DNA from: Pegea sp. RAD2-039
Taxonomy: Eukaryota; Chordata; Thaliacea; Salpida; Salpidae
Direction of reading: 5' to 3'
DNA: 64,000 bases
Assembly: GCA_034620365.1 (NCBI GenBank)
Contig: JAQGEQ010000003.1
Location: forward strand, 682,001 to 746,000
Shown here: positions 1 to 64,000 of the stretch, one piece after another
Position numbering within the stretch: position 1 is the stretch's first letter
Layout: every line of letters begins with the position of its first letter
Translations under genes and position numbers: made by a program
The notes under the pieces: model-generated
Seen by the model: the letters and a program-made list of their open reading frames with translations, nothing else
The model's database searches: none
Told to the model about the DNA's origin: nothing

Positions 1-1146
1 TTTATGAAGATTAGTTCTTATGACTGAAAACCTTGGTTCTATTTACAAAAAAAATGTCTTCCAAGACCGTCTAAGGTTTCCATTCATATTTTATTACAAA
101 ATACATTATACAACTAAATACGCAAATGAATTTATTTTTGTATATGGTGTCTTTTTATCAGTAAAATGTTATTTAGGTGCCTTTAGATTTGTTCTGAGTC
201 TTTTCATCTTATAAGTCTTGCTATATGTAATCAATTTGAAAAAATTAAGAAATTATTCATTTTTGTAGATTCAATTATATCACAAATGCATATCTCCAAA
301 TGCTTCAACTATCTTCTTACACAAGAGACACTAATTTAACTTCTACTTCAAACCAATTTAAGAAAAATTTATTCCATGTCAGCTTGTTGGGAATATATTT
401 GATTAAATCATGTGAAATTAACACTGGTTAAAGTTCGCCAGCTTTTAAGTGAATTCAATTAGTTATGAAACTCGACAAATAAATTTTATGTGTTATCAAA
501 TTACTTTTCAAAACTCAAAATTGACAGAAACTTGAAATTAGATTTGAAAAATTTGAAAGAAATTAAATTAAACTGAAAAATGAAACTACAAAAACAATAA
601 ATATTTATGAGTTTGAAATATTTCGCTTTTTAATAAACTTCCAAGTTGTTTGTATGTTTTTTATGTGTTAGAAGTTTGAAATTATTATTTTTTACGTTTT
701 AGAAAACCAGTTTGTTGAACCGATTTTTGTGATGTTTGTTAAATAGTTACAAAATATTCGAATTCAAGTAATAAATAATAATAAATATTTTTGTAACCAA
801 AAACAGTTAAATCTGTTTAATGATCTTCAGTTTGGCATCTTTTAAAAAGTAAACTGGAATATTTCTTCTGATAATTGCTTTAATAAATTATTAAATAATT
901 AAGAACTCTTGATATTTAGATGTTTACTATATAGATATCTATAAAAATAATATTTTAATTAATCTTTTGTATCTCAATTTTAAACAGGGTACCAACTCAA
1001 AAGTAAACACCGTAAAATTGATATTTTTGACGAAGCACACTTATGCAACAATATACGATTTTTATAAATCACTTTTAGAATAAAATATTATTACCTGAAA
1101 ATTTCATTTTTGTTTTAATGTATAGTTTATAAAATAAAGATTTTAT
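1..1146. other. Intergenic AT-rich DNA
   Basis: No supportable gene. A 64-codon open frame near the start has no family resemblance and is the kind of chance frame expected in AT-rich DNA. The right edge is the 5' truncation point of LINE copy A. Confidence 0.6.
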
Positions 1147-2967
1147 TTGCTAAACAAACACTTTGAAAAGGTTTTTATAACCGATGATGGCAATACTCTT
1201 ACTATTTCCTACTCCAATATCCTTTCAAATATCTCTGAGATGGTAGATCTAGACATAACGGTTGATATAGTATCTAAGGCTATTTCTTCTCTAAAATCAA
1301 CAGTTTCCAACACCCCAGATCAAATCCCAGCTTTGTTTTTAAGAAAAAGTACTCCTTCTTTAGCGCTACCCTTATCGCTACTCTTTAACATGACTCTTAA
1401 GCGGGGAAGACTTCCAAAAATTTGGAAGAATGCTATTTTTACTCCAATTAATAAGAAGGGTCCCAGAAACACTGCACTTAACTACAGACCAGTTTCGCTG
1501 ACTTCGGTTATCTGCAGAACTCAAGAACACATCATTCACAACCATATAACTAACCATTTGACGGAGCATCATCTAATATCTGATGTCCAGCATGGCTTTG
1601 TTAAGCAAAGATCTTCTTTGACTCAACATCTCACTTTTTTCAATGAGCTTACAGCTCATTACGAAAGTAATACTCCATGTGACATCATATACCTTGATTT
1701 TGCTAAAGCGTTTGATTCTGTTCCACACAACAAGCTCATTACTGTATTGAAAAACATAAAAATCAGCAACTCTATCTTAAAATGGATTGAAGATTTCTTA
1801 TCAGGTAGAACCCAACTGACCAGTGTAGAAAGATCTTTATCTACTCCTAGTAAAGTCACCAGCGGCGTTCCTCAAGGTTCCGTCCTGGGTCCACTTCTCT
1901 TTTTGATTTTCATTGAAGACCTCATCAGAAGACTAATAACAGTAGACAATGTCAGTGTGTTTGTGTATGCAGATGACATCAAGCTATTATCTGGTTCTCA
2001 CTCAAAACTCCAAACTGCACTAAATATTGTAGAAAACTGGTCTGCGAATTGGCAACTTAAAATCCAGCCAACAAAGTCTGAAGTTATAACATTCTCCCGT
2101 AAGCCAGCTGCCAACTTCAGCAACCAATACTACATCAATGGATCTATTCTTGAACGAGTATCCTCAGTCATAGACCTCGGCATTACTCTGACATCTGACT
2201 TCAAATGGCACAGTTATGTTTCCAGAATCTTTGGAAAATCTATCAAGCTTGTCCACCTCATCATAAAGACTTTTAATTCTAAAGATCCATGGTTTTACGT
2301 CAACCTTTTCAAACTGTACATACGCCCTATTCTTGAATACAATGTCAGTGCATGGATGCCATATCAAGTTGGTGATATCAGAAAAATCGAATCTGTTCAG
2401 GCAACATTTACGAGATTGGTTTGCAGGAAACTTAATATCAAATACGAGAGTTATCAGCATCGTCTCAGCTTATTCAATCTAGATACTTTGGAAATCCGAA
2501 GAATTAAATACGACCTTATTCTGATTTTTAAAATTATTTACAACCTAATTGATCTTCAGTTTGATGACTTTTTCTCCATTAGTCCCTCCCTCAAGTTATA
2601 TCAACTTAGAAGACATAAATTACATCTTAATAAGCCCACTCCACCAGCTACGTTAACCAGATTAAGTTTTTTCTCATACCGCACAATCAGTACATGGAAC
2701 AATCTGCCATCAGAGATTGTCATGTCAAAATCACTTATGCTGTTCAAGAAAAAGCTGAATTGTTATAATATCGCCAACATTGCCATTTCTAAACTGTGAA
2801 TTTTTCTCTTTTACAATACTATGATTCTGTGCAATTCTTCATTGTCATATGCTTTTTCGTTTACACGTCAAATAGATCTAATTTGTGAGAATGTGTGTTA
2901 GCGAGAGGTGCTCTCTTTAGGCACCCTCCTTCACATTTATTGTAATAAATAAATAAATAAATAAATT
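1147..2967 (+). mobile_element. LINE family 1, copy A (5'-truncated, CR1/Jockey-type)
   Basis: Non-LTR retrotransposon with one uninterrupted frame of about 550 codons ending at 2799, a 3' UTR of about 140 nt and an AAAT-repeat tail (2941-2967). The frame lacks a true start: it opens on a TTG directly at the truncation point, and copy B shows that the same protein continues upstream. Reverse transcriptase landmarks run in order: LDFAKAFDSVPH (about residue 183), SGVPQGSVLGPLLF (about 239), and the catalytic YADD at 274-277. A C-terminal region with SFFSYRTISTWNNLPSEI follows. The element is broken only by 5' loss; the open RT suggests a young insertion. The 3' UTR contains a short hairpin (2907-2925) shared with other copies. 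It cannot move by itself because the endonuclease is absent. Confidence 0.9.
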
Positions 2968-4829
2968 TACTGTGTAAGAAGGTGAAGTTACCAGCATAGT
3001 TCTATATATAAATAAAATTGCACAAAAGTTACAAAGGGGAATTTTAAGGCTAATAGTAGCATTTATAGTAAGCAACTTTTTGATAAGAAAATATTTATTG
3101 ATTGAAGAAAATCAAAAGTACTAAATATGTATTTTTTCATATAAACTGGTGTAACTGAATAAATATTGTGATGAATTAAAAAATAATTTAAGTTCAAAGT
3201 TTTTTCTAAATATGTCTTAAATTTAAGCATTTTTTGTAAATATTGTTTTATCCAAATTTTTGAAATTATCAAACGATGAATTCATACTTAAAGTGACTGA
3301 AAATAAATACTATTGGTGAAAAGAAGTTTTATCTTCAATAAAATCGGTAAAATAACTGATTATATCTTGAAGTGTATCTAATTTTATTTAATTACTTATT
3401 TCAAGTTCGACTTTTCAATACATTCAACTTCTAAATTAACCCAAAATTCATTTAGTGACGTTTATTTTAGGTAGCACAGTTTTTTTATTTCAAATATTTA
3501 AATATTAATATGTCAAAAACTATTACAACAGTATTGTGACTTTGAAACACCGAGTTATAAACATTTCATAGAAAAGATTAAAATAATTGAGACTATTTCA
3601 CCTAGTTTTATGAAAAGAGGTCTTTCATGTAGTAAAGTTTTGTAGGATACAACTGTTTCCATATGATAAATATTTAAGACTTTTAATAACAAGATTTTTC
3701 GCGCTTGTGTCTTAGATAAGAGACCAGCTTATTTGTATATTGGTTCATTTAATGTAAAATTAGTCAATGAGATCTTATTAGAGTTTGTAAAAATGATTAT
3801 TTTGAATGACCAGTAAATGTGGTACTTGATGTAGTGAAATTAATTTAGTTAATAATTCAAAAGTGATTGATTATGTTAAGGTTGAAGACAAACTTGACTA
3901 GTATTTCATAAGCAATTATTAATAATAATTCGATTTTACAGAATATTGGAAAAAGTTGAACTTTTTATTTTTAAAGGTCCTTCGTGTAGTGCAATAAATC
4001 AAAAAAGTTTTCTGAAGTTATTAAATATTTAACTAAATGGTTCAAAAATTCTTTGATTTCTAAACGGTTTCCAGAATAAAACTATTTCTTTTATTTTCAA
4101 AATTTTTGGTACAATATATTTTGAAAAAATCTAAACATAAAAAACTATAATCGGATTTGGTTTTTTCGTTTATTTAAAAATAATTATCATTATTGTAATT
4201 GTATTCAGTAATATTATCGGTTTTATTCATTAAGTTACTTAACTTTGCAAAGTAATAACTTCATAATCAAAATTTCCAAAATTTTTTCGATTATTACAAA
4301 ATAATTACCAAAATTGTTTACTTAAAATTGTTAAGTGAAGTAATTATTATGTATATTTGCAAATCAGAAACAAAATAAATGAATTAGATAGAGTACAAAA
4401 CGTAAGTAAACATTGTGCTTTAGTTGCAGCTTTGTTTTTCAATCTTGTTGTTAAATTGTAACATCTTATTTATCTATCGTAAATCAAGAAATGTTTATTA
4501 AAAGTAGAAAATGTTAAATTTGATATAAGAACAAATATTTACATCGTTTAAATATGATAACTACAAATTATTATCTATTATTATTATAGAAATACATTTT
4601 TAGAACTTAAAAACAAAGTGTGAAATTGATCATTAATTACTTTAATATTTTCCTGAATTATTTTAGAAGATTATTCGCTGCTAAATACTAAAAATATTTG
4701 AAATATTCCTAGAAAAATAAATACTTGTTTTACATATAAATACTTTTGTCGAGTTGTACAAATTTATTTTTTCAAATCTTTTATTTACTGATAAAAGTTT
4801 TTTTTTGCTGACAGAAAAATTCTATTAAG
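2968..4829. other. Intergenic AT-rich DNA upstream of the SLC7 gene
   Basis: About 1.9 kb with no recognised coding, RNA or repeat feature. It presumably holds the promoter and 5' UTR of the SLC7 gene, but no distinct site can be named. Confidence 0.5.
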
Positions 4830-7800
4830 ATGAAAATTAAAGAATCAATCACGAGAAAGAAAAAGATTAGAAAAAAAGCTGAACATATTGATAATCTTAA
4901 AAGAGCTCTTACTAGTTTTGATTTAACTTTAATTGGAGTTGGTTCAACATTAGGTAATTTACCAACTTTGAAAGTTTAGAATTTGAATTTATATGTAAAT
5001 GTAAAATACATAATAAAATACCTAAGATATTACATCTTGAATAAAAACTATTCTTTATGAACTATAAGATTTTTCTAAAAATGATTAATGAATTTTATTA
5101 CAATCTTTTCAAAATATTTTGTTTTAAGATAATTAAAATTATAAGAATTCAACAAAACTTAAATAACTTTTATCAATTATACTATAATAAAAAGATAATA
5201 TAACAATATTAGAATTTTTCAACGAGAATTAACAGATATACTTAAAGATCTGAATGTAATTACTGTTTATCTGCAATACAAAAAAATTAATGATATGATC
5301 TTTTATGAAAATGGTTTTATTAGTAAATCCCAACAATTAAACCGAAAAAGCAAAGTTTATATTTCTCCATTTTTAAATATAAATATAAACAGACAATTAA
5401 CTAATTTAATGGTCTTTTTCGAGTACAGGGGCTGGTGTTTATGTAGTTGTTGGTTCAGTAGCCAATCAACTGGCAGGTCCAAGTGTCATATTAGCTCTGA
5501 TACTCTCAGCGTTTAGTTCTATTCTTACAGGTAATTAACTTTTAGTATCATTTTACAATCCATCAAATTTTGAATGAATATAAACTGCTGGTAGCTAAGT
5601 ATTCAACAAACACAAAAAATGTTATCATTTTATTGTCACAGGACTGTGTTTTGCTGAAATGGGGGCTAGGGTACCTTCTGCTGGATCATGTTATGTTTAT
5701 GCCTACGTTTGTATTGGTGAACTAACTGGTTTTTTAATCGGTTGGAGCTTGATTGCAAGCTATATTTTAGGTTAGTTCAAAATAAGTGTTTATAGAACGT
5801 AAGTCAAAAGCTGACTTAGAATAAATTTATGGAAAATACAGTTAAAAACCCTTTTAATATAGGTGCAGCTAGCTGTGCTAGAGGTTTCACTGCTAGCGTT
5901 GACTTTCTTACTGGTGAAGTAATTGAAAGAGCTTTATTAGATTGCTGCAAAATGAATATATCTGGTTTTGCTGAGTATCCTGACTTGGTTGCATTTGCAA
6001 TTATTATTTCACTTTCAGGTGACTTTTGTTGAATTTATATTTTAGTTTACCAAATATATTCAGTTTCAGTTATTATTTTCATTTGAATCTAGGGCTAGTT
6101 GCTGCTGGTGTAAAAGAACTGTCAATTGTCAACACCACTCTAACTTTTATCAATTTATCAGTTATTGCTTTGGTTGTTATTGTTGGATATATCAATTTAG
6201 ATATTCACAACTGGAATTGGACTTCTGTTGAAATTAAAAATTTGTAAATTTCTTTTGCTTCAAAAATTACTTTTATACTTTGAGCTATTTCTAAAGTAAA
6301 CTATATATAAATATCTAATAATAATCACTATTGATTAATTACATTAAAAAATGATTTTTTAGCTTAAATCAAACTGGAAATGAAACATCTAATTGCTCTA
6401 TTGTAGCTGAAAATCATACTTGTAATCCACAATGGATTACTCAACCAATAAATTATGGATCAGGCGGTTTCATGCCTCATGGAGTTCTTAAATTTCTTTC
6501 AGGAACTGCTACATGCGTTTTTGCATTTGTGGGTATTGACAGTATATCTGCATCGGGTTCGTAATATTTCAATTAAATTTTTATTGATAATACGATAAAG
6601 TAAGTCTGTTTAAATTTTTCAACAACTAAGTTTTCTTTTGATCAAATAAAGTTGGTAACTGTAAATTGTTTATAACTTTGTTTATAATTTAACTGGTAGG
6701 CGAAGAAGCAATAAATCCTTCTAGAACCATCCCTCTATCAACTATGTTATCACTTGCAATATGTTGTCTCTGTTATGTGGGAGTATCATCGTCTATAACT
6801 TTAATGCAACCTTATTTTCTAATTGATGTGCATTCACCTTTACCTTATGCTTTTCAATATGTTGGAGTTCACTGGGTTGGTACTGTTGTATCAATTGGCG
6901 CAATATGTGCTATGCTCACCGGGTAAGCTTTTGTATTTAGAAAAAAAGTATTGGAATACCTTGATAGACAAAAAAGATAAAAGCATATGATGAGCATTTA
7001 TTTGAATAATTTGCAGCATGTTTTATTTCTGTAAATTGTAATAATAAAAGTTTGAATAAATGGTATATTTGAACAATAATAATATATGTTTAAACTACAT
7101 CTTAAAAGAGTTAATTACTTGCAAATATGAACTATTTCAGAGTTATTGGTTCGTTGTACCCATTACCTCGTGTGTTTTATAAAATGGCACAAGATGGTTT
7201 GATCTGTAAAACCTTTTCAACAGTTAACCAGAAAACTAAAACTCCAGTTTACGCTTCGTTTGTTACAGGAAGTTTTACAGGTTTGCTTGAATACTTAGAT
7301 AATCAAATATTTAATAATATTTTTAAATATTATATAAAAATATTGGACATAAAAATGTGGAATTTTCAGCTATTGTGGCAACGATTTTTGATTTGAAAAC
7401 ATTAGTAGATTTGACTTCGATAGCAATGCTTTTGGCTTTCACTTTAGTAGCTATTTGTGTTATAATTCTCAGGTAAACTCTAAAATATTTTAAGCTTAAA
7501 CACTCTTAAAAAAATTTAAAGGTGAGTAAAGTTAAAAATTAAGTTCTTTTTGAAATTCATTAAAAATTTAATTTCCTACAGATACAAATCTGGCGGACAA
7601 GAAGACGAAATCAGTGTTGTATCTACTAAAACTATAAATAGAACGTACTATAACTTATTTGTTATAATTTGTAATCCAGAAAGTAAAGTTCCAACAAAGA
7701 AAACGAGCAAATTAGTCAATATTTGCACTATTTTGATAAGTAAGTTTCCTTTATTTTTAATTTAAAGAAATTTCAACTAAAATGGGTTTTTTTATAGCTT

Positions 7801-7975
7801 TGGCTACTTGTGTCATTTAGTATAGTTCTTCGATCACATGTTCTACTAAATTATCGGTGCTTTTCAATCATCACAAAAGTTTTGTTAAATTTCAGTTATT
7901 TGTGGAATTATTATTATTGGGCTTACATTGGTAATATATCGTCAACCGTCAGAAGAATTGAAACTATCTTTTAAA
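4830..7975 (+). CDS. SLC7A: Cationic amino acid transporter (SLC7/CAT family), C-terminus not found
   Basis: Plasma-membrane or lysosomal transporter of the CAT branch of SLC7, which moves cationic amino acids across the membrane. Exons: 4830-4953, 5429-5530, 5642-5770, 5863-6018, 6093-6243, 6363-6556, 6700-6922, 7141-7280, 7370-7472, 7582-7739, then 7896-7975. The first ten (493 codons) join in frame at GT-AG sites. Diagnostic stretches in order: [17 protein letters not shown] in TM1, [79 protein letters not shown] and, in the last exon, [13 protein letters not shown]. Known CATs continue with a further roughly 60-100 residues (VP-LP-LP and the last two TMs). I find none of this before the snRNA cassette. 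Joining exon 10 to the next acceptor (7798) reaches an in-frame TAG at 7818-7820. A 12-nt micro-exon (7798-7809) would bypass it in frame but omits one TM segment. The gene is either incomplete here or decaying. Confidence 0.85.
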
Positions 7976-8207
7976 GTAAGTTGTCAGACAACTAAAAAAA
8001 TTCATAAATTATTGATTCAACAAACAAATGATTTTTATCAATACAACTTTTCATTTATCTTCTTACTAAAAAGGGAAACGTTAAATTATCTATCATACAA
8101 TAATTTATTAGAATTACGGATGTATTTTATGTGATACTAAATTGTTGTATCTAAAACATCAAAAAAATGAAAGATATTTTCAATCATCACAAAAGTTTTG
8201 TTAAATT
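7861..8207 (+). repeat. Exact 31-bp direct repeat around the last visible SLC7 exon
   Basis: The 31 nt at 7861-7891 recur without a change at 8177-8207. The first copy supplies the polypyrimidine side of the acceptor for the exon at 7896; the second lies in what should be the next intron. The flanks outside the repeat do not match, so this is not a simple tandem duplication. Confidence 0.85.
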
Positions 8208-8585
8208 CTAACCTTGAGTTAAAAGTTATCTTTTATTATCAGCAACAAAAACAAATTGATTTATAATCAAATAAATTTGTTTGTAAATTCATTTGGAGTA
8301 TAAAAATTTGATGATCAGAACTTGAGTAAAGTTAAATGCATAAAAATATAAAGCTTAAAAGTTTCTGACAATTAAAGTAAGATATTATTTGTAAAACATA
8401 CTTTTGCCGGTTCACTTGATTTTATTAGAGCACAATACACCTTAATGGTAGTCTGCTTGCTTTTTGAAACTATTGAAAAAATAATAATAAAATAATAAAA
8501 ATAAAAACCACTATTAAAAAGTTGTTTGAAATTTTTAATATTTTTATTTTACTATTAATCATCAAAAGTCAAATTTGTGAAGTTA
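7976..8585. other. AT-rich DNA 3' of the SLC7 exons
   Basis: Begins with a good donor (GTAAGT) for a further SLC7 intron, but no matching downstream exon is seen. No other gene is apparent apart from the second copy of the 31-bp repeat. Confidence 0.5.
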
Positions 8586-8663
8586 TTCAAAAAATCTCAG
8601 GTTTGAAACTGAGATTAACAGATATTGAATTTGATCTTAGTTCAAAGAGCCGAGAAGCGATAA
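8586..8663 (-). ncRNA. RNU2: U2 snRNA, 5' fragment (truncated copy 1)
   Basis: The minus strand from about 8663 begins ATCGCTTCTCGG, the invariant 5' end of U2. It continues through AAGATCAA (the U2/U6 helix I strand), a changed branch-site recognition region (TCAATA where U2 normally has GTAGTA) and a stem-loop IIa-like hairpin. It then jumps to a T-run resembling an Sm site (ATTTTTTGA). Stem-loops IIb, III and IV are absent. It lies about 240 nt downstream of a U5 copy in the same orientation. This is almost certainly a pseudogene; its value is as a relative of the full-length copy at 20.1-20.3 kb. Confidence 0.85.
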
Positions 8664-8903
8664 CTTTGTTTGTTATTCCACGATGCTATATTTGCTATGA
8701 AAATTTGTACAGTTTAAAATTTTTTTTTATATTCATTACAAAGAAACTGTTATCATTAGAATAATAAGTGATAAAATATATTTGGTATAAAGTTTTATTT
8801 AGGTATTTGTAACTCTTTAGCAAACGCAGCATTATTACGTTAACACGATATTAACAATCGTGTATTTCGCGCGTCTTGCGTAACCTAGTATTGAAGTAAA
8901 AGA

Positions 8904-9030
8904 AGACCCGCGCCGAATAGCTACAGGTCCAGCAAAAAACTAATTAAGACTCATTGTATTGCCCCAATCCACGGAAATCTTTAGTAAAAGGCGAAAGATT
9001 CATTCGTGAACTGAACTGAGGCCAGAGTAA
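8904..9030 (-). ncRNA. RNU5: U5 snRNA (copy 1)
   Basis: Spliceosomal U5 RNA, which aligns the two exons through loop I. The minus strand begins TTACTCTGG and carries the hallmark block AATCTTTCGCC-TTTTACTAAAG-ATTTCCGTGG, in which the two stem arms enclose the invariant loop GCCTTTTAC. GAGTCTTAA, an Sm site AGTTTTTTG and a terminal stem-loop (GACC/GGTC arms) follow. Length of about 127 nt is close to the usual 116. No structural defect is seen. It differs from copy 2 at two positions only, whereas the spacers differ by roughly 10% plus indels, so it looks functional. Confidence 0.95.
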
Positions 9031-9089
9031 CTAAGTGTGACATTTCATCGGGTTATATGCAGCGTTCTAAGTTTGGTATTTGTGGGTGA

Positions 9090-9097
9090 TGACGTCA
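9090..9097 (-). promoter_or_regulatory. TGACGTCA (CRE/ATF-type) palindrome upstream of U5 copy 1
   Basis: A perfect 8-bp ATF/CREB-type palindrome about 60 nt upstream of the U5 5' end. It is retained at the same distance in copy 2 (20716-20723). snRNA genes carry their proximal element near this distance, so a promoter role is plausible; it is inferred from position and conservation only. Confidence 0.45.
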
Positions 9098-9304
9098 ATT
9101 TTGATGATAAGAATTACAAGCTCTTTCAAACACAACGTATTTTATTAAAAGAACTATACATTTGAAAGAGAATTCTTAAAATAAATTATCTTTTTGTTCG
9201 ACTAATTTTAGATGAATAGAATTTAGATCAACTCTTTTTTAATGTTTTTAGTCGTAAAAATTGATAAGCTTAAAAAATAAAAGGTTTACAAAATAAAAAC
9301 TTGT

Positions 9305-11560
9305 TAAAATGTTTGCTAGGAAATGTAGCCACTAGTGGAGACAGGACAACAGCTGATCACTGAAGGATCTTCAAGGGTGGATTTTAAATTGATAATCAGA
9401 GAGCAAACTGTTGTTAAGAAGATAATTTAAAACTTTCTTTGAAATGATCAATTCAAAGACACGGCAGAAGTTATTAGTGAAATAAATTAGTCAGTAATTT
9501 AGTGGTTTGTTCTTCTCGTTTTTTTTATGAATTGATATATAAAATGTATACTACAAATTATTTAGTTTATATTTCTAAATTCAATTTTGATTTTATTGCT
9601 TTCTATTTTAGATAAGTTCTACTCTCTTTATATATAGCTAATCTATATTATTATCTATCTATTGTAGTTTTATTTGATTGAAAGCATTTTAAAATTTTAT
9701 AAATTCTAATAGCATAGATGATACTGATTTAATTAAATCTAAATTTGTTGAAGCTTTTATGTAACTAGAAGATAATGAGGAAATAATGGCATGTAATACA
9801 GGCTGTATTATAGATATATCTCCTAATAAAATAAAAATAAATCTGTTCAGTTGCACGAGTAATTTGTCCTTGATGCTTTAGACGAAAGTGAAAATGTCAA
9901 AATCAATGAAAACAAAGTCATCCGTAGAGTTATGTTTTCGCTTTAAAGATAATATTTATAAATATTTATCGTTAGTGAAAACCTTCTGAAATTTTATGTT
10001 AAAAAGTTTATTTTTTTAAATCACTGAGATACACATTTTTATTTTTATCAATAAGATGATCTGGAATTTAATTTTAATCTAAAAAATTTGTGAAATTTAC
10101 CTGATGAGCCACTATCACAGGTTTTACATTCCTTATAGTCGTGCCACTTATTAACTTCAGTTTTATATTCTTTACAATTAAGTTTGTAGTTCGATATGGA
10201 TGAATCTGACTTAAGATTTTTTGTATAATAGATGTTTTTCATTAAACAAGCGTCTAATGTGAGGTTTTATGTCTTTGTATTTCAATTGATTTTGCTTTGG
10301 TTTTTGATATTATTAGTCATAACATATCCAACATGGCCCTTTTCGACCGGTGCAGGACTTATTAAGATTTTTTTATTATTTAGTGAAGTTTTGATACGAT
10401 TTGATTGGAAGGAGCTTTAAGTGGGTCAAATATTTGGCTAAAAATGGTTAGAACTTATATTTGACTATCGTAAAAAGACTGTAAATATATATTTTTTTAA
10501 TTATGTATTTCCATTTAGAGGAAAATAGATAGATTTTAAAGTGTTCAAAGTTGGCTCTATAGAAGCCAAGATAGGTTTTAACAACATTGAGGATATTTGT
10601 AGATGAATTAAACTGAACTTTAAAAGAAATAACAAAATAGTCACAGCTGGAAGAAAAGGAAGAATTAGTAGTTTGTTAAGTATTAAAAACTTACAGAATA
10701 ATATATCTAAAATGTGACCTTTAAAATGAATGAGTTCATTAATACATTGAGTTAGAGAATTGATAGTTGTAAAAATTATAAAAGTGTCATGGACAGAATC
10801 GTCTGAACATAGAAGAATAGTCCAATCTATGTTAGGAAGATTAAAATCTTTTAACAGGTAGAAAGATAATAACATCGGAGATATCAGATAACATTAATCT
10901 ATTTTGAGAGGTATTTTGGAGGTATACAAATAACAAAATCTGATTTTAGATTTTAGTTTAAGAAGATAAAGACAGATAATTTGAAAACTATTTTTGGAAA
11001 ATAGGAAATAGTGTATTTATCCATTTAGACAGGAAAATAGATATAATGCGATTTTAAAGTCTTTCAAGTTCAAAGGTTTGGTGAGAACATTTTAAATGAA
11101 AGTTGGTTCATTTTAAATGGTGGTTCATTTTTGTCATTTTTGTCGGAACCGGGATCACCGACCACCGAGGCTGGTTTCTTTGTAGAGGTATCCAGTTCAT
11201 CCATAGATTTGGACAAACTAGAAACTTTTTGGTTGATCTTGGCAACATCGATGCCAATTTCAGATTTAAATTTGTCTAATTCAGCGGATATCAATTTTAT
11301 GATGTCGGATTATAGATTTGAATTAGAATTGGAGGAAGTAGTTGTTATGTATCTAAATTTAACGCAGAACCATTTAAACTTCATTTACTTCATCTGGTTA
11401 TTATCAAATATATCATGAATTTTCTTGCTCACATCACTACATGTGAGATGAGACCAGGAGAGGCATTTAATACACTCTTTTGTCGGATTCTTACCTGAGC
11501 AAATTTTATTCCAGGATTTACAATTTTGCAAGCTTTTTTTCATGAAGTCAATTTGTCAGA
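9305..11560 (-). mobile_element. LINE family 2, copy 1 (ORF1, endonuclease, partial RT)
   Basis: A second non-LTR family, read on the minus strand. From its 5' side: an ORF1 remnant with a PHD-like Cys/His cluster (ECIKCLSWSHLTC, about 11470) and a coiled-coil stretch near 11294-11070. Next is an APE-type endonuclease remnant at 10875-10501 with DFNLPNIDW, then the N-terminal part of RT down to about 9305. There it stops, at the point matching 28540 of copy 2. LINEs normally lose their 5' ends, so loss of the 3' end suggests a later deletion next to the snRNA cassette. Frames are interrupted repeatedly; old and inactive. Confidence 0.75.
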
Positions 11561-11829
11561 AATGGACTTCAACTTATGTATACTGGAAAATAGGTCCTTG
11601 CTGCTTTTATTTTGGTCTACTATGATTTCTACTTTCTTCAAACATATTTGAAATTACAAAACAAAAAAGTTTGAAACGATTTCTTATATAAATAGAATAA
11701 TTTATCACAACTTATAAGCAATATTCAATAGAATATAACCTATAACCTCAAAACTTTATTCAAATTGAATGACAAGAAATAGTATGTCTCAAATGTAGAA
11801 AGAAGTCTTTCCTATCATCTTCAGGAAAG

Positions 11830-13640
11830 GTCTCTCAAGAAACAGTCAAGAAGACTGTCAAGAAGACAACAAATGGAGAGGGCCATAATGAATAGCCAAG
11901 GGCATCAAGTACTGGGGCTTAGTCGATTTTTAAAGAAATTGAACAACGCGATGGTAATTGCGGGCAAGGTATTTAAGGTTCTTATTGATACTGGATCTTC
12001 AAAAATCTTTGTAAGTAGAAAGATTGCTCGAAACTTGAAAGTTTACAAGACTCAAATCCATGTAATATATAAATGTTGCACAGTCATTCTCTATCTATTA
12101 AAAAAATAGTTTCAGAAATATAAATCTTTTTGCTATAGAGGGCCTCGTCGTAAAGGTGGTGTTTCGAAGAGAATTCCTACTTACTAAGATGTAAACACGA
12201 AATTGTCAAGCTAAATGTTTTAGATGTGGGCAGACATTATAGTCATTCGTGTGATATTCACATCGGGTCTTCTAGGAAGCATCTGCAGAAGAAAAGACCT
12301 TAGAGAAGAGATGACGTCAAAGACCAAAACTGAGTATCTGTGTGCTACTCAGTTTAATGAAAGTAAAGCATCCGTGCGCTCTAGTTGTTATGAAGTAGAA
12401 AAGCTAAAAAGGGAAAGTAGAAGAAGAGGTACTACGTCACGGGCTAAACAATAAACAATAGGCTTTACTGGATCTAATCAGGGATCAATAAAGTGGCTTA
12501 AGCTTTCTCGCTGCGAGGAAGAGTAAGACGAAAGCAATCACGATCGGTGACTGGAGAGATTTGAGCGTTTTTCCAAGAATAAAAGTGAATTCCGTAGAAG
12601 TTGTTCCAACCACGGCGGAAGAGAAGATATTGAAAACGGGACAAAAAACTTTGTAGCGCTGTAACTTTCTTCTTATTCTTTTTATTGTTGTATTTCGAGT
12701 TGTTCTTTTATTCAGTATGCAAATCTTTGGTAAAACAGCTCTGTACCACCCACAGTTCTTAAGTCCGTCGGAGACACAAAAGTGACCTTAAACGAATTGC
12801 AGTATATAGAGTAGAAGAGCTTTGTTTCCGGGGTTATTGTTAAAAAGAGATCAAATAAAGCTTGATCTGGAGAGTTTGAAACTTTTGAGGGATCTACAGC
12901 CCCCCAAAAAAGCAAAATTGTTGCAAAGAGCAGCAGGATTATTTTTATTATTGGGTCATAATTTTTGCTTAGATAAATTTGGCATTTTTTATCAAAATTA
13001 AACGACTGAAAAATTTCATCAGTTTTCTATCAAAGAAAGAGAGATTCAGGATTTTGAAGAGCTAAAGAAGGATATTGCCAAGTCAACATTTCAGGTCATA
13101 GAAGAAGCTTTGTCATTCACAGTTGATTGTGATACAAGTGATGCAGCGATGACACTCTCATCACTGCTACATGGCCGATGGAAAAAATTAATGTGGGTTG
13201 TAAGGGCCCGAAGTAATACTAAGAATGTATTCTTCTCTGCATTGTTGACGAGTTATCGAGGTTTCCTTGTTGTTTTCCGTGTTCTAGGCTGGATTCTAAC
13301 ACGGTAATTAGCTGCTTGAAGGAATAGTATCACTGTTTGGAACTTGCAGTCATTTTCATTTAGATCAGGGCGGCTTTAATGTCTCCACAACTGAAGGATT
13401 ATCCACAAACTCCCATTTCACTCAAGATTCTTTATCTTTAAGCTAAGAACACCTCAGGGACGCAACTTACCGGATTGGCTTTGCGAGTCTGGACCGGTAC
13501 TCTTGCGAAACTTTGTGCGCAGAAGCAAGGATGATAGCGTAAAAGAGGATGAACTGATGGAGGCTAACGCGATGTACACGCGAGTCCGTTATCTGGATGG
13601 CAGAGAATCCAACTTTTCTTTGAGGGATTTGGTCAAATAA
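11830..13640 (+). mobile_element. Ty3/gypsy-like LTR-retrotransposon fossil (internal region)
   Basis: A degraded retroelement polyprotein. A retropepsin-type motif (LIDTGSS) lies near 11980. Stretches resembling the RT/RNase H part of pol, with the FTVDCDTSDAAM pattern, lie near 13110. A later pol-like segment around 13450 is shared with a remnant at about 19.2 kb. No convincing LTR pair was identified. The element is broken many times and looks old. Confidence 0.55.
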
Positions 13641-13649
13641 CCATTCTGG

Positions 13650-14660
13650 ATTTCGTTTTTATCTCTATATTAATCTTTATCTAAGTTTTAGATGCTTGTT
13701 ACTGTAAGCTCTTTGACGGACTCTACCAAAGAGTCTGTTTGTCATTACAAGTCTGTTGTCCACTTCATTATCAATGTTAGCATCAAATGATATTATACAA
13801 CTCAGATACTTGAAGTGCTACACAAACCTGAATTGTTCGTTGTTGATGGTGATATGAGGATATAGTGTTTATCACATAGGACACTGGTGAACAGATTCTG
13901 TCTTTATAAGACTTCTCCGAAGTTCTTGTAGCCTCTGTAAAGCAAGTTGGTTTCGTGCATCATAAAAAGCCCACACACCCTGTGTTGGAAAATTTCGGCT
14001 TGAGTCTTAAGCATGTTATTTTGAATAGGTAGCAATCAAGATGGCACCAAATAAAAACCGAGCATAAACTTTGAATAAAGCTTCGAAAGGGCGTGATGAA
14101 GTATCATGCTGAAGAATATGAAGAAAAGGGGCTGGTGCAAGCAAATATCCTGTTCCCTATCGTTATAAACTTTGTGAAGTTTCTATATTTTACAAACCCT
14201 TTTCAACCTCGATGAAGCTGCTTCACTATCTTTGTAAGCTTTGGTGGAGATCCAAGACATTTGAAGATCTTCTACAGGGCCTCTTTAATTATGATATCAA
14301 AGACTTTAATGAGGTCTAGAAGAATACTCTTAATTTGCTGACGACATTTTTCTTGGATCCTTCAAAGAACAAATATCATGTCAGTAATGTCTTCACTGAT
14401 TCTAAACCCACAATTGGTTTAAATGTCTGTAGTTAAAAAAGGTGAATTCTTACAAGAGAGTTTACGGTCGAGAGAACAGTTCTGCCCCTGTAGTTAAAGG
14501 TTTCCTGCAGTTTTCTCTGCTGTTTTTCAACACCTTTGAGGGTATTTTCTAAATAGAAGCTTCACCACATTTTAGCAGGTCGAATGATTTTATCAACTAT
14601 TAGAGGCTCTTCATCTCCAAAATCACTTAGTTTACGTAAATACGTTGTGTCTTAGACTGA
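13650..14660 (-). mobile_element. LINE family 3 reverse-transcriptase fragment
   Basis: The minus strand carries a decayed RT of a third non-LTR type. In order it shows FNYRGRTVLSTVNSLVRI (the NYRG region), QEKCRQQ followed by LLDLIKVFD (motif A), a CLGSPPK segment, and near 13700-13830 a FKYLSCIISFDANID stretch. The last matches the YLGS-type segment C-terminal to RT in widespread animal LINEs. Frames shift between these pieces, and the catalytic motif-C region is poorly preserved. Clade not assigned. Confidence 0.65.
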
Positions 14661-15636
14661 GACCTTTGAAGACTGGACAAAATTAATCCTCACGCTTTGA
14701 TAAGTTAGAGTTTTTATCACTCAGTAGTATAACGCCAATTATACTTTACAGAAGGTTCTTAATGGTTGGCTTGATTAGGTTGGCTTGGTTAGTTAGCCAG
14801 TTTCATCATCTGTGTCTGCCAGTATCTGCGTGAAGTTGAATCTTCGTAGCTCTTCCCATCTTGCACACATTAAGTTTCTATTGTATAGCGCATGTGGCGC
14901 GGAAGATTTTGTTCTGTGGTCTGTTTGGCATTGTTAGAATAACTTGATCGGTTGTTTGTTTCTGTATAAAATGTCTTCACTGAATGACTATTATTTCTTT
15001 TGTTTATATCTGAATTGCAAATTGTTGACCCACAGTAAAATTGTAATTTAATAAATACTGTGCTGTACAACGAGAAGTTTTTCATCTGTATAATTGAATA
15101 TTCAAAATTTAAACTAATCGCGGTAAGTTTGGAATAACCAATGACCAGATGCATCTATCTGGCTGATGATTTATCCACCCATATAGCAAATAGAATACTT
15201 AAAACCCATTCAATTGATCACCACCACGCCCAAGCACCAATGAAATTGCCCAATTAACCTAATCTGCTATTTACGTGGGATTTATTCAGGTGGTTTGATT
15301 AGTATTCACAAAATATGGTAGCCTCCCACTTTTCAACTGCCCCATCGTGTTATCAAAAACTAGAAGATCTGTTGCAAGCAGCGGATGTAGAATTGATTTC
15401 AAAATCTGAAGAAATAGTTTTTAGCCATATGAAGTCAATCTCAATTATCAAAGCTTTATTGAGTGTCACAAAAGTAGAATTATTGACGAGAGTCTTTGAA
15501 GTTTTTTACCAAAATCAGAAGCAAAGTAGAGATTTGTCGATATGCTTTCGAAGCAATTTGCGTCACCAGAGTTTACTACACGGAAAAAGTCTTCACAGAT
15601 TTTATGATAGCATGCATTGGTGACACTGAAATATTT
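14661..15636 (+). other. Unassigned repeat-like stretch, possible LTR-element remnant
   Basis: Base composition is less AT-rich than the surroundings. A TATAAA-like site near 14965 and AATAAA near 15043 resemble an LTR layout. An open frame of about 100 codons at 15315-15623 follows; it has no family resemblance that I recognise and could be gag-like. LINE copy B begins immediately downstream. Assignment is weak. Confidence 0.3.
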
Positions 15637-18190
15637 TATTTATTTATTCATTTCAATAAATGCGAAGGAGGGTGCCTGAAAAGAGCACCTCTCGCTAACA
15701 CACATTCTCACAAATAATATCTATTTAGCCAAAAATACAGAAAGTAAAAGATGTAACACATGGTATTTCGATATCACTCAAAGCCTATAACAGTGAACAA
15801 TTACATAGAATGTTAATAATGTAAGAAAGAAAAAAAATCACAGTTTAGAAATGACAATGTTGGCAATATTATAACGGTTCAACCTCTGCTTGAACAATGC
15901 GACTGACTTCGATATGGCAATGTCTGATGGCAGCTGATTCCATGTATTAATTGTACGGTATGAGAAAAAATTTGCTCTGACCAATGTACTAGGTGATAAA
16001 GGATTATTTAGGTGTAATGGGTGTCGTCTTAGCTGATATAACTTGAAAGAATGACTAATAGAAAAGAAATCATCAAACTGAATGTCAATTAAATTGTGGA
16101 TAATTTTAAGAATAAGAATTAAGTTGTATTTAATCCGTCGGATTTCCAAAGTATCTAAATTGAAGAAACTGAGACGATGTTTATAAATATCATATTTAAT
16201 ATTAAGTTTCCTACATACTAATCTTGTAAATGTGGCCTGAACAGATTCGATCTTTTTGATATCACTAACTTCATATGGCATTCATGCACTAACATTGTAT
16301 TCTAGAATTGGACGTACGTACAATTTGAAAAGATTGACGGTCTTTGAAAAGGGTCTTTATAATAAGGAAGACAAGGTTGATTGATTTTCCAAAGATTTTG
16401 GAAACATAATTGCGCCATTTAAAGTCAGATGGTAGAGTAATGCCAAGGTCTAGGACCGAAGATACTCGTTGAATAATAAATCTATTGATGGAGTATTGGT
16501 TCAAGCAATTTACAGCTTGTTTACGAAAAAAGTGTAAAAGTACAGACTTCGTGGGCTGGATTCTGAGCTGCCAATTCGCAGACCAGTCTTCTACAGTGTG
16601 CAGTGCAGTTTGAAGTTTTGAAGGATTACAGGATAATAGCTTGATATCATCTGCATACACAAACACTCTGACATCATCTACTGCTACTAATCTTCTGATG
16701 AGGTCTTCCATGAAAATTAAAAAGAGAAGGGGACCCAGAACAGAACCCTGAGGAACACCACTAGTGATTTGACTAGAAGTAGATAAAATTCTTTCTACAC
16801 GAGTTTGTTGGGATCTACCTGTAAAGTAATCTTCAATTCACTGTAAGATAAAGCTGTTGATTTTTAAGTTTTTCAATACAGTAACGAGCTTAGTGTGTGG
16901 GACAGAATCAAACGCCTTAGCAAAGTCGAGATATATGATGTCACAGAGAGTGTTACTTTCATAATGGGCTGTAAGCTCATTAAGAAAAGTGAGATGTTGA
17001 GTTAGGGAAGATCTTCGTTTCACAAAGCCATGTTGGACATCAGATATTAGATGGTGCTCCATCAAATGACTGGTCATATGATTGTGAATGATATGCTCTT
17101 GAGTTCTGCAGATAACTGAAGTCAGCGAAACTGGTCTCTAGTTAAGTGCGGTGGTTCTGGGACCCTTCTTATGAATTGGAGTAATAATAGCTTTCTTTCA
17201 AATTTGTGGAACTCTTCCTCGCTTCAGAGTCATGCTAAAGAAAAGCGATAAAGGTAATGATAAATATGAAGTAGTTTTTCTTAAAAACAAAGCTGGGATC
17301 TGATCTGGGGTGTTAGAAACTGATGATTTTAAAGAAGAAATAGCCTTAGATACCATATTGACCGTTATGTCAAGATCTACCATCTCAGAAACATTTGTAA
17401 GAATGTCGGAGTAGGAAAGAGAAGGAGTATTGCCATCATCGGTTATAAGAACGCTATTAAATTGATTGTTTAGCAACTCAGTTTTATTTTCTGTTTCCAT
17501 CTCAAGCTGGTCACTGTTATCAATTAAGGGAGGTATTTGAGATCTCGCCTTAAGCTTGCGATTTATGAAACCAAAAAACGTTTTCTTGCTAGGTAAAAGA
17601 TAAAACTGCACTTTCTCTTCCCAAATAGAAATTAGAAATAGATTTCTTGTAAACTACAAAGATTTTTGTACAGAGATTTGATGGAAGGGTCTGTTTTAGT
17701 TTGTTTGTATAGGAGGTTTTTTTAAATGTTGTAAATTCTTTAATTTTTTGGGCAAATGTGGTTTTTTGTTGGCTCTATAGAAAGGTATGAAGTTTTTGAT
17801 TGACTCTTTAACGATGTTAGTAAACTTTGAGTAAATAATATTGATGTCTTCGGAAGAGTTGAAAACAGAAATCCAGTCAATATCTGATAGAACCTTGTTA
17901 ATACCGTTACAATTTCCACAGTAAAAATTCCTTTTGCCTGAAGTTTTAACGTTCATTAAAAAAGTTTGGTAGAGTTTGAATTCAATCATATTGTGATCGC
18001 ATGTTAAAGCAAAAGGTTCTTTTTGATCAACTTAGATAATGTTCTCGGGTTTTGATGTGATAAGAAGGTCCAAAGTAATATGGTGAATATGGTCCAAATA
18101 TGGTGAAGTGTAAATGTGATCTGAGGTATAAAGTCGAGATCTACCAGCAAAATGACATTACTGATCGAGAACCCCAATACGTCAGCTCAA
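15637..18190 (-). mobile_element. LINE family 1, copy B (endonuclease end plus RT)
   Basis: The longest family-1 copy. The 3' end is at about 15637 (ATTT-rich tail, then the shared 3' UTR to about 15720). Protein pieces on the minus strand are 16281-15838 (C-terminal region), 16711-16289 (VFVYADDIKL), 17077-16838 (LDFAKAFDSVPH), 17611-17198 (linker and N-terminal RT) and 17989-17696. The 5'-most part reads LDLLITSKPENI and then CDHNMIEFKL, the C-terminal part of an APE-type endonuclease in which SDH is usual. Frameshifts and stops separate the pieces, so it is inactive. Against copy A it is more diverged, hence probably older. Confidence 0.88.
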
Positions 18191-19139
18191 ATTTTGTAAA
18201 AGATTTACTCAAAGATGTAGTTTATTGTGTTGGGTAAAAAAAGTACAATCGTCATATTGTCGTTAAATACATTTAAATATTCTTGAAAATAAGATAAAAT
18301 TTCAAGTTTCTTAATATTTTAAATAAAAAACATAAACTTTTTGGATAGCTTCAGCCGTGTGTAAAAAACTGCGATTTAAATATTTTAAACAAACAATAAA
18401 ATTGATTTTAGTTTCTAATTATTTCTGAATTTGAAAATTTAAAGAGATGAGTTATTTAATGATTACCAGATAAATTTTATTAAGGATTTAAATTGAAAGC
18501 CAAAAAACAACTGAAATCAGACTAGTTGGAAATGATCGGAAAAGTCTGCTGTTTTTAAGCTAATCTCCATGAGATAAACAATTCAACAAAACTGTATTAA
18601 GATTGTTCTATTATTTTAGATAAACTATTTAAGTTTGCAAACTACACTTTTAAATGTTAATACTTTCTGATATTTTGTAAATACCTACTTACAATTCCAA
18701 ATTTTCACATTTTCTGGTTTCTTATTTCATTCCTAGATCGAAGAAGTATATGAATTGTATTTTTAAGATATTAGAAAACTTTAGTTAAGTTTACTATAAG
18801 GTGTTCCGTAAGAGTTTTTTTAATATTTGATAACTTGCCATGAAAATAATAAGTTATTTATATCTAGTATGATCAGGAAATTAAAACAACTTTTGCAAAA
18901 ATACAAACGTTTAAAAATAGTAGTATCATCAAGTTTGTCATTTGAAATTTCTATAAGGTTTTTTTCTAAAAACTTTTAACTGAGTAATGAAAATATAAAT
19001 TAAATACCGACTACCAACAAAATTATTTAGTAGAAAACAATTTTACTAAAATGTGCCGCTTCATGTAGTGAGCTTTGTTAATAGTTATAAAGTTAGTTTG
19101 ATTTGACAAATAATCATTATAAACAGTTTGACTAAAAGT
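18191..19139. other. AT-rich DNA, nothing recognised
   Basis: No coding or structural signal seen. It separates LINE copy B from the retroelement remnant at 19.1-19.8 kb. Confidence 0.5.
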
Positions 19140-19840
19140 AAGTTCTTTAAAGTGCCAAAGACTCAACATTGACTTTCAGTAATTCAATTTTCTTTCCTTG
19201 CTTCTGTGTGCGAAGGTTCTGACTTGTAAAGCCAATCCTGTAAGTTATGTCCTTTAAGTGCTCTTCAACTGAAGCTATACAATTTGAAGAATAAGTGAAG
19301 ACGTTGATAGCAAAATTGGACGCCTCTGGTAGGATCTTTAGCTGGTACATCTCACTACCTTCCACAGTGACTTATTTGGCCCTTTACCATTATCTTATGG
19401 GTGGTAAGGAGTTGTCTTATTGGTTTAAACTTATTTTCTTAAAGGATAACTCGGCTTTCCGAGACATGAAAGTAGGCCAACAAATTATATGGATACTAAA
19501 CATTCCAAAGAGAAAACAATTCCTCATAATTACCGTGTTACCACCTTGCTACAAGAACAAAGTATAAAAAACTCACGAACAATGTACAAGAAGAATACAT
19601 TTTGTACTTCCTACTTGCATATGGAATTTGAAATTCAACCTTTCCATGAGTTTGGTAGCTTTGATCAGAATCATATTGCTCATCATGTAAAACATTGAGC
19701 GAACTTCTGAGCATGTCTTGCTTTCACTACAACACATTTTAACACCAGCAAGAAAGTGCTGAAGGTTTTCAATTTCCACATAGGTGACTCAACCACAAAC
19801 ATTTTGAGAAAACTTTTTCAGAATTATAATCACGTTATTA
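19140..19840 (-). mobile_element. Probable LTR-retroelement pol fossil, same family as 11.8-13.6 kb
   Basis: The minus strand around 19200-19270 reads EEHLKDITYRIGF, matching EHLRDATYRIGF on the plus strand near 13450, and the nucleotide match extends beyond that segment. This links the two as remnants of one family in opposite orientations. No ends were found. Broken and old. Confidence 0.45.
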
Positions 19841-20120
19841 ATCAGTATATTCAATTTTAATCAAATTCGAACAATCTCGGCAGCGAGAAATGCAATACAT
19901 CCCAAGAAAAAAATTAAATCGCTTTATCAAGTCCGCTACCAACTAACAAATCACTACCAACAATATTTCCACTTTTGTCCTAGAAAAATGTCATTCGTTT
20001 CAGTTTGCTTGTTTGAAGTTTTATGGCAGTTTAATAATACATAAAATACATTGTAAGATTATTCGTGATCTTTTATTTGGTCTATCATGCTACAGATAGT
20101 GACCCCAATAGGGAGCATTG

Positions 20121-20307
20121 TGGGTCGTTCCCGGAGGTACTGCAATACCGGGCCGACCCATGATCAGAGGTGAGCAAGCTCTCTGTGCTGATCTCATTTC
20201 AAAAACTCATTCAGACATTGGAGTAGGCCACTGGCCTACCTCTCAGGTTTGAAACTGAGATCAACAGATATTGCATTTGATCTTTGCTCAAAGAGCCGAG
20301 AAGCGAT
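20121..20307 (-). ncRNA. RNU2: U2 snRNA, full length, variant branch-site recognition sequence (copy 2)
   Basis: Spliceosomal U2 RNA, which pairs with the intron branch site and with U6. Length 187 nt (human 188). The minus strand starts ATCGCTTCTCGG. Stem-loop I is intact (GCTC/GAGC arms), then AAGATCAA (helix I with U6), then ATGCAATATCTG where U2 has GTGTAGTATCTG. Stem-loop IIa (CTCAG/CTGAG), IIb (GTAGGCC/GGCCTAC), the Sm site AGTTTTTGA (20199-20207), stem-loop III (GATCAG/CTGATC) and stem-loop IV follow. Stem-loop IV keeps the diagnostic GGTATTGCAGTACCT between TGGGTCG and CGACCCA arms. Every stem pairs, so it does not look like a random pseudogene, yet the normally invariant GTAGTA reads GCAATA. 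It lies about 220 nt downstream of U5 copy 2 on the same strand. Confidence 0.92.
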
Positions 20308-20529
20308 AACTCTGTTTGTTATTCCACGATGCTATATTTGTACATTTAAAAATTTTTTTTATAGATTGCAAAGAAAACTATTATCATTAGAATAATAAGT
20401 GATAAAAATATATTTGGTATAAAGTTTTATTCAGGTATATCACTCTCTAGCAAACGCAGCATTACGTTAACACGATATTAACAAACGTGTAACTCAGTAT
20501 CTTGCGCGTGCTTATATTGAAGTAAAAGA

Positions 20530-20656
20530 AGACCCGCGCCGAATAGCTACAGGTCCAGCAAAAAACTAATTAAGACTCATTGTTTTGCCCCAATCCACGG
20601 AAATCTTTAGTAAAAGGCGAAAGATTCATTTGTGAACTGAACTGAGGCCAGAGTAA
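20530..20656 (-). ncRNA. RNU5: U5 snRNA (copy 2)
   Basis: Same structure as copy 1: TTACTCTGG start, the invariant GCCTTTTAC loop, AGTTTTTTG Sm site and 3' terminal stem. It differs from copy 1 at only two of about 127 positions. The immediate 5' flank differs more strongly. Likely functional. Confidence 0.95.
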
Positions 20657-20812
20657 CTTCAAGCGATATTTCATCGGCTTATATGCAGCGCTCTAAGTTT
20701 GGTATTTGTGGGTGATGACGTCAATTTTGATGATAAGATTTACAAGCTCTTTTAAACACAACATTTTTGATTAAAAGAACTATACATTTAAAAGAGAATT
20801 CTTAAAATTTTT

Positions 20813-22412
20813 TTATTTTTTATTTGACTTATCTTATATACAAAATATAAAACTTTTGAAAGATTACATTATTATCAAAGTAAAAAAAAAGTCTTAATAT
20901 ATTACTAATTAAGTAAATTTGTTTCAGATTTTGTTTTATTACTCTTATGTTTTGCTGTGTTTTTCGTAGAATTTTTTGAAGAATTTCATTTTAAATCAGT
21001 CACTTACAATTAACTTTAGGTAAAGTTTAGAAAAAAACGTTTTTATTTACATAATTGTATTAAGCTGTAATGACATTTTACAATGCACTTTCTTTTTTGG
21101 AAATAGTTTTCAAAACAATTCAATTCGTAAACTATTTTTTGAAAACTCTGTCATAGTGATGCTAAATGCATTTAAATTTTGAAGTAAACTTAAATATAAA
21201 CTTAAAAGAAGATCATTCCAACTGAGTAATAGTTTGGCTGGTCAAAACTAAAAGTCACTAAAAATGTTGAAAATCTTAACAACTTTATTTTTTTCACTAA
21301 ATCTATATTTTTTAGCTTATATTTGTCCTTATTACCAGTCTATTGATTATAATACATTATTAGATGTCATACTTATTACAGATTTTGTCACATATTTGTG
21401 CATAGTTAATTATATATTAGTTTATATATATCTAATAATTTCGTTAATGCTTTGAATTTTTTAGATCTGCCATGATTCATTTTTTATGATATTTAACGAA
21501 ACTTTTTGATAAAATGGTAAACATCGAATAAGCAAATGAACAAAATAAAAATCTATTAGCTAGCTCTTAAATAAGTAGTGATCTGATTCATTAGCAAACT
21601 TAGCTCAATTACGATATTACACAGAATCTTTGTGATAAAAGCTACCTTGAATAAGTTAGCATTATATTTTGAAAACATTTAAGCTGGTATCTAAATAATG
21701 CTCAATACAAGAAAACTTGTCTTATATGAATTTTAATAATTGGTGGTAAAGATTTATCTACCCTATATATGTTACCTAAATAAACGTTTATTAACTTCTA
21801 CAAAATAGCTAATATTAATGACAATAATTATGATTTGAATTTTAAAAGTTGTCTCTAGTATTCTCTCAAAAAAGTTTATAGATATTTCAGTAAAAGTAAT
21901 TTTAAGTATCATCATAACATTTTCAAATTCAGAGTTCTGCCTTGAATTTTTGCTAAATTTAGCAATGAACTTCTTTTTAAAGTTTTTAAGTAAAAAATAT
22001 ATATAAAGTTTATAGATTTCACTCTGTTGAAAAACTTGATTGCTTAAAAAAACATTATTACAGCTTACTCTGATTTTACAAACAAAAATCTATTTACGCC
22101 AAATTAGTACTTATCGAAATTGTCATGACAATTTCTCAAGCATATTGGTTATTTTCTACCTTGGTTATTTTTTCATTATTATTAAGATAAAAAATGATAT
22201 TTTTCCCTGCAAACTCGAAAAAAAACTTTATAATAAAGATAATTAACTTTTAGTAACTTCTTAAAGGTTTGTTGTATTAGTTTATAAATGGTTAATTGGT
22301 TAGTATTACTAACTAATTTAAGTAAATATTTCAGAAACTTGGCAAGTAAATATAAATTTTAATCAGGGTAGTTTTGCTCTGTGAAGAAGCTATTTTACTC
22401 ACAAATTGATTT
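20813..22412. other. Intergenic DNA upstream of LRRIQ3
   Basis: About 1.6 kb, very AT-rich, without a recognised feature. A 63-codon frame at 21264 is leucine/isoleucine/tyrosine-rich and typical of chance frames in AT-rich DNA. Confidence 0.5.
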
Positions 22413-25400
22413 ATGAAGAGTTTTAAAGAAGCTATAAGCAATTTTTTTGTTTCACCAACAAAAGATTTCATTTTAAAGCAGTAAGTTATTAAAATTATGT
22501 TTCAAAAAGTCATTAAGTTTTTTATTTGGAAGATGCAATTATGAAGACAACTGTTCAAAAACACTTGATGAAATTAAAGCAATTTATCTACCGTCTTCAC
22601 ATATAAGAAAAATTGAAGAAATTTCTAAATGTCGTTTTCTCACTGTATGCATTTTAAACAACAATTTCATCAAAAATTTTGATCAATTAGAAAATTGTAC
22701 ATTACTTGAAAAATTAGATCTTCATTGTAATCAGGTATCAACTTTTATTTTTTGTTCTATAAGAAGTTTTTTCTTAAGACTTTTATAAAAAAATATTCAA
22801 TTATAATTTAATAAATTTTATAGATAGAAAAATCTTATCTCTTCTATTGAAAAATATAAGATTATAAAATATTTTTGTTCATGAAATTTTTATTTTAATC
22901 ATCAGATAAAAAAACTATTTATCTCTAGATCACAACATTACCAGTTGAATTATTTTGGAAAAAATTAGGATATCTGAAACTTCTTTTACTTCATGATAAT
23001 GGAATATCAAACTATGAAAACATTAAGCCTCTGTTATGCACTACATCTTTAATTGCATTGACTTTATATAATACACCTTTTAGCTTGAAAAAATCTTACA
23101 GGTCTCTAACATTTTAATTTATATTTTTATTATTGTACTTATAATTCAGTTAGTTTTGATTTCATATGCATTTATAAAATTCAAATCGTTTTCCATAAAT
23201 TATTTCTAGGCACCAAGTTGTCAATAGCATTTTCACATTACAAGCTTTAGATTATCATGTTATATCAGATGAAGAAATCATTGAAGATGCCAAATTTAGA
23301 TTCAATTTTACTACATTCAGTCCTAGTCTGAGAATTAACTTATGTGAAGAGTTTTTGAAAAAGGTAACATTATTAATTTACTTGCGAAAATCATTAATTA
23401 GATTGTTTAGAAACCCTTTTCTATCACAAAAGAAGAAGCCATTGAGAGACAATTGAACTCTGTTAAAAAAATTGAGAAAAATATCCATCAAATTCTTGTA
23501 CATGGATCACCTATTCTCATTATACAGAGATGGATCAGGGGTTATTTTGTTCGCAAACACAGCTCGAAAGAAATGTTGAACATTAGGTACTTTAGTTGGT
23601 TTATAAAAAGTAGTTTCTTAACAAGTTTATCAATTAATTTTTTTTAAAGAAAGAGACTGGAAATTATTCAAAAAAAGTTATCAAAAAATAAACTTAAGGT
23701 TTGTTTTTGTTTCTAATAATTGACGTTGTTACTCGTGAGTTTTTCTTAAAAATACGTTTTTTGTTTATTTCCAAAATTATTATTTTCTATAAATCCTTTA
23801 TAAAAATATCAACTTTAGTCTTTCATAATTTTAATTTGTGATAATGCAAATTGCTATGTATGATTTAACTAGCAATTCTTTTTTCTCAAGATTTCAAGTG
23901 AAAATGTAGAAACAAAGGTTTCTTCTTCAATTGAAATAAAACTCCCAAAGTTAGATGGTATTTTAGCAACATCAGTTGGTATTTAAACAGTTTTTAAATT
24001 CTAAAGTTACATCTATTTTGAAAGTATTGTTTTTTTAAGACACAAAGAAAACTAATAAATCTTTAAATGAAAAAGAAAATAACAAGGATGTGATTTTGAA
24101 AGATTTACAAGACTTTAGTAAGTGATTTAATAAAATGAAACTTGTTTGTGCTGTAAACTGATTATCTGTAATTACTCTTGGAAGCCATACTATTGTTACT
24201 AGATTCAGTTTTTTTCAAGTTTATTTCCAATTTTATAATAGAATTCTTTTAAGGTTATTGTTTTAATTGTTTATAATCAGATTTATGACTAAATATTTAC
24301 TTCAACTAAATCTAACTTTGCATAAAGCTGTCAGCTATACATCTTTAAATTTTATAAAGGTATAACTACACAAAAGTCAAAATTAAAGACCATGCCAAAA
24401 AGTAAAACAGACTCTCCTGCAAATCTTTCTGGGTTGGAAAAGTCTCATAGCTTTTATCTTTCATCGGTTGCTATTCCAATTAACAAGGTCTTCAATTTCT
24501 CTATTTAGTTCTATATTAGTTTGGTAAAAGTGGTTTATTTCTATAATTAATTGCAATTAAAAGAGGAATACTAATAAAATTATTTTGTTGTTGTTAATAT
24601 AACCAAAAGTAAAGAAAAATATTTTATTATTGTAAAATTTGAAATTATTTATTTATCGATTCTTTAATATACAGTTTATTGGATAAAGCGATAAAAATCT
24701 TTTTGCTGATTGCAGATAAAGCCTAAAGATGAAATAATTTTGTCCAATAGGAAAACAGGAGAAAGATTGAGACAAGCTATTGATGTCTGGCATCTAGAAG
24801 CATTAAATCAAACTTCTGTTGTAGTCTTAAAACCAAAGATTAAGCATCAAGTACAACTGGAAGTTAATTTCTACGTAGAATTTTTAAACCTCTTTTGTAG
24901 AAAAGCAACCCAGTTAGTTTGTCACTAATGAATGCTGTTACAAAAGCTTATCAAGATAGGATAAAAGATGAAAAACTCATTGAGAAGATAGAATGTGTTT
25001 ACGGTGTTAAAAAAGAACATACAGAAGAAAGAGAAATTATCAAATCATATTGGGTTTGTTCATTATTATTCTGATTATGTTGATAAATAATTGATAAGTT
25101 TTACTTCATAAGTAAAAACTTTACAGCTAAGTCGGCAAGTTGTTAGAACTTTTGACAACTAAAAGCTAAAGTTTTATTTTTATTGGGCGAAAAGGTTTTT
25201 ATGACTGAAGATATCAAACTGAGAAACTGAATACTGAATTAATACAAATTAATTCTTAGCTGTGAGTTAAATTACAGTTGTTGGAGTATTTTCAAACTTT
25301 ACAAACTGTGTGGCTTCTATGTTTCTTAGCATTTTGTTACAAATAACCAAAAGGCTGTTTTGTTATTCTAATAACTTAATTTTCTTTCCATTTTTAGAAT

Positions 25401-26099
25401 GAAAAAAGAATTGCAGCAATAAACAGCAAAAATTCTGATGAATTAGCTATTCAAGAAGCTCGTACTAAAAATAAAGAAAAATTTAATGATTACATTGATT
25501 TAGTAAGTTTTCAAGTTTTACTATCTCTTTCCTGCTGAGTTTTGAACTTTTTGAAATGCATTGGAAATGTTAATAGAATGAAATTACAATTTCAAAATGT
25601 TGAACATTTTACTTTCAAAGGCTCGCAAGAGAAAAAGAATGGCTAATGAAAAGCATAAACAAATACATGGTGACTTATTATTTATGAATAATTTTGTTAA
25701 TCAAAATTCCTCAATATCCCAATCTTTTATAAAATACGATCTTGTAAATCAGAAGAACTACTTAAGAATGAAAAAAAATGTTACAGTAAAGAAATTACAA
25801 GTGAGAAAAAAATAAAGAGTATATATATTAATTTAACTTATTGATTTTTCATACAGCAAGAGAGAGAGGAAACAAAATCAATAATAAAACAACATCTAGA
25901 AAATGAGTGTTTGAAAAAGCAACAAGAAATCTTAAAAACAAAAGAAGTCATCAACAAACACCTGGCCTCAGAAAAACTTGATAGATTACTTGAAGCTCAA
26001 CAAAGAGTTTCTATAATTAAGCAGTTAAAGGTTTGCTAAAAATTACAATTTAGATAGACTTGTTTTGACTTTGATAAATGCTTTTTACAGAATCGATGA
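22413..26099 (+). CDS. LRRIQ3: LRRIQ3-like leucine-rich-repeat and IQ-motif protein (complete, 15 exons)
   Basis: Exons: 22413-22480, 22533-22734, 22929-23101, 23210-23363, 23411-23586, 23650-23698, 23891-23978, 24040-24117, 24360-24487, 24716-24862, 24901-25053, 25398-25502, 25621-25800, 25857-26030, 26091-26099. They sum to 1884 nt, giving 627 residues against 624 in human. Residues about 30-150 are LRRs (LLEKLDLHCNQITTLP, LKLLLLHDNGIS). The LRR cap SLKKSYRHQVVNS with ALDYHVISDEEIIED is the LRRIQ3 signature. An IQ motif, IIQRWIRGYFVRKH, lies at about 236-249, followed by a low-complexity linker and a basic coiled-coil C-terminus (about 430-625). Known LRRIQ3 proteins are tied to ciliated cells; calmodulin binding is inferred from the IQ motif. 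One intron is only 38 nt (24863-24900). The last exon adds just two residues and the stop. Confidence 0.9.
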
Positions 26100-27139
26100 T
26101 TGAAATAGATCTAAAGAATTCAAAAGAAAAGTTTTTTACAATTTCTGGAAAGTTTGACATGTAATATGTAATTAATTATTGCTACAGAACTATATATAGC
26201 TTGATCTTCATAACTAGATAGCTGACGTTTTGTTTGTTATCCTTATTAAATGTTGCAATATCAACTGATTATTCTTCTTTTAAAATCAAATCAAATAAAA
26301 AAACTCTGTTGAAATCAATGAGTCATCTATAAGCTATCTTATCTGAAAAAGATGTTATTTCAGATTTCTCAGTCTTCCATTCTAATCCATTAAAATAAAA
26401 GTCTGGGTTGTATGATAATCATCTCTAGATTGTATATATTTTACAAAAGCAGCAGTGTCTAGTCATACTTTGGTAGTTTTTTTTTGAATTAGTTTTTTAA
26501 TGTCCTCAAAAAACGTAGATAAACAAACGTTTAAATGCGTTAAACAGTTTGAAAATCTCAATTATAAAAGATTAATCCCTAAAATGCTTTTGGCACAAAA
26601 CGTAATTGTTTAAGGTTTACTTCTTTTTGTAATTTATGTTCTGTTCTAATAAGTTGCTATAATGTTAGGTAATATAAATCAGCTGATGAGAACTTAAATT
26701 CTTATTTTATCTTTTGTGTTATCTTTACAAACTTTAAAAGCTTTCCGAATACTGTCAACTACCTAACTTATCAAACAAATGTTATGTAATTACAAAGTTA
26801 ATATTTTAGCCGATGGTCTCCTGGTATTCGACTTATTAAGCCTTTTTCCAAATTTTTTCACCATGAAGTTTTATTGGTTATGTATATTAATCGTGTAAAG
26901 CAACGCACCTTTGCACTGTAAGTTAATTAATTAAAAGAAATATTCATAAGGTAGTATGAAGTGCTTTTTTGTATTACATTTTTAAACTTTCTTGTCATTT
27001 TTACAATCAATTATATGCTATGAAATCTTTCTTTCAAAACTTAAAAGTCTTATCAATGTATTGATCTCTAACAATAGCGTACTTTGAAAATAAATTAAGT
27101 ATTTTAAGAAATATTCTTACTATTAGCAGCGAACTGCTC
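26100..27139. other. 3' flank of LRRIQ3, nothing recognised
   Basis: AT-rich and without a convincing gene. It ends at the tail of the family-2 LINE. Confidence 0.5.
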
Positions 27140-29930
27140 ATTTATTTATTTGACACGTTACCGCGAGATACAAGTTCAACAGCTCTTACAGCAAACAAAA
27201 GCCAAGTATTATGAGCAAAGTCATAATTGAAAAGTCACAAGTATCTCTCGATTAAAGATTAATATAGAAAGTTTAAGTCCACTGTAGAGGCAAAACGTGA
27301 TTCATAAATCAAAAATATAATATGAAAAAATAGAAGAAAGTGAGAAAACTTGAAGCCTTATATATCACTTGCTAAGAAAACTACTTAAATCTTAATTATG
27401 TAACAACATTTTAAAAGATTCGATAGATTTTGATGTAGTGATGGAATTGGGAAAAAATTTCAAACCTTGGTTAACCTATTAAAAAGCTTTTACTCTGCTG
27501 GGTGTTAATAAAGTTGTTTAATTTTGAATGAAAGCCTCTAAGAACGTATGCGAGATTGGGATCTTTAAAGTTTTCTCTGAAGTTAAGATGGTTAAAACCG
27601 TTAGATACTCATTTTAAATAGTAATGATATTAAAAGTTTTGGCCGAGAACGGCCATGTGGTATGTGCTCTAAGTGATGGTATCAAAAACAAAGCAAGACA
27701 CACTAAAATGGAAAAAATAGTAATACTAGGTCAGAAAAAAGTGTTGATAGTGGAAGGATTTAATATTTAGCTTATAAAGACGGTTTTTGTATGAAGAAAT
27801 AGGTGAACCACATCTAAGGAAAACTTTCCTCGTGAATGATCTTTGGATGGATTTAAGCTTTGTAATATATTTTAAAAGAAGAGGACTCCATATAGAAGAG
27901 TTGAACTCTACTTTTAGGATAGATTTATGTAGTAGTAGTACAAAGCTTCAATAATGTACAAATATTTATTGTCCTAAAAGATTTGACAGCTTGTTATAAA
28001 GTTAATGAACAAACAGTTTTTGTGGTAAGCCCATGTTAGTTCTTGAGAGATAAAAACTTATTGCTGCATAAATAAAAGTTAGTTGATGTTAAGTTAGAGC
28101 TGGAAGTTTGACTTATTGGTAGGTGGAAATATTTATCGGTGATGAGATGTCTCGATTGAAGCCAGAGATCAGTGGATTTCAAAGAAGATAATTTAGGGCA
28201 AATAATTTAGTACTAATAAGCTTGGCATCGTTGGTAAAAAGCATTCAATTTTCAAAACTATTTAGTGGTGTAGAACAGTATTCAATGTCATTGATAAATT
28301 TTGAAAAGCAGAGAACCAATAATGTTGCCTTGGGAAACATAACTAAAAACCTCAAAAGAACTTGAAAAAGTCTTATAAATTATGACTTTATTTATCTTAA
28401 ATAAGTTGCTTAATCAAAGAGATGTTAGTGGGGTTAATGTTAAACTTTCTGGATGTTTTTATTGATATGGGATGTGAAACTGAGTCAAAGGCTTTGTGAA
28501 TGTCTAGATGATATAGTATAGATGATATTAGTATTAAATTTTTGCCTGAGGAATATAGCCACTGTTGGAGACATGACAACAGCTGATCAATAAAAGATCT
28601 TTGAGGAAGGAACTCAAATTGTTAATCAGAGAACAGATTGTTGTTGATGAGATAAGTTTTTTTGAAATAATCAATTTAAAGACAGTGCAGAAGTTACTAA
28701 TGAGAGAAATTGGTGGGTAATATAGTGGTTTATTTATGTTCCCTTTTTATAAACTGGAATAATGATAGAACTTTTACATTGTGAAAGTATGTTACAAGAG
28801 GATAATGAAAAATTAAAAGCATGTAATACAGGTTGTATCATAGAATATATAGATCGTTCAACAAAGTAGGAAGGAATTAGTTCAGGTGTGCGAGTTATTT
28901 CTGCTTTAGACGACAGTGAAAATGTCAAATTCAGTGATAACAAAGTCATTCATAGAATTAAATTTCTTTGCTTTAAAAATAATATTTATATTTGTTTGTC
29001 GTTAGTAATTCCCTTCTGAAAACTTTGGTCTCAAAGTTCAGCTTTTTTTAAATCACTGAGATATACATTTTTATTTTTATTAATAAGGGTTGGTATCAAC
29101 GATCTGGAGTTTAATTTTGATTTAACAAATTTCTAAAATTTACGTGATGAGCTTCTATCGTAAATTTTACTTTCCCTGTAGTCGGGCCACTTAAAAGCTT
29201 TAATTTCATATTACTTACACTTAAGTTTGTAGTTTGATATGTATAAGTTTTCTACTTAAGATTTTTTGTATAAGAGATGCTTTTCATTTAACAAGCGTTT
29301 AATGTGCGGTGGAGCTTTAATACGATTGAGATGGGAGGGAGCTTTTAGTTGGACAAAAATTTGGAAAGAACTATTCAGAATTTGTATGAAATACAACAAA
29401 GAATGACAGTAAAGATAGCTTTTTATTAACCATGTATTTCAAGTTAGAGGAGGATAGATTTAATAAGTTTAATAAGTTTAGGGCTATAACACCATTGAGG
29501 ACATTTATAGATGAATTAAACTGAACTTCAAAAGAAATACCAAAATGGTCGCAGGTAGAAGTAAAAGGAAGAATCGAGCGAGCTGAATAGCGGTTTGTTA
29601 ATTCCTGGGGTTTTATACAATGAGAGGTCTAAAATGTGACTTTTTGAATGAGTTGGTTCATCAATAAGTTAAGTTAGAGAATTAGTAGTTTTAAAATTGA
29701 GAAAGGTGTCAGGGGGAGAATCGTCTGAACATTGAAGAATAGTCCAATCTATGTTAGGAAGTTTAAAATCGCTTTGTGGATATCAGATAGCATTGATACA
29801 TTTAAAGGAGGTAGTAAATACAACAAAATCTGACTTTAGATTTCAAGTTAAAAGATCAACAAAGATATTTTCAAAACTGTTTCGAGAATTTTAACTTTAC
29901 CATTTTAACAATTTGAAGTCTTATTTGGAT
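27140..29930 (-). mobile_element. LINE family 2, copy 2 (endonuclease, RT, 3' end)
   Basis: Read on the minus strand: endonuclease remnant with LPNIDW (about 29750); IPSYF and PVYKKG in the N-terminal RT (28949-28734); FLPQRSFIDQLLSCLQQW and LDIHKAFDSVSH (motif A, about 28500). Next are a motif B relic reading SQGNIIGSLLF (about 28310) and LFTNDAKLI in place of the YADD/FADD box (about 28215), then a C-terminal domain with KVFLRCGSP and related pieces. It ends at about 27140 in an AAAT-type tail. The catalytic Asp pair is partly lost (ND) and frames shift, so it is inactive. It shares 9305-11100 with copy 1 but extends through the 3' end. Confidence 0.82.
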
Positions 29931-31057
29931 AGATATAGTTATTCTGATCTGCTTTAGCTTTTTTAACGATTTCTTCACGACAGTTCTAATTGCTTAGATC
30001 AGAAAATCATAATGAATTTTTGACAATTACAATAAGTACGCCTAATTATACGGTTGAATATTGTGTTTTTAGTCTACTTAAAGAGAATCAAGCCTGTATA
30101 AACAAACTATAGTATTGAGAAATGATCTCTTTGGGTAGTCTTAAATATGTTGGATTAGGCAGATCAATTATTTTACTTGGACAGTAGAAATTATAATTAA
30201 TTTTATCATCAAAGTAAATAGCAAAATTTCATGAGACTTTTGGTAATTTTATTTCTGAAATTCTATAGCAAATATTGTTGAATTTAATTTCAATAAAAAT
30301 TTAAGAAATTTTTTATTGTTTTATAAGCCTTATGATTTTTATCAATATAAGATGTTTTCATTAGAACGATCAATGAATGTCTATTGCTATCTAATATATA
30401 TTTTTTATTTTGTCTTTGAAAATTATATTTATTATTTATTAAGCATAAATAGTAATTTTTTATTTAAATGTTTATAATAGTACCTAGTAGATATTTTATT
30501 ATCTTGTTGTGTTCATATTTGTAAAATGATTAAATGTTTATGCCTAAAATAGCAATCTGAAATTGATACTTTATTTTTCATAAAATAGTATTTATAGCTT
30601 TGATAAAATTTTATGATTTTATTATCATTTAGTTACTTAATTAATCAAAACTAAATACTTTGTAGTTTATTGAATATTTCATTATCAAATTATTATAGAT
30701 ATTTTTTCATATAAATTTTAGACAACTTATATCAATTTAATAAAAGAGTTTCATAATTTTTATTATTACATAGATTAAAATTGGTTAAAATAATTTATAT
30801 AAAACTTTTTACTTAAATCATTATGTAATGTTGTAATTATTTCAAATTTTTAGTTGTATAAGTTTGAATAATTATTTAATATCATGCTGATAAAAATAAG
30901 ATTTTCTGTTACATCTCTTTCATTTTGTACTTACAAATTAAAATATTTTGAAGTTTAAAGACAAGTTTAAAATATTATTAGCAATGTTTTGCTTGAATAA
31001 GTTTCAAATTATTTTTTACTTATAGTGTGCAGACACTTCTAAAACTTTGTATGTAAA
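29931..31057. other. Intergenic AT-rich DNA upstream of the DHHC gene
   Basis: No recognised feature; includes the presumed promoter of the palmitoyltransferase gene. Confidence 0.5.
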
Positions 31058-34000
31058 ATGACTAAACCTAATGGTGATTACTGTACAAGATTTTTTCGAT
31101 GGATTCCTTGTGTTTTTATTGCAGCTATAGTTCTATGGTCATATTATGCATATGTGGTGGAACTATGTATAAGTAAATAGCTTATTTGTCAAATATTTAA
31201 TATCTAAATAGGAATTATATAAAATATTTAATAAGAATTGTTTTTTCATGATTTAAAGTATAATTTTCTAAACTTATTTAATCATTTATATATTTCCAAC
31301 TGAATACACAAGTTTTATTTATAATGATATCCTTTTTTGCAGTGACTATTGAATCTACAACAAAGCAAAGTAAGATTTTATAGATTTTAAAGAAATTATT
31401 AAGCCAGCTAATTAAAAATATTTTAATGATAAATAAGTTACCTTAAAGTTGTTACCTAAAAACTTTACCTAATAAATCTTTAAAAGACTCGTTTTCTTAG
31501 ATTCTCTATGTTTAATGAATTATTCTAAGAGTCTTAACTTTGATATCCTTTGCTCTATGTTAAGACAAAAATCTATTGGGTTTATTTTGTAGAGTCAAAA
31601 TAAAGTTTGGCATTCTAGAGTAACTTTGTTGATGCATATTTATAACTATTGAAAGATACCAAAGTATTTGTTAAGCTTCTTGCCTATAAATTATAGTCTT
31701 ATAGCAAATTATTATTTTGAAAAACAAATTTATGAAATAGATTTCTTATTTTGTTATGCTCTGATTAAACTATATGAAGTAAATCAATATTCTCTACTCT
31801 AAGTATATTGCTTTGAAAAGAGGGTTTACTGAAAAGCACCAATTGCTAGCTCATGAAAGAGCTAATATTGGTGAGAAACCATATGATAGTGTTGTATGTG
31901 GAAAATATCATCCTTAATATGGGCATTACTAGTTAGTGGCATTACCCTCTGGTTGATTTGGGAGATTTGGTATAAGAAGTAATAGAAAATCCAAGTTGGA
32001 ACAAAAACTCCAAAATAAAAAATATTGGTAACCTTGTAAGCACCTCATATAGGACAGATAATGCTTATTTTAAACCTAGGGAAGTGTCCTAACTTGCTAG
32101 CCAGTGTTACTGAACATCACATCTAATAATAGCTTGTTTTTATAAAATTATTCTTATTTATTTAAAATAAGCATACACAACTTAAAAAATTTTTTATTTT
32201 AGTTTTGTGTATTATTTTTTTCCAAATACTTTTTATCATGTTTACTTGGTCCTATTGGCAGACAACTTTTACTGATCCAATGAACCCCAGAACTGAAGTA
32301 AGTTAAACATCACTCTGAAAACAAACAATTAATTTTCCAACATTTGTATTTAAGTATACTTTTCCTATCACTATATTTGATCAGTTAATACAAGCTGAAA
32401 CTGAAGATCAAAAACAAGAAACCATCAAAGATTTTGCTTCAAATTTTCCTGGCATGGATCTGAGAACCATGAAAGGAGGAAAGTTTAGATTTTAGTTTTT
32501 GAATAAACCTTCAAAAGTTTAATAAAGTTATCATTTAAACAGGTTACAGATACTGTAGCATCACCGGTCGCTTAAAGCCAGATAGATGTCATTATTGCTC
32601 AGTTGTAAAGCAATGTGTCTTAAAAATGGATCATTATTGTCCCTGGTAGTTATGATTTGATTTTTGTAAAACAAATTAGTCAATTATGTTTTTAGTTTAA
32701 TCTTTAATTTGATAAAAAGAACTCTGACATCTTTTGAATATTTCATGATTATTTTCAGTAATTGAATTTTTTTCTTTGCAAACTTAAATCTGTTTATCAA
32801 GTAGAAAATATCGACGTTAAAAAAACTTTCACTTTCTACAATCTTTACAGACTATTTTACTTTTCAGGGTCAATAACTGTGTTGGTTATAGTAACTACAA
32901 GTTTTTTGTACTGTTCTTGTTCTATGGGCTTCTTTTTTGTCTATACATTTCATTAACCACCTTGTACTACTTTTTGTTGTTTTGGCAGGTGAGTTTCAAA
33001 AGATTTTGTTGTTGTAAGCGATCACAAACCACTCATTAAGATCTCATGTATTTCATCATCTATAACAACTAATTATCTAACTAGATGTTGACTTGTTTAG
33101 TTCCAATTTTTTTGTGATATAAAATAAAGCTGAATAAGACTGAAATTGTTTGCTGAGGTGTTTGTAAAAAGCTTTAACTTTATTCAAATCAGGTATTTAG
33201 ATGATTAATCAATTCAGTTCATATACCAATTGTTGATTTTGTTGATATTATATTGATCAAATAAATTGCTTGACAAATATTAGATTAAAAGCCACACAAT
33301 TTATTAGTTAAGATATGTGTGAAAAGTTTGATAAGATACTCGCATTTATCACCAGTACCTTACATGAAATATAAAGCACTTAAATGAAAGAAACATTTGA
33401 TTTTCACATTTCAATGTAAATACTCATGAATAATTGATTTATATTTTTGCTTTTACCATTCATTGTACAAATATTTTTTTGAGGTTTTACTTAATTAGGT
33501 TTTGTAAATCTTATAATTTTTCTCACAATTTTTGCCATTTTGTTTATTTTTACAGAACGGACTAAAAGGTTCTGGATCAAAATTTCACATCTTATTTCTC
33601 TTCTTTACTTCAGTAATGTTTGCGATTAGCATCACCACCCTTTTCTTCTACCACATGTATTTGGTGTTTACTAATAAAACGACCATAGGTAATTTTTCAA
33701 ATAATCAATAATAATTTCCAAATTAAAATAACTTTAAAATGTTATCTGAGATTCAATTCAGGTATTTCAGTAAACTATATTCCACTTAATTGTGACATCT
33801 GCAGAGTCTTGGCGAGCTCCTGTGTTTAGAACAGGTCCTAATAGTAATGGTTTCAACCTAGGAATAAAACGGAATTTTCAGCAAGTTTTTGGTGAGAATA
33901 TTCTGCTTTGGTTCATACCCATCTTTACCAGGTACAATATTTTCTTCTTGTTTTAAACAGCTGATATTGAAAAGTTTTGATTTAAAAGTTTGCTTCTATT

Positions 34001-34800
34001 ATCTGATAAATAAATTTTATTTATAATCTCAGTACTGAAATACTTAATAGAAGAAATACTAAGATAATTTTGCTTGAAAGTCCTTTGAAGTAGTTCGGAC
34101 AGGTTTCATTTACTTTATTCATTCTTTATTGATTGCCAAGTGGCAACAGTTTTTGAGCTTAAAAAAACTTCTATACATATTCACTAAACTTTTATTAACG
34201 GAAGATTGTTCAATTTTAATTTGTTTGAATTTAGTTTAGGTGATGGTCATACTTTTCCTGTTCGATTAGTTCATGACGTTGAAAGCGGATATGCTAATGG
34301 GTAAGAATATCTTCAGTTCTAAAAGTGATTTTTTCATCAACTTATTTATTTCACTTCATGCTTAACACACAAATATTCTTTCGATCTATTATTTAGATGT
34401 CAGTTTTCGCTAAAAACCTCTTTTGTTGCTCTAACCCTGGTATCCATATGTATCTGATGTATAATAGATGCTTCTGCATGCATCATACGGAACCATTTTT
34501 TCAGTTTTTTAATTTTATGAAGCATTGTACAGATGGTAGCTGACAATTGTAGGATGTAGAAATATATTTTCATTTCAAAAATAAATCAGTTATTTAAAAA
34601 CTTTATTAAACAAATGAAACATAAAACAACTTTGAATAGTTAAATCATTTCAGCTTCCGGTGACTTTATAGTATTCAAAAAAATGACAAAATAAGAAATT
34701 GAGATTTTCTTAATATTCTTTTTACAGACACCATCAAATCAAAGGTGGTTTAGAACCTTCATTCGATAGTTTCACAAGCGAAAGAGGTTATCCAACTTGA
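31058..34800 (+). CDS. ZDHHC15: Palmitoyltransferase, ZDHHC15/2/20 type, with DHYC core and reduced zinc sites (complete, 10 exons)
   Basis: Membrane S-acyltransferase of Golgi/plasma-membrane type. Exons: 31058-31172, 31343-31369, 32203-32297, 32385-32482, 32550-32645, 32868-32988, 33556-33688, 33805-33931, 34235-34300, 34728-34800. Total 951 nt, 316 residues (human ZDHHC15 has 337). TM1 (about 14-34) contains [12 protein letters not shown] and TM2 (about 48-66) contains [13 protein letters not shown]; the Cys-rich domain spans 113-155, then TM3 and TM4, a TTIE (TTxE) motif, and [18 protein letters not shown] (the PaCCT-type motif). GDGHTFP is also conserved. The catalytic tetrad reads D139-H140-Y141-C142, so DHYC. 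Relative to the family, zinc site 1 is C114, T117, Y127, C134 and site 2 is C128, V131, Y141, C148: each has lost two of four ligands. The frame is open throughout, so this is not simple decay. A 31.8-kb zinc-finger relic lies in intron 2. Confidence 0.92.
31816..31917 (+). pseudogene. C2H2 zinc-finger relic in intron 2 of the DHHC gene
   Basis: A 33-codon frame reading [11 protein letters not shown], then [14 protein letters not shown], and ending at a stop. It keeps the second half of one C2H2 finger, a TGEKPY-type linker (IGEKPY) and the start of the next finger, whose first Cys is Ser. No splice signals bind it to the host gene. It may come from a lost zinc-finger gene, a retrocopy, or the DNA-binding part of a transposon. 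Confidence 0.5.
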
Positions 34801-37800
34801 AATTAATATTACAAATTGCTTCATAAAATAGTATTTGCTTCTTGTATAAGCCATCTAGTTCATAAATTACTTAACTAATCTTCTCAAATCCACATTTCTC
34901 AATTACAGATGCTTTTATGAAATAATCAACATCAGTAAGATTACCAAACTTTAAATGATCGTCTGTAATTTGTCATCTGTGGTTTGATGTGAAATCATTA
35001 CTTTGTGTGATAAGCTAAAAATACTTTAAATAAAACCTTTTTTTGTTTGATTCAATTCTGTTTTTGTATTTTTTGTTATGATTATGAATGTATCAAAACT
35101 TTTTTTATATAATCACTTTTTATTTTTTTTTGGAAATGTTTTCTTTCGTTTTGCATGAAAATAATTTTGTTAATTTTCTAATCTTGTAAGTTTGAACTAA
35201 TACATTTTTTCATTCAACAAATTGCTTGTTTGTTTGTGAAGAGCATCAGATTATTTGATTTTATCAAATCTACATCATCCATCTAAAAAGATAAAACTTT
35301 CAAAATTAAGAATATAAAGTTAAACGTGAAAAGTTTATAGAACAATTTATCATCTAAAAGAACTTATTTTGTTAAATTTAATTATTTCAATTTTTAAATC
35401 TTTCATAAAAATAAATTCCAGCTTTTAAACACCTACATAAAAACTGGATTATTGAAATTCTTTATCAAACTATTAGTAGGAAGTATTTTAACTGAATTAT
35501 TTTCAATAGATGTGATTAATGGAAATGATAATTGCAGTCCTTGAAGAACAACTTTGTGACCAAATCAGTTGCTGAAGAAATAAATAAATTTATTATTTAT
35601 TACTTGATGTGTTTCACTAATTTTCGAAATATCTTTATTTGTAGCTTCTAAGTCTAAAGCTGCTTTGTTAAAACGCTTTTTTAACAAACATAATTTTAAG
35701 TAAAAGTAACATTCCTACTTTCTCATATCCAACAAAGCTGAAAATATAAAGTTTAAGTAAGCGATTATAGCCTTGTTGATAAATTACTGTTTTTCTTTTT
35801 CTATTTTTTGTCGCAGTCAATCTGTACTTGTTTAGCAGTCAAGCAGCCATAAAAGATTTATGCTATTTACTCATTTTTCTATTTGACTTTAAATAAATAA
35901 TTAATAAAAGTAAAAATGTAAAATTTTTGTGACAATATCTTGAAAGAATTTTCTGATTTTGTGATAAAAAATCTTAGTAGTTTTTAAAAAATTTTAACAA
36001 AGCTTTTGCTTAAATAAATTTTGATTTTCTTAAATATACTTCAGTAGCTTATGATTTATTTTAATATTGGTGTTTATTTTCAAGAAAACGGAAATATAAA
36101 TTAAGTTTATATCTGCTAGTTAAACTGACACAATAATCTGATGAAGTACCTCTGTATCATGAGATGTCATTCATTTAATGATTTCTTATAAAGTTTTTAT
36201 ATTTTGTCAAGGATAATCAAAGCAAAAGTATAATTTTGAATAAATTTTAATCTATTAAATAATGTAAAAAATTATCCAAAGCTACCTTTCAAGCTAGCTG
36301 GTTATTTAAACATTTGTGAAATTATAGTAAAATAAGATTATTGCAGGAAATTTAAAACTTGGAAAAAATTTAACCGTTTAGTATAAAAATAAAGATGAAA
36401 AGACAAATTTTGTTCGTTTGAACTTTTCTGTTGGTTTCTAAATTTAGTAATTTTTTTTAGTTTGGCATTTTTGTTTTAGCCTCACTAAACAAAAAAATTT
36501 CCAATAAATTATGAAAATAACCAAGTATGATTAAGACACAGTTATAAAACTGTATAAGGTTCTTTTATTCAATTAACATAGTTTCTAGTAATTTCAGTCA
36601 TTTTCAAATTTAATTATAAAGGACAAAAAGTTAAGTAGAATTTCTGGCTTTTCGCCAAATTTTAATTTTATTTAACTGATTTTAAAAGAAATTATTACAA
36701 ATAACCACATAAAAATTAGATATAAAAAGATTACTTTCAAATTTTTTTTAAATGCAGATACTGTATATAAAAATTCGAAAGCATAAATATAGCCAAACAA
36801 ATTTTATTGAATTTCTGTTTAGAATTGATGCACAGCGGTATATTTTTAATTGAAACAAAAATAAACTTTAAAGAAATATCAAATACGATGGTTCTGTAAA
36901 TATAAAGGTCAACAACCTTAAGGTCAAGTTACCTTTTAATGCTTAGTTAGAGCAATTATTTCCAAAGTAAGAGCTAAGGATATAAAATTACATCACAAAG
37001 TCATTTTGTAGAAGTATTTTTAGAAAATTGTTGAAAGTAACAAAAACCAAATTTCGAATATTAAATTGTCAGTTTAAAAGTGATAAGTAATCTTGATATT
37101 CAAAATTTGTTAGCTACTGTTACAAGTTGTAAAGTTAGTAATCAAAATCTTTTCCTCTTACTTATCACGACAAATTTGTAATATATCTGAAGATCTTTGT
37201 CTCTATGTTACTATCTGGATCAAAAATCTAAATTAATTTTTAGATCCACTAAATGTTATTTTGTTAATATTTTTTAATTCAAACTTATTTTTTTCTTAAT
37301 CAATACATGAAAAAGTGTTATAATTTTTTCACTTCACAGTCAAAGCTGCTAATGGAATAGTTAGTAAATAACTAACTTCCTACTTTTAGTAGTTCGATAA
37401 TCTACTTCTTATCCTTTTTGAAAATAGTAGTTGAAATTTGACCTGTTTGAATAATTGTAAACAAACTCACAACTTTAAGCTAATTCTAATTAATACATCA
37501 AAACCAATTTAAAACATTTTTTTATCAAATTACAGCTGATCTCTAAAGTCAAATAAGATTGCAAAAGAAATGAACTTTACTCCATAATATTTAATTTTAT
37601 AAAGTAATGCTGTAGCCAATTAAAATGTTCAGTTGATTGAAAACTATTCAATTAAAACACTTGCTAAGTTTAATTCAGTCACATGATAAGAGCTATTTTA
37701 AATTGCAAACTAACTATTCTAATGCACTTATACAAAACTAAGATAAAAGAAAGATTATTGGCATTTCTGTTATCAAAAATCGATATATGAGTTTTACCTG

Positions 37801-39595
37801 CAATATTTAACGACTCTTGAAATAAATGCTAAAGATATTTTAAAGTATCATACTCAATTCAAATCTTATATCTGACAGATTTTTTGTAAAATAACAACAT
37901 GTTTTAGCTTATTTTAAGTATAAGTTTTTGTTTCTTAATTGTGTTTGAATTATTTTCATTATTTGAAACATTCTAATATAGTTAAATTTGTAAAGATAAA
38001 ATTGTGAAAAAAAATAGAATATTATAAATAATAACTTAAACTTTTAATAATTATTTACAAGATATCTAATTGGTTTATAAAATAGAATTGTTTAAGTTAA
38101 ATGGTGGAATTTTTTATAATTAAAAGTTTATTTTATTAAAAATTCCTCTTTAAAAAACAAAACTTTAACAAAAGTCTTTCTTTATCAAATACAATTAAAA
38201 AGGATATAACGTTTTTTAAAATTATATTTATCAAACCAGAATAATACAGATTTGTATAAAATACCAAAAGTATTTCAATTTTAAGTCTCCAGATATTTAT
38301 ATAAAACTATAAAAAATTTGATTTTTAAAAATAGTTTCAGCAATAAATCATAAAGTATGTAGAGCTTGAAAGTATTTTACAGATTAAGCTTAAATTAGCT
38401 CAAATAAAAACGGTAAGGCTTTTAAATAAAATTGGAGATTCAGTATTCAGTATTTATTTTAGTCAAGATGTTGTTATTTGAAAATACTTAGTGAATGTCA
38501 CTAATATTTTTCTTTTTGAAATTTATATTGCTCATAAAATTGCTAGGCTTTTTAAACAAATAAATTTCAACAAATAAATTCCAACAAAGTTTGATATAAT
38601 AAAAGAAAATAAAATCCAATGTGCTTAAAAACAATATGTTTGAAAACTACCATTGAATTTGTAAATATCAAAATTATTTGAATTTATAATAATACAAATT
38701 ATAGCAATACTTTATCTCAAGGACTTCATGAAAAAAATTGTAAATCAGATCAGGAATTTATTAAATATAAACTTGATGAACAATAAAAACAACTTACTAC
38801 ATCGCATAAGTTTGACTTTAATCACCAGAATAAAACTAATATAGTTATTTTGAAGTTTCTTTCTACTACTTTGAGAAGAGTTGTATGGTCTATTAATTAT
38901 TTATAGCTTCAAGAGTTTTTAAAAGGAATTAATTGCAGAAAAAACAAAAAAAGAATAGATTTAAATATCTTATGATTTAAAAAAATAAGTTTATTGTAAT
39001 TTTAACAAAATATCATATAAATAATTAGCAACTTTTTATGTTAGAATATAGTTTGAGAGTTTTAAATCTAATAAAAACTTTTTAGATAAACCAAAAATGA
39101 TATAGATAAAAAATTTGAGTTATGAGCAATTAAGTAGCTGTAAATTTTAAAAAACATTTACTCTTACAGTAATATTATCATTAGAATCTTATTAGTAAGC
39201 CTAAAAGGAACATATTAATTACCATCAGGTGTTTTGAAAGTAGCATGTCCTGACAACTTCTAATCATAAGATTTTTTACAAAAAATATTTTGCGATAAAT
39301 TTTACAAATCAAAGTAAGCTGACTAGCTGAATATATTCCTGTTCTTTATGTTGGTATTCGGCTGATACTTCAAACTAAATTTCCTATCTTTAGTTTGATT
39401 TAACAAATATTATCATTAAAAAGTGTTTTTATTAAAACTTTTGAACTTAATATTGGTTTAGCGAACCAGAATAACATAATTTCTTCTTCAAACCACAATT
39501 ATTTAGTATTTATAAAATCACTAAACCATCAGCTATTTTTAAAAAAGAATAAATTTGAATAGATTAAGGAAATGATTGAGAATATTTCAAAACTA
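34801..39595. other. Gene-free AT-rich DNA, about 4.8 kb
   Basis: No coding, RNA or repeat feature is supportable. It separates the plus-strand DHHC gene from the convergent minus-strand FANCF-like gene. AATAAA-type signals are frequent but uninformative at this base composition. Confidence 0.5.
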
Positions 39596-42500
39596 TCAGA
39601 TATCGGAAACTAATAAATGATAAAAAATATCCGTTTCTGCATCAACTTCTTTATCGATTATTTGCAAAGTTTTTTTTCGTAAATTTACATCTTCGGACGA
39701 CAAAAGAGCCTTCATCTTTTTAAAGATCTTTTTAAATGAAGAATGAGGTAGATTCTGAAGATAAATTTGAAGAAGATTATTTTGATTTAATCAAAACTTG
39801 AATAAAAAATTTTAACAAATCTTATAAGTTTATGGAAAAAATTTCAGTTTAATTTTCTCACCAGTATAAAATCTTCCGGAAAAGTCTTCCTCATCTCAGC
39901 AATTAGTCCACTGACATAAAAATCCAAAAAACTTTCTGATATTTGAAGTAACTGCACCATTAAATTTATTTCAATTAAATAAAGATAGTCTCTCGGATGT
40001 TGTTCAATCCATTCAATGAAAGCTTGTATTAGAAGCGGTTCTAGAGAAGGATTTTTTCTAAGACTTTGTACAATTGCTTTCAAGAAAATTTCAATTTCTT
40101 TATTGCTTAGAACAGAAATTTGTTGAAAGATTTTAAAAATTTCTTTTTTTTGTCTGTAAGTTCAAAAATAACATTTAAAACATTAAATAATAGTTTGATA
40201 TTCAAAAAAATATCTACAAATATATTGTTGTTAATTAACAACTAATTAAATTCGATGTAATAAAATGTTTAATGTTAAGCTTGTTTAGAAAACATTTAAT
40301 CGATTTTCTTGATTTTAAACAAACTAATAAGTATCAACTGATTTTTATTAACGGAAAATTTAAAATTAAAAAGTAATTTGTAGAAATTTCGGTCTTTAGT
40401 TAAAAACAGTAAATTTTCTGAAATCTTATTTCTACTTCAAATTATTTTCGTTGGCAAGACTAAAATATCTAGTTGAGATAAAAAATTAATTTTCTAAATT
40501 AAAAAATTGGTCTTACTCAACAAATGTTAAGTTCCTCGTCTCTAAGACAGCTTGTAAAGACACACTCATGAAATAAGAATCACTTTGCTTTTTGAAAACA
40601 TCAAATGAAGATTTTTCAAGATTTCCTGCTAAAGAAATTTTAAATCAAATTTTGAAATTACTACAATTTAATCTTTAAAAAAAATAAATTAAATTATTGA
40701 ATGTTTCAATAATTAATTGGATATTTCTAAAGCTTTTAATTTTTTGCAAATTATCAAAATAATGTAAGTCAAAAAAATTGTATAAAATGTTCATCATTTA
40801 AAGCAAATTTAGAAATCTTGAAAAATTTACATTTTTATAGCAAAGTTGAATAAAAATTATTTAATAAAAAATTTATCAGTTCAAATAACTTTTCAAAGAT
40901 GAATAAAGTTATTGATTTTATTAATGAAAAAATATCAAAGTTGTAAATGTAAAAATTTTTTGCTAGTAACAACTTACATTTATTTCTAGAAATATACTTT
41001 TAAAGGAATAAATATGAATAAATATCGTAAAAGATAATCTTATATCAAATAACTTGATATAAAGCTAAGCTTTTAGTATAAAAATGAGTAAATAAATTTC
41101 TTTTAGCTTTTAAACTTGCAGTGATTTAGAGAAGTTTTCAAACTCAAAAACAAATTCAAAGAAAATGTTGAGAAGAAAAAGCTGGAAGTAAAAGTTTTTA
41201 ATTAATTACATTAAAAAGAAAAACTTTTTATATCTGGTAAAACTTTGATAGACCACAAAACCAGTCAAATAATTTAAAAAGGAAATACAACCTTACACTT
41301 ATTGATTAAATTGTTTAAATTTGCAAAACGTTTGCTTACTGTTTATCCGAACAATGCTTTTTTTTGAAGTCTTAAAACTGAAGTTTACGTAAAAAATTCA
41401 TCAGAAAACTCAACGAGTAAATTAAAAGCTACTAATTTAAAACCACTAATTAAAGTTTTTTAGTTTTGTAGCCAAAAACCAACTTTAAATCTTAAATAAA
41501 CTGAAACTTGGTGGAAAAAACTAACAAACAAATTTGTCAAAAAGCAAATGTTTTCCATTTTTAATTTGAAAAATTTATAAACATAAAAGACTTAGTAAGA
41601 CATAAACTCAGAAAATGGATAGATAGAAGATTTTTACCTTTAATAATCAATTTTAAATTATTTTCTGAAGTTAATTTTTTCATATGATAAAAGGAATGAA
41701 TAATTAATTGGCTTAATTAACATTTGCCAAATATATTTCTTAATAGAACTTGAAGAAATCTTCAAACAAGAAACGTTTTAGCTTGTACAAATTGTGATGA
41801 GCAAATATTGTTTAAAATGCAGAAAAACACAAATTTTAGCTTTTTTAATTGAAATTCAAAATTTATCTGAGATTAGTTTAATCAAAAAACAAAAGATTTT
41901 TTAAAGTAATTTAGAAATAGACCACCTAGTAATAAAACTTGTTAAAATATAAAGCTGATGACTTTTATAAACAAAACTTAATAGATAGAAGAATTATTTT
42001 TATCCATCAAATTTTCCATTGAAATTAATTTTAACTGAATTAAAATTTCATAATCTGTAAATTTTTCAGTTCAAAAGTAATAAAAAAGTATTTGGTAATG
42101 GCTAAAAAAAAATAAATAAACCGAAGCGTTAAAACCATATTAAATCAATTTTTTTTAATTTCCTAAAATTCTGACAAAAATTAGTTATCATAAAAATATA
42201 AAGAATTCAGATTGTATAAACATATTGAATAAATGTAACTTTCACCATATTTTTTCAAAAGATTACAAAAAGATGAAAATAAAACTGATTTCTTATTTTA
42301 TTTTCTTTGAAATTGTTTTTAATTAAGATACCGCTAAAGTAAATTAGAAATTATGTAAGCAGACAAAAATTTAAAATATATAAGAAACTCTACCTGTTGA
42401 AATAGTCAAACAAAATTTTGTCTTATAGTTATTTGAAAATAAAATTGTTTTCAGAAATACTATCTGATACTTTTACATAAGTTACTGTGTTACAAAATAT

Positions 42501-43476
42501 AATTAATTAATTTAGAAAACATAAGTTTGTATTTAAAACATTTTACCTTGCCTATCATCAAGTATTTTTGTACATGTATATTTCCATATTGCTTGTTTAT
42601 GTAATACTTCTGATATTTTCTACAAATAAATTTCGAAAATTCAAATTTTATTTCTGATATAAAGTCACAAGCTTGCAATAAGCAGATTTTTAATAAGAAT
42701 TTTATACATAAGGTAGCTATCAGGTTACAAATTCAAAAGTTTAAAGTAAACACAGTTTGCCAAATACTAATTAACAACAAAATTGGCATAAATCAAAATA
42801 TTCTGCAAAATGTGATTATAAAATAATTCTTTTTAAATAAAAACTAATTTAGAAAAAGTAGTTTAGATGAAATAGTGCTTGAATTGTGGTGAAAATAGAA
42901 ACTTACTTCTGAAAGAAAAGATTTGGTTTCAACACGTACAAAAAAACTAAAGTTTGAAATACCTGAGTAAAATTAGCGTCAAAAAAACCTTCTGACTTTC
43001 CAGAAATCAAATTTGGTAAAAGGTATGAAGGAAAATATTTATTTTGTAAAAAGTTCTGCAAATATAGAGTTAATTTTCTTTTCATCTAATGCAGAATACT
43101 TACATTGAATAAAATTCTGTTAGAATCTTTTAAAATATCCATTGAAATACATGATTCACCGAAAAAAGATTTGTGATTAGTTGATAGAACTTGCAGACGT
43201 TTATTAAGACTTTCCACGAATGCATCATTTTGCAAATTTTCACAAAACTAAAAGTAATAAAATACTTCAATTAACATAATATTAAATTTAGAAAAAAATT
43301 CTGTATTAAAATAAACAAACGATTCACTTAACTGAACTAAAATAGTGGCTCCATTGAAAACAGTGATTTAGTTTTTCAGCAGTCAGGGAAGCAACTTCAT
43401 CTGATTTGCTCAATTCAAGAACCTCCAATAATTTTGAGACTTTTTCATCAAAAATATTTTCCTGACTTTTATTCAT
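39596..43476 (-). CDS. FANCF: FANCF-like Fanconi anemia core-complex subunit (7 exons, complete)
   Basis: Exons on the minus strand: 43476-43333, 43247-43104, 43055-42963, 42619-42547, 40625-40517, 40153-39862, 39754-39596. Total 1014 nt, 337 residues (human FANCF 374); all phases agree. FANCF is an all-helical adaptor that holds the Fanconi core complex (FANCC/E, FANCG, FANCM contacts) for FANCD2 monoubiquitination in the nucleus. Similarities to human FANCF: N-terminal FQWSHYF (human LQWARYL) followed by a basic NKRL; the mid-protein repeat-forming segment; IEIFLKAIVQSL (human NNFLKVIAVALL); ISESFLDFYVSGL (human PALSPVYLGLL); a C-terminal KK-KALLSSEDV segment. Identity is low, so the call rests on order, spacing and length. 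Human FANCF is intronless; this copy has six introns, one about 1.9 kb. The 48-nt intron 2 contains an in-frame stop, which supports splicing. Confidence 0.62.
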
Positions 43477-44052
43477 TTTCAAACTATCTTTTTTAAATAT
43501 AGAAGTTGGAGTATTTTTAATAAAATTTCTAAAAATACATCGTCCTTGTCAATATTTTATTGTAGCAACAGTTTTTTTGCAAGATATGTGCTTAATTGTA
43601 CAAAAAATGCCAGTTATGCCTTTATATCATATTTGAAACAAAATAATATGACAACTGATAATTTTGTTGAGATCATTTTTTACAATAAAAAAATATATAA
43701 ATTAAAACACAAGTAAAAGAAATTTAAAATATTTTAATATTTAGTTTGAACTATTTGAGTTTTTTTTTTATTCAGCATACAACATCAAAAATAAATAAAA
43801 TAATTACATTAAAAAGAACACTTTAAGTTTTTACAATTTCTTATTTTCATATAACAGCACCAGAATTTTTCGAACGGTAAAAGAAATATTTTAAAGCTAA
43901 AAAATAACCAAGAAAATCTATCCAACTCATAATTGAAATAGACCGAATATAAAGTTCCTATCTGTTGAGGATAGTGTGAATCTAAGTGAAGTTCTTACAG
44001 CAAAAAATAAAAGTGCAAAGATATTAAATATAATTACATAAATGTAAGTTGT

Positions 44053-44688
44053 TCAGTCTTCTGTATCTGAAGAGACTTCACTATTTTCAACTGATTCAAT
44101 AAAAGTAAAGGTGCCAGACTTAAGTGTAACATCAGTTATTTTTATACTTGTTTTAGAGCTTAGACGTTTAGCTTTTCTCTTAGTTTTATCATTAATTTGA
44201 TCCTCATCTACATTTGAAAAGGAATCAGTTTCATCATGATCATTTGATTGAGGATTGACATCACTGTCTTCGGACATAGTTGATGACATTTGACTTCTAA
44301 GCCCTGATCTTGAAACGGAAGAAGACTTTCTCTTCCGAAGTGACATTGATGAGGAGTTTTCATTTATGGGTGATTGAGAACGTTTGCTCCTATTTCTTAG
44401 TTTTTTGTTAGATTTGCTCTGCAGAATTTCGTTTTCAAAGTTGATGATTAATTGGTGACATAATATATTTTCTCTTGGCTCCCACGAATTATGTTTGCTT
44501 GTATATCCTTTCCATTTTACAAAATATTCCTCTTTCCCCTTCTTATATCGTTTTTTCAACAGGCGTTCCACAATAAAGAAATCAGCTTCACCCATTAGTG
44601 ACGGGACCTCTTGTGAAGATTGTTCATCTGCAGTAGTTGAGACAGTGTCCGTGCTCTCCGCTGCATTAGTATCTTCTATTTGGGACAT
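44053..44688 (-). CDS. Pc: Polycomb/CBX-type chromodomain protein
   Basis: Nuclear reader of H3K27me3 and subunit of Polycomb repressive complex 1. Single exon, 211 residues from the first ATG (44688); the frame opens five codons further upstream but not on ATG. The chromodomain is at about 36-90: [39 protein letters not shown]. [13 protein letters not shown] distinguishes Polycomb CBX proteins from HP1. Methyl-lysine cage residues are aromatic: Phe in FFIVE, Trp in VKW, and Tyr in KGY where Pc/CBX7 has Trp. The middle is Ser/Arg/Lys-rich and probably nucleic-acid binding. The C-terminal [17 protein letters not shown] resembles the Pc box that binds RING1. The acidic tail is SSDTED. The short length is closest to CBX7 or a minimal Polycomb. 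No chromoshadow domain is present. Confidence 0.88.
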
Positions 44689-47600
44689 ATGATAGGTTTC
44701 CACAATTCAAAATTATTAGTTCAATAGAAAAATTTGATCAACCACAGTAAAAACTATTTATAATTTAATAGAATAATTATTATTATAAATTTAAAACTAT
44801 AAAAACATAATTATCAGAATTTTAGAATATCTAAACAAATTAGAGCTAGAAAATAAATCTAAAATAAAGAAATGTTTCATTATTATTAAAAAAAATTTTT
44901 TTTTAACTCATTTATTGCTTTAAGAAGATGCTAACTATGTAACTGAAATATTTGATATACTTGCTAAGGTTTTTTGTTTTAAAAGTGATAATAAAATATA
45001 ATAAAATAATAAATCAAAAAATTTTTTGACATTATGCATAACAAAATTTATTTCCATTTTTAGCTAAATATATTTTACAAATCAGTAACTTTTTTTAAAC
45101 TTAAAATAGGAAAAAAATTAATAATTTATCTAAAAATCTTTAAAGATAACAGTTAACATAGTTAATTATTACTATTATTTTCTACTACATTATTATTTTA
45201 GCTAGCTTATAATATTAAACTTACAAATCCTAATATTTCAGTAAAATTTTAAACCATTTATTAGAAGCTATAACAAAAAATATTTACTTATTAAGCTATA
45301 CTATAAATATACAAAATATAAACTATTTTGTTTACATTATTTAATTCTATCAATATGGGTTATTTTAAAACTTGGAATGTACTTTATAAAAATAACAACA
45401 ATATACTAGAAGTCACATCTTATACCTAATTACAAAAAAATATTCAGAAAATTTCTTTATAATTAAAAAGTTCTTTATTTAATTCTTGTTTATAAAAAAA
45501 AAACTTTTATTTAATTTTATAATTTTTATTGATTGATATGCTATTTTAAGCATAAATAATTTAAATATAAAATTGATACTGTTATCTCAAGATAGCTAAT
45601 AATTTAAATCTGATAAAATATTAAGCAAAATTAATCATAAATAACTTTAAAAACAGAGTTATTATAGAATAATGAAAAGTTATTAAAATAATATTTATAT
45701 TTAATTTTCAACTATTATATAAAAAAAATAAAAATTTTCTTTAATAACATCTTTTTTAAATTTTATACCATCAAAAAATGCTTTATTTACTGATATAATA
45801 AGATCACATATTCATATATTTTTATCTAAAAAGTCTTTTTTTATTTATTAAACTTGAAGGTTATTATTAAACAATTTCTTTAAGGCTTATCAAATAAATA
45901 ATTTATTAAATGGAATTAAATTAAACAGCCATTAAAAAAGTATAGATAGAAAAAAATAATCACATTTTTCTGATTTTGTCAGTATACTTAGAGAAAAAAT
46001 GGAATAATAAAATGTTTTCTATCTACCAATAATAATAATAGAATAGTTTATAAAAATATTTAATCATACCAGCATTAGACAAATTAAATCAATAGCCATG
46101 CATAACAATTTCAAAAACATTTTAATTAAATTTTTTAAATAAATTCAAACATCAATAGATACATAATAGATGCTTTTGTCTAAGAAATGAAATAATATTA
46201 TTTTAATCATAAAACGTTTATTACTTTTTAATTACTAAGAATTGTTTATAATCAAAGTAATAAACACTATTAAGTATTTATACATCATAGGTCATTATAT
46301 ATGATTGAGCATAAATAATATATAGTGAAATAAGTCTAAACCTATTACTAGTGACAAGCAATTATCAAAAATATCATGAAATTAGCTTATCAAAAAAAAA
46401 CTATTTGCTGATTAATATATTAAAATAATAAGGAGTTATAGTTATAAGACATAAATTGAAATAGTAACAATTTTGCAGAAAAAATTTTAATAGAATAACT
46501 TTAAAAAAAATATTAAATTTAACAAATGAAAGCAGAACAACAAAACATTAAATACAATAGTTATTAAAAAACTTACATTAAATTACTATTTACAAATCAA
46601 TAATAAAATTTTAGGAAAGAAGCAAGTCTCTCCCGGAAGTTATAAACAATTATGAGTTTAACTTTGAAAAACTCAGGTCTTTCACTATGGAACATTACTA
46701 CGACAATGCCAAAAACTTTTTCTCAAACATACTAAAACTCACGTGCATTGAATATAGTAGAGAAAATTACTATTACTGATATAAAATGGGCTTTAAATAT
46801 TTTTACTTATGAATACAGTTATATATAAACTAAGTAAAAAGTAAAGATAATACTTTAAATAAGCCAGGCTTCCATGGAATAAAACATAATTTACACTTTT
46901 TATATCTTTTCATAGATTTGGATAAATTTTGAGATATCTTACGATTGCTGAAGAAGTATTTCTATCTTCAGACATCTTTCGTTGTAACTTTTTATATGTG
47001 ACGTGTAAAATATTCTATGTCAATTAAGTTATTTAGCAAGTAATTATAAGACTAAAATAAAATATTCCAATCTTGCAAAATTAAATTTTAAGTCATTTTT
47101 ATAGCTATAAGATTTTTGAAACCAAATTTTAGTTTTTATAAAATTATACAAAGCTTAAAAAGGTAAATAGAAGAAAGGAAATCATTTGTATAAAAACTAC
47201 AAGAATTAGAATTTTCTCTTATATCTTTCTTATTCTTAATTGCCCGAATTACTTTTATCGTGAATAGCCTGCCCACGTAAGAAGTTGAAGACATACAGAA
47301 TAAGCTTGGTGCTCGACTAACTCTTTTTACGAAACTGAAAATTGAAGCTTTTGAAAAAAATCAATGCTAAATAAAAAGATAATCAAGTATTTATATTTTT
47401 TCTTAACATACTAAGATTATCTAATGAAATATAATGGTTGTTACATTTATTGAATGTTTAGACTAATTTAGCAAAACATGATTTCTTTTATTTTTTTTTG
47501 TTAATTACTGTAAACAGTGAATAAAGTTTAAGATATCTCATAATTACTTTATAATAATTTTATTTTCATGTCTCTGTAAAACTAAGCATCATTTCATAAT

Positions 47601-48632
47601 TTTCTTTAACTTTTTAAATTATGTGTTTATACATTAACTTTTCAAACTATTTTTAAAAACATGAAACTTTGAAATTGTCGTATTTCAACTTTTCATTTTA
47701 GTTAAATGAGTTTTGAGTGACAATTGTTGAACTATAAGAAAATATAAGTAAGTTGAAATATTGAAATTTTTCTAGAAATTCTCGGTTTTGATTCTACAAA
47801 TTTGGTATTATCAAAATCATCTTTGTAGACAATTTGAATTTTCTACAATATTGCTATCTTTCATAGTTTACAAAGTAAAGACTGATCCAAAACAAGATTT
47901 TGTACTTTTTTCAAATATTAAGATTTTCTTATATTCAAATTCAATACAGACTTTTAAATTTCGATTATTTTTGAGAGTAATAAATTAATTCTACAGATTA
48001 GTAAACTTTCTACCGTAAGGATAAAAGCTATTCATAAGCTTTATACCGCAACCAGCTTTTGTTATTCCGAAACAGCAGTTTACAGTTAGAATATTTCACT
48101 CAATTTTCTAGATAACAATAAAATTCAAAAAATGTCAAATTTTTAATTTAAACCTAGTTCAGCTCAAAACAGTAAGTCACACAAAGTTGTGTTAGTAATA
48201 TTCTCTATCTAATTATTCTTTTTATATTTGTTACAGCAAAAATACATCTAAAACCAACTAACTCAACTATTTATTTGGGCCAATCATTCTTAACTTTGGT
48301 TGATTGCTCTTCAGGTATCAGTATTGTGAATTGCATTTTTAACCAAAAAGAGATTGAAGCTTTCATCATCATAACTGTAACTAATATACTAAGAGTTTTA
48401 GAAAATGGTGGACACGTTCACAGAGGTTGACAAAATTTATTTTCTTTATGAATCTGTTGTTAAATTTTATTTTAGTTTTTCTTAATTTTTTTTGCAACAG
48501 TTTTTTATTGTAATCATAATGCATTTTTGTTTTTTTCTTTAAAAATTTGAACGTTTCAAACAAAGCGTTTGTTGTGTAAACGAAATCAATTAAAAACCAT
48601 TTTTATGTATTCAATATCGGAAATTAGCGAAA
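44689..48632. other. Gene-free DNA upstream of the Polycomb gene
   Basis: About 3.9 kb, extremely AT-rich around 44.8-46.6 kb. Less AT-rich patches at 46.61-46.77 and 47.22-47.33 kb could be 5' non-coding exons or promoter DNA of the Polycomb gene, but no splice-consistent exon was established. Confidence 0.4.
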
Positions 48633-49290
48633 TTGTACATACGTCCAATTCTTGAATACAATGTCAGTACATGGATGCTATATCAAGTTAGTGATATCAA
48701 AAAATCAAATCTGTTTACGCAACATTAACGAGATTGTTATGTAAAAAGTTTAATATTAAATACGATAGTTATAGGCTATCTATTTACTAAATAAATTCGA
48801 CGGATTAAATTCGAAGTAATTCTTATTTTCAAAATTATCTACAATCTAATTGACCAAAAATTCGATGATTTCTTTTCCATTAGTCCTTCCCTCAAGTCAT
48901 ATCAGCTCAGACGACACACATTACATCTTAATAAGCCTATATCACCTGGTACATTGGTCAGAGCAAATTTTTTCTCATTCCGCACAATCAGTACTTGGAA
49001 CCAGCTGCCATCAGACATTGTCATGTCAGTATCACTCATGTTGTTCAAAAAGAAGTTGAACCGTTATAATATTGCCATTTCCAAATTGTGATTGTTTTCC
49101 TTTCTTATATTATTAATATTCTATGTAATTGTTCACTGTTATATGCTTTGAGGACTACCGAAATGCCATGTGTTACATCTTTTACTTTCTATATTTTTGA
49201 CTAAATAGATGTTATTTGTGAGAATGTGTGTTAGCGAGAGGTACTCTCTTCAGGTACCCTCCTTCGCATTCATTGTAATAAACAAATACT
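48633..49290 (+). mobile_element. LINE family 1, copy C (3' fragment)
   Basis: Severely 5'-truncated copy. It starts at sequence matching about 2313 of copy A (CGTCCAATTCTTGAATAC) and continues through the C-terminal region with internal deletions, reaching SFRTISTWNQLPSDI by about 49015. It then runs through the shared 3' UTR to about 49290. The 3' hairpin has a paired change (GGTAC/GTACC instead of GGTGC/GCACC). Frames are broken; inactive. Confidence 0.85.
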
Positions 49291-50585
49291 TAGTAGGCTA
49301 ATTTACCAGTTAAGTTAGTTATAGTAAAATATTTTTCAAATAATCTTCAATCAAAATTATTTACTAATCAGTCTAATTGAAAATTATCTCTGTAAACAAA
49401 AGAAGTATTTTGTTAAATTATATAAGACTCTGAAAGTAAATAAAAACTTTCTAACCTTTTTTTGGTCATATGTTATGCTCTAATAAAAACTCTATAAGAT
49501 CAAATATTTAGATTACTTTGACAAAAGCGAACAATTTAATTCTATATATAATTCAATATTTTGTTTACTCAAGTAAAACCATATTTCATGAAAAATTTTT
49601 GACAACACCTTTCTTATAATTATAATAAATTCAACAAAAACGATTTTAGTAAATTATTTCTTTTACCGAAAATACTTTTATGGTCGATTCTAATTATTTA
49701 ATCATTGTTGCCACTTCAAATATTTGCAAGTATTGTAATGTTGCTGACGTGATGATTTTAAGGTGAAACTTATTTCAACTGTTTACAAATTTTATAGCTG
49801 AGCAATTTTTTTTCCTAATAGGCACGAAAGAATTTTATCTGTGTCCAAAGAAATAAGAAGCTGCTTCAAACTGTGAAGGAGATTTTTAAAAATGCCAATA
49901 AAAATAATTAAGCCTTTATTTTCTTTAATCTATTCAGATTCGAGAGTTTAGTATATTAGAATTTATTTCACATCAAACTTAATCTTGTTTCAAAAATAAA
50001 GGTGTACAGAGTTACAACAAACCTTTTTAACTATTTATAAAAATCTGGAAGTTTTTGTTGAAATATTAAAAAAAAACTTTGATACAAAAAAACGTTTTAA
50101 TACTAAAGAATATTTTAGCTAATTGCTAATATATTATCAAAATTATAAGAAATATCACAATTGATATCAAAATATTAAAACAAAAATCCATTAGTAATTA
50201 TATAAACATAACTAGCATATGATTTACTTTCTTGATATAAACACTATACATTGGCAAGGTACATTTATTTAATTACCTGGTCAAGCTAAACAATAAAAGT
50301 CAATAATTTCTGCTTATAAGTTTTAATTGCTCAAAAAACAAGTCGCTTTCATGCAATAAATGAAATCAACTTTATTGAATTTATACAGTTTCTTTCCAAG
50401 TATATTTTATAAGCGTTACAGTACCACCAACAAATTACAAATCTGAAAAACATTAAAATCATAAAATTAATAAAATGTTAACTTGTACAACTTTCATTAA
50501 CTACTAAAATAACTGAATAGTCTAGAAATAATTTCATTTTTAAGCTAAAACCATTAGTGATAAACTTCATTTACTTTTGAAAATA
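49291..50585. other. Intergenic AT-rich DNA
   Basis: No recognised feature; it includes the presumed 3' UTR of the repeat-protein gene. Confidence 0.5.
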
Positions 50586-51770
50586 TTAATAAGTTGAAGT
50601 ATCATCGTAATCCTCTTTGTCGAGATCTTCATCAAAGTCTTCATTGTTTAAGTCATCATCTGTAAACAAATCAAGATAATACATAAAAAGTAATTTACAA
50701 ATAAAAAATATAATTTTTACAAATGGCAATGAGTAGTTTCATAAGTTTGTTTTTACGTTCAGCATGATCAGCTTCCAATGACTCTTCATTATCTTCGTTT
50801 TGAAATCTTTGTTCAGCTGCATTGTCCTTATTTTCATGAAAATCACTCAAGCGTTTCTTATCAGCAGCTGGTTTCTTATCAGCAATTGGTGTTTTATCAG
50901 CAACTGGTGTTTCGTCAGCAACTGGTGTTTTATCAGCAACTGGTGTTTTATCAGCAACTGGTGTTTCGTCAGCAACTGGTGTTTTATCAGCAACTGGTGT
51001 TTTATCAGCGACTGGTGTTTCGTCAGCAACTGGTGTTTTATCAGCAACTGGTGTTTCGTCAGCAACTGGTGTTTCGTCAGCAACTGGTTTCTTATCAGCA
51101 ATTGGTGTTTTATCAGCAACTGGTGTTTTATCAGCGACTGGTGTTTCCTCAGCAACTGGTGTTTTATCAGCAACTGGTGTTTCGTCAGCAGCTGGTGTTT
51201 CGTCAGCAACTGGTGTTTCGTCAACAACTGGTGTTTTATCAGCAACTGGTGTTTCGTCAGCAACTGGTGTTTTATCAGCAACTGGTGTTTCGTCAGCAGC
51301 TGTTGTTTTATCAGCAACTGGTGTTTCGTCAACAACTGGTGTTTTATCAGCAACTGGTGTTTCGTCAGCAGCTGGTTTCTTATCAGCAACTGGTTTCTTA
51401 TCAGCAACTGGTTTCTTATCAGCAACTGAATGTGTTTTTTCATCATCAATAATTTTCATTAATTTAGCAAGAAGATTATTTTCTTTAGGAACATCATGAA
51501 CAATTTTTTTATCTTGCTCATCTTTTTCATTTTTAAGCTTCTTGGTTAAACTTTCATCTTTTATCTTGTTAATGGTTTTAACAGCTTCTTCATCAGGTTG
51601 ACCCAACACGTCAGCATTTCTAAAAATAAAAAAACAATTAATAAGAAATCAAATTAAAAACTGAACACTTACAACCAGCTAAGCTCATCTAGATAGGAAT
51701 CTACATTAGTAGGTGATGCTAAGACTGAATAGATACAAAATAATCCTAAAAGAATAGAAATCTTCATCAT
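50586..51770 (-). CDS. Secreted or ER-targeted protein with about 31 hexapeptide repeats
   Basis: Exons on the minus strand: 51770-51673, 51619-50721, 50659-50586; 1071 nt, 356 residues. The start is the first of two adjacent ATGs and opens a clear signal peptide (MMKISILLGLFCIYSVLA, cleavage before Ser/Pro). A charged Lys/Asp/Glu linker (about 33-97) is followed by about 31 tandem hexads of the form (T/K)-P-(V/A/I)-A-(D/E)-(E/K) from about 98 to 287. The C-terminal region is highly acidic (NEDFDEDLDKEDYDDTSTY). Family not recognised; composition resembles secreted structural, matrix or mucilage proteins and repetitive surface antigens. Charge alternates with the D-E and D-K forms of the repeat. 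No transmembrane anchor or KDEL-type signal is visible. Confidence 0.8.
50868..51425 (-). repeat. 18-bp minisatellite encoding the hexapeptide array
   Basis: About 31 units of 18 bp; consensus on the plus strand GCAACTGGTGTTTCGTCA or GCAACTGGTGTTTTATCA. The unit length is a multiple of three and the unit has no stop in several frames, so long open frames also exist in other frames and on the plus strand. These are by-products of the repeat, not extra genes. Higher-order runs of alternating TCG and TTA variants indicate expansion by slippage or unequal exchange. Confidence 0.95.
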
Positions 51771-54243
51771 TAAAATTGTTATCACTTTGAATAGTTCAAT
51801 ATAAAAATGATTTTAAGTTGGAATAAATTTTAGTACAGTCAGAAATACTTCCATAGCTTGTTAAACTTTCAACCTACGTTTCCTGCCTATCACTTGATTA
51901 GTTTGAAGAATTGCAATCAGTTGTTTTCGAGATAAAAAAATGAATATAAAAAATATGATTGAAAAATGTGAGAAAGATTTCTTAAAAGCCTATATAAAAT
52001 CATTAGAAGAAGAAAATATATGATAAATAATTATTTTAATCAAAATGTTTTTCATCAAATTGTTGTTTATAAAACATTTTGAAATATTTCAGATAAATTA
52101 TATCAAATATAACAAAATATATACTTTAAATCAGTATTAAATTTTATCTTAAAAACTAAAATTGAAAATATTTTTGAAATGTCAAAATGTGAGGTTATTT
52201 GGCACATTTAGTTCTAAAAAAATGTATTTCAAAGACTATATTTTGATTTAGAAACTTTCTCATTACCATCATAATATTATAGGTATAAATCAAGGTAATT
52301 GAACTTAATTTTTTTATATTCAATTTTGATTGATGATAAATTCTATAGCTGTTATCAAAAATAATATTTTTGTTGATAACATTTGATTGATTTTATCTAT
52401 AACTTACAGAGCGTTGGGTGTTACCCACACAATTGCAGATTCTATTCTGAGGAAGTTGACTTCATCAAACTCTCAGTTTTTTTAAGAGCGTAACATTAGG
52501 CTAAGTTTTTTTCTACGCAGATTTGTACCATTAGACACTTAATATGTCATTATCACCGCCAAGCTATTTGTGGTGCACAAGACTTGGTTTTTTCTCGGGA
52601 TTTTGACTAAAATTGACATAATTGGCTTTGTATGAAATTTTGTAATCTGTCTAAAGTTTGAACTAACCTATTGGTATTGCAAAGCCTTATTGTGTTTCAA
52701 AACGATTAGATATACACAAAAAACTAAATAAATAAAATTGTATCGATTAATTTTATTAGAAAAATCATTTTGATTAAAATAATTTATTTTAACAAAGTTT
52801 TATTCCCAAACAACAAGTGTTTTATAATTTTATATCTTCAGCATACTTTCCAATAGTTTGTAAAAAGCAATCTGGTCATTTAAAAAACATTATATATAAT
52901 TTAAACGAAAATAGATTTTCAATAAAAATTATCTCTTATATTTTGTTTTCAAAGAAAAAGTGTTAATTGTTTGAAACCTGTTATGTGTTTATGTTTTCAC
53001 AACATGAAGCGTCACCATAACAAACATCCATGTATGTTTGAACAAACAGTTATCTATTTTGATAATCAAATGCTTCGTTGTCTGTAGTTGTCTTCATTTT
53101 TAACTTCTTATAATGTTTTAACATTATTTGAAATATAATTTATGATTGGACTTTACAAAAAAGTTTGACTTTTCATTCTCTAATATAGAATTTTAATAGT
53201 TTTTAGAATTAAATAATCCTTAGATCAATATTCATTATTTTGTATAAACACCTCAACGATTTGTTGCCAAAAATGAACTTATTGATTTGAAATGGTTTGA
53301 TGGATACTTTTTTCGTCATGTATCACAGAAAATATTTTAGGTCCAAAAAAATGTCACAAATTTTATCAGCATCTATTTTTTATACTAATGTATGGAGCTT
53401 GACACATACTTGACAATCATTTTACTTTTATAAGCTTCATAAATTTGCTTATAAACTCATCAGAAGCAAACAGTAATAACTCTTTTTCATTCTTGTTTCC
53501 AATTATTTTTTTCAGTTGTCTAACTTGATATCTGAACCTCTAAATATAATTTAAGAAATAATTCAGTAAATAGAAACAAGTTCAAAACAATTGATTAAAG
53601 ATTTATTATATGGCGTTTTAAGAGAAAAAAAGTAAAATTAAACAATCATAAAATCAAACGGTAGTGTTTTGAGTTAGTGTGGATGCTGTAAAGCATTTAG
53701 CTAAACCAAATTTGAGTAGAAGATACTTAAGTTTAAGATAAAGAAGGAATAATCATAATTTTCATAACTGAATTTTGTAAGCCGGAAGTTTACTCATTTC
53801 CTGTCAGCGAATAGGAACTGACTTTAGTGAAATGCAATGTGTATTTAGTTCTGATGTTTAGTGACACAAATCAGTGACTTTCAACAATGACCGCGTAAAG
53901 TTTTTTTTATGGATTTTCCTGTTCTAGATGAACCACCTACCAGAGCCGTACAGATACTTTTCTCCAGAATTTATTGCTGTAGAGTTTACTCTTCTATTCC
54001 GATTGTACTTGAACGTCCTTTAGCTTTTGTGTCTCTCGAAGCTACCAATAGTGGCTCTATTTGTATGATATTGGGAAAAAAGTCATAGTATAACCATAAT
54101 ACATGTGAAAAAAAAGTAACAATATTTGGATGAAGCATTTTTGCAAGATTATATAAAAAATTACATAAGTTTTTTAATTTGAAAAAGTTGAGCATGAACG
54201 ATTGAATATGAAAGAAATTTTGTTACTGCAATCGTAAGAGTTC
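51771..54243. other. Intergenic DNA, about 2.5 kb
   Basis: Mostly AT-rich. Two less AT-rich patches, at 52.39-52.69 and 53.87-54.07 kb, may be old repeat remnants. The second has a short open stretch on the plus strand (LDEPPTRAVQILFSRIYC) that I cannot assign. Confidence 0.4.
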
Positions 54244-57016
54244 TCAACAAGTTTCTGTCATTACTATTGGAGTTACTGTATCAAAACTTCCATCAAATTT
54301 TTTTGCAACGTTTTTTAAAGCAGCCAAAAATCCAGAAGCGAGTAAAAGAAAACCAGTAAATAGAAATGTGGCCATGTAACTTTGTGTTATTGAAAAAAGC
54401 CAACCTAAAATAATATTTTTGAAGTGAAAAACATCAAAACGACTCAAAGTTATACTAACCACCAAACATGGGTCCTAAAGCCATTCCTAGTCCTTCCAAA
54501 AGCAAAAACCAACTGAAATACGCATTAAAATGTTTATAGCCCAACATATGAGCGACAGAGGTTTTCATAAACCCATATCCTCCACTAAGAAATCCAAAGG
54601 TAAAGGAAAAGAAAAATAATCCTTCCACAGTGGACCAAAAGGGACTGAGAATCGTAACAAGTCCAATAAGTACCTTAAAAAAGAAAAATACTTTTGGAGT
54701 ATAAAAATTTGCCAATAAAACTAAACAAACTTGATTTAATCCAAATGCATAAAAAGGATGGAATTTTAAGTGGTAAAAGATAAATGATAAAATTATCTTT
54801 CCTATAATTCCACCAATTCCATTTACCGAGCTTATCCAAGCAGACAAAGTCTCGTTAAATCCTAGTAACCTGTAAATACAGATATCTAGTTATAATGAGG
54901 AAAGAAAAATATATTAAAGAGATCATCACATCATTTGTTAACTGATTGTAAGATAAAACCAATGATTATGCAAAAATATTTTATGAAACTGAAAAATTCT
55001 TTTTGAAAACTATTAATAGTTATTAATTTTGTTGTTTACATGAAACTTAATAAAATATTTAATTATGAATTTTTAAATGATAATTTTGAAGATGTATTGA
55101 ACGAAAATGATTAATAAACAAATATGTGATGGCAGCATCTGAACGGCCTAATGTACCTAGCACGTTCAAATAAATGAATATAAGGGACCATCATTGCGGT
55201 CCAAGTTAAACAATCTGAGATTACGAGGACATTAAAGGTTGCTAATCTCCAAGCCTTCATCAGACGAATAAAAAATGACATCATCGATTCTGAGATCAAT
55301 TTGATATATTTTTTATTATTTACCACATCTTAGTAGTTTGTTATGATAAGATATTTTCTTTACAGAATATTGTGAACACAATTTCACAAAAGCGATAAAA
55401 GAACTTAAAATTGTTCTTTTGATGTTTCATTTTCATTTTTTTAGTAAATCTTTTGTTAAAGTAACTTCTAGAGGGTTTTTGAGATGTGGCCAAATAAAAT
55501 ATAGTAAAGTGTTTGAATCAAATAGTTCAACCGCAACTAATACTTTAAGGTTTGTTAGTGAAAGTACATTAACGAAAACTATTATTAATGTGTTACTATT
55601 AATTCAGTTAAACACTTTATGAAATTTGTAATTAAAATATTATTAAAGAGAATTTAAATCTTATTACCTTTTTGTATGGATTGATTTTCTATGGTTTTAT
55701 CGTTTTCTGTATCAACCAGTTGTTTTGTTTCAATGATATTATTTTCACTATCTTTAACAATTGTTTGTTCACTAAAACTTTCAGAAATTTTTTCTTCGAC
55801 ATCTGGACAATTTTGAAGAGGTATTTCAATAACTTTTCTACTTTTAAACTGATTCAAATAATGTTGATCAACTTCATCAGGCGTTAGTAGTAAAAGTCCG
55901 AAAACGCAGAGGTTAAGATGTACAGCTCCAGAGATTAAAGTAGCTCCCTGTCAAGTATCAACTCAATGACTATATTGCTACTACAGTAATAGATAAAGAA
56001 AATCTCTTATCTAAGCTTTCTTAACTGTTGTGTAGATTAGTTTTTACTTTTAGGTTTATCATTTTGTTTTCAAAGCAACATGGATTTAAAATATCAAAAA
56101 AGTAAATAATATTTAATTGTATATATTAAAGTTTTTGTTTATACAAATATCTGAAGATTATTATCGTTTATTATAAAATTATTCAATAATCTAATTAAGA
56201 TTTTTACTTACTCTCCATGTGTAAAGATCAGTACAGACATGAATCATCTCAGTAACAACAAAAACCCCCAAACTCAAAAAAGCTCCTGATACACCTTCAG
56301 CAATTAATCGATCTTTTACAAAATATTCATTGATAGCATTACTTCCAGAATAATTACTAAGTCCTGCACCAAAGCCTGTATCAAAACGTCAATTATACAG
56401 TCATCTTTAAAACACATATTATCATTTTAGAATAATAACAAGATTAAGTCATTATAATTAAACCGGCTTTATTGAAACGAATCGTATAAATATTGATAAA
56501 ATTTAAAGTATTATTGATAAAGTTGATTGATGCAGCATACTAGATAAACTTATTTCTAAAGGTTTGATTAATAATCATTTTATAATCAATTTATGTATGA
56601 TCTAAATAAAAACCTGTGATTAGTCCATAAGTTGCAAACAATCCAATCATATTAGTTTGAAAAGAGCTTGTTATTAATCCTGATGACATTATCAAGCCTC
56701 CAAAAAAAGCAGATCTACGATATCCATAACGTTGAATAATTGCACCATAAATAGGACCTTTGTAAGCCGCAAGTTATTTTCAATTATCAATTCGCTTTCC
56801 AAACTCACCTAATCCACATCCAATAGCTACTGGTAGAGATCCAACCAAAGAAATGAATGCTTTTGACCATGAAGTAAACTCTTGTGACCAGCTTGAATAC
56901 AGCAACCCTGACCCATACAGACTACCCCAGGTGAAACAGTTTATAAATGAAGAAGCTATTAGTATTATCCAACGATAAGGCCCGTTTTCACGACGCTTTA
57001 CAGACTGATTTTTCAT
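54244..57016 (-). CDS. SLC16A: Monocarboxylate-type transporter (SLC16/MCT family), complete
   Basis: Major-facilitator transporter with 12 TM segments. Exons on the minus strand: 57016-56809, 56757-56614, 56375-56212, 55947-55668, 55289-55157, 54869-54460, 54404-54244. Total 1500 nt and 499 residues, or 480 if a further 57-nt intron (54730-54674) is removed. The real ATG is at 57016. TM1 follows NGPYRWIILIASSFINCFTWG. TM2-3 have GPIYGAIIQRYGYRRS and GGLIMSSGLITSSF; GFGAGLSNYSGSNAINEYF is the family's TM4-5 signature. TM6 is followed by a cytoplasmic loop of about 70 residues rich in Glu/Lys. TM7-12 follow, with GGIIGKI and LGPMFGGWLF. The usual [D/E]G[G/S][W/Y][G/A]W box at TM1 is altered to ENGPYRW, so substrate and proton coupling cannot be assumed. 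Confidence 0.9.
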
Positions 57017-60000
57017 GATATCACACACGGCAATTTAGAAGTTAAATTTTAAACAAATGTTTTAATTTATTCTGATAAAACAAAACAATACTATCTAAGT
57101 TTAAAGTTAAATGACTCATAGATAAAAAAAATGCTATAAACAAACAAATCTTCTTTGTTTAGAAATGAATAGTTTTTTTTTTATTTTAGTAAGCAATAAA
57201 AGTTGTTGCTGAACCAACTTACATTGAAGGTTAAAAAAATGAAATTAGAAGCACGTGAAAAAAAGAAAAACAAAGCGTAATATGCTCCTTTCTCCTTAAC
57301 TTGCTACCTTACCTATTTTCTGAATTGAATGATATTGATGAATGATTGTATCTTTAAAAAACATATAAAGGTCGTAACTAGTTTGTAATAAAAAATATCT
57401 ATATCATAATTAAAATGTCTTTAAGATCTACTGCAGAAGACTACAACATTTTTACTTTTTAAACTACGTTACTAACTGTGTGAAAAATGTTGTTTAGTTA
57501 TATATGCCTTGAAAATTTAGCATAATTTTTATCAAAAAACTAAAAATAAAAACATTTCACGACTTATGTAAACATGTTGCATTTGTATGGAATTAAATTA
57601 GGATTACTGCAAAATGTTAATTGCTTAGTTTAATATTTTAGTTTAAAATAAAAGATTACTTATTACTCCAATTTTTCGGTTGCATGCACTTTTATTTTAT
57701 AATAAATCTAATAAACTAGCCTTAAAATTCACTTAATCATCTTCATAATTTACTTAAATCTTTAAAACAAGCTGCATGAATGGCTAGAACAATAAATGCG
57801 ATTTAAAAATAATGTATTGTTTTCAGAAACATTAATGGATTGTAAAATCAAATTTTTATTACAACTTAATTACATTTAATGTATAATATTGATTATTTTG
57901 TAAATTGAATTCTGATAATTATCATAGAATAATTATTTTTAAGTAGTCACTAAATTTGTTTTAAGTAGATTTGTTATTGTTATTTAGCAGGGGTTAGGTC
58001 AAATACAAAATCAAAAGGTGAAGCAAATCTGCTATTAGTTTATTTTTTTTTAAAACATAATTTATACTTTGTACTTGAAAAGCTACTATGAATCAAAGAT
58101 TTCCGGTTTACATTATTTATTGTCACTTTTACAAATTTGTACCAAATTCAGATGATATTGTAAACTGTATAAAACAAAGTAACCTTAAAATATTTACAAG
58201 CTTTTAAAATTCTTGATGAAACTGTTTTTCAGTTATCATTGATTTTAAACAACGAGTTTGGTTTGCAACATGAAGTTTTAAGGATAAAAAACTTAGCCTT
58301 ATTTAACGATAAATTCTTAAGGTCGACTCTTTCGCCTTAGTCAAATTTTTGTGGTCAAGAAGTGTAACTGGTACAGTAAAGTAAATATGATGCTAGTTGG
58401 GAACTATAATAGTATCATAATTAATTGAAGATTTTTTGAACGGTTGTCTAATCCTTTTATACAAGATACTATCTAAAGATATAAGCAAACAAAAAGTAAC
58501 TTAATCTTCTGCAGTTGTATACTTCCTTCGGGCTATAAAGTTAAAGGAGTTAAATTTCTATACAAAAATAACACTTTAAAATTTTTTAAACAGTCTTCAA
58601 AAATATCATTCCAACAATCTTAAGAAACTCTTTGATGCATGAAACTATTTTCTGCTACTTTTATATAAAACCTATTTTTTCAGATAAATAGCTTCACATA
58701 GAAAATATTTTTCAAATAAATCTACAAGAACCTTATAACTTGTTTTGCATTAAAATGATTAAAGTTTTTTTAACAAATATTACATCAGTTTATTTTCGAA
58801 AAAAAACATCCTAAGTTTGAATGAAACTACTAAATTGTTAAAACCCACACACAAGTTTAACAAAATTTATAATATGATTAATTTAATATAAACCTGTGGT
58901 CTACAGTAAATGAAAGTCTTCAAAGGAAGTCTTCAAAACCTCAAAATATTTAATAGCAGTATAAAGTTAAAAATATACAAATAATTTTCCGAAATAAGTT
59001 TCATATAATTTCATTTTGTCGGCTGAATTTTACCACGAAAATATTTTTCGTTTTCATATCTAAGAAAACGAAAATAATTTATAATTTTTGGTACTATCAC
59101 ATATTATTCAATTTATTTCTAGATAAATACTTTTGAAATGCACTGGAAGTTAAAGAATTCATTAAAATTTTTAAAGTTCAAATGATCTAATTGAAATATC
59201 TAGGAAGTTACCAAATAATTTGTTGTTTGGAAAAATAGCTACATAATATTTTAAAGAAATAGAGATTTCTTAGGAGCTTGACGTATCTACAAAGCTATGT
59301 ATTCCAAAATGTATTTCTGTCTGGCTTCTACCACTAAAGGGTCTATTGCGTTTTCGTTGAATCAGTAAAGTTGAACAAAATATTTTCAGAAATTAATTGT
59401 TCCAGCATTTATTTTATTGAATTTACTTAAGTTTTAAAATAAACTGGTGGTTAATAAGTCAATATTTTGATTCAGTTGTCAGGTATTTTGTCGAATATAA
59501 AACCTTAAAATATATTTTATTGAAGAAAGCTACATTATATTACTTTTAATCAAAAATTAATTTTCAAAGTATATAAATAAAACTAATTGCAACAAATAAA
59601 AACTAAACTTAACTTGATATTGTCCACCACTAGATTAAAACATTTTAATTCTAAAAAATTCAACAACAAAAAAAGTGTTTAAATAAATATGAAGAAAACT
59701 AAAGCACCAAATAAACTTTGACTTATGAATTATAAATAAGTGAAAAAGTTAGGTCTTAAGAATAATCAAAAAAGTCATCTTCAAAAGAATAAAAGAAACA
59801 CAGATCCAAGACTTTTTTATAAAAATAATAATTTGTTTAAAATATCTTGATTATCTAAATTGTTTCAGCATCACTTTGTTTTAAATGGTTTTAGAATTTT
59901 GCTAAGAAGCAAGATTGTGTTGCAACTTTTTATCTTAAAAGATCAGTCATTTATAAGCAATACTAATTTCAGTTGCATAATAGCTTCATTTAAATACCAT

Positions 60001-63000
60001 TAAGCTTATGCAAATGCTAATCAACATTCTAACTTAAAACGTGAAGCTTTGTTCTTTAAAATGTTTTCTTAAGGTGTTTAAGAGCATTAAAAAGGAAATA
60101 ATAGAAATCTACATCAAACATATTAAAAAAATAAATGTTTTAACCTAAGACTAAACCAAAGCTAGAATTGAAAGTTTATAAAAAAAGCCTGAAAGACAAT
60201 TAGCCAGTACAGATCAGAATCTATCTGAATCAGGTAAACCATTGGAAAAAGATCTTTTGATTAAAATCACTGATTCTTTTGTACAAAGAACTTAATTAGG
60301 CAAATACTGCTCTTAGTATTAACAAATATTTTATGGTATATTTTAATCTAACTTTCATAAAATCAGCACCATAGATTTTATGTTTACCTTTTTCTTAATG
60401 CATTATTTTCTGTGATAGTCAGAACATAGATCTATTCAAGAATAGTATTTAATTATTTAATACATAAACGTTCGGAAAAATACTTGTGATTATTTAAAAG
60501 GCAAAAGAACTTTAACACTCCAAAATCATTTTCCGAAATGTTGTTGTCAATTTTCTTAAGATCAATTTTGTATAAAATTTCTATTTAAAGTTTGAGTTAG
60601 CAATTCAAAATATTTCAGATAACCACAACACGCTGTTAACATTACACAGCGCATTTTGGTTACGAGTAATTAGAAATTCGCTATTTTCCACAAGACAATA
60701 ACACATTTTTAATTTAACCAGCAGCTAATCTAATCTCAATAAGAAATAAAATGTTTTCAGCTACTACTTTGTGTCAAATACTGTTCTACCCAGTGAAATA
60801 TTTGCTATCCATAATTTTGCTAAACATTTGAAACGCTTACTAAAAATAACAAGTAAGGTATTTTTATAAGATTTAAATAATCTAATATATATGCTTGATA
60901 AGTGCTGAGCGGGTATACCTAAATTAAAATTACTTAAGTTAATATTATTTCAAGTAATCAAATATCCAATTATTAAATATTGCCCAAAACAAGTTTTTAA
61001 ATAATTCTATTGTTAGCATGTTCTGACTTTTATAATATGAATAAAAACGGATAACAAGTTATTCTATCAAAATGTCTTTATATTTATTATAAAATAAATT
61101 GTTTTAAATCAGTCATTTAAACAGAAATTATTTTTAAAAATTCTTATTAATAACTTTATTTATTTGAGTAAAATTGATCGTTATGCTTTGATTTTATATT
61201 AAAAATAACTTATTAAGTAAGTTTTAGCTAAGAAAACGCTTCTAAGATAGTTTAAGATATTAACAAAGTCACTGGCTTTACCAATAGCAGTTTTTTACAA
61301 ACTATTTTGATGAAAATAAATTTACAAATAATATTTTATCTTTCTGTGTTTTTTTCAATTCAATTGAAGGATTAAGTTTACAAAAAACTGACGAAAAATA
61401 GAAATTAACTCTCTAGTCCTTATAGTGTTTAACATGTTTTTCTTTTATCCTTTGAAAAGTCAACTAGGTACTTTATAAAACCAAAAGCATTGTTGATTTT
61501 ACAAGTTAATACGTAAGCACAATATGCATAGTACTTAGAAATGATTAAACAAATAGTTATACTCTTTAAATAACTTGTGATTTTAATATTTGGTTACAAT
61601 TTGCTAAAATATTCATTTTACCCTTAAAAAAACAAGCCAGTAAAATGTCCATTAATGATATTAAAAACACTACTACATGCATAATCATTTTAAAACTTTT
61701 AACTAACGTCTTTAAAATTATAAATATTATTTAATTTAGTTACTTATATAATTTTCATGGACGTTTTACTCAAAAAACAAGCTTTACAGATAAGTCAAAC
61801 TTATTTTTGAGCAGGTTAACGTTTTGATTATTTTGTTGAAGCTGATAAAATATAAAAATCATTTTGAACTTGCTTAAAAGCTGAAAATTTCTATCAAAAA
61901 TATTTAATTATATATTTATCATTTTGGTATTTAAAAATGCATAATGTAAGACTAATGAGAAAAAATATAATATTCTTCTTCTACTGCAAAGAAATTTTAT
62001 TTGATTATTTTTTACTTGTGAGACATCTTAGCCATCTTACTAAGCAAAAAACTGTCAACTCTTATGCCTACAAGTCTAAGGTGCTACACAGTTGTAAATT
62101 AATTGATGTTGAAGATACTCTTCAATAAATATAATTAATACAACAGAAAGTTTGAACAATTTCTGTTTATCATTTTACTTGAATATATCTGGAAATGGAA
62201 AGATTACCTGTGATTAATATCTAACTGTAAATTTTAAGTTAAGAAAAATTAAAAACTAAAAAAGTATTTAGTTGTGTTTCGTGGTTCGAAGGGGTTTATA
62301 GTAGTCGTCAAGGTCACCTTTGTGTAAACTTTTTTTGTTCAAAAATGTGGTCAGATATTTTAAATAAATGTTCAAGTTACCAAGAAAACATAAAACTAAA
62401 CAAACTTGCAGTTTCCTTTTTTCAATTAACACCAGTTCCCCAGAAGAGATGAAGATTTGATGAAAACTGAAAAGCTTGATAATCTAGAAACCCATCTTAT
62501 ACAAATGTATATTTTTCAATTTGTATTTTTCCAGACTTATTTGAATAAATTGTTTTTCTTATCAGCTGACGTTATAGAAAGAAATAAAAGGAATGATTTT
62601 TATGTTTTAGTGATTCTTTATATTAAAAAATAAAATATCAACATAAGGTTGTCTGATCCACAAATTCCTTAAATAAATCATCAAATAATTTGTTCACCTT
62701 TATTTTGAATTTGTTGAATAAATTTTAATATAAACAACTTTTCATTTATTTAAATAAATTGCTTTCAAAAATTTTTAGTTTCTTCGAAAAACTTCTTAAA
62801 TTTTTTTTCAATTTTAAATCAATCTTAATGCTTCAGTGTTTTAGTAACTTAAAAAACAAAAATAAATTCAAGATTGCCTACAAATTTCTGTATTAAATTT
62901 TAATTTATAAAATGAAAGTTTTGAAATAAAATGAAATCGTATTTGAAAATGAAATATGTTTTTAATAATCTTTGCATCCACCAACTCAATTAAAGTATTT

Positions 63001-63645
63001 ACTTTATCATTCAAACTACTAATTATATAAAAAGAAATGAACAATATCAAGTAGCTTGCAAACTTTAAATTATGAGAAATAAATTCTGTACTTTGTTTCA
63101 AATACATTTGAAATTGTTTTTACTTGTCAAAACAGCTGAAAACATTAAATATTTATGTGACTAAAACAAATGCAGTGTGGTATGTGAAATCAATTCAATA
63201 AAATGTAAGAAACTCTGTCACCATAAATTATTACATTACATAAGAAAGAAAAATAACGATTAACTTTTGTTTCTATTTCAAATTCTATCTTTAAAACCTA
63301 AATTCTTCAGTATTTTTTTTTCATTGTAAAAAAATTAATTGTAAATATATATACTACTTTGGTTTTTTCTAAAACTTAAAGCTAGTTTCTATAAATATTT
63401 CTTTTTTATCATCAAATAACCCAAATTATTTTTACAATATTTTAAGTATAACATTTCCACTACACAAAATTTGTCGAAGGTTAGACTTTTCTTTAAGTAA
63501 TGATCTTTAGCGAGTTGATGTTTATGTGCTGAATCTGCTCCTAATGATTAAGCAGATTCTGTTTTAGTTGTTTTTTTTTTCTAACAAATGAAAGTTCAAT
63601 CTGAAATGTTTTTATTTTATAAAGTTGTTTTCCTTTAATTTTTTA
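57017..63645. other. Gene-free AT-rich DNA, about 6.6 kb
   Basis: I see no gene, RNA or repeat that I can support. Short open frames (for example near 61.9 and 62.9 kb) have no features beyond AT-driven composition. The part nearest 57.0 kb should carry the SLC16 promoter. Confidence 0.5.
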
Positions 63646-63828
63646 TTTTATATATATAAATGCGAAGGAGGGTTCCTAAGGAGAGCACATCTCACTAACA
63701 CACATTCTCACGAGTTTTTTATGGTTTTTCTCAGGAGTTTTATATGTCTCCACCTGGGGTCGAACCCGGTACTTCCTAGCTAGATGTACCTTGTAGCTAG
63801 GTGTAGTAACCGCTTCGCCACCAAGCGA
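63646..63828 (-). mobile_element. tRNA-derived SINE with a LINE family 1 3' tail
   Basis: Minus strand, 5' to 3': a tRNA-like head with an RNA polymerase III A box TGGCGAAGCGG (63820-63810) and B box GGTTCGACCCC (63766-63756). Between them are CCTAGCTA and TAGCTAGG arms that can pair. A short A-rich body follows, then about 54 nt (63712-63659) that match the family-1 LINE 3' UTR (GTGAGAATGTGTGTTAG, then CCCTCCTTCGCATTTA), and a TA-rich tail. The acceptor stem does not pair, so it is not a working tRNA. The structure is the textbook SINE that borrows its partner LINE's 3' end for reverse transcription. Confidence 0.85.
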
Positions 63829-64000
63829 AAATAATAATAATTCATTTTTCTATAGAAAACTAACTTCTGAACTTTCATTTACTTATTAGATACATTTTTT
63901 TTATGAAAGATGTCTTTTATTTACCTTGTTTTTGTTTGTTCCTTTCTTTGGTTTAAGAGAATATTTTAAAATAGTAATTCAATTAATGGTTGTTTTTAAA
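63829..64000. other. AT-rich end of window
   Basis: Nothing recognised. Confidence 0.5.

Follow-up and report, generated by a model that had tools for sequence, protein, structure and literature searches.

A U2 snRNA copy with an altered branch-site recognition hexamer beside U5 genes in the salp Pegea sp.: probably a decaying pseudogene

Isoforms of spliceosomal snRNAs have been described in fly, mouse, planarian and human (PMC4291461, PMC6312358, PMC7328512, PMC5493778; excerpts of each). Human variant U1 genes were once taken for pseudogenes, carry a recognisable DSE, PSE and 3' box, and are transcribed (PMC5493778, excerpt). For U2, the human gene RNU2-2 carried a pseudogene annotation but turned out to be highly expressed, and a single change in its GUAGUA hexamer (n.35A) is linked to dominant disease, with yeast work cited for the dominant-negative effect (PMC12165836, excerpt). 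In the parts of the literature on U2 variants that were searched, no genomic U2 paralog was found whose hexamer carries a fixed change.

The window (the whole stretch of 64,000 nt analysed, from one contig of Pegea sp. RAD2-039) contains a full-length U2 copy at 20 kb in which this hexamer is altered. Like metazoan snRNA pseudogenes (PMC5493778, excerpt), it is a diverged copy outside the functional set, with no recognisable PSE and a damaged 3' flank; it differs from them in that its stems are kept better than random placement gives, and in its linkage to intact U5 genes. With the expressed variants, namely human variant U1 (PMC5493778, PMC7328512; excerpts) and planarian U1C1/U1C2 (PMC6312358, excerpt), it has in common that it is a base-changed paralog with the fold conserved overall, and the planarian genes, too, are changed in their splice-site recognition sequence. 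The human variant U1 genes have a PSE and 3' box, whereas a PSE is missing from both U2 copies of the window. RNU2-2 is likewise a U2 paralog with known hexamer changes, but it is highly expressed and these are rare patient variants, not fixed as in the 20-kb U2 (PMC12165836, excerpt). Canonical U2 genes of the same genome have the same stems and U-run and differ from the 20-kb copy in hexamer, promoter and 3' flank. Our reading is that the 20-kb U2, a DNA-duplicated U2 snRNA gene beside a U5 gene, is a decaying pseudogene whose own PSE has been lost (probability about 0.86). Feature coordinates are collected in Table 1.

Table 1. Positions of the snRNA features in the window, and of the divergent U1 loci elsewhere in the assembly.
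Feature	Position	Strand	Basis
Full-length U2 snRNA-like sequence	20115..20307	minus	Rfam RF00004; compared with 16 canonical U2 copies
Branch-site recognition hexamer, GCAATA (canonical GTAGTA)	20269..20274	minus	comparison with canonical copies
Remnant of conserved U2 3' flank, 20 nt of which the first 12 remain	20095..20114	minus	comparison with 16 canonical copies
U2 copy truncated after its first 67 nt, hexamer TCAATA	8595..8661	minus	Rfam match extends to 8553
Intact U5 snRNA gene upstream of 20-kb U2	20535..20656	minus	Rfam RF00020, 79.7 bits
PSE of 20-kb U5 gene, CCCACAAATACCAAACTTAG, starting 56 nt upstream	20693..20712	minus	27.0 (leave-one-out, earlier matrix); among the 14/15 U5 at or above 18.0
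Intact U5 snRNA gene upstream of truncated U2	8909..9030	minus	Rfam RF00020, 83.4 bits
PSE of 8.6-kb U5 gene, same 20 letters CCCACAAATACCAAACTTAG	9067..9086	minus	27.0 (leave-one-out, earlier matrix)
Duplicated U5-spacer-U2 unit, copy A	20241..20836	minus	88% identical to 8595-9210 over 621 columns
Duplicated U5-spacer-U2 unit, copy B	8595..9210	minus	aligned to copy A
Divergent U1 loci	L074 (C40:371310), L089 (C39:1024117), L091 (C40:178115), L092 (C40:176281), L093 (C40:223617), L094 (C29:1081018)		

The variant U2 copies and the canonical U2 genes

Rfam RF00004 was run against the complete assembly (105.7 Mb, 387 contigs); 46 out of 13,294 candidates received a score, which makes all counts lower bounds. 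At least 19 matches were obtained: 16 full-length copies (146.9–150.5 bits), the 20-kb variant, a copy on contig C32 (52.9 bits) and the truncated copy at 8.6 kb (47.1 bits). A DNA search using the variant sequence returned the same 19 places and 14 weak opposite-strand stem matches (E = 0.78), and with it no further U2 was found on the contig of the window. The first-pass annotation, made from the window sequence, had proposed comparing the recognition hexamer across all U2 genes of the assembly; the standard GTAGTA was present in all 16 full-length copies elsewhere (at least 16 in the genome). Ten of these were identical to their consensus and the remaining six had 1–3 base differences, with a compensated pair change (G150A + C185T) in three copies. 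Such near-identical GTAGTA genes indicate an animal with an ordinary, homogenised U2 gene set, and intact paralogs of the kind expected alongside a pseudogene are therefore present.

The 20-kb copy scored 117.4 bits over model positions 1-192 (gathering score 46, E = 4.2e-23), which places it in the U2 family across the whole model. It was identical to the canonical consensus at 177 of 193 nt, with 16 substitutions (nt 23, 32, 35, 37, 46, 47, 77, 94, 98, 109, 114, 124, 183, 189, 191 and 192). Stems I–IV were retained, with 40 of 41 consensus pairs kept; the single lost pair was in stem I (G11-U23 to G-A). AAGATCAA was intact with its preceding base, nt 23, changed, and the U-run in GAGTTTTTG, which we take to be an Sm-type site, was by inspection unchanged and as in canonical U2. 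The U2 copy with paired stems and an Sm-type site that had been reported here is thus real. Its proposed extent (20121..20307) was right at the start of the RNA and 6 nt short at the other end, and the strand, minus, had gone unstated. Single-sequence minimum-energy folds, which are weak evidence, gave −65.2 kcal/mol without stem I for the 20-kb copy and −70.9 kcal/mol with stem I for canonical U2.

The reported hexamer change was likewise borne out: in place of the GUAGUA of functional U2, the copy reads GCAATA at 20274-20269 (minus strand), and the diagnostic strings within nt 30-50 are AAATGCAATATCTGTTGATC for the variant and AAGTGTAGTATCTGTTCTTC for canonical U2. The truncated 8.6-kb copy has CAATA in common with it but has also lost the first hexamer base. 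Changes at nt 32, 35, 37 and 47 were found in both copies, and nt 46 differed from canonical in both, with different bases; the four common changes are most simply older than the duplication, as had been proposed from the CAATA letters. Changes assignable to the time after duplication were nt 23 in the 20-kb copy and nt 21 and nt 34 in the 8.6-kb copy. Those at nt 23 and nt 21 each break a stem I pair, not the same one in the two copies, and nt 34 is a second hit to the hexamer. Within the 67 alignable nt, each copy kept 12 of 13 pairs; a stem mismatch in a second variant copy had, like standard GUAGUA genes elsewhere, been named beforehand as pointing to a pseudogene.

Promoter elements, 3' flanks and the duplicated U5-U2 unit

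Most snRNA genes in this genome are preceded by a PSE-like element, in most U2 CCCACAAACACTAARCTTTC, whose start lies 55–64 nt upstream. In canonical U2 it starts 57–58 nt upstream in all 15 copies with upstream DNA in the assembly, the 16th lying at a contig end. A PSE weight matrix was built with the variant U1 family left out of the training set, and scoring was leave-one-out; an earlier version of the matrix was also run. Scores were at least 21.4 for U2 (15/15), 18.0 for U5 (14/15; exception L032, −3.5), 9.3 for U1 (13/13) and 22.0 for U6 (11/12, from 12 of 15 U6 matches scored; exception L085, −4.8). Random 90-mers of the window had a median of −11.9, a 95th percentile of −0.5 and a 99th percentile of 5.5.

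No PSE was detected in the 90 nt upstream of the 20-kb U2 (20308..20397, minus strand; best score −15.2, matched by 72% of random window 90-mers) or upstream of the 8.6-kb U2 (best −4.2; 12.5% of random 90-mers as high). The earlier matrix gave −15.1 (62%) and −8.8 (24%), respectively. A scan of the complete spacer between U5 and the 20-kb U2 likewise revealed none (best −12.9 on its own strand, −10.2 on the opposite strand). Neither window U2 therefore has the element at the usual 55–64 nt. The 20 nt of 3' flank were scored by the number of letters that recur at the same position in another copy: all 16 canonical U2 scored 19–20 of 20, against 12 of 20 for the 20-kb U2, whose last 8 nt match no canonical copy, and 6 of 20 for the truncated one.

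Differences between the two U5-U2 units were counted by part. The U5 gene differed at 2/122 positions (1.6%), the U2 part at 4/67 (6%) and the pooled flank at 47/385 (12%; upstream of U5 16/121 and 8/59, spacer 23/205), the pool leaving out the 20 nt after U5 (0/20 differences). U5 was significantly less diverged than the flank (P = 0.00016), and relative to their flanks the two window U5 genes are under selection. The U2 part, although less diverged, was not significantly different from the flank (P = 0.21) and, at these few changes, not separable from U5 either (P = 0.19). The 33 nt directly upstream of U2 had a single difference between copies. The contig carries a third related U5 (L019, C15:220158), which by eye has the start of the spacer in common.

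Substitution pattern and competing readings

The first-pass annotation had offered two readings, a divergent paralog or a pseudogene whose stems had not yet decayed, and the evidence favours the second: both variant copies are without a PSE, and every full-length copy elsewhere has GTAGTA. Since the PSE is gone and the genome holds many normal U2 genes, the altered hexamer is most simply explained by decay. On this account a U2 gene would have been carried beside a U5 gene and would have lost its snRNA PSE; a number of changes, those at positions 2 and 4 of the hexamer among them, would have accumulated before duplication of the U5-U2 unit within the window, after which the 8.6-kb U2 would have been truncated and both U2 copies would have kept drifting. 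The GTAGTA genes elsewhere, near-identical and numbering at least 16, would make up the functional U2 pool. We infer that the 20-kb U2 is neither transcribed nor functional. The disease linked to RNU2-2 n.35 suggests that a silent hexamer-variant copy would be easier to keep than an expressed one. The expression of RNU2-2 despite its pseudogene label counts against the pseudogene reading, as it indicates that sequence-based annotation can err. As a pseudogene the copy is ordinary, and its use lies in the internal contrast of two selected U5 genes and two U2 copies not distinguishable from flank within the same duplicated units. Were it instead a working U2 whose branch-site pairing is altered, it would show a change rarely met in nature, in an RNA contact that ranks among the most conserved of the spliceosome.

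The placement of the substitutions was compared with random placement matched for mutational spectrum. Only 2 of the 16 changes in the 20-kb U2 fell in paired positions and one pair was broken, against 7.6 and 6.1 expected (P = 0.002 each; hypergeometric P = 0.009 for avoidance of paired positions; nt 1-124 alone 1/12, P = 0.025). This hints at past structural selection and is unexpected for a fully neutral copy, unless it was partly homogenised or selected during part of its history. A change-free run of 58 nt over the heavily paired 3' part (P = 0.04) would also fit homogenisation with canonical copies. Strongly conserved Rfam positions were changed in 6 of 16 cases (5.4 expected), so that conserved unpaired sites had no protection; nt 25-46 had 4 changes (1.7 expected, P = 0.075), a mild concentration. 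By direction, GC to AT accounted for 9 changes and AT to GC for 3, the other 4 being neither; the GC content of the window is 27%. It had been argued earlier that stems which differ from human and still pair indicate past selection. Pairing was confirmed and past selection has some statistical support (P = 0.002–0.009), for another reason: the human yardstick fails, since the 40 of 41 pairs are those of the animal's own canonical U2 and so few of the changes touch them.

This avoidance of paired positions bears on the idea that the 20-kb U2 descends from a formerly functional paralog with altered branch-site pairing, expressed and keeping its fold while the recognition region changed, which later lost its promoter and died. 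The sites changed in both copies (nt 32, 35, 37, 47 and site 46) are, moreover, all unpaired and in or beside the recognition region, as such a history would predict. Homogenisation with canonical copies, or chance among few changes, yields the same pattern, however, and conserved unpaired sites were not avoided; we consider this history unlikely. Somewhat less probable still is a U2 paralog with a selected fold that was used for branch sites complementary to GCAAUA and is either still in use through a non-PSE promoter or only recently dead.

We regard it as very improbable that the 20-kb U2 is a living variant, driven by an unconventional promoter or by U5 read-through and choosing branch sites complementary to GCAAUA. 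The pairs, the Sm-type site and the U6-pairing stretch are retained, and the near-identical 33 nt upstream could be read in its favour; against it stand the PSE-free spacer on its own strand, the loss of the last 8 of 20 nt of 3' flank, and a sister copy that is truncated and more damaged. Branch-site counts gave no clear enrichment either, in what is a weak test. An ab initio short-intron search of 338,500 letters (window and further loci, redundant) gave one candidate, so that no branch-site profile could be drawn. The intron-like pattern GTAAGT..X..TTTYAG was counted genome-wide, both strands summed, with the pattern read backwards as control, a comparison of little power throughout. With X = TTAGC, the complement of the variant, 88 occurrences were counted (61 in the control), nine listed hits being copies of one repeat on C283/C284. 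The canonical CTAAC was hardly raised (108 vs. 98), and CTTGA, which has the same letters as TTAGC but includes TTGA, itself usable as a canonical-type branch site, reached 157 vs. 69. TTAGC thus exceeded its own control, yet less so than CTTGA. An assembly or sequencing artefact is a negligible prospect, as the variant lies far inside a 1.2-Mb contig and the sister copy on that contig has the nt 32, 35, 37 and 47 changes in common together with its own flank divergence.

Other snRNA loci and surrounding sequence

Further snRNA copies in the assembly are probable pseudogenes: the U5 and U6 copies without a PSE noted above (L032, C49:164132; L085, C39:921691) and the 5'-truncated U2 at C32:1279466-1279615. 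Viral contigs were searched for AAGATCAANTGNANTATCTGTT; four stretches were obtained, all of them AAGATCAACTGAAGTATCTGTT, and by eye none had surrounding U2-like sequence.

Of the 24 window ORFs with at least 100 codons, 10 were scanned against Pfam: two matched reverse transcriptase, one a chromo domain and one short-repeat families, and six gave no match. Reverse-transcriptase element copies lie at 1131-2855, 15780-17490 and 48630-49288, one of them open over 553 codons from stop to stop. The copies at 1131-2855 and 15780-17490 are mutually inverted, about 83% identical, and lie within a few kilobases of the U5-U2 units. A short tandem repeat array at 50850-51442 is open in several frames on both strands.

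Among 19 U1 matches, six on three contigs form a divergent group (Table 1) with the 5' end AAACUUACUU instead of AUACUUACCU. Five of the six have a PSE at −56 scoring at least 13.1, and the remaining one scores 2.2. A C to U change opposite 5' splice site position −1 has been reported in stem-cell-enriched U1 variants of planarians (PMC6312358, excerpt), and the divergent group has the same C to U. Unlike the 20-kb U2, this group looks like a living variant family.
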